From positions 1 through 37,134 of IMG/VR virus record IMGVR_UViG_3300026518_000674: a stretch of 37,134 nucleotides of DNA. The stretch is one strand, 5' to 3'. Below the pieces are notes generated by a model that saw nothing but the letters and a program-made list of their open reading frames with translations, was not told the origin of the DNA and did not search any database. Source of the stretch: a virus. The translations under genes were made by a program, and so were the position numbers. Shown one piece after another: positions 1 through 37,134 of this stretch. Within the stretch, counting starts at the first letter, position 1; every line of letters starts with the position of its first letter.

Positions 1-186
1 GTGGGTCTGGCGGAGGTCAAAGCCGCATTCAGAAATGACCGTGTGCGTCGGTGCTGTCGCCTGACCATCGAGATCGCTGTGCTTATCCTTCTCTATGTCT
101 TTCTCGCATACAAAGTGTACTACGTCGCAAAGCTGTTTGGGTTTTTTTCTGCCTCCTCCTCCCTCGCCGGTGTCCCATGGGGATAG
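1..186 (+). CDS. Small putative membrane protein, GTG start at window edge
   Basis: A 61-codon frame opens with GTG at the first base and stops just inside the integrase gene. The predicted peptide has a basic N-terminus (about residues 1-21) followed by a hydrophobic stretch (about 22-40) that could span a membrane, then a short polar tail. It ends 10 bases after the integrase ATG, so the two would overlap by a few codons. I do not recognise a family. The true start could lie upstream of the window, and the frame could be chance coding in the region between attL and the integrase, so confidence is low. Confidence 0.3.
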   Translation: MGLAEVKAAFRNDRVRRCCRLTIEIAVLILLYVFLAYKVYYVAKLFGFFSASSSLAGVPWG

Positions 187-1499
187 TCCTAAACCGTGGA
201 CGGTATTACTGGGTAAAACGCATCCCAAAGCGCTATCGGGGCCTTGTGGTGGGGGCCACAGGCCAGCCCGTGACCCAGGTGCGGCAAGCCCTCCATACGG
301 ACAGTAAGGTGGAGGCCTTGGCCAAGGCAGCCCAGGTAGAGGCGGCACGTCTTGCCGAGTGGGAAGCCATACGCCTTGGCGATAGTGAAAGCGCCCGCAA
401 GAACTATCTCATCGCTAAGAAACTGGCAGAGGCGAGAGGGCTTTCCTACAAGCCGATAGACGATCTTGCGGCCGGGGACATTGTGGATCTGGTGAACCGG
501 GTTTTGTCCCTGGCGACTGGGCAAAGTCTGAGGGAGCCAGCGCCGGTTACCCAGGCGGTTCTGGGCGTGGCGCCAGAGGCTTTGCCGACCCTCAGCGAGG
601 TCTTGGAAGAGTATTACAGCCTGACCCGAACGCGGCACCTGCAAAAGTCCGAGGCGCAAAAGCACCGCTGGAAGCTGCCCCGTGAACGCGCTGTGAGAAA
701 CTTCCTGGAGGTGACCGGCCGAAAGGACGCCAAGGGGGACCTGATCCCGGTCCCGGTTGACCAAATCACCCGCGCCGATGCGCTCAAGTTTCGCAAATGG
801 TGGTCTGCGCGTGTCGAGGGCGGAATGAAGATCGAAAGCGCCAACAAGGATTTTGGCCACCTTGCAGAGATATTCGGCACCTGGGCCGAACTGACCGAAA
901 CGGAAATCTCCAACCCCTTTGTCAAACTGCGGCTGGAGGGCAGGGACGAACGCGGCGTTCCACCGTTTACCCGCAACTGGATCGCAACCAAGATCCTGGC
1001 CCCGGACGCCTTGTCTGGGCTGAATGAAGAGGCGCGGGATGTGTTTCTGATGATGATCAACACGGGGCTGCGGCCAAGTGAAATCACAGATGCGCCGCTG
1101 GAGGATTTCGAGACGAGTAGCAATATCCCCTTCTTCAGAGTCGCGGCACATGGTCGGGAGTTGAAGGTGGCGCACACCAAGCGGGAAATCCCCCTGCTTG
1201 GTGTCTCGCTCGAGGCCGCGCGCCGGATTGTCAGTCGGGGTGGGATTTCTCGCTATCGGCACAAGGCGGGCGGTTGGTCCGCCTCAGTGAACAAATACCT
1301 GTCCAACAATAACCTGAAGGAGTCCCCGCTGCATGTGGCCTATTCGCTGCGCCACTACGTGGAGAACGCCCTACTGGCGGCTGACGTGGATGACAGGGTG
1401 AGGGCCGACATTCTGGGGCACAAGTACAACCGCCCACGCTATGGGGATGGCGGCGCGCTGGAGGGGCGGCGAATGGCGTTGGAGCGGATAGCTCTTTGA
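177..1499 (+). CDS. int: Phage tyrosine-recombinase integrase (DUF6538-type N-terminus)
   Basis: Site-specific recombinase expected to integrate and, with an excisionase, excise the prophage. The 440-residue protein starts with a compact domain typical of DUF6538 (RGRYYWVKRIPKRYRGLV near residues 7-24). A core-binding region covers about 139-250 and the catalytic domain about 270-440. Visible catalytic residues are Arg299 (TGLRPSEI), a candidate Lys335, Arg392 (YSLRHY), His415 (LGHK) and the nucleophile Tyr422 (RPRYGDG). I chose ATG177 because the frame upstream to base 51 encodes unrelated low-quality sequence and the family usually begins right at this segment. The 3' end overlaps a convergent leftward gene by 61 bases. 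Its position at the far left, reading inward, fits a phage int next to attL, although no att core was found. Confidence 0.93.
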   Translation: MGIVLNRGRYYWVKRIPKRYRGLVVGATGQPVTQVRQALHTDSKVEALAKAAQVEAARLAEWEAIRLGDSESARKNYLIAKKLAEARGLSYKPIDDLAAGDIVDLVNRVLSLATGQSLREPAPVTQAVLGVAPEALPTLSEVLEEYYSLTRTRHLQKSEAQKHRWKLPRERAVRNFLEVTGRKDAKGDLIPVPVDQITRADALKFRKWWSARVEGGMKIESANKDFGHLAEIFGTWAELTETEISNPFVKLRLEGRDERGVPPFTRNWIATKILAPDALSGLNEEARDVFLMMINTGLRPSEITDAPLEDFETSSNIPFFRVAAHGRELKVAHTKREIPLLGVSLEAARRIVSRGGISRYRHKAGGWSASVNKYLSNNNLKESPLHVAYSLRHYVENALLAADVDDRVRADILGHKYNRPRYGDGGALEGRRMALERIAL

Positions 1500-1684
1500 T
1501 CCTCGCCTGCGGTTTCATCGGCAACTAAGGCCAGCGCGCGTTTCAAAGCCGCGTTGCGCTCCTCCTGCAATGCCACCTCCTGTTCCAGCCGCACAAACAC
1601 CGGCAAGAAGGCCTCTCCATCCCGTGCAACGATTTGGGCGGCAATGAGCAGCGCTCTGCGTATGCGTTCGGGGTCATTCTGCAT
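1439..1684 (-). CDS. Small coiled-coil protein of unknown function
   Basis: An 81-residue leftward protein, highly charged and alanine-rich. The stretch QEVALQEERNAALKRALALV around residues 35-54 looks like a short coiled coil. Its ATG lies inside the last codons of the upstream leftward HTH gene (overlap 1674-1684), so the two are probably translated together as a two-gene operon. The 3' end runs 61 bases into the opposite strand of the integrase gene. Location and orientation suggest a regulator or excision accessory factor, but no family is recognised. The overlap and codon pattern support a real gene; the function is open. Confidence 0.55.
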   Translation of the reverse strand: MQNDPERIRRALLIAAQIVARDGEAFLPVFVRLEQEVALQEERNAALKRALALVADETAGEDQRAIRSNAIRRPSSAPPSP

Positions 1685-1880
1685 GGTAGGTCACCCGCAG
1701 GCCCAAGAGGTTCAGCTTTCGTGTGAAGGTTTGGTAGGCCATCCCGGCAATGCGGGCCGCTTCAGCTTTGTTGCCCTCTGCCTTGTTCAGTGCCCAGCAA
1801 AAATATCGGCGCTCGACGTCCAGCAAAACCTGGCTTAGTGGTCTTCCTTCAAAGTCGCCTATGTCGTTCACATCCGTCAT
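1674..1880 (-). CDS. Small Fis-type helix-turn-helix DNA-binding protein
   Basis: A 68-residue protein whose C-terminal half (about residues 33-60) is a Fis-family HTH of the type found at the end of bacterial enhancer-binding proteins: AEGNKAEAARIAGMAYQTFT followed by RKLNLLGL. There is no ATPase or receiver domain, so it is a stand-alone DNA-binding module. On the leftward strand GAGG sits 5 bases before the ATG. It is transcribed divergently from the XRE gene across a control region with tandem repeats, the layout of a phage genetic switch. A role as Cro-like regulator or excisionase is inference. Confidence 0.65.
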   Translation of the reverse strand: MTDVNDIGDFEGRPLSQVLLDVERRYFCWALNKAEGNKAEAARIAGMAYQTFTRKLNLLGLRVTYHAE

Positions 1881-1923
1881 GGAGGCCTCGCTGTCGGACC
1901 ACTCGTGGGAAGTACCGCAGGGG

Positions 1924-1969
1924 TTGTGTAGTCACAAAATAACGTGATAATCACAAAATACAATGATAA
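1924..1969. promoter_or_regulatory. Divergent control region with tandem 19-bp operator-like repeats and promoter
   Basis: Two adjacent 19-bp copies, TCACAAAATAACGTGATAA (1932-1950) and TCACAAAATACAATGATAA (1951-1969), differ at three central positions. The junction forms the dyad GTGAT-A-ATCAC, and TTGTG-TAGT-CACAA (1924-1937) forms another. A rightward promoter can be drawn with -35 TTGTGT (1924-1929), a 16-base spacer and -10 GATAAT (1946-1951), lying inside the repeats. Between a leftward HTH gene and a rightward XRE gene, this is the expected place for repressor operators. The repeats and dyads are seen directly; promoter and operator roles are inferred. Confidence 0.6.
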
Positions 1970-2043
1970 ATCTCCCCTTTTTGGTAGCTTTTCACGCCTC
2001 GCAAAACCACTTATGGTGAAGTTGCACAGGGTTAGCAGGGGGC

Positions 2044-2418
2044 GTGGCTTTGACAGATGCGAGCGAAGACACCGAACTTTGGGAGCGCCGCAGGCGAAAC
2101 CTGAATGCTCTGATCCACTACAGGGGAATGAAGCCCTCACCTTTGGCGCGCAAAGCGGGGTTAGGGGTCAATACGGTGAATTCTTTCCTCTCAGGGGCCG
2201 CCAAGCCAAAGTTTGAGACGCTGGAAAAGATCTGCAAGGTTCTTGGACTGAACAATGTGTCCATGCTTGATGCTGAAAACCCAATGTCAGCTATTCGGAA
2301 CGATCTTTATGGGATGGTTCAGCGCATGGGGGAGGAACAGGCGAAAGAGGCTCTTGAGTTTCTTCAAGCGAAGTATCCTGACCTGAACGCCGCGCTGCGA
2401 GAAACTGAAACAGATTGA
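2044..2418 (+). CDS. XRE-family HTH transcriptional regulator, probable lysogeny repressor
   Basis: A 124-residue protein with an N-terminal XRE (Cro/C1-type) HTH at about residues 12-75: LARKAGLGVNTVNSFLSGAA contains helices 2-3 and PKFETLEKICKVLGL closes the domain. The remaining 50 residues are helical and charged. There is no S24/LexA-type peptidase domain, so RecA-stimulated self-cleavage is not expected. GTG2044 is the first start; TTG2050 is better spaced from AGGGGG and is possible. It lies just downstream of the repeat-containing control region and upstream of luxR and luxI, probably in one transcription unit, and could bind the repeats to repress its own and the divergent transcript. 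The repressor role is inferred from position. Confidence 0.8.
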   Translation: MALTDASEDTELWERRRRNLNALIHYRGMKPSPLARKAGLGVNTVNSFLSGAAKPKFETLEKICKVLGLNNVSMLDAENPMSAIRNDLYGMVQRMGEEQAKEALEFLQAKYPDLNAALRETETD

Positions 2419-2545
2419 GCGCTGCTGCGTTCGAAAGTTTCGGCAGAGCCTTCAACAGCGCTTCACGATACATAACCCAACCTCAGCTCAACAGAGTTTC
2501 AAGAGTACACTTTTTGGTTGTTTTGTCACTGTGTTTTGTTAAAAT

Positions 2546-2559
2546 CACCTCAAACGGTG
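2546..2559. promoter_or_regulatory. Dyad CACC-N6-GGTG just upstream of the LuxR gene
   Basis: A perfect 4-bp inverted repeat (CACC at 2546-2549, GGTG at 2556-2559) around TCAAAC, with partly symmetric AA/TT flanks, lies 21 bases before the luxR ATG. It is shorter than a classical 20-bp lux box and does not match its consensus well. It is a candidate autoregulatory site for LuxR or a neighbouring regulator; chance occurrence cannot be excluded. Confidence 0.25.
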
Positions 2560-2580
2560 TTTCTGGGTGCGGTGTTAGAG

Positions 2581-3195
2581 ATGGAGCTACTGGCTGCGAG
2601 CGACTTTTGTGATCTGGCAGAGCTATCAAGTCAGTTCTGTTCCATTGGCTTTGGTAATTTTGCCCACGGGCAAATAGGTTACTTCTCCAGCTACCCGGAT
2701 GATTTTCAGAAGATGTATTTTGAAAACAACTGGTTGTCTCTTGACCCGGTGGTCCAGAAGTGCGCGCCGCGCGCAATGACCTTTGAATGGGACGGGCACG
2801 ACCCACGGGCTAATCCGGTCATGTCAACGGCTCGAGATTTTGGGCTGCACAATGGTATCTCGTTCTCAAGCCAGATTGCTGGCAGTGGCTTGATTGTGAG
2901 CTATGCCGGTCCGAGCAAGCTTTCAGAAACGGCAGGGGCTGAAGCGGTCCGTTTGCTGCGCAGATCGCACCTTCATCGCCTGACCCTAAACGCGATGAGG
3001 CTGAGCCAAGAACAGTGCGAACTGGTAGCCCTCTTTGCCAATGGAATGCGCGCTAGCCATGTGGCGCACTATTATGAAGTAAGCGAGGACGCCATAAAGC
3101 TGCGCAAGCGGCGTATTGAAGCCATTCTTGGCGTCAATAATTTCCTGGCAGCGGTGCATGTGTGCGCTGTGGCTGGTGTGACGGTTGATTTCTAG
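2581..3195 (+). CDS. LuxR-family transcriptional regulator with autoinducer-binding domain
   Basis: A 204-residue protein with LuxR-type two-domain layout. Residues 1-125 match an acyl-homoserine-lactone-binding domain: GYFSSYPDDFQKMYFENNWL followed by SLDPVV carries the conserved Tyr46 and the Asp55-Pro56 pair. The usual Trp of the YPxxW motif is Phe42. Residues 141-195 form a LuxR HTH (LSQEQCELVALFANGMRASH..., ending ILGVNNFLAAV), somewhat diverged in the GKT/recognition-helix region. I chose ATG2581 over an upstream start at 2518 because the preceding 21 codons do not resemble the family. It ends 53 bases before the luxI start, so the receptor is paired with its synthase. Base composition is visibly lower in G+C than the structural genes. 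Confidence 0.85.
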   Translation: MELLAASDFCDLAELSSQFCSIGFGNFAHGQIGYFSSYPDDFQKMYFENNWLSLDPVVQKCAPRAMTFEWDGHDPRANPVMSTARDFGLHNGISFSSQIAGSGLIVSYAGPSKLSETAGAEAVRLLRRSHLHRLTLNAMRLSQEQCELVALFANGMRASHVAHYYEVSEDAIKLRKRRIEAILGVNNFLAAVHVCAVAGVTVDF

Positions 3196-3238
3196 TTTGT
3201 TATCCTATCGCCTTCAGGTTGAGCTTTTCGGCCAACTT

Positions 3239-3245
3239 GGAGGGA
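3239..3245 (+). promoter_or_regulatory. Strong ribosome-binding site fixing the LuxI start
   Basis: GGAGGGA lies 3 bases before ATG3249, close but usable spacing. An in-frame TTG at 3219 lacks such a site, and starting at 3249 puts the catalytic residues at the same numbers as in characterised LuxI proteins. Confidence 0.7.
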
Positions 3246-3248
3246 CAA

Positions 3249-3857
3249 ATGGAAACCATCGTTTGCGACTGGAGCAGCATTCATAGGCACGGCTCTCTCT
3301 GGTATGATCACCTAAAGCTGAGGAAGGCCGCCTTTGTTGACAAACAAGGATGGGATGTTCCCCACACTGCTGAGGCTGAATGGGACCAATACGACACCCC
3401 GCTAACTCAGTATGTCATCACTCATGACGCCGGGCGCGTCTTGTCCGCGTCTCGCGTGTTCCCATGCAGCTATTCAGGCCCGAACTTCAGCTACATGATT
3501 CGGGATGCGACTTTGGGACGCCTGCCCAATATCCCCCAACACATAATCCCCGTTGCTTGCACCTCTACCAAGTCTTTTGAGGCAACCCGCTTCACCGTGG
3601 ACCTGACCTTGGCAAGGCGGCTTCGAACCGATGCCCTGAAGGAGAATGCGATCCGCCTTATGGAGCATTGCGCGGGGAAGGGGGCAAATCATGTGTTCGC
3701 CTTGATGCCCCCTGGTTTTGTGGCCTGGCTGCGCAGAGCTGGCCTGGACGCCCGTGCAGCCGGACCAGTCGTAACCAACTCTCAAGGGGAAGCATTCTGT
3801 GTGATCGAATGTAGGCGCCCGTTCTTCAAGGGGGCAGACCTCGCCTTGAGCGCTTAA
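3249..3857 (+). CDS. LuxI-family acyl-homoserine-lactone synthase
   Basis: Predicted cytoplasmic enzyme making an acyl-homoserine lactone from S-adenosylmethionine and an acyl-ACP (or acyl-CoA) donor. The 202-residue length is normal for the family. The invariant N-terminal set is present at canonical numbering: Arg25, Phe29, Trp35, Glu44, Asp46, Asp49 (RKAAFVDKQGW...EWDQYD). Further on are Arg69 (SASRVFP) and the Glu111-Arg114 pair (FEATRFTVD). The C-terminal part is GNAT-like. It is the last gene of the XRE-LuxR-LuxI set and is followed 27 bases later by a strong terminator. It looks intact. Acyl-chain specificity cannot be read from sequence alone. A LuxI gene inside a phage lysogeny module is unusual. 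Confidence 0.93.
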   Translation: METIVCDWSSIHRHGSLWYDHLKLRKAAFVDKQGWDVPHTAEAEWDQYDTPLTQYVITHDAGRVLSASRVFPCSYSGPNFSYMIRDATLGRLPNIPQHIIPVACTSTKSFEATRFTVDLTLARRLRTDALKENAIRLMEHCAGKGANHVFALMPPGFVAWLRRAGLDARAAGPVVTNSQGEAFCVIECRRPFFKGADLALSA

Positions 3858-3884
3858 TCAAGCACTACTCACACACGTTTCGAG

Positions 3885-3909
3885 GGGCGGACAGGTGTCC
3901 GCCCTTTTT
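3885..3909 (+). terminator. Rho-independent terminator after the LuxI gene
   Basis: A perfect 9-bp stem GGGCGGACA (3885-3893) / TGTCCGCCC (3896-3904) with a two-base centre (in practice an 8-bp stem with loop AGGT), followed directly by TTTTT. It separates the regulatory transcript from the early operon. Confidence 0.88.
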
Positions 3910-3925
3910 GTATGCGTGAACAGAA

Positions 3926-3961
3926 GTGAGAAAAAATCCCAAATGTGAGAATGAAGCTCAC
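3926..3961. promoter_or_regulatory. Operator-like GTGAGAA repeats before the early operon
   Basis: GTGAGAA occurs at 3926-3932 and 3945-3951, exactly 19 bases apart, the same period as the tandem repeats at 1932-1969. The second copy forms the dyad GTGAG-N7-CTCAC (3945-3961). The shared GTGA/TCAC core suggests one repressor could bind both regions. A weak promoter (CTGACA 3975-3980, 17-base spacer, TAAATG 3998-4003) lies just downstream. Repeats are observed; function is inferred. Confidence 0.4.
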
Positions 3962-4087
3962 CAAGGGCATGATGCTGACAGGATTTCTATCACTTTGTAA
4001 ATGTTGGGAAAAAATATCTCTTTTGACGATCACGCCCAATCGGCAGCCTCCGCATAAAGGTTCCACCCTGAACCTTTGGAGGCATAC

Positions 4088-4534
4088 ATGAAAACGCCTG
4101 ACGAAGACCCTGCCTACCGGCGCGATCCGATCCGAAATCACCCGGCGTGGAGCCTGTCCATTCGGACGCTGCCGGGTACTGAAGCCATCCTGCAAACCGT
4201 GATTGCCGAATGTGGCCTGACCTTTTGGGGACAAGGCGCGTCGATGATCTTTGACCACTTCGCGGATCATCCAGCCGAGGCCGACCTTGGGGCCCTGAAA
4301 GATTGCCCGCCAGAATTGACAGAGCGGTCACTACTGCGCGGCAAGAACGCGTGCCTCGCTTCTCGGGCTTTGCTCACGCCTCTGTCCCGAAAGGCGCGCC
4401 GCTGGCTGAGGGCCGTAGCCAAGAACAATTCCCTTCCTGTTGACCGGGCGGCCTCGCTTGTCCTCTACCGCAACGCCCAACAGGGCGCCGATGCGGTCCT
4501 TGACCAGTGGAAAGGGGGACAGCATGACCGTTGA
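4088..4534 (+). CDS. Early-operon protein of unknown function
   Basis: A 148-residue protein opening the early/replication operon. ATG4088 is preceded by GGAGG (4078-4082) at good spacing, whereas the in-frame TTG at 4076 overlaps that site. The sequence is soluble-looking and basic in its last third (SRKARRWLRAVAKNN). No motif allows a family assignment. It overlaps the next gene by 11 bases, so translational coupling is likely. Position directly after a regulated promoter region suggests a phage early protein, perhaps regulatory or replication-accessory. Confidence 0.7.
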   Translation: MKTPDEDPAYRRDPIRNHPAWSLSIRTLPGTEAILQTVIAECGLTFWGQGASMIFDHFADHPAEADLGALKDCPPELTERSLLRGKNACLASRALLTPLSRKARRWLRAVAKNNSLPVDRAASLVLYRNAQQGADAVLDQWKGGQHDR

Positions 4535-4829
4535 TCTTTCGACCCTGAAGAACCCCCGCCTTCTGGACTTCCTGCAAGCCGTCGCGGCGGCGCAGCATAG
4601 CCCGCAAACCCCGCTGCGCGCTCTGACCGGATTTGACTCCCTGGAAACCAATATCGCCGTGGCCACGGCCATGCGTCTTGGAATGCTCAAGAGCGCAGGG
4701 GGCGGCCATCTGGCTTTGACGGAAACCGGGCTGGAGTGGGCTTTGGCTCAACTGCTGCCCGGCCGTGCCATTTACATCCTCAAGGGACGGATGGCGGCGG
4801 AAACCTCCAATCAAGAGGTGGCGCAATGA
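4524..4829 (+). CDS. Small early-operon protein, possible winged-helix
   Basis: A 101-residue protein. The stretch from about residue 37 to 75 (GFDSLETNIAVATAMRLGML, then GGHLALTETGLEWALAQLL) has the rhythm of a winged helix: helix, helix, glycine turn with short strands, then the LTETGLEWA helix seen at the end of many MarR/PadR-like domains. I treat that as suggestive only. ATG4524 has AAAGGGGGAC just before it, and the start overlaps the preceding gene. The stop shares ATGA with the next start, so these genes form one coupled operon. Confidence 0.65.
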   Translation: MTVDLSTLKNPRLLDFLQAVAAAQHSPQTPLRALTGFDSLETNIAVATAMRLGMLKSAGGGHLALTETGLEWALAQLLPGRAIYILKGRMAAETSNQEVAQ

Positions 4830-5188
4830 AGTATCTTGAACCTGAAATCTCTCCCCTCCTGTTGGAACTCCTCGAACAGGGCGCTGCCAAAAGCCGCAGG
4901 CGACTGCCGGGGTATATGCAGCCGTCTGTGCGCCACCATTTCAGCCCCACCAATGTGGAGACGGCCGAGGCCTTTGCCGACGCCTGCGCGGTTAACCCCA
5001 CGGAGTCCCCGATCTTTCTTGAAGCCCTGGCAATCCTGCCCGCAGGTCTCTTTTCGGCCTTGGTGCTGGCCTGCGGCGCGCGAATGCGGTTCGAGGAAAT
5101 CGAGAAGTTCCTGGACTGGCCCGCGCGCTCCGCAAAGCTGGCGTTGCATATGGCACTAACAGAAATCCAGCGCCGGGGGGTGATCTGA
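4826..5188 (+). CDS. Early-operon protein of unknown function
   Basis: A 120-residue protein whose ATG overlaps the previous stop (ATGA at 4826-4829), with GAGG upstream of the start. It is largely helical by composition. The C-terminal segment (MRFEEIEKFLDWPARSAKLA, then LHMALTEIQRRGVI) could be an HTH-like helical bundle, but I cannot assign a family. It belongs to the cluster of small conserved-looking genes that precede phage primases. A 13-codon frame starts at its stop (5188-5229) and may only couple translation to the next gene. Confidence 0.65.
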   Translation: MKYLEPEISPLLLELLEQGAAKSRRRLPGYMQPSVRHHFSPTNVETAEAFADACAVNPTESPIFLEALAILPAGLFSALVLACGARMRFEEIEKFLDWPARSAKLALHMALTEIQRRGVI

Positions 5189-5228
5189 TGCAGCCTCCAG
5201 ACCCCGCGCCGGATGCGCTGTTCAAGTG

Positions 5229-5483
5229 ATGCCGGGACCCTGCAAGTGCTGCGGCGATAGCTGCGCGCCTTTTGGCTATCGCCGCCGGGGATGGATGGCG
5301 GATCTGCCCCCGGACAAACGCACCATGATCTTTGTTTGCGGCGCCCCGGCCTGCCTCGCGCTGGCAGAGGACTGGAAGCGAAAGGCGGACGCCGAACTGG
5401 CGTTCCCCGGCGGCCCAAAAGAACCGAAATCACCAACCCGCAGACCGGCCAAACCCAGCCCGGCGCAAGGGTCTTTGTTCTGA
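5229..5483 (+). CDS. Small cysteine-rich, possibly zinc-binding protein
   Basis: An 84-residue protein with a CKCCGDSC cluster near the N-terminus and a second pair in FVCGAPAC around residues 36-42, a spacing that could bind zinc. The C-terminus is proline/lysine-rich and looks disordered. ATG5229 is preceded by an in-frame GTG at 5226; either may be used. It sits between small unknown early genes and the HD hydrolase, all on the same strand. No function is recognised. Confidence 0.6.
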   Translation: MPGPCKCCGDSCAPFGYRRRGWMADLPPDKRTMIFVCGAPACLALAEDWKRKADAELAFPGGPKEPKSPTRRPAKPSPAQGSLF

Positions 5484-5518
5484 ACCCCACTCAAACGCCT
5501 GAATAGATGGAGGCAAAA

Positions 5519-6133
5519 ATGGACCCTCGTTTCAACGGCATCGTCTGGACCGGCTCGCACCTTCTGGACGTGCGCGATCCGAATCCTGACCTGATCAAGA
5601 CGCGGGATATTGCGCGCGGTCTGTCGCGAAAGAACCGTTTCGGCGGTCACACGCGCGACGATCTGCCAGCCTATCCCATCACCTGGCATTCCCTGTTTTG
5701 CGAGGCGGTGGCCGATCAAATGGGGCTGCCCCTCTGGGTGCGGTTTCAGGCCCTATTGCACGATGCCCCGGAATACATCCTGTCCGACATTATCACCCCC
5801 GTGAAAGCCTTGCTGGCGGGGTATCACCCGCTTGAATCCGGGCTGTGGCGGGCGATTGCGCAGCGCTTCCAGCTCCCGGCCGAGTTCCACCCGGCCATCC
5901 ATGAGATCGACGCTCTGGCACTTGAGGCCGAACGCTTCTTTCTGGTCACGCCAAATGCCTGGCACCCCAAACCGGAAATCCCGGCAGAATGGGCGGTGAT
6001 GGCGCAAAGGTGGTTTGAATTCGCCCTGTCGCGCCAAGGCTCAAAGCCGCAGTTTTCCGCCGGTCTTTTTGTGTCCCGCGTCCGCGCTTTGGAGGAGGCC
6101 ATGGCCGATGGGGGGAACGATGCAGAAATCTGA
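5519..6133 (+). CDS. HD-domain nucleotidohydrolase (YfbR/DatZ-like)
   Basis: A 204-residue metal-dependent phosphohydrolase of the HD superfamily. The motif set is His57 (ITWHSL), His81-Asp82, Glu85 and Asp90 (LLHDAPEYILSDIITPVK), with a later Asp131 (IHEIDALALEAE). This matches the H...HDxxExxxxD...D pattern and TPVK context of 5'-deoxynucleotidase YfbR. The dATP triphosphohydrolase DatZ of Z-genome phages is an HD relative. ATG5519 is chosen because GGAGG sits 5 bases upstream; ATG5507 overlaps that site. It overlaps the primase gene by 14 bases. The likely role is trimming dNMP/dNTP pools during replication; the substrate is not determined. Confidence 0.78.
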   Translation: MDPRFNGIVWTGSHLLDVRDPNPDLIKTRDIARGLSRKNRFGGHTRDDLPAYPITWHSLFCEAVADQMGLPLWVRFQALLHDAPEYILSDIITPVKALLAGYHPLESGLWRAIAQRFQLPAEFHPAIHEIDALALEAERFFLVTPNAWHPKPEIPAEWAVMAQRWFEFALSRQGSKPQFSAGLFVSRVRALEEAMADGGNDAEI

Positions 6134-7262
6134 TCGCATCAAGGCCGAGGTCTCGCTGCGGGCGATTGCCGATGCGGCCGGGACAGTCTGGGACCTGAAG
6201 AAATCCCGCCCGGCCAAAGGGGATTGGTGGGGGTCTTGCCCCCTCCATGGGGAGGCCACGGCCTCTTTCCATGTGGTGGAACCGGCTGGAACGGGCGGCG
6301 TCTTCAAATGCTTTGGCTGCCACAAGGGCGGATCCGTGATTGACTTCACGATGGAGCATCTGGGCCTTGATTTTGTTGAGGCTATGCGCCGCCTGGCAGA
6401 TGATGCAGGCATATCGGGTGAGATTTCCGAGGAGCGCCAGCGCGACCTCGAGCGCCAGCGCCAGAAGGCAAAAGACAAGGCAGAACGGGAGGCGCAGCGC
6501 CAGGCCGAAACCGGCCACCGGATCGCCTTGCAGATCTGGCGGCGGGCCTCCACTCGCAGGCGACCTTATACGGGCAGCGCCAAGGATGTGGTGACCAGTG
6601 TCTTGCCGCGCTACCTCAAGGCGCGCGGTGTCCGCTTGGCGGCCATTGGTGGCATTCCTGGAACGCTGCGCATCGCGCCCATGCTGGATCACCGGGAAAA
6701 CGGCGGCGCCGTGGTGCATTCCGGCCCGGCCATGGTCGCGGCCATTGGTCGGGGCAAGCTGCTTGGTGTGCATCGCACATGGATCACGGCCAAGGGTCGC
6801 GCCAGCCACAGCGACGGGCGCAAGATCGCGAAACAGTGGATCGGCCGCACCGGCGCGCTGATGGGCCAGCCTTGTGTCCTGACTGCGCCGTCTCCCTCTG
6901 TTGTGGTTGGGGAAGGGATCGAAACCACCCTTGCGGCCTATTCCTCGCTTGTCTCCGCTGGCCAGGTGCAATGGTCGGCCGAGGCTGCCTTGTCCCGTGG
7001 CGCCATCACTGGGCCGAGCCAGTACGCGGGCCAGCTATGGACCCCGCGCCCCGGTGTGGAGGAGGTGCTGATCCTCGGGGAAGGCTCCAGCAAACACCCG
7101 GCCGAGGCCCGCCAGCTTTATGAGGGCGCGGCCGCCCGGCTGCGAGCCATGGGGCTGCGGGTCCGCCTGACGGTCCCGCATGGCCGCTGGGATCTGGATC
7201 TTGATTTTGCGGACGTGGCGCTGATGGAAATTCTGAAAGGAGTAGTCCATGGGCATGATTGA
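6120..7262 (+). CDS. Phage DNA primase with CHC2 zinc finger and Toprim domain
   Basis: A 380-residue protein likely to make RNA primers at the phage origin. The N-terminal CHC2-type zinc finger is Cys40-x2-His43-x20-Cys64-x2-Cys67 (CPLHGE ... FKCFGCHKGGS). A charged, probably coiled-coil linker (about 104-130, ERQRQKAKDKAEREAQRQ) follows. A Toprim domain covers about 245-370, with acidic Glu266 in VVVGEGIETTLA and a diverged second motif in EEVLILGEGSS. ATG6120 has GGGGGGAA upstream and overlaps the HD gene; the 3' end overlaps the helicase start by 14 bases. Primase and helicase are thus separate, coupled genes rather than one P4-alpha-like polypeptide. Confidence 0.88.
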   Translation: MQKSDRIKAEVSLRAIADAAGTVWDLKKSRPAKGDWWGSCPLHGEATASFHVVEPAGTGGVFKCFGCHKGGSVIDFTMEHLGLDFVEAMRRLADDAGISGEISEERQRDLERQRQKAKDKAEREAQRQAETGHRIALQIWRRASTRRRPYTGSAKDVVTSVLPRYLKARGVRLAAIGGIPGTLRIAPMLDHRENGGAVVHSGPAMVAAIGRGKLLGVHRTWITAKGRASHSDGRKIAKQWIGRTGALMGQPCVLTAPSPSVVVGEGIETTLAAYSSLVSAGQVQWSAEAALSRGAITGPSQYAGQLWTPRPGVEEVLILGEGSSKHPAEARQLYEGAAARLRAMGLRVRLTVPHGRWDLDLDFADVALMEILKGVVHGHD

Positions 7263-8961
7263 CCAATTGGAAGGCAAGTATGGCGAGGCCAAAGCGCGCA
7301 AGGATTTCAGCCTCTCGACGCAGGAACGCGCCTATCTGGAATTGAACGATCGGGGCAACGCCCGGCGCATTCTGGCGGCCTATGGCGAGGATCTGCTCTT
7401 CGTCCTGGGTAAAGGCTGGGGTGTCTGGAATGGGAACTGCTATTCCTTCCAGTCGGGCATCCTGCGCGCGGCCGAGATTGCCGCTCGCCTGCCGGATCTG
7501 GTGGCTGAAGAGATCAAGGCCGTGGCTATGCAGCAATTCTCCGAACTGGAGGTGGCCCGCTTCCGCCAGCGCGAGGCGGATAAGGCGAAAGACCCGCGCC
7601 GTTTTGTCACCGAAGAGGAAGCCGCTGAGGCCATGCGCCAGGATCGCATCAAGGCCCTGTGCAAACACCAGACCACCGTTGGCAACGTGGACAAGCAAGG
7701 CAAGGCGCTCAAGGCCTGCGAATGGCAGGTCAGCGCGGAAATCCACCAGTTGGATGCGGACCCCTGGCTCCTGGTCGTGAAGAATGGCGCGGTGGATCTG
7801 AAGCGGGTCAAGGACGCCAAGCCCCCGAGGAAACGCAAGGGCAGCAATGCGCCGGATCTGGCGGCCTGGCGGCGGGACTGGCTGGTGCCGATTGACCGCA
7901 CCCCGCGCCCCACCAAATGCGCCGGAACGCCCTTTGTCCCCGGCGCGACCTGCCCAGAATGGGACCAGTTCATGGCCCTCATCGTGCCGGACCCGGACAT
8001 TCGCCATTGCCTGCAACGTGCCCTTGGGGCGCTGGTCTTTGGCCAGAACCCGGCCCAGGTGGCCATCCTGATCCGGGGTGCGGGCGGCAATGGGAAATCC
8101 ACCCTCACCAAGATCCTGGGCGAAGTGCTGGGCAACTTTGGCGGCTATGCGGCCCCGGCCAAGGTGGAGCTGTTCCTGCAAACCCAGAACCAGAACCCAG
8201 GTCAGGCCACGCCAGAGGAGGTCGATTTGCCCGGCGCGCGGGTGATCCTAGCCTCTGAACCGGCCGTCACAGACGTGTTCAGCGCCAAAAAGATCAAGTC
8301 TCTGACAGGCGGCGATCTGCGCCCGGCGCGGGCACTCGGGATGCCGCAATTTGTCTACCGCCCAACCGGCATTCCGGTGATTTCCTTCAACCGGACGCCA
8401 AAGATCAAGGATGAGGATTACGGCACCCGCCGCCGTCTTGTCTTCTTCCCGCTGGAGGTCAACTTGCGGGAACTGCCCCCAGACCAGCGCCGCAGTGAGC
8501 TGGAGGTAGACGCCGCCCTGCGGGCCGAGCTGCCGGGCATTCTGAACTGGCTTCTGGATGGCTTCCGGGACTTCTTTGCCCGCCTGGAAAAGGGCGTGGG
8601 CGTGCCTCCCGGCATTGACCCGCCTCAGGCCATGCTGACCCTCAAGGACCGGATCATGGAAGCGGCGGACCCGGTGGGCACCTTCCTGCGCGAATGCGCC
8701 GATATTGAGCCGGACACGCGCACCCGCACAGCCGATTTCTTCCGGGCCTTCAAGGCCTGGGCCAAGGACAACGGCGCGCGCGTCTTCTCGGATTCTGCGC
8801 TGCGGGACAACCTCTCGGAAAAGGGGTTCGAGCGTGGCAAAACCAATGGGCTGATGGTGTTCCGGGGCTTCAAGCTGAAGGATGACCCACTGGTCCAGAA
8901 GTACCTTGAGACGTCAAAACCGCCAGCCGATGGCGGGGGGAATCCAGATGATTTTGCCTGA
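7249..8961 (+). CDS. P4/D5-type replicative helicase (SF3, primase C-terminal)
   Basis: A 570-residue protein. The C-terminal half (about 250-480) is a D5/P4-family SF3 helicase: Walker A GAGGNGKST at 277-285, a Walker B-like strand at RVILASEP (331-338), and the sensor/arginine-finger region ISFNRTPKIKDEDYGTRRRL typical of D5_N/poxvirus D5-like phage helicases. The N-terminal 200 residues carry no primase catalytic motif I can see, consistent with primase being encoded by the gene before. AAAGGAG lies about 8 bases before ATG7249. The iteron-rich region right after the gene suggests it is loaded there. Confidence 0.9.
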   Translation: MGMIDQLEGKYGEAKARKDFSLSTQERAYLELNDRGNARRILAAYGEDLLFVLGKGWGVWNGNCYSFQSGILRAAEIAARLPDLVAEEIKAVAMQQFSELEVARFRQREADKAKDPRRFVTEEEAAEAMRQDRIKALCKHQTTVGNVDKQGKALKACEWQVSAEIHQLDADPWLLVVKNGAVDLKRVKDAKPPRKRKGSNAPDLAAWRRDWLVPIDRTPRPTKCAGTPFVPGATCPEWDQFMALIVPDPDIRHCLQRALGALVFGQNPAQVAILIRGAGGNGKSTLTKILGEVLGNFGGYAAPAKVELFLQTQNQNPGQATPEEVDLPGARVILASEPAVTDVFSAKKIKSLTGGDLRPARALGMPQFVYRPTGIPVISFNRTPKIKDEDYGTRRRLVFFPLEVNLRELPPDQRRSELEVDAALRAELPGILNWLLDGFRDFFARLEKGVGVPPGIDPPQAMLTLKDRIMEAADPVGTFLRECADIEPDTRTRTADFFRAFKAWAKDNGARVFSDSALRDNLSEKGFERGKTNGLMVFRGFKLKDDPLVQKYLETSKPPADGGGNPDDFA

Positions 8962-8999
8962 GGCCTCATCTCTGCCCTGCACCCCGCACCCCTGTTTCA

Positions 9000-9300
9000 C
9001 CTCCCTAATGCAGGGAAAATCAGGGAGGCCCAGGGAGGCTTTAAGCGGACAGACCGCAAGCGGTCTGACTGAGAATGTTTGGGGTTTGGCGATTTCAGGG
9101 AGGCTTAGGGAGGCTGTAGGGAGGATTTTGCCGTTGTTCAGGGAGGGCGAAAAGTCGCAAATCGTATTTCTATCAGTACCTTACAGGTAACCCCTGTTAA
9201 ATAGGGAGTTTAGGGAGGGGTATATAGAGGTAAGGCAAAGAAAACCCCAAAAATCGCGTTTTTCATAAGGGCCTATAGGAGGGTACTCCCTAACCTCCCT
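9000..9300. repeat. Iteron-like AGGGAGG repeats, candidate replication origin
   Basis: This 370-base gap (8962-9331) after the helicase has no good gene. It holds seven exact copies of AGGGAGG on this strand, starting at 9022, 9032, 9097, 9107, 9118, 9140 and 9212, a near copy AGGGAGT at 9203, and inverted copies CCTCCCT at 9000-9006 and 9294-9300. Spacing is about 10-11 or 22 bases (one or two helical turns), as for replication-initiator iterons. A perfect hairpin lies among them and A/T-rich stretches flank their 3' side (9163-9275). Origin function is inferred from pattern and position. Confidence 0.6.
9050..9067. repeat. Perfect 8-bp inverted repeat inside the iteron block
   Basis: CAGACCGC (9050-9057), AA, GCGGTCTG (9060-9067) forms a perfect stem between the first two and the next group of AGGGAGG repeats. 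No T-tract follows, so it is unlikely to be a simple terminator. It may be part of the origin or a binding site. Confidence 0.6.
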
Positions 9301-9331
9301 TGGCTTGCGAAAGAGGAAAGGAACCGAGGCT

Positions 9332-9859
9332 ATGAGCAAGTACACTAATCCAACCGACATGACGAACTTTGAGGCCGCGACCATCCGGGACGGTCACCAG
9401 GTGAATGTTGTCTACCGGCGCCGTGGTCCTGCGATCCTGACCCGGCTGTCCCCCGCCGCCCGCCACGCCGTGGAGACCTACACCGCCACGGCCGAGGCGG
9501 TTCTATCCGGTGGCGCCAGTTCTCCCCGCGATAGCCTGACCCGATCCGCCAGAACCTCAGGCGGCCCCGCCAGCGAGGGCAGGCAGGCGGGATTTGTGGA
9601 CCAGGTGGCCTTCCTGCGACGGATGGAGGCAGCCGTGGGGCATGATCCGATCATCCTGCGCGAAAAGCCCCGCGTTGTAGCCGATCCGCTGGACCTATGG
9701 CGCCGGGTTTGCCTGGGCGATATGTCGATGAAAGAATATATTACCTGCAAGGGCATCGCGCTGTCTGAAAAGCGTATGAAGGCCTTGCAGGAAGCATTTC
9801 TGGCGGCTGGTAACCGAGTGGCGGATGCAATCGGCGCAACAAAATCACCTCCTGGTTGA
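9332..9859 (+). CDS. Phage protein of unknown function after the origin-like region
   Basis: A 175-residue protein with ATG9332 (AGAGGAAAGGAA and GAGG upstream); a TTG start at 9305 is also in frame. Residues 1-50 include a basic stretch (VNVVYRRRGPAILTRLSPAA) and the middle is Ser/Gly-rich. The C-terminal third (LDLWRRVCLGDMSMKEYITC, then KGIALSEKRMKALQEAFLAA) looks like a helical, possibly HTH-like, domain. Its position at the end of the early region is where late-transcription activators often sit, but I recognise no family and that role is speculative. Confidence 0.65.
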   Translation: MSKYTNPTDMTNFEAATIRDGHQVNVVYRRRGPAILTRLSPAARHAVETYTATAEAVLSGGASSPRDSLTRSARTSGGPASEGRQAGFVDQVAFLRRMEAAVGHDPIILREKPRVVADPLDLWRRVCLGDMSMKEYITCKGIALSEKRMKALQEAFLAAGNRVADAIGATKSPPG

Positions 9860-10018
9860 TTTTTGTCTTGACTTTCAGAATTCGAATCCGTTCTCTTTTC
9901 ATACGCTGGAGTAGTCGGTTAAAAATGCGGCGGCGCATACCATCGACGTGTAATCATTTGGACTGGATGCGTTCCGTTACTTCCTTCCTATTTAGTCAAA
10001 AAAGCGCAAGCGAGTAGG

Positions 10019-10038
10019 GGGCCTTGTTTTCAAGGCCC
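10019..10038. repeat. Hairpin in the gap before the GHKL cargo gene
   Basis: Perfect 8-bp stem GGGCCTTG (10019-10026) / CAAGGCCC (10031-10038) with loop TTTT. It lies between the convergent ends of the early operon and the leftward ATPase gene. Neither strand has a U-tract immediately after it, so it may be a weak bidirectional terminator or mark a cargo boundary. The rest of the gap 9860-10123 shows no gene. Confidence 0.45.
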
Positions 10039-10123
10039 GGCCAAATCAATCCAGAGCGCTAGCAGAAATACATGTCTGTGGCACGAATTCTGAAACAGAT
10101 TTCATCTGTCATTGAGGCGGAAA

Positions 10124-12094
10124 TTATCGCTCGTACTCCGCTTGACGGACAGCCTCTGCATTTGGGTCGTTTAGAAATGAGATTAGATCACGCAGCAAGA
10201 TAACATCCATAACATGGTTGCCATGCTCATCTGAGAGAGTATGGGTAATACCGTGATACTCACGATCTGAACTACCCTCATCGATAAGCAAAGATGTAAG
10301 GCCAAAGAGTTGCATGTAATCCTCTCCTGCCTCCCAAGCAATCACCAAATCGATATCAGAGGCTTGCTTGTCACCAGTTGTTAGGTCGGAAATCAAACCG
10401 TCCAGTGAAAACTTGTACTCCAATACTTTAAGCTTCTTAGATAAAAAACCATCAGGATGGTCCTCCTCAAAATCCGCCGCCAACTCATCGGTCACTCCGA
10501 GGGGGTTAGACGTTTCATCATACACATGGCTTTCGTAGTCAGGACCGACCCTTGCGCGGTAGGCCCCATCATAGGTGCTCATTTCGTTGGTTCCAACGAC
10601 TTTGATGCCACGCACAACGCCGCCTGCAACTAACTGATTAAATAAGGCTATGACATCCTGCTCTCTTGATGGTTCAGAAGAAATCGATATTTCATTTATC
10701 GGCACGAAGAAATTTGGATTCTTCAGAAGTAGTGGGGAATCGGCCTCGTGTTGTTCAAGTTGTTTCTTCCAGCCATCCACTTTGTCGCTCTTAATTAGAC
10801 TTTTGCTCTTGTTATCTTCATTTCGCAGGCAGTCACGAATCCGCGTAAAATTTTTCTCCAAAAGTAGTCGGGAGAGTTGTTTCGCAAAGTCCACGAATGC
10901 TTTGTCAAAACCTTTCCTCCCAAGATCGACCACACAGTCCTTGAAGTGCATCGCGATGTGAACTTGATTTTGCCTGCCGGTATAGCGCACCAGTGGAATT
11001 TGGAGCATATCTCCTTGCGGCATGTTGTCCGCCGCCAATTGTAGGCCCGCCTCGTATATTTTTGCGGTGGATCGATACCCGAATTGTTTTTCCGCAAATC
11101 GTTTCCAAATCTTCGCCCCTGACATAAATGATGCAATAACGTTTACATCATGCGCCTTGCAAAAATCCTGTTCCTCCTTGTTAAGGCCATCGACCCTGTC
11201 AATAATTTCCTCACTGTTCCAGGAAATTGAGACCGCGTCTAGGTTTCTAATTTTACCAGGGAGTTTCGCCGCTGCTCCCTTCTTTTGGACATTTTTTTCG
11301 ATTGCTTCAATCACGTCATCATATGCAGCCACTTTCTTTACGTGAGAGTGAGGCGGCAAGTAACACGTCTTGTTCGCAGAAGCCTGCGTCTTATTCCCAT
11401 TTCGGTCAATGTGTGTAACTTTTACTTCTACGTCGGTACTTTGCGAAACGGCACCCAGTGCGGTTTTCACGGATAATGCCATGTGCCAGATTTCAGCAGA
11501 TTTTAGTCCGGGCCAAGATAGCTTGGATGGTTTAGTGGTTTCATCAAAACGTATTGTTATAGAAACTCCTGAGGAGATCTCATCAAACAAGCTATCAATG
11601 TGCGGCTCATTTGTAGGAAATACCTCTGGGTTTGAGCTTGCATTTTCGTTGTGAAGCCAGTTTCTTGCATCCTCCATTTCGCCGCAAGCTTGAAAATGTT
11701 TGGTCTTTGTGTCAATGCGAATGTAGTTGAAGCCGTATGCAAGAAATGTTGCTCCTACTCCCTTGCTGCCGCGCTCACCTTTTTCCTTAAAAGATTCATG
11801 CGGGGCCAGAAACTTATAGAAGGCACTCTCATCTAGTCCAATGCCGTTGTCGGTGACAGTAACTTGGTTGTCCTTTTCATCTATTATTATGCTGATCTTC
11901 TTGCCGTAGTTTTCTTTTTGAGCGCGTTTTTCAACAGCGTCCATTGCGTTCTGGATAAGTTCAGCAAATGGGTCGTACCAACCAACGTAGGAATGAAGAA
12001 TAGAGTGAATGCTGCGCTTTGTGCGCTTTAGAATAATGCTCTCATCTGGCAACGCCGAATCATTAACGTTCAACGGGTCGAAATTCGTAAACAT
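10124..12094 (-). CDS. GHKL (HSP90-like) ATPase, putative anti-phage cargo
   Basis: A 656-residue leftward protein with an N-terminal GHKL ATP-binding fold. The N-box is Glu45...Asn49...Asp52 (ELIQNAMDAV), the G1 box DNGIGL at 82-87, and the glycine lid GERGSKGVGATF at 106-117. The family includes HSP90, MutL, gyrase B and MORC-like ATPases; stand-alone GHKL proteins with unknown C-terminal domains are known from restriction and defence loci (paraMORC-like). Near the C-terminus LEYK (558-561) and DIDLVIAWE (580-588) resemble a diverged PD-(D/E)xK nuclease core; that is tentative. The gene is visibly A/T-richer than its neighbours, opposite to the phage operons and stands alone, all signs of acquired cargo. 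The ATPase call is firm; the defence role is inferred. Confidence 0.78.
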   Translation of the reverse strand: MFTNFDPLNVNDSALPDESIILKRTKRSIHSILHSYVGWYDPFAELIQNAMDAVEKRAQKENYGKKISIIIDEKDNQVTVTDNGIGLDESAFYKFLAPHESFKEKGERGSKGVGATFLAYGFNYIRIDTKTKHFQACGEMEDARNWLHNENASSNPEVFPTNEPHIDSLFDEISSGVSITIRFDETTKPSKLSWPGLKSAEIWHMALSVKTALGAVSQSTDVEVKVTHIDRNGNKTQASANKTCYLPPHSHVKKVAAYDDVIEAIEKNVQKKGAAAKLPGKIRNLDAVSISWNSEEIIDRVDGLNKEEQDFCKAHDVNVIASFMSGAKIWKRFAEKQFGYRSTAKIYEAGLQLAADNMPQGDMLQIPLVRYTGRQNQVHIAMHFKDCVVDLGRKGFDKAFVDFAKQLSRLLLEKNFTRIRDCLRNEDNKSKSLIKSDKVDGWKKQLEQHEADSPLLLKNPNFFVPINEISISSEPSREQDVIALFNQLVAGGVVRGIKVVGTNEMSTYDGAYRARVGPDYESHVYDETSNPLGVTDELAADFEEDHPDGFLSKKLKVLEYKFSLDGLISDLTTGDKQASDIDLVIAWEAGEDYMQLFGLTSLLIDEGSSDREYHGITHTLSDEHGNHVMDVILLRDLISFLNDPNAEAVRQAEYER

Positions 12095-12290
12095 CTGTGG
12101 GGTCTCTCATTTAAGGTTGACCGCAGTATATTGGGTTCTCGTGCTCTAGACCACTTTTTTCAAGCAAGTACCTGAGTGAAGGCGCCCGACAGTTCGGGTC
12201 TGAGTGGAAATGTGCCTGATGAAGCGGTCTTCTGAAACTCAATCTTGGCTACACCTCGCAGCAATGCCTACCGTTAGGACGCGTTCTCCC

Positions 12291-13001
12291 ATGAAAATCA
12301 GCCTCCAGTCCAACCTGCGCGACGTCGAGCGCGACCTGTCAGACGCGGCCCGACGCCAACTTCCCTTTGCTACCTCGGTTGCGCTCAATGACACCGGCAA
12401 GGATCTGATAGAGCTGAACAAGCGCCACATGCGGCGGACCTTTCACAATCCGACGCGCTGGACGCTCAACGCCTTTCACTTTCGCCGGGCCACCAAGCGG
12501 CAGTTGCAGATCAAGATCGAACGCAAGTTGGCCGCCGCCCGCAAGGACTATCTCTTGCGCCAGGTGGAAGGCGGGCCGAGGCACAAGACTGGGCTGGAGC
12601 GGCTGCTGAATGCCCGGCTGGGCGTGGGCTATGTGCTGCCCACCAAGCATGCGCGCAAGAACCGCCATGGCAATGTCTCACCCGGTCAGATCCAAAAGGT
12701 CTTGTCAGGCCTCAAGGCGCAGGGCGATGCGGCGCAGAACGAAACCAAGGCCACGGCCGCCCGCAAGCGCCGGTCCAATGCTGCACGCTACTTCACGCCG
12801 CGCGCGGGTAGCCGGTTGACGCCGGGCATCTATGAACGCAAGGGGCGGAAGGCCCCGAAAAAGATCTTTGCCTTCACCGACAAGCCTCCCAGCTATCGCA
12901 GGGCGTTCAAATTCTATCCGAAAATGAGCGCCGCGACGGGTCGCCGCTTTCCCCGCCACTTCTATCGCGCCTTGGCCAAGGCCTTCACCACCTATCGGTA
13001 G
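12291..13001 (+). CDS. Phage minor tail protein, lambda gpZ-like
   Basis: A 236-residue basic protein. Its N-terminus (RDVERDLSDAARRQLPFATS, then VALNDTGKDL) has the pattern of lambda gpZ/tail-completion proteins, in which a helix is followed by an A-x-N-x-T/V segment near residue 25. The remainder is rich in Lys/Arg. I chose ATG12291; longer starts at 12204 (GTG) and 12264 exist and none has a strong ribosome-binding site. It is isolated between two leftward cargo genes, far from the other tail genes. No gpZ homologue is seen between the FII-like and tail-tube genes, where lambda has it, which supports the call. Confidence in the family is moderate. Confidence 0.6.
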   Translation: MKISLQSNLRDVERDLSDAARRQLPFATSVALNDTGKDLIELNKRHMRRTFHNPTRWTLNAFHFRRATKRQLQIKIERKLAAARKDYLLRQVEGGPRHKTGLERLLNARLGVGYVLPTKHARKNRHGNVSPGQIQKVLSGLKAQGDAAQNETKATAARKRRSNAARYFTPRAGSRLTPGIYERKGRKAPKKIFAFTDKPPSYRRAFKFYPKMSAATGRRFPRHFYRALAKAFTTYR

Positions 13002-13051
13002 CAATATGAAAATGGGGTGAAGTTTGTCGGTCTGAGGAACCGAAGAAAGCA

Positions 13052-13675
13052 TCAAAAAACTCGAATATCGACAAGCTCTTTCCCGGTTAGGCCTTTGTAG
13101 AATGCCTTAAGGGTTCGTTCAATTTTGTCGATCTCGGAGAGCGCATAATCAGGAAAGCCAGGTAGGAAAGTATGATCATGGCTCTGAAGGAGATCAACCA
13201 TGCTGTGCCTAAGGCCATCCAACTCTTTGGCGCCGTCGCTTGCTTCCATCGCAGTTTCGAACATCTCTTTGTCTACTAGCGCCAGTTCCAGAAGGCTGCC
13301 GGATAGCACCTCAGTGTGTACTGTTCCTATTGGACTTTGATAGAGCACCTGCCCTTCTTCCGATAGTTTCAGGTGTAATTTCCCAAATGCTCCCTCGATG
13401 ACTTTCAGCTTCAGATCACTGTCAGATTCCAAATATCCTTCAGCCAACGCTCGCTGAATCGTGGCGCAGCAACCGCGCAATCGCCTGATTTGAAAGTTAT
13501 TCCTTTCGACCTCATCAGCTAGGAGGCGGCGAAGGGCACGGCGCTTTCTACTGTTCGTGCCCCGTCTGCGTCGGGTCTCCAGGAACTCCTTAACTCCAAA
13601 TAGTACGATGGCTGAGATAACGGTTACAGGTAACAATTTCCCAGCACTACCCAAGAAGGCGAAGACTTCTTCCAT
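13052..13675 (-). CDS. Membrane-anchored protein of unknown function (cargo)
   Basis: A 207-residue leftward protein with one N-terminal transmembrane segment (about residues 12-31, KLLPVTVISAIVLFGVKEFL). An arginine-rich patch follows (ETRRRRGTNSRKRRALRRLL), predicting a cytoplasmic C-terminal domain that is helical and acidic. No family is recognised. It is opposite to the surrounding phage operons, has lower G+C than the terminase genes and sits right before them, like phage morons. Membrane anchor plus cytoplasmic domain would suit a prophage exclusion protein, but nothing in the sequence proves it. Confidence 0.65.
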   Translation of the reverse strand: MEEVFAFLGSAGKLLPVTVISAIVLFGVKEFLETRRRRGTNSRKRRALRRLLADEVERNNFQIRRLRGCCATIQRALAEGYLESDSDLKLKVIEGAFGKLHLKLSEEGQVLYQSPIGTVHTEVLSGSLLELALVDKEMFETAMEASDGAKELDGLRHSMVDLLQSHDHTFLPGFPDYALSEIDKIERTLKAFYKGLTGKELVDIRVF

Positions 13676-13909
13676 AAGATCAAACCTCTACACACTCGAA
13701 GATTGCTGCAATACTTCGTGTTTTTCCCCGCACAAACAACCGAGCTTTTGCTCGTCTATTGCCCGCTTGGCGCGCGTCGAAATCAAAGGAGAACACAAAT
13801 GTGAAACACGGGTCCTTCTGGCACCGCGTCACGTGGGTATATTCGCGCCCCGCTGTTTTGGGCGGCGGGGGAATTTCGAGGGGTGGCTTTTTGGGTTGGG
13901 GTTGTTGTT
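13676..13909. other. Gap before terminase, possible late promoter or cos region
   Basis: No convincing gene. A small hairpin CGAGC-TTTT-GCTCG lies at 13741-13754. A ribosome-binding-like AGGAG is followed by ATG-TGA (13799-13804), and a GTG frame from 13801 to 13923 would give 40 unremarkable residues. A C/G-rich imperfect dyad lies near 13851-13870. Since the terminase is lambda-like, cos is expected just upstream of the small subunit, so it may be here, but I cannot identify it. Confidence 0.3.
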
Positions 13910-14557
13910 ATGCCAGAGGATGAGATCCCGCCGGTTCCAGAGCTGCCACCGCTGGCCGGGGAAGAACGGGCGCTAGTGCAGAAATACCCGATGCCAAAAG
14001 GCGTGCCGGATGCCGAGGTGAACAAGAACCTCCTGGGCGCTGCGCTGGATGTGTCCACCACCACAATCGACAAATGGTTGGTGCTGCCAGAGGCCGAGCG
14101 CATCCCCTTTGTTGAACGAGGCACCAATGGTCGCTCTTACGTGTTCCGCCTGTCCGTCGCTTATGCCTGGCGCATGGCCCGCGATGCTGAAGAGGCCGCG
14201 ACCCGGCAACATGCTGAGGACGCTACGGCGCAACTGCGCATGGAATTGCTTGGCGGATCGATCCAGGATCTTGGCCGGGCGGCCCTGTCCCCCAAGGAAC
14301 AGGAGCAAGCCCTGCGGGTGGAAAAGGAATGGATCACCGCCGCCGCCGCGCGCCGGGACTTCATCCGCGCCAGCGATGTGGCCCAGGCGTTTGAGGAGGC
14401 TTTTGTGGCGATCCGCGACGGGCTGGACGCAGCGCCGGACCGATTGGCCCGCGAATTGAACTTGCCCCCGGCGGCTGTCGAGACAATCCAAGCGATCCTT
14501 GACGATGTACTCCACGGCGCGCGCGGCGCGGTGGAGGATCTGCTGTCCAAAGACTAA
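13910..14557 (+). CDS. Terminase small subunit (DUF1441/Nu1-like)
   Basis: A 215-residue protein predicted to recognise the packaging site and recruit the large terminase. After a proline-rich start, residues 35-75 hold an HTH-like segment (NKNLLGAALDVSTTTIDKWL), as in DUF1441/Nu1 proteins that bind cos. The middle is a long charged helix with a LRVEKEWITAAAARRDFIRA pattern characteristic of Nu1-type oligomerisation regions. Position one gene before a GpA-type large terminase agrees. ATG13910 gives the best N-terminus; an upstream GTG at 13883 is possible. Confidence 0.8.
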   Translation: MPEDEIPPVPELPPLAGEERALVQKYPMPKGVPDAEVNKNLLGAALDVSTTTIDKWLVLPEAERIPFVERGTNGRSYVFRLSVAYAWRMARDAEEAATRQHAEDATAQLRMELLGGSIQDLGRAALSPKEQEQALRVEKEWITAAAARRDFIRASDVAQAFEEAFVAIRDGLDAAPDRLARELNLPPAAVETIQAILDDVLHGARGAVEDLLSKD

Positions 14558-14575
14558 CCCCGAAAGGATGATCCT

Positions 14576-14848
14576 ATGAAGAACCCATTCGAAGCGCGCG
14601 TCGTTCCTGTCCACGGTCCGGCGGCTGATCTTGTCCCGGCGGTGGCAAGCGACACTGAGGACCTGCCCTTTATCGGGATTGCCTTCTTGGCGGCGACCTC
14701 GGGAACCGTTGTCTTTGACACGCCGATGGGGGATGCGCCCCGGACCATTCCCGTGACCGCCAGTCAACTCATTCCTTGTGGAGTGACGCGGGTTTACGCC
14801 ACTGGCACCACGGCCGAGGTCCATGTTCTGCGCGCCTATCAATTCTGA
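14576..14848 (+). CDS. Small beta-rich protein, spike-base-like
   Basis: A 90-residue protein lying between the two terminase genes. It has the pattern of the short beta-rich 'spike base' family found with GTA genes in Rhodobacterales: a PAADLVPAVASDTEDLP start, a central GIAFLAATSGTVVFDTP and a terminal VTRVYATGTTAEVHVLRAYQ. It has no signal peptide. An AAAGGATGATCCT leader precedes ATG14576. The family resemblance is from memory of the motif rhythm and is moderate. It may be a capsid- or tail-decorating protein. Confidence 0.6.
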   Translation: MKNPFEARVVPVHGPAADLVPAVASDTEDLPFIGIAFLAATSGTVVFDTPMGDAPRTIPVTASQLIPCGVTRVYATGTTAEVHVLRAYQF

Positions 14849-14862
14849 TCCCAAGGTGACGA

Positions 14863-16977
14863 ATGCTGCAAAACGATGCCCCCGATTACAGGGAGGGCGC
14901 GCCCCTTCCGGGGTTTCGGCCGGTGCGGGATGCGATCCGCGCGGCGCTGCCAGCCCTTTCTCCGCCTTCCCGGATTTCCGTTTCTGAGGCCGCCACCCGC
15001 CGCAAGGTGAACGCGGGCGGCCATTGGACGTTCTGGGACAATGCGGTGGCACCCTACATGGTGGAGCCGCAGGACACCACAATGTCCCGCCGGTTTGAAA
15101 GCGTGGTCTTTGTCGGCCCGGCGCGATCTTCGAAGACGGAAAGCCTGATCATCAACCCTTGGGTCCATTCGGTCCTGACTTATCCGCGCATGGTCTCCAT
15201 CTTCTACATGTCCCAGGCTGCGGCGCGGGAATGGTCGCTGCAAGAGCTGCGCCCGATCATCAAGAACTCGCCAGAGCTGCGGGACGCGCTGCGGGTGGAT
15301 AACACTCATGAAAAAACCTTTGTGGGCGGGGGACGCCTGACGCTGGATTGGCCGGTGGACAACAAGTTGTCGGGCCGGTCCATTCCGTTGGTCCTGATGG
15401 CGGACTATGATCAGAAGGCCTATCAGGACGTGGAGGGGCAAGGCCCTGCGTTCGATCTGGGCCGCAAGCGTCATACCCAGGCCGGATCGCGCGGCATGAA
15501 TGTAGCCGAGTCCTCGCCCCGCTTTCCGATCCTGGACGAAAACTGGCAGCCCAAAACGCCCCATGAGGCACCGCCCTGCGAGGGGCTTTTGGGCATCTAC
15601 AACACCGGCACCCGTGGCCGCCTTTACTGGACCTGCCCGGATTGCCGGGGGGAGTTCCAGCCGACCTTCGAGCGGATCGGCTATCCCAAAGAGGGCAGCC
15701 CGGCCGAGCGTGGCAAGGGCGCCTATATGTCGTGCCTCCATTGCGGCGCGGTGATTGAACCCCACCACAAGGCCGAGCTGAACCGTACGTCCCGCTGGCT
15801 GCATGAAAGCCAGGAGGGGGAGCTGGTGCCCCTTGGCGATGACGTACGCGAAACCCCGGTGGCCTCCTACTGGATGGAAGGCCCGGCGGCGGCGCTGGCC
15901 ACCTGGTCCCAGATTGTGACGCGGGTTCTTGAGGGCGAGGAGGAACTGGCCCGCACCGGCAATGAGAAACCCTTGCAGGCGGCCACCAATCTGGACGTGG
16001 GTCGCCCGTACCGCCCGCGCGCCTTGAACGATGCGGCGGCGATTTCCGAAAGCGCGCTGCGCGATGGGCTGACGGATCATGGTTGGAAAGTGGCCCCGGC
16101 GGAAACCCGATTCATTCTGATCGCGGTTGACGTCCAGGGCGGGCGCTTTGTGGTTCAGGTGATGGCGCATCTGGCCCAGGGGGAGCGGGTTCTGATGGAC
16201 CGTTTCGACATTCACAAACCGCCCGAGGGCGCGCCGCGCGCCGCAGACCGCCAGATTGACCCGGCAAAGTATGGTGAAGACTGGGACGCCTTGCTGGATC
16301 TGATGGAGCTGTCCTATCCGGTGGCCAATGCCGATCACCGGCTCAAGGCGTTGTCGGTCATTTGCGATGCCGGTGGCAAGGCGGGTGTCACCCCGCGCGC
16401 CTATACCTTCTGGCGCAAGATGCGCAAAAACCATCCGCGCCGGTTTCATCTGGTGCGCGGTGTTGGCGGCGACAACAAAAAGCGGGCCGAGGTGAAGGCC
16501 CCGGAAACCTCCCACCAGGGCCGCAAGAAAGTGGCGCGGGACGTTCTTCTGGTGCGGGCCGGAACAGATCGGCTGAAAGATGAGATCGCCGCCAGCCTCA
16601 ACCGCGAGGACGGGGGCGCCAGTGCCATCCACATTCCCAAGGGCGCGCCGCCTGAGATCTGCGCCGAACTGGCAGCCGAGCGGCGCAGCGAAAAGGGCTG
16701 GGAACCCCGGCCTGGCGTCAAGCGCAATGAGGCGCTGGACCTGGCAGTCTATGACCTCGCCCTGGCCATTGTGCTGGGGGTTGAGAAAATCGACTGGAGC
16801 AACCCGAAATCCTGCCCCGGCTGGGCCTTGATCGGCCCTGACAACACTTTTGCGGTGCTGGATCTGGAAGCGGATCAAGAGCTGGAGGCCGAGGTCACGG
16901 CTCCGATCAAACCGAAGAAACCAAAAAGACGGCGCGGCGCAAAACGTCGTGGCCGTTCCTTTGGTGGCTGGGACTAG
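14863..16977 (+). CDS. Terminase large subunit (GpA family)
   Basis: ATP-driven DNA-packaging motor and cos-cleaving nuclease, 704 residues, normal for lambda gpA relatives. The deviant Walker A is GPARSSKTE (85-93), the Walker B region LVLMADYD (177-184), and the coupling motif lies at MNVAESSP (212-219). A zinc-ribbon-like insert has CPDC (258-261) and CLHC (291-294), as in GpA proteins. The nuclease domain follows (about 380-600), including AVDVQGG at about 425. AAGGTGA precedes ATG14863. The C-terminus is strongly basic (KPKKPKRRRGAKRRGR). GpA-type motors package from cos. Confidence 0.93.
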   Translation: MLQNDAPDYREGAPLPGFRPVRDAIRAALPALSPPSRISVSEAATRRKVNAGGHWTFWDNAVAPYMVEPQDTTMSRRFESVVFVGPARSSKTESLIINPWVHSVLTYPRMVSIFYMSQAAAREWSLQELRPIIKNSPELRDALRVDNTHEKTFVGGGRLTLDWPVDNKLSGRSIPLVLMADYDQKAYQDVEGQGPAFDLGRKRHTQAGSRGMNVAESSPRFPILDENWQPKTPHEAPPCEGLLGIYNTGTRGRLYWTCPDCRGEFQPTFERIGYPKEGSPAERGKGAYMSCLHCGAVIEPHHKAELNRTSRWLHESQEGELVPLGDDVRETPVASYWMEGPAAALATWSQIVTRVLEGEEELARTGNEKPLQAATNLDVGRPYRPRALNDAAAISESALRDGLTDHGWKVAPAETRFILIAVDVQGGRFVVQVMAHLAQGERVLMDRFDIHKPPEGAPRAADRQIDPAKYGEDWDALLDLMELSYPVANADHRLKALSVICDAGGKAGVTPRAYTFWRKMRKNHPRRFHLVRGVGGDNKKRAEVKAPETSHQGRKKVARDVLLVRAGTDRLKDEIAASLNREDGGASAIHIPKGAPPEICAELAAERRSEKGWEPRPGVKRNEALDLAVYDLALAIVLGVEKIDWSNPKSCPGWALIGPDNTFAVLDLEADQELEAEVTAPIKPKKPKRRRGAKRRGRSFGGWD

Positions 16978-17025
16978 CCCCAGCCTTTTCCGTGTCAATG
17001 CAACCCAAAATCAGGAGGCCGCGCC

Positions 17026-17646
17026 ATGCAGTCGCCCAAAGACATTGCGCTTGAAATTATCCGCCGTGAGGGGGGATTTGTGAATGACCCCTCTGACCCA
17101 GGCGGGGCCACGAAACACGGGGTCACTATCCACACCCTGCGCCGCCTCGGGCTGGATCTGGACGGCGATGGCGACGTGGATGTGGCGGACGTCAGGCTGG
17201 TGTCGGTGGAGTTGGCGGTGGATCTGTACCTGCGCCACTACTTCCACGGCCCGAGGATTGCGCATCTGCCGCAGCCACTCCAGGCCAGCGTCTTTGATAT
17301 GTATGTGAACGCCGGGTCCAATGCGGTGAAGATCCTGCAACGGCTGATCAATGAAACGGGCCTGGGGGATGCGGATCTGGTGGTGGACGGGGGGATAGGT
17401 CCCCTGACGATTGCCGCCGTCACCCGCGCCCATGACCAGATGGGCGCCTTCCTGGTGGATGCGTACGGCATTGCCCGCCGGGACTATTACTATGGGCTGG
17501 CGGATCGGCGCCCCCAATCCCGCAAATATGCCCGCCGCCGCGATGGCGGAAAGGGCGGCTGGATCGTGCGGGCCGAGGACTTCATGCGCCCCCGCTATCG
17601 CCTGTCAGAGGCGGATCACCGGGCGCGCTGTGCCGCCTGGGGCTGA
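17026..17646 (+). CDS. Endolysin: GH108 muramidase with peptidoglycan-binding C-terminus
   Basis: A 206-residue cell-wall hydrolase. The GH108 catalytic motif is at the N-terminus, Glu15 in REGGFVNDPSDPGGATKHGV. The C-terminal region (about 140-206, RRDYYYGLADRRPQSRKYAR and GGWIVRAEDFM) matches the associated peptidoglycan-binding domain. An insert at 44-55 (DLDGDGDVDVAD) has all positions of a calcium-binding EF-hand loop. No signal peptide is evident, so export depends on the holin just downstream. AGGAGG lies 7 bases before ATG17026. It sits between terminase and portal, not the usual place for lysis genes in lambda-like phages. Confidence 0.9.
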   Translation: MQSPKDIALEIIRREGGFVNDPSDPGGATKHGVTIHTLRRLGLDLDGDGDVDVADVRLVSVELAVDLYLRHYFHGPRIAHLPQPLQASVFDMYVNAGSNAVKILQRLINETGLGDADLVVDGGIGPLTIAAVTRAHDQMGAFLVDAYGIARRDYYYGLADRRPQSRKYARRRDGGKGGWIVRAEDFMRPRYRLSEADHRARCAAWG

Positions 17647-17734
17647 TCCTTGAATGATCCCCTGAGTGATCCCTGTGACGACTGGTCCGCCGATCTGGGC
17701 GGCCTGCCAACTTCCCCAAAACTGAGGTCTGCAA

Positions 17735-18283
17735 ATGAACCTGTTGAAACTGCTTTTTGGCGGTGGTGCAAACGTGCTGCGCGATTCCGTGGAAGTCTTT
17801 CGCCCCAATGCCGAGGCCAGCGCCGCGCGCGCTTTCGATCTGGACGCCGCCGCTCTGGCGCAGCTATCGGCCGAGTTCCACCAGAGACAGGCCCGGACCT
17901 GGTTTGACGTGCTGGTGGATGGCCTGAACCGATTGCCGCGCCCGCTGATGGTGATCACGGTCTTTGGCCTGTTGATCTGGACGGCGATTGATCCCATCCG
18001 CATGGCCGAGGTCTTCACCGCCTGGGCCATCATTCCGGCCGGTCTTTGGGCGATCATCGGCGTGATTGTGTCCTTCTTCTTTGGCGGCCGTGCCCAGATC
18101 AAGAATCATGATTTCCAGCGCGAGTTCGCCGCGACACTGGCCGCCGCGCCGCAGGTGGTGAACAGTCTCCGCGCGGTCCAAAGCCTGCGGGATGAGGGTG
18201 GCAAAGAAGGCCCGGCCGAACCTGAGGCCAGCAATCCGGCGCTTCAGGATTGGCGGGCCGAGAGTGACCGGGGGGCGGCATGA
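17735..18283 (+). CDS. Holin, GTA-type 3TM family
   Basis: A 182-residue inner-membrane protein. The N-terminal 60 residues are amphipathic. Two clear hydrophobic segments (LMVITVFGLLIWTAIDPI at about 71-88; WAIIPAGLWAIIGVIVSFFF at about 97-116) are followed by GGRAQIK and a soluble acidic tail. This is the pattern of the 3TM holin family first noted with gene transfer agents (PF11351-like). It directly follows the endolysin, giving a two-gene lysis cassette, and overlaps the next gene start by four bases (ATGA at 18280). Confidence 0.85.
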   Translation: MNLLKLLFGGGANVLRDSVEVFRPNAEASAARAFDLDAAALAQLSAEFHQRQARTWFDVLVDGLNRLPRPLMVITVFGLLIWTAIDPIRMAEVFTAWAIIPAGLWAIIGVIVSFFFGGRAQIKNHDFQREFAATLAAAPQVVNSLRAVQSLRDEGGKEGPAEPEASNPALQDWRAESDRGAA

Positions 18284-18846
18284 CGGGCAATGCCTTCACG
18301 CCCGCGCAGGGAGTTCCTGCGGAGTTGGTGGCCGGTGATTTGTGGGCCTGGCGTCTGGATGACCTGGCCGCCAGCTATCCCGGCTCTGACTATGCGCTGG
18401 CCTATTCGCTGGCGCCCAGATCCGGCGGGGCGCCCACCACGGCCCCGGCCGTCTGGGATGCGGATGGCTGGGGGGTGTCTATCCTTCCAACCGTCACCAC
18501 TGGGCTGACCGCCGGTCCCTATGTCTGGACGCTCTTTGCCACCCGGACTTCTGATGGGGCGCGGCTGTCGATCTGCGCCGGGTGCCTGACCGTGGCGCCA
18601 GATCCGGCCCAGTCCCATGACACCCGCACCCAAGCGCAAAAGCTGTTGGATGCAATCAACGCCGTTCTGGAGGGGCGGGCCACCAAGGATGTGGAGGCCT
18701 ATTCCATTGAAGGTCGCTCGCTGACCCGCACGCCCTTCGAGGTCCTGCGCAATACCCGTGCCCGGCTCATGCGCGAGGTGGAGGCAGAACAGGCCGCTGC
18801 CGCTGGACAATCCTATGGCCCCCGTTACCGCAAAGTGAGGCTCTGA
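18280..18846 (+). CDS. Probable head-tail joining protein (gpW-like C-terminus)
   Basis: A 188-residue protein just before the portal, the position of lambda gpW between terminase and portal. The N-terminal two thirds look like an immunoglobulin-like beta domain (ELVAGDLWAWRLDDLAASYP ... GPYVWTLFATR). The C-terminal part (about 118-170: LLDAINAVLEGRATKDVEAY, SIEGRSLTRTPFEVLRNTRA) is helical and carries the SIxGRSLTR pattern of gpW-like connector proteins. Its start overlaps the holin stop. It ends one base before the portal ATG. Confidence 0.65.
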   Translation: MTGNAFTPAQGVPAELVAGDLWAWRLDDLAASYPGSDYALAYSLAPRSGGAPTTAPAVWDADGWGVSILPTVTTGLTAGPYVWTLFATRTSDGARLSICAGCLTVAPDPAQSHDTRTQAQKLLDAINAVLEGRATKDVEAYSIEGRSLTRTPFEVLRNTRARLMREVEAEQAAAAGQSYGPRYRKVRL

Positions 18847-18847
18847 C

Positions 18848-20419
18848 ATGAACCTGGCAAAACCTCTTGAGCTGCGCGGCGGGATGCTTGGCTATGCCCC
18901 AGAGACCAACCCGGCGCAGGTGAAGCCTGCCAGCCAAACCCAGGTCCGCCGCTTCAAGGCGGCGCGCGGTGGGCGCTTGGTTGGGGGCTTTGGCAATATC
19001 CTCGGGGACTCGTCCAGATCGCAGACCCGCATGGATCTGCGCGGCTTGATCAACCACGCCCGCGTGGCGGCGCAGAATGTCGATTACCTCAAGTCCTATG
19101 AAATGATGGTCCGTCGCCATGTGGTGGGTTGGAACGGTATTTCCCTGCAAATGAACGGCAAGAACCGCGACGGCAAGCCGGACAAGGCGGCAAACCAGGC
19201 GATTGAAACCGCCTGGGCCTCCTGGTGCAGGCGGGGCAATTGTACCCCTTGCGGGCGGCTTTCCTGGTGGAAGATCGAAAAGGTGGCGGCCACCATGCTG
19301 GCGCGCGAGGGCAACTTTATCCTGCGCGAATGGCGCGGGTCCCGGTTCGGGAAGTTCGGCTATCAGGTGCAGCCCTTGTCCATTGATTTGCTGGATCTGG
19401 ACCTGGTGCAAACCCTGTCCGGCGGGCGCTACATCGACGGCGGTGTGGAGTTCAACCAGTTTGGCCGCCCGCTTGCCTTTCATATGTTTGACGGCCACCC
19501 GATGGAGGCGCACACCGGGCAAAGCCGCAACCGTATCCGCATCCCCGCCCGCGAGATCATCCACGTCATTCGCGAGACGGAAACCGGACAGGCCCTTGGC
19601 ACGCCGGAATCCCACACCGCTTTGCGCCGCTTCAACATGCTGTCGAAATATGAGGAATCGGCCCTGACCGCTGCCCACTATGGCGCGGCGGCCATGGTGT
19701 TTCTGGAGCAGGTGGACGCGGACGGCGCGCCCACGGCGGCCCGTAGCGATGAGGATGAAATCCCCGAGGAGATTGAAGCGGGGTCCATCGTGGATCTGCC
19801 GCCCGGCTATACCGCCAAGGGCAATCCTTCGAATTACCCGGATGCCAATATGCCGGGCTTCATGAAATCCCTGACACGCGGCGGCGCTGCGGGTCTTGGG
19901 GTCTCCTATGCGGGGCTGTCCTCGGACATGGAGGGCGCCAGTTTCTCCAGCCTCAAGGATGGGCGGGGGGAGGAGCGCGACGAATGGCGCGTGTTCCAGC
20001 GCGATCTGTCCGAGGGGCTGCATGATGAGGTGTTCAAGTCCTTCCTGCCCATGGCCTTCCTGTCAAATCAGGTGAGGCTGGAGTCTGGCGCGGTGCTGCC
20101 AATGTCCAGCGAGGGCAAGTTCCGCGAGGCGGCCACCTGGCGCGGCCGGGGCTGGGCCTCGGTCAATCCCAAGGATGACGCGGTGGCCAATGAAAAGAAC
20201 CTCGCCAATCTTCTGGTGGCGCCGTCCGACATTGTGGCCGAGCGGGGCGAAGACTTTGAGCAGGTGGCACTGCGCTTTGCCCGCGATGTGGAGACGCTGG
20301 ACGCGGCGCGCCCCGGCCTTGGCCAGGCGCTCCTGTCTTCATTGAAATCCTCCACCGCCCTTTCCCCGCCAGACCCAAATCAGGGCGAGGACGCGGCCCC
20401 CGATCCCGGCAACGGATAA
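18848..20419 (+). CDS. Portal protein, lambda family
   Basis: A 523-residue portal that forms the dodecameric DNA channel at the capsid vertex and docks the terminase. It matches lambda gpB-family portals: an N-terminal segment ending in RSQTRMDLRGLINHARVAAQ, then NVDYLKSYEMMVRRHVVGWN followed by GISLQM, a central SIDLLDLDLVQT and RIRIPAREIIHV, and a C-terminal clip/stem region SYAGLSSDMEGASFSSLKDG. The end is a proline/aspartate-rich tail. Many lambda-type portals are followed by a ClpP/S49-type protease; here a capsid protease-capsid fusion follows after 16 bases. Confidence 0.92.
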   Translation: MNLAKPLELRGGMLGYAPETNPAQVKPASQTQVRRFKAARGGRLVGGFGNILGDSSRSQTRMDLRGLINHARVAAQNVDYLKSYEMMVRRHVVGWNGISLQMNGKNRDGKPDKAANQAIETAWASWCRRGNCTPCGRLSWWKIEKVAATMLAREGNFILREWRGSRFGKFGYQVQPLSIDLLDLDLVQTLSGGRYIDGGVEFNQFGRPLAFHMFDGHPMEAHTGQSRNRIRIPAREIIHVIRETETGQALGTPESHTALRRFNMLSKYEESALTAAHYGAAAMVFLEQVDADGAPTAARSDEDEIPEEIEAGSIVDLPPGYTAKGNPSNYPDANMPGFMKSLTRGGAAGLGVSYAGLSSDMEGASFSSLKDGRGEERDEWRVFQRDLSEGLHDEVFKSFLPMAFLSNQVRLESGAVLPMSSEGKFREAATWRGRGWASVNPKDDAVANEKNLANLLVAPSDIVAERGEDFEQVALRFARDVETLDAARPGLGQALLSSLKSSTALSPPDPNQGEDAAPDPGNG

Positions 20420-20435
20420 CCAAGAGGCTCCAAAC

Positions 20436-22373
20436 ATGAGTGACAAAATCAAGGTTCCCGCGCGCCTTTTGCGCGCCGGGGTTCTCGAGGCGCGCGCGCC
20501 TGACGGGTCAGATGGCGCAGATCGCCGGGTGGCCCTGACATTCTCGAGCGAGGCCCCCGTGGCCCGCAACTTCATTCTTGAGTCCGGCGAGGATTTCGTG
20601 GGTCTCGAGGTTCTGGGACATGGCGAGGGAGAGGTGGACCTGTCGCGCTTGGCGACGGGCCGCGCCCCTCTTTTGACCGATCATTCCCAGTCAATCGACT
20701 CCCAGGCTGGGGTTGTCGAAAAGGCCTGGATTGAAGGAGGGCGCGGCCGTGCCATTTGCCGGATCGGCAAGGGCGCGCGCGCTTCTGAAATCCTTGAGCG
20801 CATCCGGGATGGCGAAATCTCGGGTGTCTCCGTTGGCTACACAATCAAGGGCTTTTCCCAGGTTGGGACGGACCCGGAAAGCGGCCACCGGATCTTGCGG
20901 GCGCATTGGTGCCCCTATGAGATCACCCTTTGCCCTGTGCCTGCCGACCCCTCTGTGGGGATCGGGCGCGCCGCAAGCGGTGACGCAGAAATCACTCTTC
21001 CCCTGAAAATCGAAATGGAAGGCCACGACATGGCAAAAGACGACACCACCCAGCACACGGGCACCCAGCACACAGTCGCCGGGGGCGATGATGCCCAGAC
21101 CCGCAGCATTCCGGCCGCGCCCAAGGGGCCGTCTGCGGCGGATGCCCTGCGCGCCGACAAGGCCCGCCAAAGGGAGATCCGCGCCTTGGGGCGCAAGTTC
21201 GAGGTGGACCCGGACAAGGTGGAAGCGGCCCTGGAAGGGGACACCACCGTGGCCGCTTTCCAGCGTGCCATCCTAGACGATATGGGCAGTGAGCAGGCCG
21301 AGGGCACCCGCTCCAAGAACGCCGAAATCGGCCTCACGGAAAAAGAGGTCAAAAGCTTTTCCCTCATGCGGGCGGTGCGCTTCCTGACCGACCCCACCGA
21401 CCAGAAGGCACGCGCGGCAGCGGCCTTTGAGCTGGAGGTCTCCGAGGCGGCGCAGGACAAGCTGGGGCGCTCTGCCAAGGGCATTCTGGTTCCGGGGGAT
21501 GTGCTGTCGCACCAGGATTTTGTCCGGGGACAGACCCGTGCGCAGAATGTGGGCACGCCATCGGCGGGCGGCGCGCTGGTAGACACCCAGTATATGGACG
21601 GCTCTTTCATCGGGCTGTTGCGCAAGCGCGCGGCCCTGACCCGGCTTGGGGTGCGCACTCTGACCGGCCTGTCTGGCAATGTCACCATTCCGCGCCAGAC
21701 CAGTGGCGGGACCGCCTATTGGGTTGGGGAGGGCGGCGCGCCCACCGAAAGCCAGTCCAGCTTTGATGGCCTCAGCCTCACCCCGCACACTCTGGCGGCG
21801 GCGGTGCCGATCACTCGCCGGGCCATGTTGCAGACCTCGCCCGATATGGAGGCGCTGGTCCGGGATGACCTGATCCGCATCATGGCGCTGGAAATCGACC
21901 GGGTGGGCATCAACGGCGATGCAGACAGTGACGCGCCGGACGGCCTGATGGACGCGGCAATCTCGGACGTGGATTTTGCCACGGCGGGCGCGCCCACCTG
22001 GGCCGAGGTGGTGCAGATGGAGTCTGTGATTGCGGCTGATGATGCGGACGTGGAGGGCATGAAGTATTGCTTCAACGCCAATATGCGCGGCTGGCTGAAG
22101 TCCACCCCCAAGGTGTCCGGGACGGCCGAGTTCATGATGAAGGGCACAGAGCTGAACGGCTATCAGTCGGTGGTCTCCAACAACGCCCCGGCGGCAAGCC
22201 TGCTCTATGGTAACTGGATGGACTTCATCATTGCCATGTGGTCGGGCCTGGATTTGACCGTGGACACGGCCACCCTTGCGGCTTCTGGCGGCGTCCATCT
22301 GCGGGCCTTCCAGGACGTGGACTTTGGCCTGCGCCATGACAAGTCGTTCTCCTACGGGCGCGATTACGTCTAA
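20436..22373 (+). CDS. Fused prohead protease and major capsid protein (HK97 type)
   Basis: A 645-residue fusion. Residues 1-180 are an HK97-type (S78) prohead protease with His83 in LLTDHSQ and Ser132 in GEISGVSVGYTI, followed by CPYEITLCPVPADPS. Residues about 190-345 are charged and helical, corresponding to the scaffolding delta domain. From about 375 (GTPSAGGALVDTQYMDGSF) the HK97-fold capsid protein follows: RLGVRTLTGLSGNVTIPRQT, YWVGEGGAPTESQSSF and the C-terminal LRAFQDVDFGLRHDKSFSYG. Maturation would have to cut itself between the parts. An internal start at 21030 may also yield scaffold-capsid alone. The reading frame is continuous with no sign of error. Confidence 0.93.
   Translation: MSDKIKVPARLLRAGVLEARAPDGSDGADRRVALTFSSEAPVARNFILESGEDFVGLEVLGHGEGEVDLSRLATGRAPLLTDHSQSIDSQAGVVEKAWIEGGRGRAICRIGKGARASEILERIRDGEISGVSVGYTIKGFSQVGTDPESGHRILRAHWCPYEITLCPVPADPSVGIGRAASGDAEITLPLKIEMEGHDMAKDDTTQHTGTQHTVAGGDDAQTRSIPAAPKGPSAADALRADKARQREIRALGRKFEVDPDKVEAALEGDTTVAAFQRAILDDMGSEQAEGTRSKNAEIGLTEKEVKSFSLMRAVRFLTDPTDQKARAAAAFELEVSEAAQDKLGRSAKGILVPGDVLSHQDFVRGQTRAQNVGTPSAGGALVDTQYMDGSFIGLLRKRAALTRLGVRTLTGLSGNVTIPRQTSGGTAYWVGEGGAPTESQSSFDGLSLTPHTLAAAVPITRRAMLQTSPDMEALVRDDLIRIMALEIDRVGINGDADSDAPDGLMDAAISDVDFATAGAPTWAEVVQMESVIAADDADVEGMKYCFNANMRGWLKSTPKVSGTAEFMMKGTELNGYQSVVSNNAPAASLLYGNWMDFIIAMWSGLDLTVDTATLAASGGVHLRAFQDVDFGLRHDKSFSYGRDYV
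21017..21032 (+). promoter_or_regulatory. Possible internal translation start within the protease-capsid fusion
   Basis: GGAAGG (21017-21022) lies 7 bases before an in-frame ATG (21030-21032, residue 199; next residues AKDDTTQ), exactly where the protease ends and the scaffold-like segment begins. Initiation here would supply excess scaffold-capsid over protease, comparable to the nested C/Nu3 arrangement of lambda. Confidence 0.45.
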
Positions 22374-22412
22374 TCCCCACTCCCCCTTCTGACCTCTCGA
22401 AATGATCTGGCT

Positions 22413-22431
22413 GCGCCCCGTGCTGGGGCGC
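22413..22431 (+). terminator. GC-rich hairpin after the capsid gene
   Basis: Perfect 7-bp stem GCGCCCC (22413-22419) / GGGGCGC (22425-22431) with a 5-base loop, in the 88-base gap after the capsid gene. No U-tract follows, so partial termination or protection of the capsid mRNA 3' end is more likely than full termination. Confidence 0.45.
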
Positions 22432-22461
22432 GGCCTGTCACCCTTTTGAAAAGGCAAAACC

Positions 22462-22677
22462 ATGAGCAATGAGCAATCCGAAAAAACCGTAGGCGTGATC
22501 CTGAAAACAGGCCTCACCCATAAGGGCAAAAAGCATGTGGTCGGGGAAACCGTCCAGGTGGGGGGCGCGCTAGCCAAGCGGCTGGTCAGCCGCAAACAGG
22601 CGGTGCGGGTGGAACAGGACAAGGCCCGCCAGACCCGCAAGGCCAAGGCTGCCACCGATGATACCGGGGCCAGTTGA
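22462..22677 (+). CDS. Small basic protein at the lambda FI position
   Basis: A 71-residue protein between capsid and connector genes. It has a short beta-rich core (GVILKTGLTHKGKKHVVGET, then VQVGGALAKRLVSRKQAVRV) and a Lys/Arg-rich tail. The core resembles small phage proteins of DUF7210 type, in which a lysine-plus-hydrophobic hairpin precedes a V/A-L-V-S motif. In position it equals lambda FI, an accessory packaging factor. AAAAGG lies upstream of ATG22462. Its stop overlaps the next start (TGATG at 22675). Confidence 0.6.
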   Translation: MSNEQSEKTVGVILKTGLTHKGKKHVVGETVQVGGALAKRLVSRKQAVRVEQDKARQTRKAKAATDDTGAS

Positions 22678-22979
22678 TGTTTGAAGACTGGGACGTCTTC
22701 TTTGATCCCGCCGATTTTGCCGATGCCGCCACCTGGGACACTCAGGGCGGCGAGCTGGTGGACCTCAATGGCATCTTTGAGGAGGCGCGCGAGGTCGCGC
22801 TGGCGGGGGACGCGGTGGGCGTTTCGGCAATCTATTCCGTCCTGACCGTGGCCAGCGTGGAGGTTCCCGCTAGTGCTGCCCAGGGCGACGACCTGGAGAT
22901 CTTAAACGTGAATTACCGGGTCGCGGATCTGCAACCGGACGGGTCAGGACTGACCCGCGTTATCCTGGAAAGGGGTTAA
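22677..22979 (+). CDS. Head-tail joining protein, lambda gpFII-like
   Basis: A 100-residue acidic protein beginning at an ATG that overlaps the preceding stop. The N-terminal FEDWDVFFDPADFADAATWD and later VPASAAQGDDLEILNVNYRV, then VADLQPDGSGLTRVIL, match the pattern of phage head-tail joining proteins of FII type (a beta-barrel with an extended N-terminus). It lies two genes after the capsid and two bases before the tail-tube gene, the place expected for a connector. Confidence 0.75.
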   Translation: MFEDWDVFFDPADFADAATWDTQGGELVDLNGIFEEAREVALAGDAVGVSAIYSVLTVASVEVPASAAQGDDLEILNVNYRVADLQPDGSGLTRVILERG

Positions 22980-22981
22980 TC

Positions 22982-23380
22982 ATGGGAAAAATCCACGGCC
23001 ACGGCGGCGTGGTCAAAGTGAACGGTGTTTCGGGCGATGCCATTGGACAGTTGCAGTCCTGGAACGTGGACCCGCAAGCCACTGTCACCGAGGGCTACAG
23101 CATGGGCGATGCCTGGGCCGACAATGAGGCCACGATCAAGAAATGGTCCGGCTCTGCCGAGGCGTATTTTGATCCCAATGACGCGGGCCAAATCTCGCTG
23201 GAGCCGGGGGACGTGGTGCCCTTGCACTTCTACCCCGGAGGCGATGCCACGGGGCAGCCCTATCGCTCTGGCACGGCCGTGGTGACGGGAACGCCGATCA
23301 CCGCCAACAAGGACGGCTGGGTCTCCATCACCTTCAACTTTGCAGGCAAGGGCGCGCTTGTCACCGGCACCGCCGCGTAA
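22982..23380 (+). CDS. Major tail tube protein
   Basis: A 132-residue beta-rich protein that would polymerise to form the tail tube. MGKIHGHGGVVKVNGVSGDA at the start, WSGSAEAYFDPNDAGQISLE in the middle and WVSITFNFAGKGALVTG at the end follow the pattern of short siphophage tube proteins. AAAGGGG lies just before the start. It is followed by a GC-rich hairpin and the tail-chaperone gene, as expected for a tail module. Confidence 0.82.
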   Translation: MGKIHGHGGVVKVNGVSGDAIGQLQSWNVDPQATVTEGYSMGDAWADNEATIKKWSGSAEAYFDPNDAGQISLEPGDVVPLHFYPGGDATGQPYRSGTAVVTGTPITANKDGWVSITFNFAGKGALVTGTAA

Positions 23381-23387
23381 AGGCATG

Positions 23388-23410
23388 GCCAGGCTCCTGC
23401 CGGGCCTGGC
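23388..23410 (+). terminator. GC-rich hairpin after the tail-tube gene
   Basis: Stem GCCAGGC (23388-23394) / GCCTGGC (23404-23410) with a 9-base loop, in the gap between the tail tube and chaperone genes. The segment after it is pyrimidine-rich (TGCATTCTCCCTC) but has no run of T, so it may attenuate rather than end transcription. Confidence 0.45.
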
Positions 23411-23452
23411 TGCATTCTCCCTCAAACCCAGACATCTCTGGAGGTCTTTGAT

Positions 23453-23803
23453 ATGTCCACTTCCGATGCAATCCTGACGGCTGCCCGCGCGCATTTTGAC
23501 AATATGCGGGGGCAGGAACTCGAGATCCCCGAATGGGGGCAGGAGGGCAAGCCGCTGGTCGCCTTCTATGATCCGCCCACTTTGCGGAAGCGCCAGGAGA
23601 TCAACGCCCGCTGCGGCAAATCCGAGTCCCGGCAGATGGCCCTCACCTGCATTCTTTGCCTCAAGGACAAGGACGGGAAACCGCTCCTGACCGATGATGC
23701 CGAAACCCTCGCCACGCTGGAAGGGGCGAGCGACCCCAAGGTGGTGTCGCGCATCGCCATGGATGTTTTGGGCCTCACCCCGGCGGCCAAACTGGGAAAC
23801 TGA
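23453..23803 (+). CDS. Tail assembly chaperone, short form (lambda gpG-like)
   Basis: A 116-residue protein ending at TGA 23801-23803. It has a compact alpha/beta composition (EIPEWGQEGKPLVAFYDPPT, LRKRQEINARCGKSE, MALTCILCLKDKDGKPLLTD) similar to GTA/lambda-type tail chaperones that coat the tape measure during assembly. The last two sense codons sit on a slippery heptamer so that a fraction of ribosomes makes a longer form. CTGGAGG lies upstream of ATG23453. Position between tail tube and tape measure is diagnostic. Confidence 0.82.
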   Translation: MSTSDAILTAARAHFDNMRGQELEIPEWGQEGKPLVAFYDPPTLRKRQEINARCGKSESRQMALTCILCLKDKDGKPLLTDDAETLATLEGASDPKVVSRIAMDVLGLTPAAKLGN

Positions 23804-23943
23804 TCGAGGAGGACACGGAAACCCGCAACCTCTACCGGGTTGCCTTCCACCTCAAGAAATCCTTGGGCGAGGTGCTGGACCTTCCGGCCGAGGAGATCCG
23901 GGGCTGGGTGGTGTTTCTCTCCTCCACACATTCCTCAAACTGA
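23453..23943 (+). CDS. Tail assembly chaperone, frameshifted long form (gpGT-like)
   Basis: A -1 shift on GGGAAAC (23794-23800) continues the chaperone from the CTG at 23800 in the -1 frame: LIEEDTETRNLYRVAFHLKK, then SLGEVLDLPAEEIRGWVVFL and a short tail to TGA 23941-23943. This adds 47 residues, giving 163. The extension frame has no start of its own and fits the C-terminal T domain of G/GT-type chaperones. The arrangement and heptamer are seen directly; the frameshift itself is inferred from the lambda paradigm. Confidence 0.78.
23794..23800 (+). promoter_or_regulatory. Programmed -1 ribosomal frameshift site GGGAAAC
   Basis: An X-XXY-YYZ heptamer read in zero frame as GGA-AAC immediately before TGA. 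A 6-bp stem AACCCG (23820-23825) / CGGGTT (23836-23841) lies about 20 bases downstream and could stimulate slippage. It closely resembles the lambda site GGGAAAG. Confidence 0.8.
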
Positions 23944-23973
23944 ACAACCTCCAACTGAACAAGAGGCGGCTAT

Positions 23974-26016
23974 ATGGGCGTTCGAGATCTGTTTTTTGCC
24001 ATCAAGGCGCGCGATGAAACCGGCGCGGCCTTCAATGCGGTGCGGGCCAATCTGCGTGGCATTGACGGCATGGCGGCCACCGCCTCCACCCGCCTGGCAG
24101 GCATGGGGCGGGGGCTGATGGGATTTGGCGCGGCTGCCACCGCTGCCACCGCGCCGATCCTCTTTGCCTTCCGGGATTCCCTCTCGCTCTATGACACGCA
24201 GGAGCGGGCGCAGGCCAAGGTGATGCAGGGCATCAAATCCACCGGCGGTGCGGCTGGGTTTGCGGCGGATGAGTTGTTCCGCCAGGCTTCCGCACTGCAA
24301 GAGGTGACCCGCTTTGGCGATGAGGAGATCCTGAACGGGGTCACGGCGCAGCTTTTGACCTTTACTAATCTGTCGGGCCAACAGTTCGAGCTGGCCCAGG
24401 AGCGGGCGCTGGATCTGGCCACCACCCTGGACGGGGATTTGCGCTCTGCCGCCATCATGATTGGCAAGGCGCTGAACGATCCTGCCAAGGGTCTCACGGC
24501 AATGTCGCGGGCCGGTGTGACCTTTTCCGAGGACCAGACCAAGGTGATCAAGGCGCTGGCGCAAACCGGCGATCTGGCCAGCGCGCAAACCCTGATCCTG
24601 GAGGAGCTGGAAAAGCAATATGGCGGGCAGGCCCAGGCAGCGGCCGAGGCCGGGCTGGGCGCTATGGATCAACTTTCCAATGCCTGGGGCGATCTGAAAG
24701 AGGAGGTGGGCGCCGTGGTGGCCGAGTTGCTGCCACCGATCACCGAATTTTTCCGCGCAACTGTAGAGGGGTTCCGATCCCTGCCAGACCCGGTTCAGAA
24801 ATCCATAGTGGTCCTAGGCCTTTTGACCGTAACTGTCGGCCCGCTGGCACTGGCGATTGGCGGCCTCACTCTGGCATTCTCTGCCCTCTCTGGCCCCATT
24901 GGGCTGGCGGTTGCCGCGCTTGGTGTTGCCACCGCTGCGGCGGCCGCGCTTTGGCCGGAAACGGATAATGCCACCGCCTCAACGGATGTTTTGACCCAGG
25001 CGCTTGCCGATGAGATCACCCAGACGCAGCTATTGGCGCAGGCCTTGGGGACCAACACCACATTGTCGGTGGAGGCCGCGCAAAAGAAACTGGCCGAGGC
25101 CCGCGCCCGCTATGAAAACGTCAATGCGATCATTGCAGAGCAGCGCGCCCTGGCGCTGGCCTCGGGTGAATATGCCGGTCTGACCGATCAAATCAGCGAT
25201 GCCCAGGCCGCGCTCAATTCGCTGGGCTTTCCCAGCATTGACGCCGCAACCGCGCGCAAGGCCGAGGCCTTTGAGGAGGCGCAACAGCATTTGGCGGACC
25301 TTCTGGTGGAGCGCCAGCGCCTTCTGGATACGGACCAGGAAATGTCGGACCAGTTGCGCCAGACAGAGGAGAATATCCGCACCCTTGAGGAGGCTCTGGC
25401 AGACGCAAAGGACGGGACGGTCTCCTTTGGCGAGGGGCTGGTGACGCCCATTGATCCGGCCGAGCGGTTGAAAGCCAGCCTTGGCGGCTTGCGCCAGGAG
25501 GCGTCCGACATGGGCAAAGAGTTCGATGCAGAATCCAAGGTGGTGTCGGACGCTCTGAAAGCCATGTTTGACGATGGCAAACTGACCCTTGATGACTTTG
25601 GCGATGTGATCGACGCCTGGGGCAAGCATGTTCTGGATGGCATTCTGACGGACGTCTTTGATCCCATATCCGACGCGCTCACCCAGCTTGCGCAGAACCT
25701 TTTTGCAGGGGGCTTTGGCGGCACTGGTGGAGGCAACTTTCTGTCCGGCGTTGGCAGTTTCTTTGGCAGCCTACTGGGGTTTGACACCGGCGGCGAAATG
25801 GAGGTGGCCGGGCGCGCTGGGATTGATCGCAACGTGGCGGCCTTCCGGGTCTCTGCTGATGAAAACATCAAGGTTGTGAAACGCGGCCAGCCAGAGGGCG
25901 GCCGCCCGGTGAATGTCACCATCCAGACGCCAGATCCCGCATCCTTCAAGGCCTCCTCGGGCCGCATCGGCGCCACCATCGCCCGCGCCGTGGGGCGTGG
26001 CGGGCGGTTTGCTTGA
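23974..26016 (+). CDS. Tail tape measure protein
   Basis: A 680-residue protein setting tail length. It begins with the typical SLIxxxD-like MGVRDLFFAIKARDETGAAF segment and a TMP core (STGGAAGFAADELFRQASAL, then TFTNLSGQQFELAQERALDL). A hydrophobic region at about 270-320 (VVLGLLTVTVGPLALAIGGL and GLAVAALGVATAAAAALW) follows, then long coiled coil (about 360-480) and a glycine-rich, phenylalanine-containing tail ending FDTGGEMEVAGRAGIDRNVA, common to lambda-type TMPs. For siphophages it is fairly short, so the tail should be short. It ends 19 bases before a leftward gene. Confidence 0.9.
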   Translation: MGVRDLFFAIKARDETGAAFNAVRANLRGIDGMAATASTRLAGMGRGLMGFGAAATAATAPILFAFRDSLSLYDTQERAQAKVMQGIKSTGGAAGFAADELFRQASALQEVTRFGDEEILNGVTAQLLTFTNLSGQQFELAQERALDLATTLDGDLRSAAIMIGKALNDPAKGLTAMSRAGVTFSEDQTKVIKALAQTGDLASAQTLILEELEKQYGGQAQAAAEAGLGAMDQLSNAWGDLKEEVGAVVAELLPPITEFFRATVEGFRSLPDPVQKSIVVLGLLTVTVGPLALAIGGLTLAFSALSGPIGLAVAALGVATAAAAALWPETDNATASTDVLTQALADEITQTQLLAQALGTNTTLSVEAAQKKLAEARARYENVNAIIAEQRALALASGEYAGLTDQISDAQAALNSLGFPSIDAATARKAEAFEEAQQHLADLLVERQRLLDTDQEMSDQLRQTEENIRTLEEALADAKDGTVSFGEGLVTPIDPAERLKASLGGLRQEASDMGKEFDAESKVVSDALKAMFDDGKLTLDDFGDVIDAWGKHVLDGILTDVFDPISDALTQLAQNLFAGGFGGTGGGNFLSGVGSFFGSLLGFDTGGEMEVAGRAGIDRNVAAFRVSADENIKVVKRGQPEGGRPVNVTIQTPDPASFKASSGRIGATIARAVGRGGRFA

Positions 26017-26035
26017 GAAAGGGCCGTTTCGAACC

Positions 26036-26209
26036 TCAGTCGTCATCCTTCGGAGTAAAAAAGCGCCGAAGGACGGCTGGGCCAGCACTGAGGCCAATAC
26101 GCAGGATTAGAGTGGCGAGGGTCAGGCAGATTATTGATGCGCCAAAGCCAGAAAACTCCATGCCGAAAGCTTTGATGTTCGTTTCTTGGAGAAATTCCCA
26201 AATGTTCAT
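26036..26209 (-). CDS. Small leftward membrane protein between tail genes (moron)
   Basis: A 57-residue protein. ATG at 26209 is preceded on its strand by GGAGGT (complement of 26215-26220) at good spacing; a longer TTG start at 26251 lacks this. A single transmembrane helix lies at about residues 21-44 (FGASIICLTLATLILRIGLS), followed by a basic segment and an acidic end (TPKDDD). It is opposite to, and separately placed from, the tail operon, with A/T-rich DNA upstream that may hold its promoter. It is a candidate lysogenic-conversion or superinfection-exclusion peptide; no family is recognised. Confidence 0.65.
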   Translation of the reverse strand: MNIWEFLQETNIKAFGMEFSGFGASIICLTLATLILRIGLSAGPAVLRRFFTPKDDD

Positions 26210-26541
26210 CTCGCACCTCCAGTTCAGCTGATCAAATTCTTCATTCCTCAAGCTGTTGGCCTATGAGTTTTCCCAGGCATTTGAATTAAGTTTTCTCGAC
26301 ATCCTTAAGCCATAATAAAAGCTCAATAATGAATAAGAAGTTTACGGAAGGACAAGGCTCTGATTTGATTAGATATTCAGAGATTGAGAAGGGCGTGAGG
26401 GAAAAATGCCTCCGTTATTCTCTCAAAACTGGCCAACCCAAAAGCCGTTGTTAAAGCAACGATTTACAAAGGTTAAGCTTACCAACCGAATCATCTCTCT
26501 TTGGGCAAAACCTCCCCAAAAAACACAAGCTGGAGAACCGA
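26210..26541. other. A/T-rich gap upstream of the leftward membrane gene
   Basis: About 330 bases of clearly lower G+C than the flanking tail genes. The DNA presumably holds the leftward gene's promoter. A 41-codon frame starts at ATG 26329 and ends at 26454 but lacks a ribosome-binding site and is not called. A small hairpin CGTTG-N6-CAACG lies near 26445-26460. The 3' end (GGAG just before 26542) carries the ribosome-binding site of the next tail gene. Confidence 0.4.
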
Positions 26542-27186
26542 ATGAGCTTCTTAGATTTGGCTTTCCCACGTGACGTTGCGTCAGGCGTGGTTGGCGGACC
26601 CGAACGCCGGGTTGATATTGTGGCTTTGGCGAGCGGCGATGAGGAGCGCAACGCGCGCTGGAAGAACTCGCGCCGGTCCTATGACGCGGGCTTTGGCATC
26701 CGGTCCGTGGATGACCTGGCCGCCGTAATCGCGCTTTTTGAGGAGACTGGCGGGCCGCTGCATTCCTTCCGCTTCCGCGACTGGTCTGACTTCTCGAGTG
26801 CCGCCAGCGCAGGCACCGCCCCAGCGGCAACGGATCAAGAACTGGGCACGGGCGATGGGGCCACCAGTGAATTCCAATTGGTCAAACGCTATGGGGCGCT
26901 GACGCCATACCTGCGCGAGATCACCAAACCCGTGGCGGGAACCGTCCTGGTGGCGCTGGATGGCATCCCCCAGGCGGCCGGGTGGAGCGTTGATAACCTG
27001 ACGGGCCGGGTCTCGTTCCTTTCCCCGCCGGATCCCGGCGTGGTGATCACCGCCGGGTTTTTGTTTGACGTGCCGGTCCGCTTCGACACCCAGCGCATTG
27101 CCACGGATATGGCGTTCTTCTCCGAAGAGGAGGGGCGCGGCGTTGGCACCATCCCGGAAATCCAGCTTATCGAGGTAAGGGAGTAG
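26542..27186 (+). CDS. Distal tail protein, DUF2460 / GTA gp12-like
   Basis: A 214-residue protein matching the DUF2460 (TIGR02217) family: FPRDVASGVVGGPERRVDIV at the start, WKNSRRSYDAGFGIRSVDDL and HSFRFRDWSDF in the first half, and a C-terminal FDVPVRFDTQRIATDMAFFS. In Rhodobacter capsulatus GTA the homologue (gp12) forms the distal tail ring joining tube to baseplate. GGAG precedes ATG26542. Two lower-GC leftward genes flank it, although GTA and related phages keep it adjacent to the tape-measure and gp13 genes. Confidence 0.9.
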   Translation: MSFLDLAFPRDVASGVVGGPERRVDIVALASGDEERNARWKNSRRSYDAGFGIRSVDDLAAVIALFEETGGPLHSFRFRDWSDFSSAASAGTAPAATDQELGTGDGATSEFQLVKRYGALTPYLREITKPVAGTVLVALDGIPQAAGWSVDNLTGRVSFLSPPDPGVVITAGFLFDVPVRFDTQRIATDMAFFSEEEGRGVGTIPEIQLIEVRE

Positions 27187-27187
27187 C

Positions 27188-27391
27188 TCATGGGCGGCCA
27201 ATCAACAACAAGACGCCACCCATGCCCGTGGCGCAAAGATACGAAAGTGTCGAGTGCCAGCTTGTCACCATACCCATTGCCTCCGCGCGGTGCGGAAACC
27301 AGACTGGTACCAACGCAAAAAAGGAAGCCCCAATACCGCTGGCAACGGTAAGGATTGCGACTGTCCAAAATACGTAGGGTTTTCCCTTCAT
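27188..27391 (-). CDS. Second small leftward membrane protein in the tail module (moron)
   Basis: A 67-residue protein (start at 27391, with GAGG nine bases upstream on its strand; in-frame ATGs at 27406 and 27412 are alternatives). It has two hydrophobic segments: YVFWTVAILTVASGIGASFF (about residues 6-25) and, near the C-terminus, LSYLCATGMGGVLLLIG, separated by a polar loop with several histidines. Its stop codon lies two bases from that of the gp12-like gene, leaving no room for a terminator. No family is recognised; a role in exclusion of superinfecting phages is a guess based on location. Confidence 0.6.
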   Translation of the reverse strand: MKGKPYVFWTVAILTVASGIGASFFALVPVWFPHRAEAMGMVTSWHSTLSYLCATGMGGVLLLIGRP

Positions 27392-27681
27392 CACCAATAA
27401 CCTCATGATCATGCGGCCGGGTGATGTTCCGAGGGAACAAGAGGAACCCAGCCGACAAATTGCCGACTTGTTCCTCAGTTCCCTTGCCCTGTGTGCCGCA
27501 AGGCGGCGCAAGTTCTCTGAGTCAGTATCCCCCAAAAGGGGGTGTCCATGCCTCATTGGGTTGCATGTTCGCTAACCACCGCAGTGCCCTTTCACAGGTA
27601 AAGGCTGCGGCCGCCGCCATTATGCGGCGCTGCTTAAATCATACCAGCCATACATCCTTAGAGTCAACGATAGGTCTTATT
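27392..27681. repeat. Structured gap with several short perfect hairpins
   Basis: The 290 bases between the leftward membrane gene and the gp13-like gene hold: TGTTCC-GAG-GGAACA (27425-27439); a larger imperfect inverted repeat (GGGAACAAGAGGAAC at 27433-27447 against GTTCCTCAGTTCCC at 27470-27483); GCCGC-AAG-GCGGC (27495-27507); CCCCC-AAAA-GGGGG (27529-27542); and GCCGC-N6-GCGGC (27613-27628). I see no convincing gene. It could hold an operator and promoter for the leftward gene, or a small structured RNA. Confidence 0.5.
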
Positions 27682-28521
27682 ATGAACAACACCACAACAC
27701 TTGTGCGCGGCTGGAAGCTGACCCGCGCGGATGGCCGGGTGATGGGCTTCACCGATTGCGATGTGGATCTGGTGGTGGAGGGGGTGACCTATGAGGCCTC
27801 AGCCGCCCTCAGCCCCTCTGAGGCGGTGACCTCGCTTGGCCTGGCGGTGGATGAACAGGAAGTCCAGGGCGGGATCAACTCCGATGCGGTGACAGAGGAG
27901 GATCTGGCGCGGGGCCTCTTTGATGGGGCATCGGTGGAGGTGCTGGAAATCGACTGGTCCAGCCAGAGGCGCCACGACACGCTGGGCCACTACTACCTGG
28001 GCGAGGTCTCCAGAACTGAAGTGTCCTTCACGGCGGAACTCAGATCCGAGGCCGGGAACCTGGCGCAGAAACGCGGCCGTTTTGTCACCAGCACTTGCGA
28101 TGCAGAGCTGGGCGATAACCGTTGCGGTTTTGACGCCACCGCCCTGCAAGTCTCCTGCACCATCGGCGCCCTGGTGGGGGAGGCGGATTTTGTGGTGGAC
28201 GGCCTGCCAGCGGGGACCGACAATACCTATTCCGGCGGAACCCTGATCTGGACCTCGGGCGCCAATCTGGGCCAGCGCCATGATGTGCGCGCCCATAGGG
28301 GCAGCAATCTGGGCCTGTGGCGCGCGCCTCTGGAGCCGATGAGCGCAGGCGATGCATTCGACCTGCTGCCGGGCTGTGACAAATCAATATCCACCTGCCA
28401 CGCGCGGTTCTCGAACTCTGCCAACTTCCGGGGCTTTCCCACCATCGTGGGCGAGGACGCTTTCAAATATGCGGTGCCGGGCGAGGCTGGCCATGATGGC
28501 GCATCCCGCAATGGAGGCTGA
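27682..28521 (+). CDS. Baseplate hub protein, DUF2163 / GTA gp13-like
   Basis: A 279-residue protein of the DUF2163 family (GTA gp13, baseplate hub). The GWKLTRADGRVMGFTDCDVD start, YEASAALSPSEAVTSLGLAV, the central GEVSRTEVSFTAELRSEAG and the cysteine-bearing TCDAELGDNRCGFD and LLPGCDKSISTCHARFSN are typical; in GTA these cysteines coordinate an iron-sulphur cluster. ATG27682 is chosen because the frame upstream (from 27421) translates the structured gap and does not resemble the family. The 3' end overlaps the peptidase gene by 29 bases. Confidence 0.92.
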   Translation: MNNTTTLVRGWKLTRADGRVMGFTDCDVDLVVEGVTYEASAALSPSEAVTSLGLAVDEQEVQGGINSDAVTEEDLARGLFDGASVEVLEIDWSSQRRHDTLGHYYLGEVSRTEVSFTAELRSEAGNLAQKRGRFVTSTCDAELGDNRCGFDATALQVSCTIGALVGEADFVVDGLPAGTDNTYSGGTLIWTSGANLGQRHDVRAHRGSNLGLWRAPLEPMSAGDAFDLLPGCDKSISTCHARFSNSANFRGFPTIVGEDAFKYAVPGEAGHDGASRNGG

Positions 28522-28930
28522 CCCGCCGCCGTTGATCGCCGCGCGGGCCTGGATCGGGACGCCCTATGTTTTGTCCGCCGCCCTGCGCGGGGTGGGCTGT
28601 GATTGCATTGGCCTAGTGCGCGGCGTCTGGTCCGATGTGACCGGAAAGCCTGCTCCCCCGCCGCCGCCCTGGCGCGCGGATTGGGCCAATGCCTCCGCCC
28701 GCCCGCTGGTGCAGGCGGCCCGGCAGTATCTTTGCCCCGTGGCCTTGGATGCAGCCCGCCCTGGTGATGTGGTGGTCCTGCGGCTGCAAGGCACGCGCGA
28801 GGCCCATTGCGGCATTCTGGAATGCTGCGGCCAATTCATCCATGCCCAAGAAGGTGTGGGCGTGGTCTGCGTGCCCTTTGCCGCGTACCGCGCGGGCCTG
28901 TCCTTCGCCGCCCGCTTTCCGTCCCCCTGA
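28493..28930 (+). CDS. Tail-tip NlpC/P60 cell-wall peptidase, GTA gp14-like
   Basis: A 145-residue enzyme of the NlpC/P60 superfamily that probably opens peptidoglycan during DNA injection. The catalytic Cys is in GCDCIGLVRG and His in EAHCGILE, with the usual N-terminal ARAWIGTPYVL. GAGG lies six bases before ATG28493; ATG28496 is an alternative. It overlaps the gp13-like gene and precedes the large gp15-like protein, the invariant GTA order. Confidence 0.9.
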   Translation: MMAHPAMEADPPPLIAARAWIGTPYVLSAALRGVGCDCIGLVRGVWSDVTGKPAPPPPPWRADWANASARPLVQAARQYLCPVALDAARPGDVVVLRLQGTREAHCGILECCGQFIHAQEGVGVVCVPFAAYRAGLSFAARFPSP

Positions 28931-28958
28931 ACTCCCCTCAAATTCTGGAGGCCAGCAA

Positions 28959-31900
28959 ATGGCAACTATTCTGCTTTCGGCCGCAGGCGCGGCCATTGGT
29001 GGCTCTATTGGTGGCACCTTTCTGGGGGTATCCGCTGCTGCTCTCGGCAAGGCTGCCGGGGGCCTCATTGGCCGATCCCTGGACCAGTCCCTTTTTGGGG
29101 CCTCCTCGCAGGTGACCGGGCCGAGACTGGACAATCTGGAAGTCCAGAAATCTGCCGAGGGCGGCGGCTTGCCGGTGGTGGAGGGCGTGGCCCGCGTGGC
29201 TGGCCAAGTGATCTGGGCCACCAATATGGAGGAGGTGACCAGCACCACCTCGCAGGGTGGCAAAGGGTCCGGCGGATCTGTGGAAACCACCGAATACACC
29301 TACTATGCCAATTTTGCCGTGGCCCTGACCGATTGCGCCACCGGCCCGATCCGCCATTTTGGCCGCATCTGGGCGGACGGGAAACTCCTGGACACCTCGG
29401 ATCTGACGCTGCGGTTCTATAATGGCAGCGAGACGCAGGAGCCGGACGCGCTCATTGTGGCCAAGGACGGCGGTGCGCCTGCATATCGCGGCGTGTCCTA
29501 CGTGGTCTTTGAGCGCCTGGAGGTGGAAGCCTATGGTCGCCGCATCCCTAATCTGACCTTTGAGGTCTGGGGGCCATCAGGCCACATGGAGGAGCTGATC
29601 CGGGGCGTGGATATGATCCCCGGTTCAACCGAATTCGGCTATTCGCCTGCGGTGATCACCAAGGGCGCGGCCGGTTCCACCACCCGCGAAAACGCGATAC
29701 GCAGCGGCGGCAAATCCGACTGGGCAGAATCGCTGGATTTGCTGCAAGGCGTGCTGCCGACCTGCGATACCGTGGCCCTTGTGGTCTCCTGGTTTGGCAC
29801 CGATCTGCGCGCCGCCCATTGCGAGATCGAACCACGGGTAGAGACCAAGGATAAATCCCCATCCCGCGCCTGGTCCGCTGGCGGGCTGTCGCGTGCCTCT
29901 GCCAATCTGGTGTCCTTGATTGACGGCATCCCGGCCTTTGGATCTGCCCCCGATGACAGATCCGTCATGGAGGCCATTGCCGACCTCAAAGCCCGTGGCC
30001 TGCGGGTGGTGCTTTATCCCTTCATCATGATGGATATTCCGGCAGGCAATGAGTTGCCGGACCGGGATGGGGGCACTGGCCAGGCCATCTATCCCTGGCG
30101 CGGCCGGATCGGTCCCGCCGCTGCGGACGGGCCAGTGGCCTCGCAAGTGGCCGCCCTGGTGGGCACGGCGGCGCCTAGCCAGTTCTCTGCCGGAACTGAC
30201 GTGCCGGTGTATTCCGGCCCGGATGAGTGGTCCTTTTGCCGCTTCATCCTGCATCTGGCGGCGCTTGCCCGAAACGCAGGCGGGGTGGATGCCTTTCTGA
30301 TCGGCTCCGAACTGGTGGACCTCACCATGGCGACGGATACACCGGGCAGCTATCCCTTTGTGGACGCGCTGGTCTCTCTGGCCGGTGACGTCAAAGCCAT
30401 GTTGCCTGGGGCGCAAATCTCCTATGCGGCGGATTGGTCGGAATACCATTCCCACCGCAATGGGGGGGAGGTCTATTTCCACCTGGACCCGCTCTGGGGG
30501 GCCTCAGATGTGGATTTTATCGGCATCGACAACTATCTGCCGCTCTCGGATTGGCGTCCCGGACAGGCCCATGCGGATTATGACCCGGCAAACGGGGTCA
30601 CCTCGGTCTATTCGCTGGACTACCTCAAGGGGCAGATTGAGGGCGGCGAATACTGGGACTACTACTATGCCAGCCAGGCAGACCGCGACGCCCAGACCCG
30701 CACACCGATATGGGACGGCGCTTATGGGGAGGATTGGGTCTTTCGCCAGAAGGCAATCCGCGCATGGCATGGGGCGGCGCATCACAACCGCCCCGGCGGG
30801 GTGCGCGATGGATCGCCCACGGCCTGGACGCCCGGCTCCAAACCCGTCTGGTTTACCGAATTTGGCTGCCCCGCCATTCACCTTGGCAGCAACCAGCCGA
30901 ATGTCTTCTATGACCCAAAGACCTCTGAGTCCTTCATGCCGCATTACTCATCAGGCGCGCGGGATGACTTCATGCAGCGCCAGTACATCCGCGCGATGCT
31001 GGAATGGTGGGGCGAGAACGGCGGCGCCGTCCTGTCCACGGAAAACGCCTTTGTCTGGTCCTGGGACGCGCGCCCCTGGCCAGAGTTCCCCCGCACCACA
31101 GAAGTCTGGAGCGATGGGCCAAACTGGCGCTATGGTCATTGGCTGAACGGCCGGGCCGGATCGGCCCCTGCGGCCGAGGTGATAGAGCGGCGCCTGACCA
31201 CCCACTACGGTTATGCGCCTGAACTCCTGGATTTGACCCGCTGCCATGGTCAAGCGGATGGCATGATCCTGTCCGGCCCGCTGTCCTTCCGCGATATGAT
31301 GGGCACCTGGGAAACTGCTCTCAATCTGGATGCTGCCGAGGATGGCGCGGTGCTGCGCATTGCCGCCAGAGCATCGGCGCGGCTGGTTGCGGACTACACC
31401 CTGGACAACCTGGTGGAGGAGGGAACCGCCGCCCTCTACACCATCACTCGCACCTCGCAGGAGGAGACACCCCGCGTTGCGGTGGTGAGCTATTCCGACA
31501 CAGAACTGGACTATGAGGCCGGCGCGGCGCGGGCCACCATCCGCGAACAGCCGGGCCAGGCCGAGGTGGACGCAGAACTGGCGCTGGTCTCGGATCTGGA
31601 GCGGATGACGGCCACAGCCGAAACCATCCTGCACCGGGCAGCCGATGAGCGCGAGAAAATCAAGCTGATCCTGCCGCCGTCCTCGCCCCTGCGCCCCGGT
31701 GATGTGTTTGGCTTCACGCCAAAATCCGGGGCCAGGCTGCGCTTTATTGCGGATGAAGTGGTCCGAGGGGAGGCCCGGAGAGTGAGTGCCTATCTCTACA
31801 CGGGGACGGCGCTCTCTTCGGTGGGCGGACCGATCCGTCCGGGGCTGGCCCGCGTGGCGCCGCCCTCGGAAACGGTGCTGCCCTACTTCCTGGATCTGCC

Positions 31901-32792
31901 GGTGCTTCCCGGCCTCACAATGGCGGATCACCAGGGCCTTGCGGCCTTCCATGCCAAACCCTGGCCGGGCGGGGTGGATCTGTTCCGCTCTCCCAGCCTG
32001 GAGACCGGATACAGCCACAATCTGCGCACCGGCTTGTCGGCAACGGTAGGCGAGACAGTGACGGCTTTTCCGCCTGGATCGCCTTCTACCTGGTCGCTAG
32101 AAACCCTGGAGGTGGAGCTTTTTGCTGGGGGTTTTGTCAGCCGATCCCGCGAGGACGTTTTGGCCGGTGCAAATGCCATCGCGATAGAGCATGCCCCCGG
32201 CGCCTGGGAAGTCCTGCAATTCACCACGGCCGAGCTGATCGCCAAGGACACCTGGCGCCTGTCAGGCTTTCTGCGGGGGCAGCTTGGCACAGAGTGGGTG
32301 CGTGGTGATGCAGATCTTGCCCCCGGTGCGCGCCTGGTCGCGCTGGATAGCGCCGTGATCCCAGTGGACATGCGGGCCGAGGAGATCGGCCGCGCGTTCT
32401 ACTGGCGGGCGCTGCCCACCGGCAAGGACCAGGCCGAGGTGGAAGGCATCCTTCACAGCTTTAAAGGGGCAGGGCGGCGGCCATTTTCACCCGCCCATCT
32501 GAAAGCTGCCCTCTCTGGTGGGCTGCTGTCGCTCTCCTGGATACGGCGCACCAGGGTTGAGGGGGACACCTGGCCCGATAGCGAGGACGTGCCCTTGGGG
32601 GAGGCGTTCGAGCGTTACCGTGTGGAGATCGGCCCAGAGGAGTTGCCGCTTGTCTCTCTGACCGTCTCGGATGCCACCAACCTCGAGGACCTGGACGTCT
32701 CCGCCCTCTCTGGCCTTCAGGAGATCCGGGTGGCCCAGGTTTCGGAAACCTACGGGCCGGGCGTTCCTGCACGCCTCTCCCTCACGTTTTGA
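28959..32792 (+). CDS. Host-specificity/tail-tip megaprotein, GTA gp15-like
   Basis: A 1277-residue protein. The N-terminus (ILLSAAGAAIGGSIGGTF followed by LGVSAAALGKAAGGLIGRSL) is a glycine-alanine-rich hydrophobic segment typical of GTA gp15 (hub/megatron). Next is the conserved GVARVAGQVIWATN hub region, then a GTA-TIM-barrel-like glycosidase domain (about 290-720, with LYPFIMMDIPAGNELPDRDG, ISYAADWSEYH, DFIGIDNYLPLSDWRPG and KPVWFTEFGCPAI), then phage tail-protein domains and a C-terminal fibronectin-like region. TGGAGG lies 8 bases before ATG28959. It would bind and perhaps degrade host surface polysaccharide. Confidence 0.92.
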   Translation: MATILLSAAGAAIGGSIGGTFLGVSAAALGKAAGGLIGRSLDQSLFGASSQVTGPRLDNLEVQKSAEGGGLPVVEGVARVAGQVIWATNMEEVTSTTSQGGKGSGGSVETTEYTYYANFAVALTDCATGPIRHFGRIWADGKLLDTSDLTLRFYNGSETQEPDALIVAKDGGAPAYRGVSYVVFERLEVEAYGRRIPNLTFEVWGPSGHMEELIRGVDMIPGSTEFGYSPAVITKGAAGSTTRENAIRSGGKSDWAESLDLLQGVLPTCDTVALVVSWFGTDLRAAHCEIEPRVETKDKSPSRAWSAGGLSRASANLVSLIDGIPAFGSAPDDRSVMEAIADLKARGLRVVLYPFIMMDIPAGNELPDRDGGTGQAIYPWRGRIGPAAADGPVASQVAALVGTAAPSQFSAGTDVPVYSGPDEWSFCRFILHLAALARNAGGVDAFLIGSELVDLTMATDTPGSYPFVDALVSLAGDVKAMLPGAQISYAADWSEYHSHRNGGEVYFHLDPLWGASDVDFIGIDNYLPLSDWRPGQAHADYDPANGVTSVYSLDYLKGQIEGGEYWDYYYASQADRDAQTRTPIWDGAYGEDWVFRQKAIRAWHGAAHHNRPGGVRDGSPTAWTPGSKPVWFTEFGCPAIHLGSNQPNVFYDPKTSESFMPHYSSGARDDFMQRQYIRAMLEWWGENGGAVLSTENAFVWSWDARPWPEFPRTTEVWSDGPNWRYGHWLNGRAGSAPAAEVIERRLTTHYGYAPELLDLTRCHGQADGMILSGPLSFRDMMGTWETALNLDAAEDGAVLRIAARASARLVADYTLDNLVEEGTAALYTITRTSQEETPRVAVVSYSDTELDYEAGAARATIREQPGQAEVDAELALVSDLERMTATAETILHRAADEREKIKLILPPSSPLRPGDVFGFTPKSGARLRFIADEVVRGEARRVSAYLYTGTALSSVGGPIRPGLARVAPPSETVLPYFLDLPVLPGLTMADHQGLAAFHAKPWPGGVDLFRSPSLETGYSHNLRTGLSATVGETVTAFPPGSPSTWSLETLEVELFAGGFVSRSREDVLAGANAIAIEHAPGAWEVLQFTTAELIAKDTWRLSGFLRGQLGTEWVRGDADLAPGARLVALDSAVIPVDMRAEEIGRAFYWRALPTGKDQAEVEGILHSFKGAGRRPFSPAHLKAALSGGLLSLSWIRRTRVEGDTWPDSEDVPLGEAFERYRVEIGPEELPLVSLTVSDATNLEDLDVSALSGLQEIRVAQVSETYGPGVPARLSLTF

Positions 32793-32819
32793 TCCCAACA
32801 CCCTGAACAGGAGTCCGAC

Positions 32820-33527
32820 ATGACCACTGCCAAGTTCAGCTTGCCCTATCTGCAATCGGGCCAGGCCCAAAAGCACGTTACCCACAACGAGGCCCTGACC
32901 CTCATTGATGCCCTGTTGCCCGGCGTTGTGGTCTCCGCCACGCTCGCAACCGCCCCGCTGTCACCGGCTGAGGGGGAGGCCTATATCGTCCCATCCGGCG
33001 GGGTCTTTGGCGTGGTGGGGGAGGGAAAGATGGCCCTCTATTCCGGCGGGGCATGGGTGGAGATCCCGGCCGCCTTTGGCCACCGGGTCCTGGTGCTGGA
33101 GGAGGGTCGCTATCGGATCTATGCCGGATCGCGCGGCTGGGTGCCGGGTCAGATCATCGGCGCCTTTGGCGGAACGCTGGGTCTGCGCACCATCGACCTT
33201 GAGGTGGATCTGTCGGGTGGCGGAACGCAAGTCGCAGTGGCAGGGGCCATCCCGGCGCGGGCGATTGTTCTTGGCGTCACCACCTGGGTTGCAACCAATG
33301 TGACCGGCCCCGACCAGATCAAGGTCGGCGTCACTGGCGAGTTGTCCAAGTTTGGCAGCTACATTTGGCGCGATGCCCCGTCCTCCAACATTGGCGTGGT
33401 GGGTCCCTATGCCACCTATGCCGATACGGATCTGTTGATCACCGCGCAGGATGAGGCCACGGCCTTCACCGGCGGAACGGTGCGCCTGTCCGTCCTGATC
33501 ATCGAACCCGGCGCCGCACCGGCTTGA
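32820..33527 (+). CDS. DUF2793 tail-associated protein
   Basis: A 235-residue protein. The N-terminal 100 residues are DUF2793: LPYLQSGQAQKHVTHNEALT and the later ALYSGGAWVEIP and RYRIYAGSRGW. The C-terminal 120 residues (GLRTIDLEVDLSGGGTQVAV ... ATYADTDLLITAQDEATAF) look like a beta-rich fibre or carbohydrate-binding domain often attached to this family in Rhodobacterales phages and GTAs. It follows the gp15-like gene after 27 bases and is probably a tail fibre/tip decoration protein. Confidence 0.85.
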   Translation: MTTAKFSLPYLQSGQAQKHVTHNEALTLIDALLPGVVVSATLATAPLSPAEGEAYIVPSGGVFGVVGEGKMALYSGGAWVEIPAAFGHRVLVLEEGRYRIYAGSRGWVPGQIIGAFGGTLGLRTIDLEVDLSGGGTQVAVAGAIPARAIVLGVTTWVATNVTGPDQIKVGVTGELSKFGSYIWRDAPSSNIGVVGPYATYADTDLLITAQDEATAFTGGTVRLSVLIIEPGAAPA

Positions 33528-33538
33528 AGGAGTATCCC

Positions 33539-33946
33539 ATGAGTGAATCCGCGATCCAGGCGGCGGCCCAGGCCGCCGTGGCCCTTGCTGTGCCCGGTGC
33601 CAAAGATTGGTCACAGACCCCAGCCGACATTCTGCCCGACAACCTTCCGGCATTCACCGTCACCGTGACCCGGGACGGCGCCATTCCGGCCGCCATGGGG
33701 GCCGATCTGGAGGAGGTCCAACTGACAGTTGAGGTGGAGTACTTCGCCGCCTTCGCCTCCAGCGATGAGGGCCGCACCCAGATCACCGCCGCCGGGGAAG
33801 CGATCCGCGCCGCCCTGCGATCCGATCCGGCCCTGCAAGCCCTCTCGGACTACACCACGGGCGCCACGCTAGAGGTGGAGCTGGCCCAGAAGAAAAGCCG
33901 CATGGGCCGCGCCACCGTGACCCTTTCTGTCGAGGCCACGTTTTGA
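33539..33946 (+). CDS. Putative tail terminator, lambda gpU-like
   Basis: A 135-residue protein with the secondary-structure pattern of lambda gpU: an N-terminal helix (AIQAAAQAAVALAV), a LPAFTVTVTRDG strand, the paired strands VQLTVEVEYFAAF, a helix ITAAGEAIRAALRSDPALQA and a final RATVTLSVEATF strand. AAGGAG lies seven bases before ATG33539. In lambda-type phages this gene sits between head-tail joining genes and tail tube; here it lies after the tail-tip genes. The family call rests on pattern and on the absence of another gpU candidate. Confidence 0.55.
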   Translation: MSESAIQAAAQAAVALAVPGAKDWSQTPADILPDNLPAFTVTVTRDGAIPAAMGADLEEVQLTVEVEYFAAFASSDEGRTQITAAGEAIRAALRSDPALQALSDYTTGATLEVELAQKKSRMGRATVTLSVEATF

Positions 33947-33992
33947 GGGACGGGGCAGGGCAACACTTAAGTTTTGCATCAGAGGTGACCAC

Positions 33993-34274
33993 ATGAAATC
34001 AGGATTGCCCAAGATCGACATGGTTCTGGCGTCGGCCTCGGTTGCGCCTATCGCCACGGCGCCGCTGATAGAGGGCGGCGCGGATAGCCACGCGGTGCGC
34101 TTCTTCCTCGCCCCGCTCTGGACCTTCACCTGGAACGGGCGGGACGTCTTCCTGACCGCACCCGATGCGCTGGCCCTGGCGTCGTCTTTCGTGCTGGGTG
34201 TCCGGTTCCTGACCTGGGCCTTGACCCCTATCTGGCGCCGCACGCGCGGCAAGGCAGAGGAGGGCGAGGAATGA
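33993..34274 (+). CDS. Small protein with one probable membrane segment
   Basis: A 93-residue protein with a weakly hydrophobic N-terminal part, an aromatic patch (FLAPLWTFTWNGRDVFL at about 38-54) and one hydrophobic helix (LALASSFVLGVRFLTWALTP at about 60-79) before a basic-acidic tail. GAGGTGACC precedes ATG33993. Its stop overlaps the next start (ATGA at 34271), linking it to the T5 A1-like gene. No family is recognised; its translation may be coupled to that of the metallophosphoesterase. Confidence 0.6.
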   Translation: MKSGLPKIDMVLASASVAPIATAPLIEGGADSHAVRFFLAPLWTFTWNGRDVFLTAPDALALASSFVLGVRFLTWALTPIWRRTRGKAEEGEE

Positions 34275-35863
34275 GCGAGCTGTCCCACCGCCCCGCAGAG
34301 ATCACCCCGGCCGAGGCGCGCCTGGTGGTCCAGGCGCTTGCCGATCACGGCGGCAATATCTCCGCCACGGCCCGCACCCTCGGGGTCACCCGCTCTAAAC
34401 TGAAACGGCGTTTGCGCAAAGCAGACGCTTGGGGGATTTCCGCCCATGGCGAGGTTCTGGCCACCGCCGCCCGCCGCCTTGAGGACCGCCCCCATGTGCG
34501 CCGCTATCTGCTGACCTCTGCCCAAAGCAACACCGGCATTCACGCCGGGTTCTGGGCAAACCTGCGGGCGCTTGCCGATCACTACGGCGCCGAAATCATG
34601 GTGGCCCGCATTCGCTACAATCACAGTGAGGCCCAGGTGGCCCAGGAAAAGGTCAACCGGGCGGCTGAAACGGACCTGTGGTATGCGCCCGAGGTGGAGC
34701 CATATCTGGCCGATGAGCGCGTGGAGATCTGCCCCGGTCTGATCTGGGCGGGGGATATGAATATCATTCCCACGGCCGTGAACCCGCTGTCCGGGCTGGA
34801 CAGTTTTACCGGCACCGCCTCCTGCGTCTTTCCTCACCCGCAGATCGCCATGAAATCCATTGCCACCGCGCCGGGCACGGACGCCAAGTTCAATTACACC
34901 ACCGGCGCCGCCACCCTGAAACACTACATCAAGCGCAAGGCGGGCCTCAAAGCGGAGTTCCACCACGCATTCGGCGCCCTTCTGGTGGAGGTCACGCCCA
35001 AGGGCGTCTGGTTTGCCCGCCAGATCAACGCCACCGATCAAGGCGAAATCTATGATCTGGACCTGCGCGTGGAGGGGGGCGAGGTCACCACGGGCCACCG
35101 TCTCGAGGTCTTCACGCCTGGGGACATTCACGGGGTGAAGCTGGACAAAGAGGTTCTGGCCACAGTCTGGGGCAAGGGTGGCCTGGTGGACACGCTACGC
35201 CCCCGCCATCAGGTCTTGAATGACGTCCTGAACTTCGGCCCCAGATCCCACCACAACACGTTCTTTGACCTGGTGGCAGCGCTCTATGACAAGGTCGACA
35301 CGGTAGAGGGCGAGATCCAGGAGACGGCCGAGATTTTGAACGGGCTGACCCGGCGCTGGGCGCAGACCTATGTGGTGAAATCCAACCACGATGAACACCT
35401 AGACCGCTGGATTGAAACGGCGGACTTCCGGCGCGACCCGATCAATGCCGGGTTCTTCCTGACCGCAGCGGCAGCCAAGGTCGCGGCGATCAAGCGCAAC
35501 GATACGGGGTTCGACCTGGCAGCCTGGGCCTTTGAACGCGCAGGACTGGACCCTGCCATTCGCTTCCTGTCCCGCCATGAGCGGCTGGAGATCGCCGGGG
35601 TCCGTCATGACCAGCACGGGGACCTTGGGCCAAACGGCGCGCGCGGTACCGCCACCAATATCGCCCGCACCGGGGAAAAGGCCAACATCGGCCATTCCCA
35701 TTCCGCCGCGATCTACCAGGGCTGCTATCAGGCGGGCCTCTTCGCCAGTCTGGACATGGGCTACAATCGTGGCCCGTCCTCTTGGTCCCACTCCGCAATC
35801 CTGACCTACGGCAACGGCAAGCGCGCCATTGTCACCCTGCGCGCCGGACAATGGCGCGCCTGA
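34271..35863 (+). CDS. HTH plus metallophosphoesterase, resembling phage T5 A1
   Basis: A 530-residue protein. Residues 15-52 form a Fis-like HTH (HGGNISATARTLGVTRSKLK). The remainder has metallophosphoesterase signatures in order: GDIHG (284-288), SNHDEHLDRW (371-380), HGDLGPNGARG (449-459) and GHSHSAAIYQG (474-484). This motif set matches what I recall of the T5 A1 pre-early protein and its homologues, which are needed for host DNA degradation early in T5 infection. It overlaps the preceding small gene by four bases and is followed by a MazZ-like gene after 32 bases. It lies in a late region of this phage, an odd place for such a protein. The fold call is firm, the A1 link moderate, DNase activity inferred. 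Confidence 0.72.
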   Translation: MSELSHRPAEITPAEARLVVQALADHGGNISATARTLGVTRSKLKRRLRKADAWGISAHGEVLATAARRLEDRPHVRRYLLTSAQSNTGIHAGFWANLRALADHYGAEIMVARIRYNHSEAQVAQEKVNRAAETDLWYAPEVEPYLADERVEICPGLIWAGDMNIIPTAVNPLSGLDSFTGTASCVFPHPQIAMKSIATAPGTDAKFNYTTGAATLKHYIKRKAGLKAEFHHAFGALLVEVTPKGVWFARQINATDQGEIYDLDLRVEGGEVTTGHRLEVFTPGDIHGVKLDKEVLATVWGKGGLVDTLRPRHQVLNDVLNFGPRSHHNTFFDLVAALYDKVDTVEGEIQETAEILNGLTRRWAQTYVVKSNHDEHLDRWIETADFRRDPINAGFFLTAAAAKVAAIKRNDTGFDLAAWAFERAGLDPAIRFLSRHERLEIAGVRHDQHGDLGPNGARGTATNIARTGEKANIGHSHSAAIYQGCYQAGLFASLDMGYNRGPSSWSHSAILTYGNGKRAIVTLRAGQWRA

Positions 35864-35895
35864 TCCCCCCAGAGAACCCATGCAGGAGATCCGCA

Positions 35896-36243
35896 ATGGA
35901 CGCCCATTCCCAAGCCTTCAAAGCCGATGCTGGCAAACCCAATCCGCTGCTCCTCGAGACCGGGTGCCCCCGCGCGCTCCTGGCGATCATCCGCGTTCTG
36001 GACTTCGGCGCCCTCAAATATGAGGCGCATTCCTGGCAGGGTGTTGAGGTGGAGCGCTACAACGCGGCCGCTCGTCGTCATCGCCTGGCCCGCGATCTGG
36101 GAGAGGAGCGGGACCCAGAAAGCGGCTTGCTGCATCTCGCGCATGAAGCTGCGAACCTCCTGTTCCAGTTGGAACTAAAGTGCCGAGAGGCGGGCGTAGA
36201 TTTTGTGGTGTTTAATGAGCCGGTTTCCGGGCGTAGAGATTGA
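35896..36243 (+). CDS. dATP/dGTP pyrophosphohydrolase-like protein (DUF5664, MazZ-like)
   Basis: A 115-residue all-alpha NTP pyrophosphohydrolase. The family signatures are KADAGKPNP near the N-terminus, FGALKYEAHSW, RYNAAARRH and the metal-site segment GEERDPESGLLHLAHEAANL. DUF5664 members include MazZ of Z-genome phages, which hydrolyses dGTP or dATP. AGGAG lies eight bases before ATG35896; in-frame starts upstream read unrelated sequence. With the HD hydrolase at 5519-6133 it forms a pair of dNTP-pool enzymes at opposite ends of the prophage. No PurZ is present, so adenine replacement is not supported. Confidence 0.8.
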   Translation: MDAHSQAFKADAGKPNPLLLETGCPRALLAIIRVLDFGALKYEAHSWQGVEVERYNAAARRHRLARDLGEERDPESGLLHLAHEAANLLFQLELKCREAGVDFVVFNEPVSGRRD

Positions 36244-36361
36244 AACCGCTCTCAGCTTCCTGCCATAATAAAGTTACCATTTTATCGACTTACAGTGCCT
36301 GAAGATAACCGACCTTAAGACATTCATCGGATACTCATCTCTCCCAGAGTATGGAGCGCAG

Positions 36362-36442
36362 ATGGATTCTACAGCCATTCACTTCGTTATATCGTGTTGC
36401 GGGCTCGCTGCAGCCCTGTACTGGTACTATTTTATTAAGTAA
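36362..36442 (+). CDS. 26-residue single-pass membrane microprotein
   Basis: A short frame starting ATG36362 with GGAG (36353-36356) 5 bases upstream and ending TAA 36440-36442. The predicted peptide begins MDSTAIHFVISCCGLAA and continues through aromatic residues to a lysine, so nearly all of it could span the membrane. Its good ribosome-binding site in otherwise gene-poor DNA is the main support. It lies between the last rightward phage gene and a leftward gene. Function unknown; chance occurrence is possible. Confidence 0.45.
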   Translation: MDSTAIHFVISCCGLAAALYWYYFIK

Positions 36443-36459
36443 TAAATAGTCCGTGCAAT

Positions 36460-37134
36460 TCAGGCTGCCTGAGCTGCAGCGGAGCAAACCCGCCGCATTT
36501 CGGGCTGAGAAAGAACTTCAGACGCATTTCGAAGCTCGGAAAGCTGAGACCAGTGTATATAAGCCAACTCCGATTCAGAAATATCCATCGGAGAGACGTA
36601 AGAAACGTCTAGCGCCATGCCGGATTCCGGAGAGTGGAAACGTTCTAGCCATAGTGCCACTGGCGTGTTCTCGCTGTCTACCACAAACGTAGGATGAGTA
36701 TCGTGATAATCATTAATGATTTTTATTAAGCGCTCAGATTTGGTGTCATCATTAACCAAGAATGTGATATTCAGTAAATCTGGAAACATCAAGCCAAGTT
36801 CAGAAATCGCATGGCAGTGCTTCGGCTTCCCTGAGGTGATCAAGTATTCGATAGCAACACCCCGACGCAGCCATTCTTCTATCTTCTCCATCCAAAGCGA
36901 ACCGCCGATTAAACTTTCTGGATAGCCGCCGGACGAACTGGTCACAATAAGTTTGTGATTGGGATCCATTAAACTATCGATCCTTGGGACGAGTTGTAGG
37001 GCGGGTGTTGTTTCGAAGAGGTTGGTACTTTCAAGTGAAATATCTCCATTTCCCCTATTGGGGAAAAAGTAGAAATAAGTAGCGAAGCAAAAAGCTATAC
37101 AGCTAGCCAGGAAGGCAATGTCAACTGATGTCAT
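36460..37134 (-). CDS. Membrane-anchored protein of unknown function at window end
   Basis: A 224-residue leftward protein; its ATG is the last three bases of the window, so a longer start outside cannot be excluded. An N-terminal hydrophobic segment (about residues 5-24, DIAFLASCIAFCFATYFYFF) anchors it, then follows an alpha/beta soluble domain with HKLIVTSSSGGYPESLIGGS, WLRRGVAIEYLITSGKP and PDLLNITFLVNDDTKSERLI. The rhythm recalls one half of a phospholipase D-like fold, but no HKD motif is present. The G+C is low for this window. It may be phage cargo or the first host gene beyond the prophage. Confidence 0.65.
   Translation of the reverse strand: MTSVDIAFLASCIAFCFATYFYFFPNRGNGDISLESTNLFETTPALQLVPRIDSLMDPNHKLIVTSSSGGYPESLIGGSLWMEKIEEWLRRGVAIEYLITSGKPKHCHAISELGLMFPDLLNITFLVNDDTKSERLIKIINDYHDTHPTFVVDSENTPVALWLERFHSPESGMALDVSYVSPMDISESELAYIHWSQLSELRNASEVLSQPEMRRVCSAAAQAA

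Follow-up and report, generated by a model that had tools for sequence, protein, structure and literature searches.

The stretch of DNA analysed here (the window, 37,134 nucleotides) corresponds to C17:396622-433755 in the 4.3-Mb genome of its host, a marine Roseobacter-group bacterium. Near the left end of the window is a divergent arrangement of genes. A counter-oriented gene, hth, lies 5' of three genes on the plus strand, xre, luxR and luxI; the promoters of both arms are putative. luxR follows xre after a gap of 162 bp and is itself directly upstream of luxI. The features of the region are as follows.

177-1499, plus strand: tyrosine integrase, 440 aa, starting at ATG 177 and adjoining attL (phrog_1, E 2e-17; 63% identical to the integrase of Dinoroseobacter phage R4C)
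1439-1684, minus strand: small phage ORF, 81 aa, downstream of hth and overlapping the 3' end of the integrase gene; R4C has a homologue
1674-1880, minus strand: hth, Fis-family helix-turn-helix protein, 68 aa (PF02954, E 1.5e-6; 67% identical to R4C, 75% to a Ruegeria prophage)
1921-1990, no strand assigned: conserved intergenic block between hth and xre with tandem operator-like sites (58/70 bp identical in the Ruegeria prophage)
2044-2418, plus strand: xre, Cro/CI-type helix-turn-helix regulator, 124 aa, GTG start (PF13443, E 2.5e-10; 61% identical to the Ruegeria prophage)
2291-2473, minus strand: probable gene for a 60-aa protein, converging on xre and in part antisense to it; homologues in the Ruegeria prophage (L121) and in a Phaeobacter prophage (L122)
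2581-3195, plus strand: luxR, acyl-homoserine-lactone (AHL) receptor, 204 aa (PF03472 autoinducer-binding domain, E 9e-14)
3249 (ATG) to 3857 (stop), plus strand: luxI, AHL synthase, 202 aa (PF00765, E 1.5e-12, above the cut-off; phrog_31881, E 1e-35)
3885-3909, plus strand: intrinsic terminator after luxI, a perfect 9-bp stem (GGGCGGACA/TGTCCGCCC) followed by TTTTT
3910-4075, plus strand: putative early (lytic) promoter region before the replication operon, with a block, CTCTTTTGACGATCACG, common to the Ruegeria prophage L121

An earlier note on this DNA had placed the lux pair after an XRE gene and before the early operon. This order holds: xre (2044-2418) precedes the pair, and g4076 and the phosphohydrolase, primase and helicase genes follow the terminator. 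The note was also right about LuxR, LuxI and XRE as components but missed two others, hth (1674-1880) and the probable small gene (2291-2473). In this prophage, in L121 (12340 leftward) and in L122 (12322 leftward), the small gene has its start codon exactly 55 nt past the stop of xre. In the part outside xre, its likeness to the L121 and L122 homologues is beyond that of shuffled sequences (p 0.0005 and 0.002), and the L122 homologue sits in a prophage without luxR-luxI. Because of the 162-bp gap and the probable convergent gene between xre and luxR, a single xre-luxR-luxI transcript is not certain. The 81-aa ORF has no match in Pfam or PHROG; its R4C homologue is at the same place (59% identity over 37 aa), and related prophages have homologues too.

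The prophage and its backbone

From its sequence the element is an apparently intact, complete-looking prophage integrated in a tRNA-Gln gene. It is flanked by an 18-bp direct repeat; attL ends the tRNA-Gln gene (window coordinate -210) and the second copy, attR, is at 38463, giving a span of about 38.67 kb, nearly all of it inside the window. The prophage location of the module is backed by the att repeats, the tRNA, the integrase and the structural genes. No inactivated gene was noticed among the part of the ORFs that was examined.

The packaging, head, tail and replication genes are collinear with those of Cronusvirus (RcRhea, RcCronus, RcSaxon) and of R4C. The terminase is 72% and the primase-helicase 69% identical to those of Rhodobacter phage RcRhea, with collinear structural genes, and most structural and replication proteins are roughly 50-75% identical to those of RcRhea and RcCronus in the same order. 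On protein identity and collinearity the phage is classed as a Cronusvirus-like temperate siphovirus, and as "-like" only. RcRhea has a RepA/partition cassette in the switch slot and no integrase, whereas this prophage has an integrase. R4C is an isolated phage that does carry one, in contrast to the Rhodobacter members (PMC6836515, PMC8601537). R4C, RcRhea, RcCronus and RcSaxon all differ from this prophage in having no luxR-luxI.

Elsewhere in the window, at 10124-12094 on the minus strand and opposed to the early operon, is a gene for a 656-aa protein with a GHKL-type ATPase domain, possibly cargo. Its only defence match is a weak one, to the protein TmtA (PADLOC, E 5e-5).

The synthase and the receptor

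The note had described a LuxR-type receptor and an apparently intact LuxI with nine named residues, and the domain matches, the alignment and the models bear this out. All nine catalytic residues of LuxI (R25, F29, W35, E44, D46, D49, R69, E111 and R114) are present, and they are invariant in an alignment of five synthases comprising this LuxI, three family members and the host LuxI. The AlphaFold2 model of LuxI has a pLDDT of 84; its best PDB matches are the AHL synthases TofI, BjaI, MesI, RpaI and LasI, with E values down to 1.6e-11. The model of LuxR matches the AHL receptors SdiA, QscR and RhlR. Sequence and model alike mark LuxI and LuxR as genuine.

In TraR residue numbering, the receptor keeps equivalents of Y61, D70, P71, W85 and G113, and W57 is replaced by F42; most ligand-contact residues are intact. 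The C-terminal LuxR-type helix-turn-helix (PF00196) is recognisable but weak, scoring under the Pfam cut-off (17.1 vs 23.5 bits). A related phage contig from IMG/VR (L047, 2125-2583) encodes a LuxR-like receptor without any DNA-binding domain, though luxI and xre are present; that receptor perhaps acts only through XRE. Given the weak helix-turn-helix, the change of W57 to F42 and the L047 receptor, LuxR here may also act mainly through XRE.

The phage pair comes on top of one in the host genome, whose own luxR-luxI adjoins a crotonyl-CoA reductase-like gene. A weak third LuxI match in the host (C12), read by eye, looks like an OlsB-type acyltransferase beside an OlsA-like gene and is not a LuxI. 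In the LuxI tree, this LuxI, the Ruegeria prophage LuxI and one chromosomal orphan form a single supported group. The other three phage LuxIs form a separate group; the deeper order is unsure and several branches are long. The nearest LuxI from the first family search (54% identical; L040 in genome G073, 19153-19770) might have been a second prophage copy, but this was rejected, as it sits among ordinary chromosomal genes, with no luxR or xre match in its neighbourhood. This chromosomal luxI is maybe a leftover of a phage module.

Regulatory DNA

The block between hth and xre, with 58 of its 70 bp shared with the Ruegeria prophage, exceeds the best of 60 shuffles (35). It contains two operator-like sites resembling TCAC-N8-GTGA, TCACAAAATAACGTGA (1932-1947) and TCACAAAATACAATGA (1951-1966), 19 bp apart. 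These tandem sites resemble XRE/CI-type operators and may bind a protein of that type.

The lux pair was said to be closed by its own terminator. The structure at 3885-3909 is real in form, with a 9-bp stem and five Ts, although terminator-like matches are no commoner in this region than in shuffles. In the corresponding position after luxI, the Ruegeria prophage carries a terminator-like sequence that differs from this one. A shorter stretch of the CTCTTTTGACGATCACG block also precedes the early operon in L122. Upstream of xre and of hth, a scan for consensus promoters gave nothing useful. No sequence could be identified as a classical lux box; the palindromes ACCACTTATGGT/CCACTCGTGG, candidates that lie close to the starts of both genes, are not conserved in the Ruegeria orthologue.

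The same slot in related prophages

LuxI relatives were reached via the phage backbone, and the named bacterial genomes were chosen by related integrases. A prophage of Ruegeria atlantica HKCCD6212 (L121) has the same backbone, with a 74% identical primase-helicase, and carries an orthologous module in the matching position, made up of hth (75%), xre (61%), luxR (59%), luxI (70.6%) and the operator block. At 70.6% identity of the synthases, the two prophages may use the same signal or different ones. Identities at first, second and third codon positions are 0.72/0.81/0.42 for luxI, 0.67/0.79/0.39 for luxR and 0.74/0.82/0.41 for xre. The third positions have strongly diverged and the first and second are conserved, which indicates selection for protein function. 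The check proposed earlier, whether the pair is kept beside phage repressors in relatives, is thus answered by an orthologous xre-luxR-luxI at the same place, and homologues are not confined to non-phage loci as they would be if this copy were a random insertion.

More divergent modules, with xre, a luxR gene and a luxI that shares only 25-28% identity with the present one, are found in Phaeobacter sp. 11ANDIMAR09, Pseudophaeobacter EL27, Tritonibacter litoralis and one IMG/VR contig. In the first two the integrase is 88% identical by scan (83% over a longer alignment) and LuxI only 27%. A second 11ANDIMAR09 prophage (L122, 11500-12662) keeps hth (60%) and xre (56%); luxR-luxI is missing, and the early operon is directly next. 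In R4C the slot holds a cI-like helix-turn-helix gene on the minus strand after hth, and no lux genes. Other prophages with related integrases have hth, and lux genes were not found in them. Since the same slot is filled by lux pairs, by a cI-like repressor or by xre alone, luxR-luxI is an exchangeable cassette in the repressor position, as has likewise been reported for other Roseobacter phages (PMC13345283).

The note's statement that a receptor together with a synthase is rare in phage switches stands for isolated phages but not for Roseobacter prophages, where luxI is common (53 of 93; PMC13345283). In a search, neither this LuxI nor this LuxR matched anything among the INPHARED phages. 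IMG/VR likewise gave nothing when scanned with this LuxI alone, and a scan of it with three phage LuxIs found only two loci, both already known. The isolated 79.5-kb Dinoroseobacter phage vB_DshS_R26L (PP882867, 312-830) encodes a LuxI-like protein, annotated as hypothetical, that is 32.5% identical to the host LuxI. In the host's genus, a luxI follows a short luxR-like ORF beside an RTX-repeat protein near a contig end (L006, 980-2085) and may belong to another mobile module.

A proposed lysis-lysogeny switch

In a July 2026 preprint, Bunsick et al. showed that hth / xre-luxR-luxI is a working lysis-lysogeny switch in two unrelated prophages of Phaeobacter inhibens (PMC13345283). There LuxI makes AHLs, and the promoter of xre-luxR-luxI is driven by LuxR together with the signal. 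Lysogens keep the hth promoter off, and lysis is induced when the quorum system is blocked. XRE is an activator in one of the two prophages and a repressor in the second (PMC13345283).

We regard it as likely that the present locus is a lysis-lysogeny switch of this quorum-sensing type, with a signal that counts lysogens. The gene content and order, the catalytic and most ligand-contact residues, the conservation in Ruegeria, the operator block and the exchange with other repressor modules were computed here; the direction of the signal effect, the action of LuxR on the lysogeny promoter and the lytic role of hth are inferred from what was shown in Phaeobacter. The rightward promoter, between hth and xre, would be on in a lysogen. 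XRE and AHL-bound LuxR would keep the lysogeny genes on, and hth, the presumed lytic-side gene by analogy, and the early operon off. LuxI would produce a diffusible acyl-homoserine lactone whose level reports nearby cells already carrying the prophage. A high signal would hold lysogeny, and a low signal or a blocked LuxR would release hth and the early operon. By this analogy the prophage can probably sense how many neighbouring cells it already occupies. The idea that it makes and senses its own signal within the switch, raised in the earlier note, gains support from the position of the pair, the Ruegeria module, the exchange in the repressor slot and the Phaeobacter experiments (PMC13345283).

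luxR-luxI might instead be lysogenic-conversion cargo that alters AHL signalling of the host by an early or extra signal, leaving xre and hth alone to run the switch. An xre-only switch does appear to exist in L122 of 11ANDIMAR09; the 162-bp gap before luxR and the terminator after luxI are as expected for a cassette, and in P. inhibens one prophage signal activates host quorum sensing (PMC13345283). However, in several prophages of this backbone luxR-luxI, of differing LuxI lineages, occupies exactly the slot of the repressor, as would not be needed for cargo, and both P. inhibens phage pairs control the lysogeny promoter (PMC13345283). We consider the cargo role without a switch role rather unlikely; the two roles are not mutually exclusive. 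An addition to the scheme, unlikely though slightly less so, is that the small protein (2291-2473, about 50-60 aa in this branch) is an additional part of the switch, not described before, and that an older switch of xre and small protein later received the luxR-luxI cassette. If so, the small protein could provide an antirepressor or antisense control of xre, a second route of induction beside the quorum signal.

That the module is a decaying or silent remnant, with a dead synthase or receptor or a prophage that is not inducible, is very improbable. The weak helix-turn-helix score of LuxR would fit such decay, but the catalytic residues are all kept, the ORFs are intact and the pattern against the Ruegeria orthologue is purifying; the structural and replication genes look complete and att repeats flank the element. 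Least probable of all is that the receptor hears host or competitor signals, with lysis at high host density as in VP882 and LuxI serving mainly to jam others. The host does carry its own LuxI, and host and phage signals cross-talk in P. inhibens (PMC13345283). Against this, a cognate luxI lies beside luxR in the same orientation, both are kept in the Ruegeria orthologue, and the published relatives react most strongly to the signal that they make themselves, employing it for lysogeny (PMC13345283).

A lysogen-counting switch of the Phaeobacter type would place quorum sensing on the backbone of a Cronusvirus-like phage. Since its isolated relative R4C has a cI-like repressor in place of the lux pair, presence and absence of the cassette can be compared directly among close relatives, and one can ask whether exchanging a cI-like repressor for luxR-luxI converts a phage from repressor control to lysogen counting. 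The xre-only 11ANDIMAR09 prophage, which lacks the cassette, serves as a natural control, and comparison with the Ruegeria orthologue provides an operator footprint.

Comparison with known quorum-sensing phages

The Arbitrium system (AimR-AimP) of SPbeta-type Bacillus phages is alike in principle, in that a signal made by lysogens favours lysogeny, but its signal is a peptide and its receptor is unrelated, so it is not a member of this type. Aeromonas phage ARM81ld reportedly has a LuxR with an XRE partner in its switch; it is said to carry the receptor only, with no synthase, and to listen to a host-made signal. Vibriophage VP882 has the VqmA receptor in its switch, also without a synthase, and listens to a host-made signal (as cited in PMC13345283). 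A coral virome study had earlier reported an AHL synthase together with a LuxR-type gene in one phage genome (PMC11309003), and the published phage LuxIs have been sorted into types A-J, which are clusters at 80% identity (PMC13345283).

The closest counterparts are Phage A and Phage B of P. inhibens T5. They have the same order of counter-oriented hth, xre, luxR and luxI, in Roseobacter-group hosts with a separate LuxI/LuxR, the likeness being one of layout. In the present module, unlike the published ones, 162 bp separate xre from luxR, and a probable small gene that converges on xre lies between the two. The T5 phages are Mu-like and ep3-like and myovirus-like, whereas the present prophage is a Cronusvirus-like siphovirus. 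The type of switch is already known, and this prophage is a further case of it on a different phage backbone.
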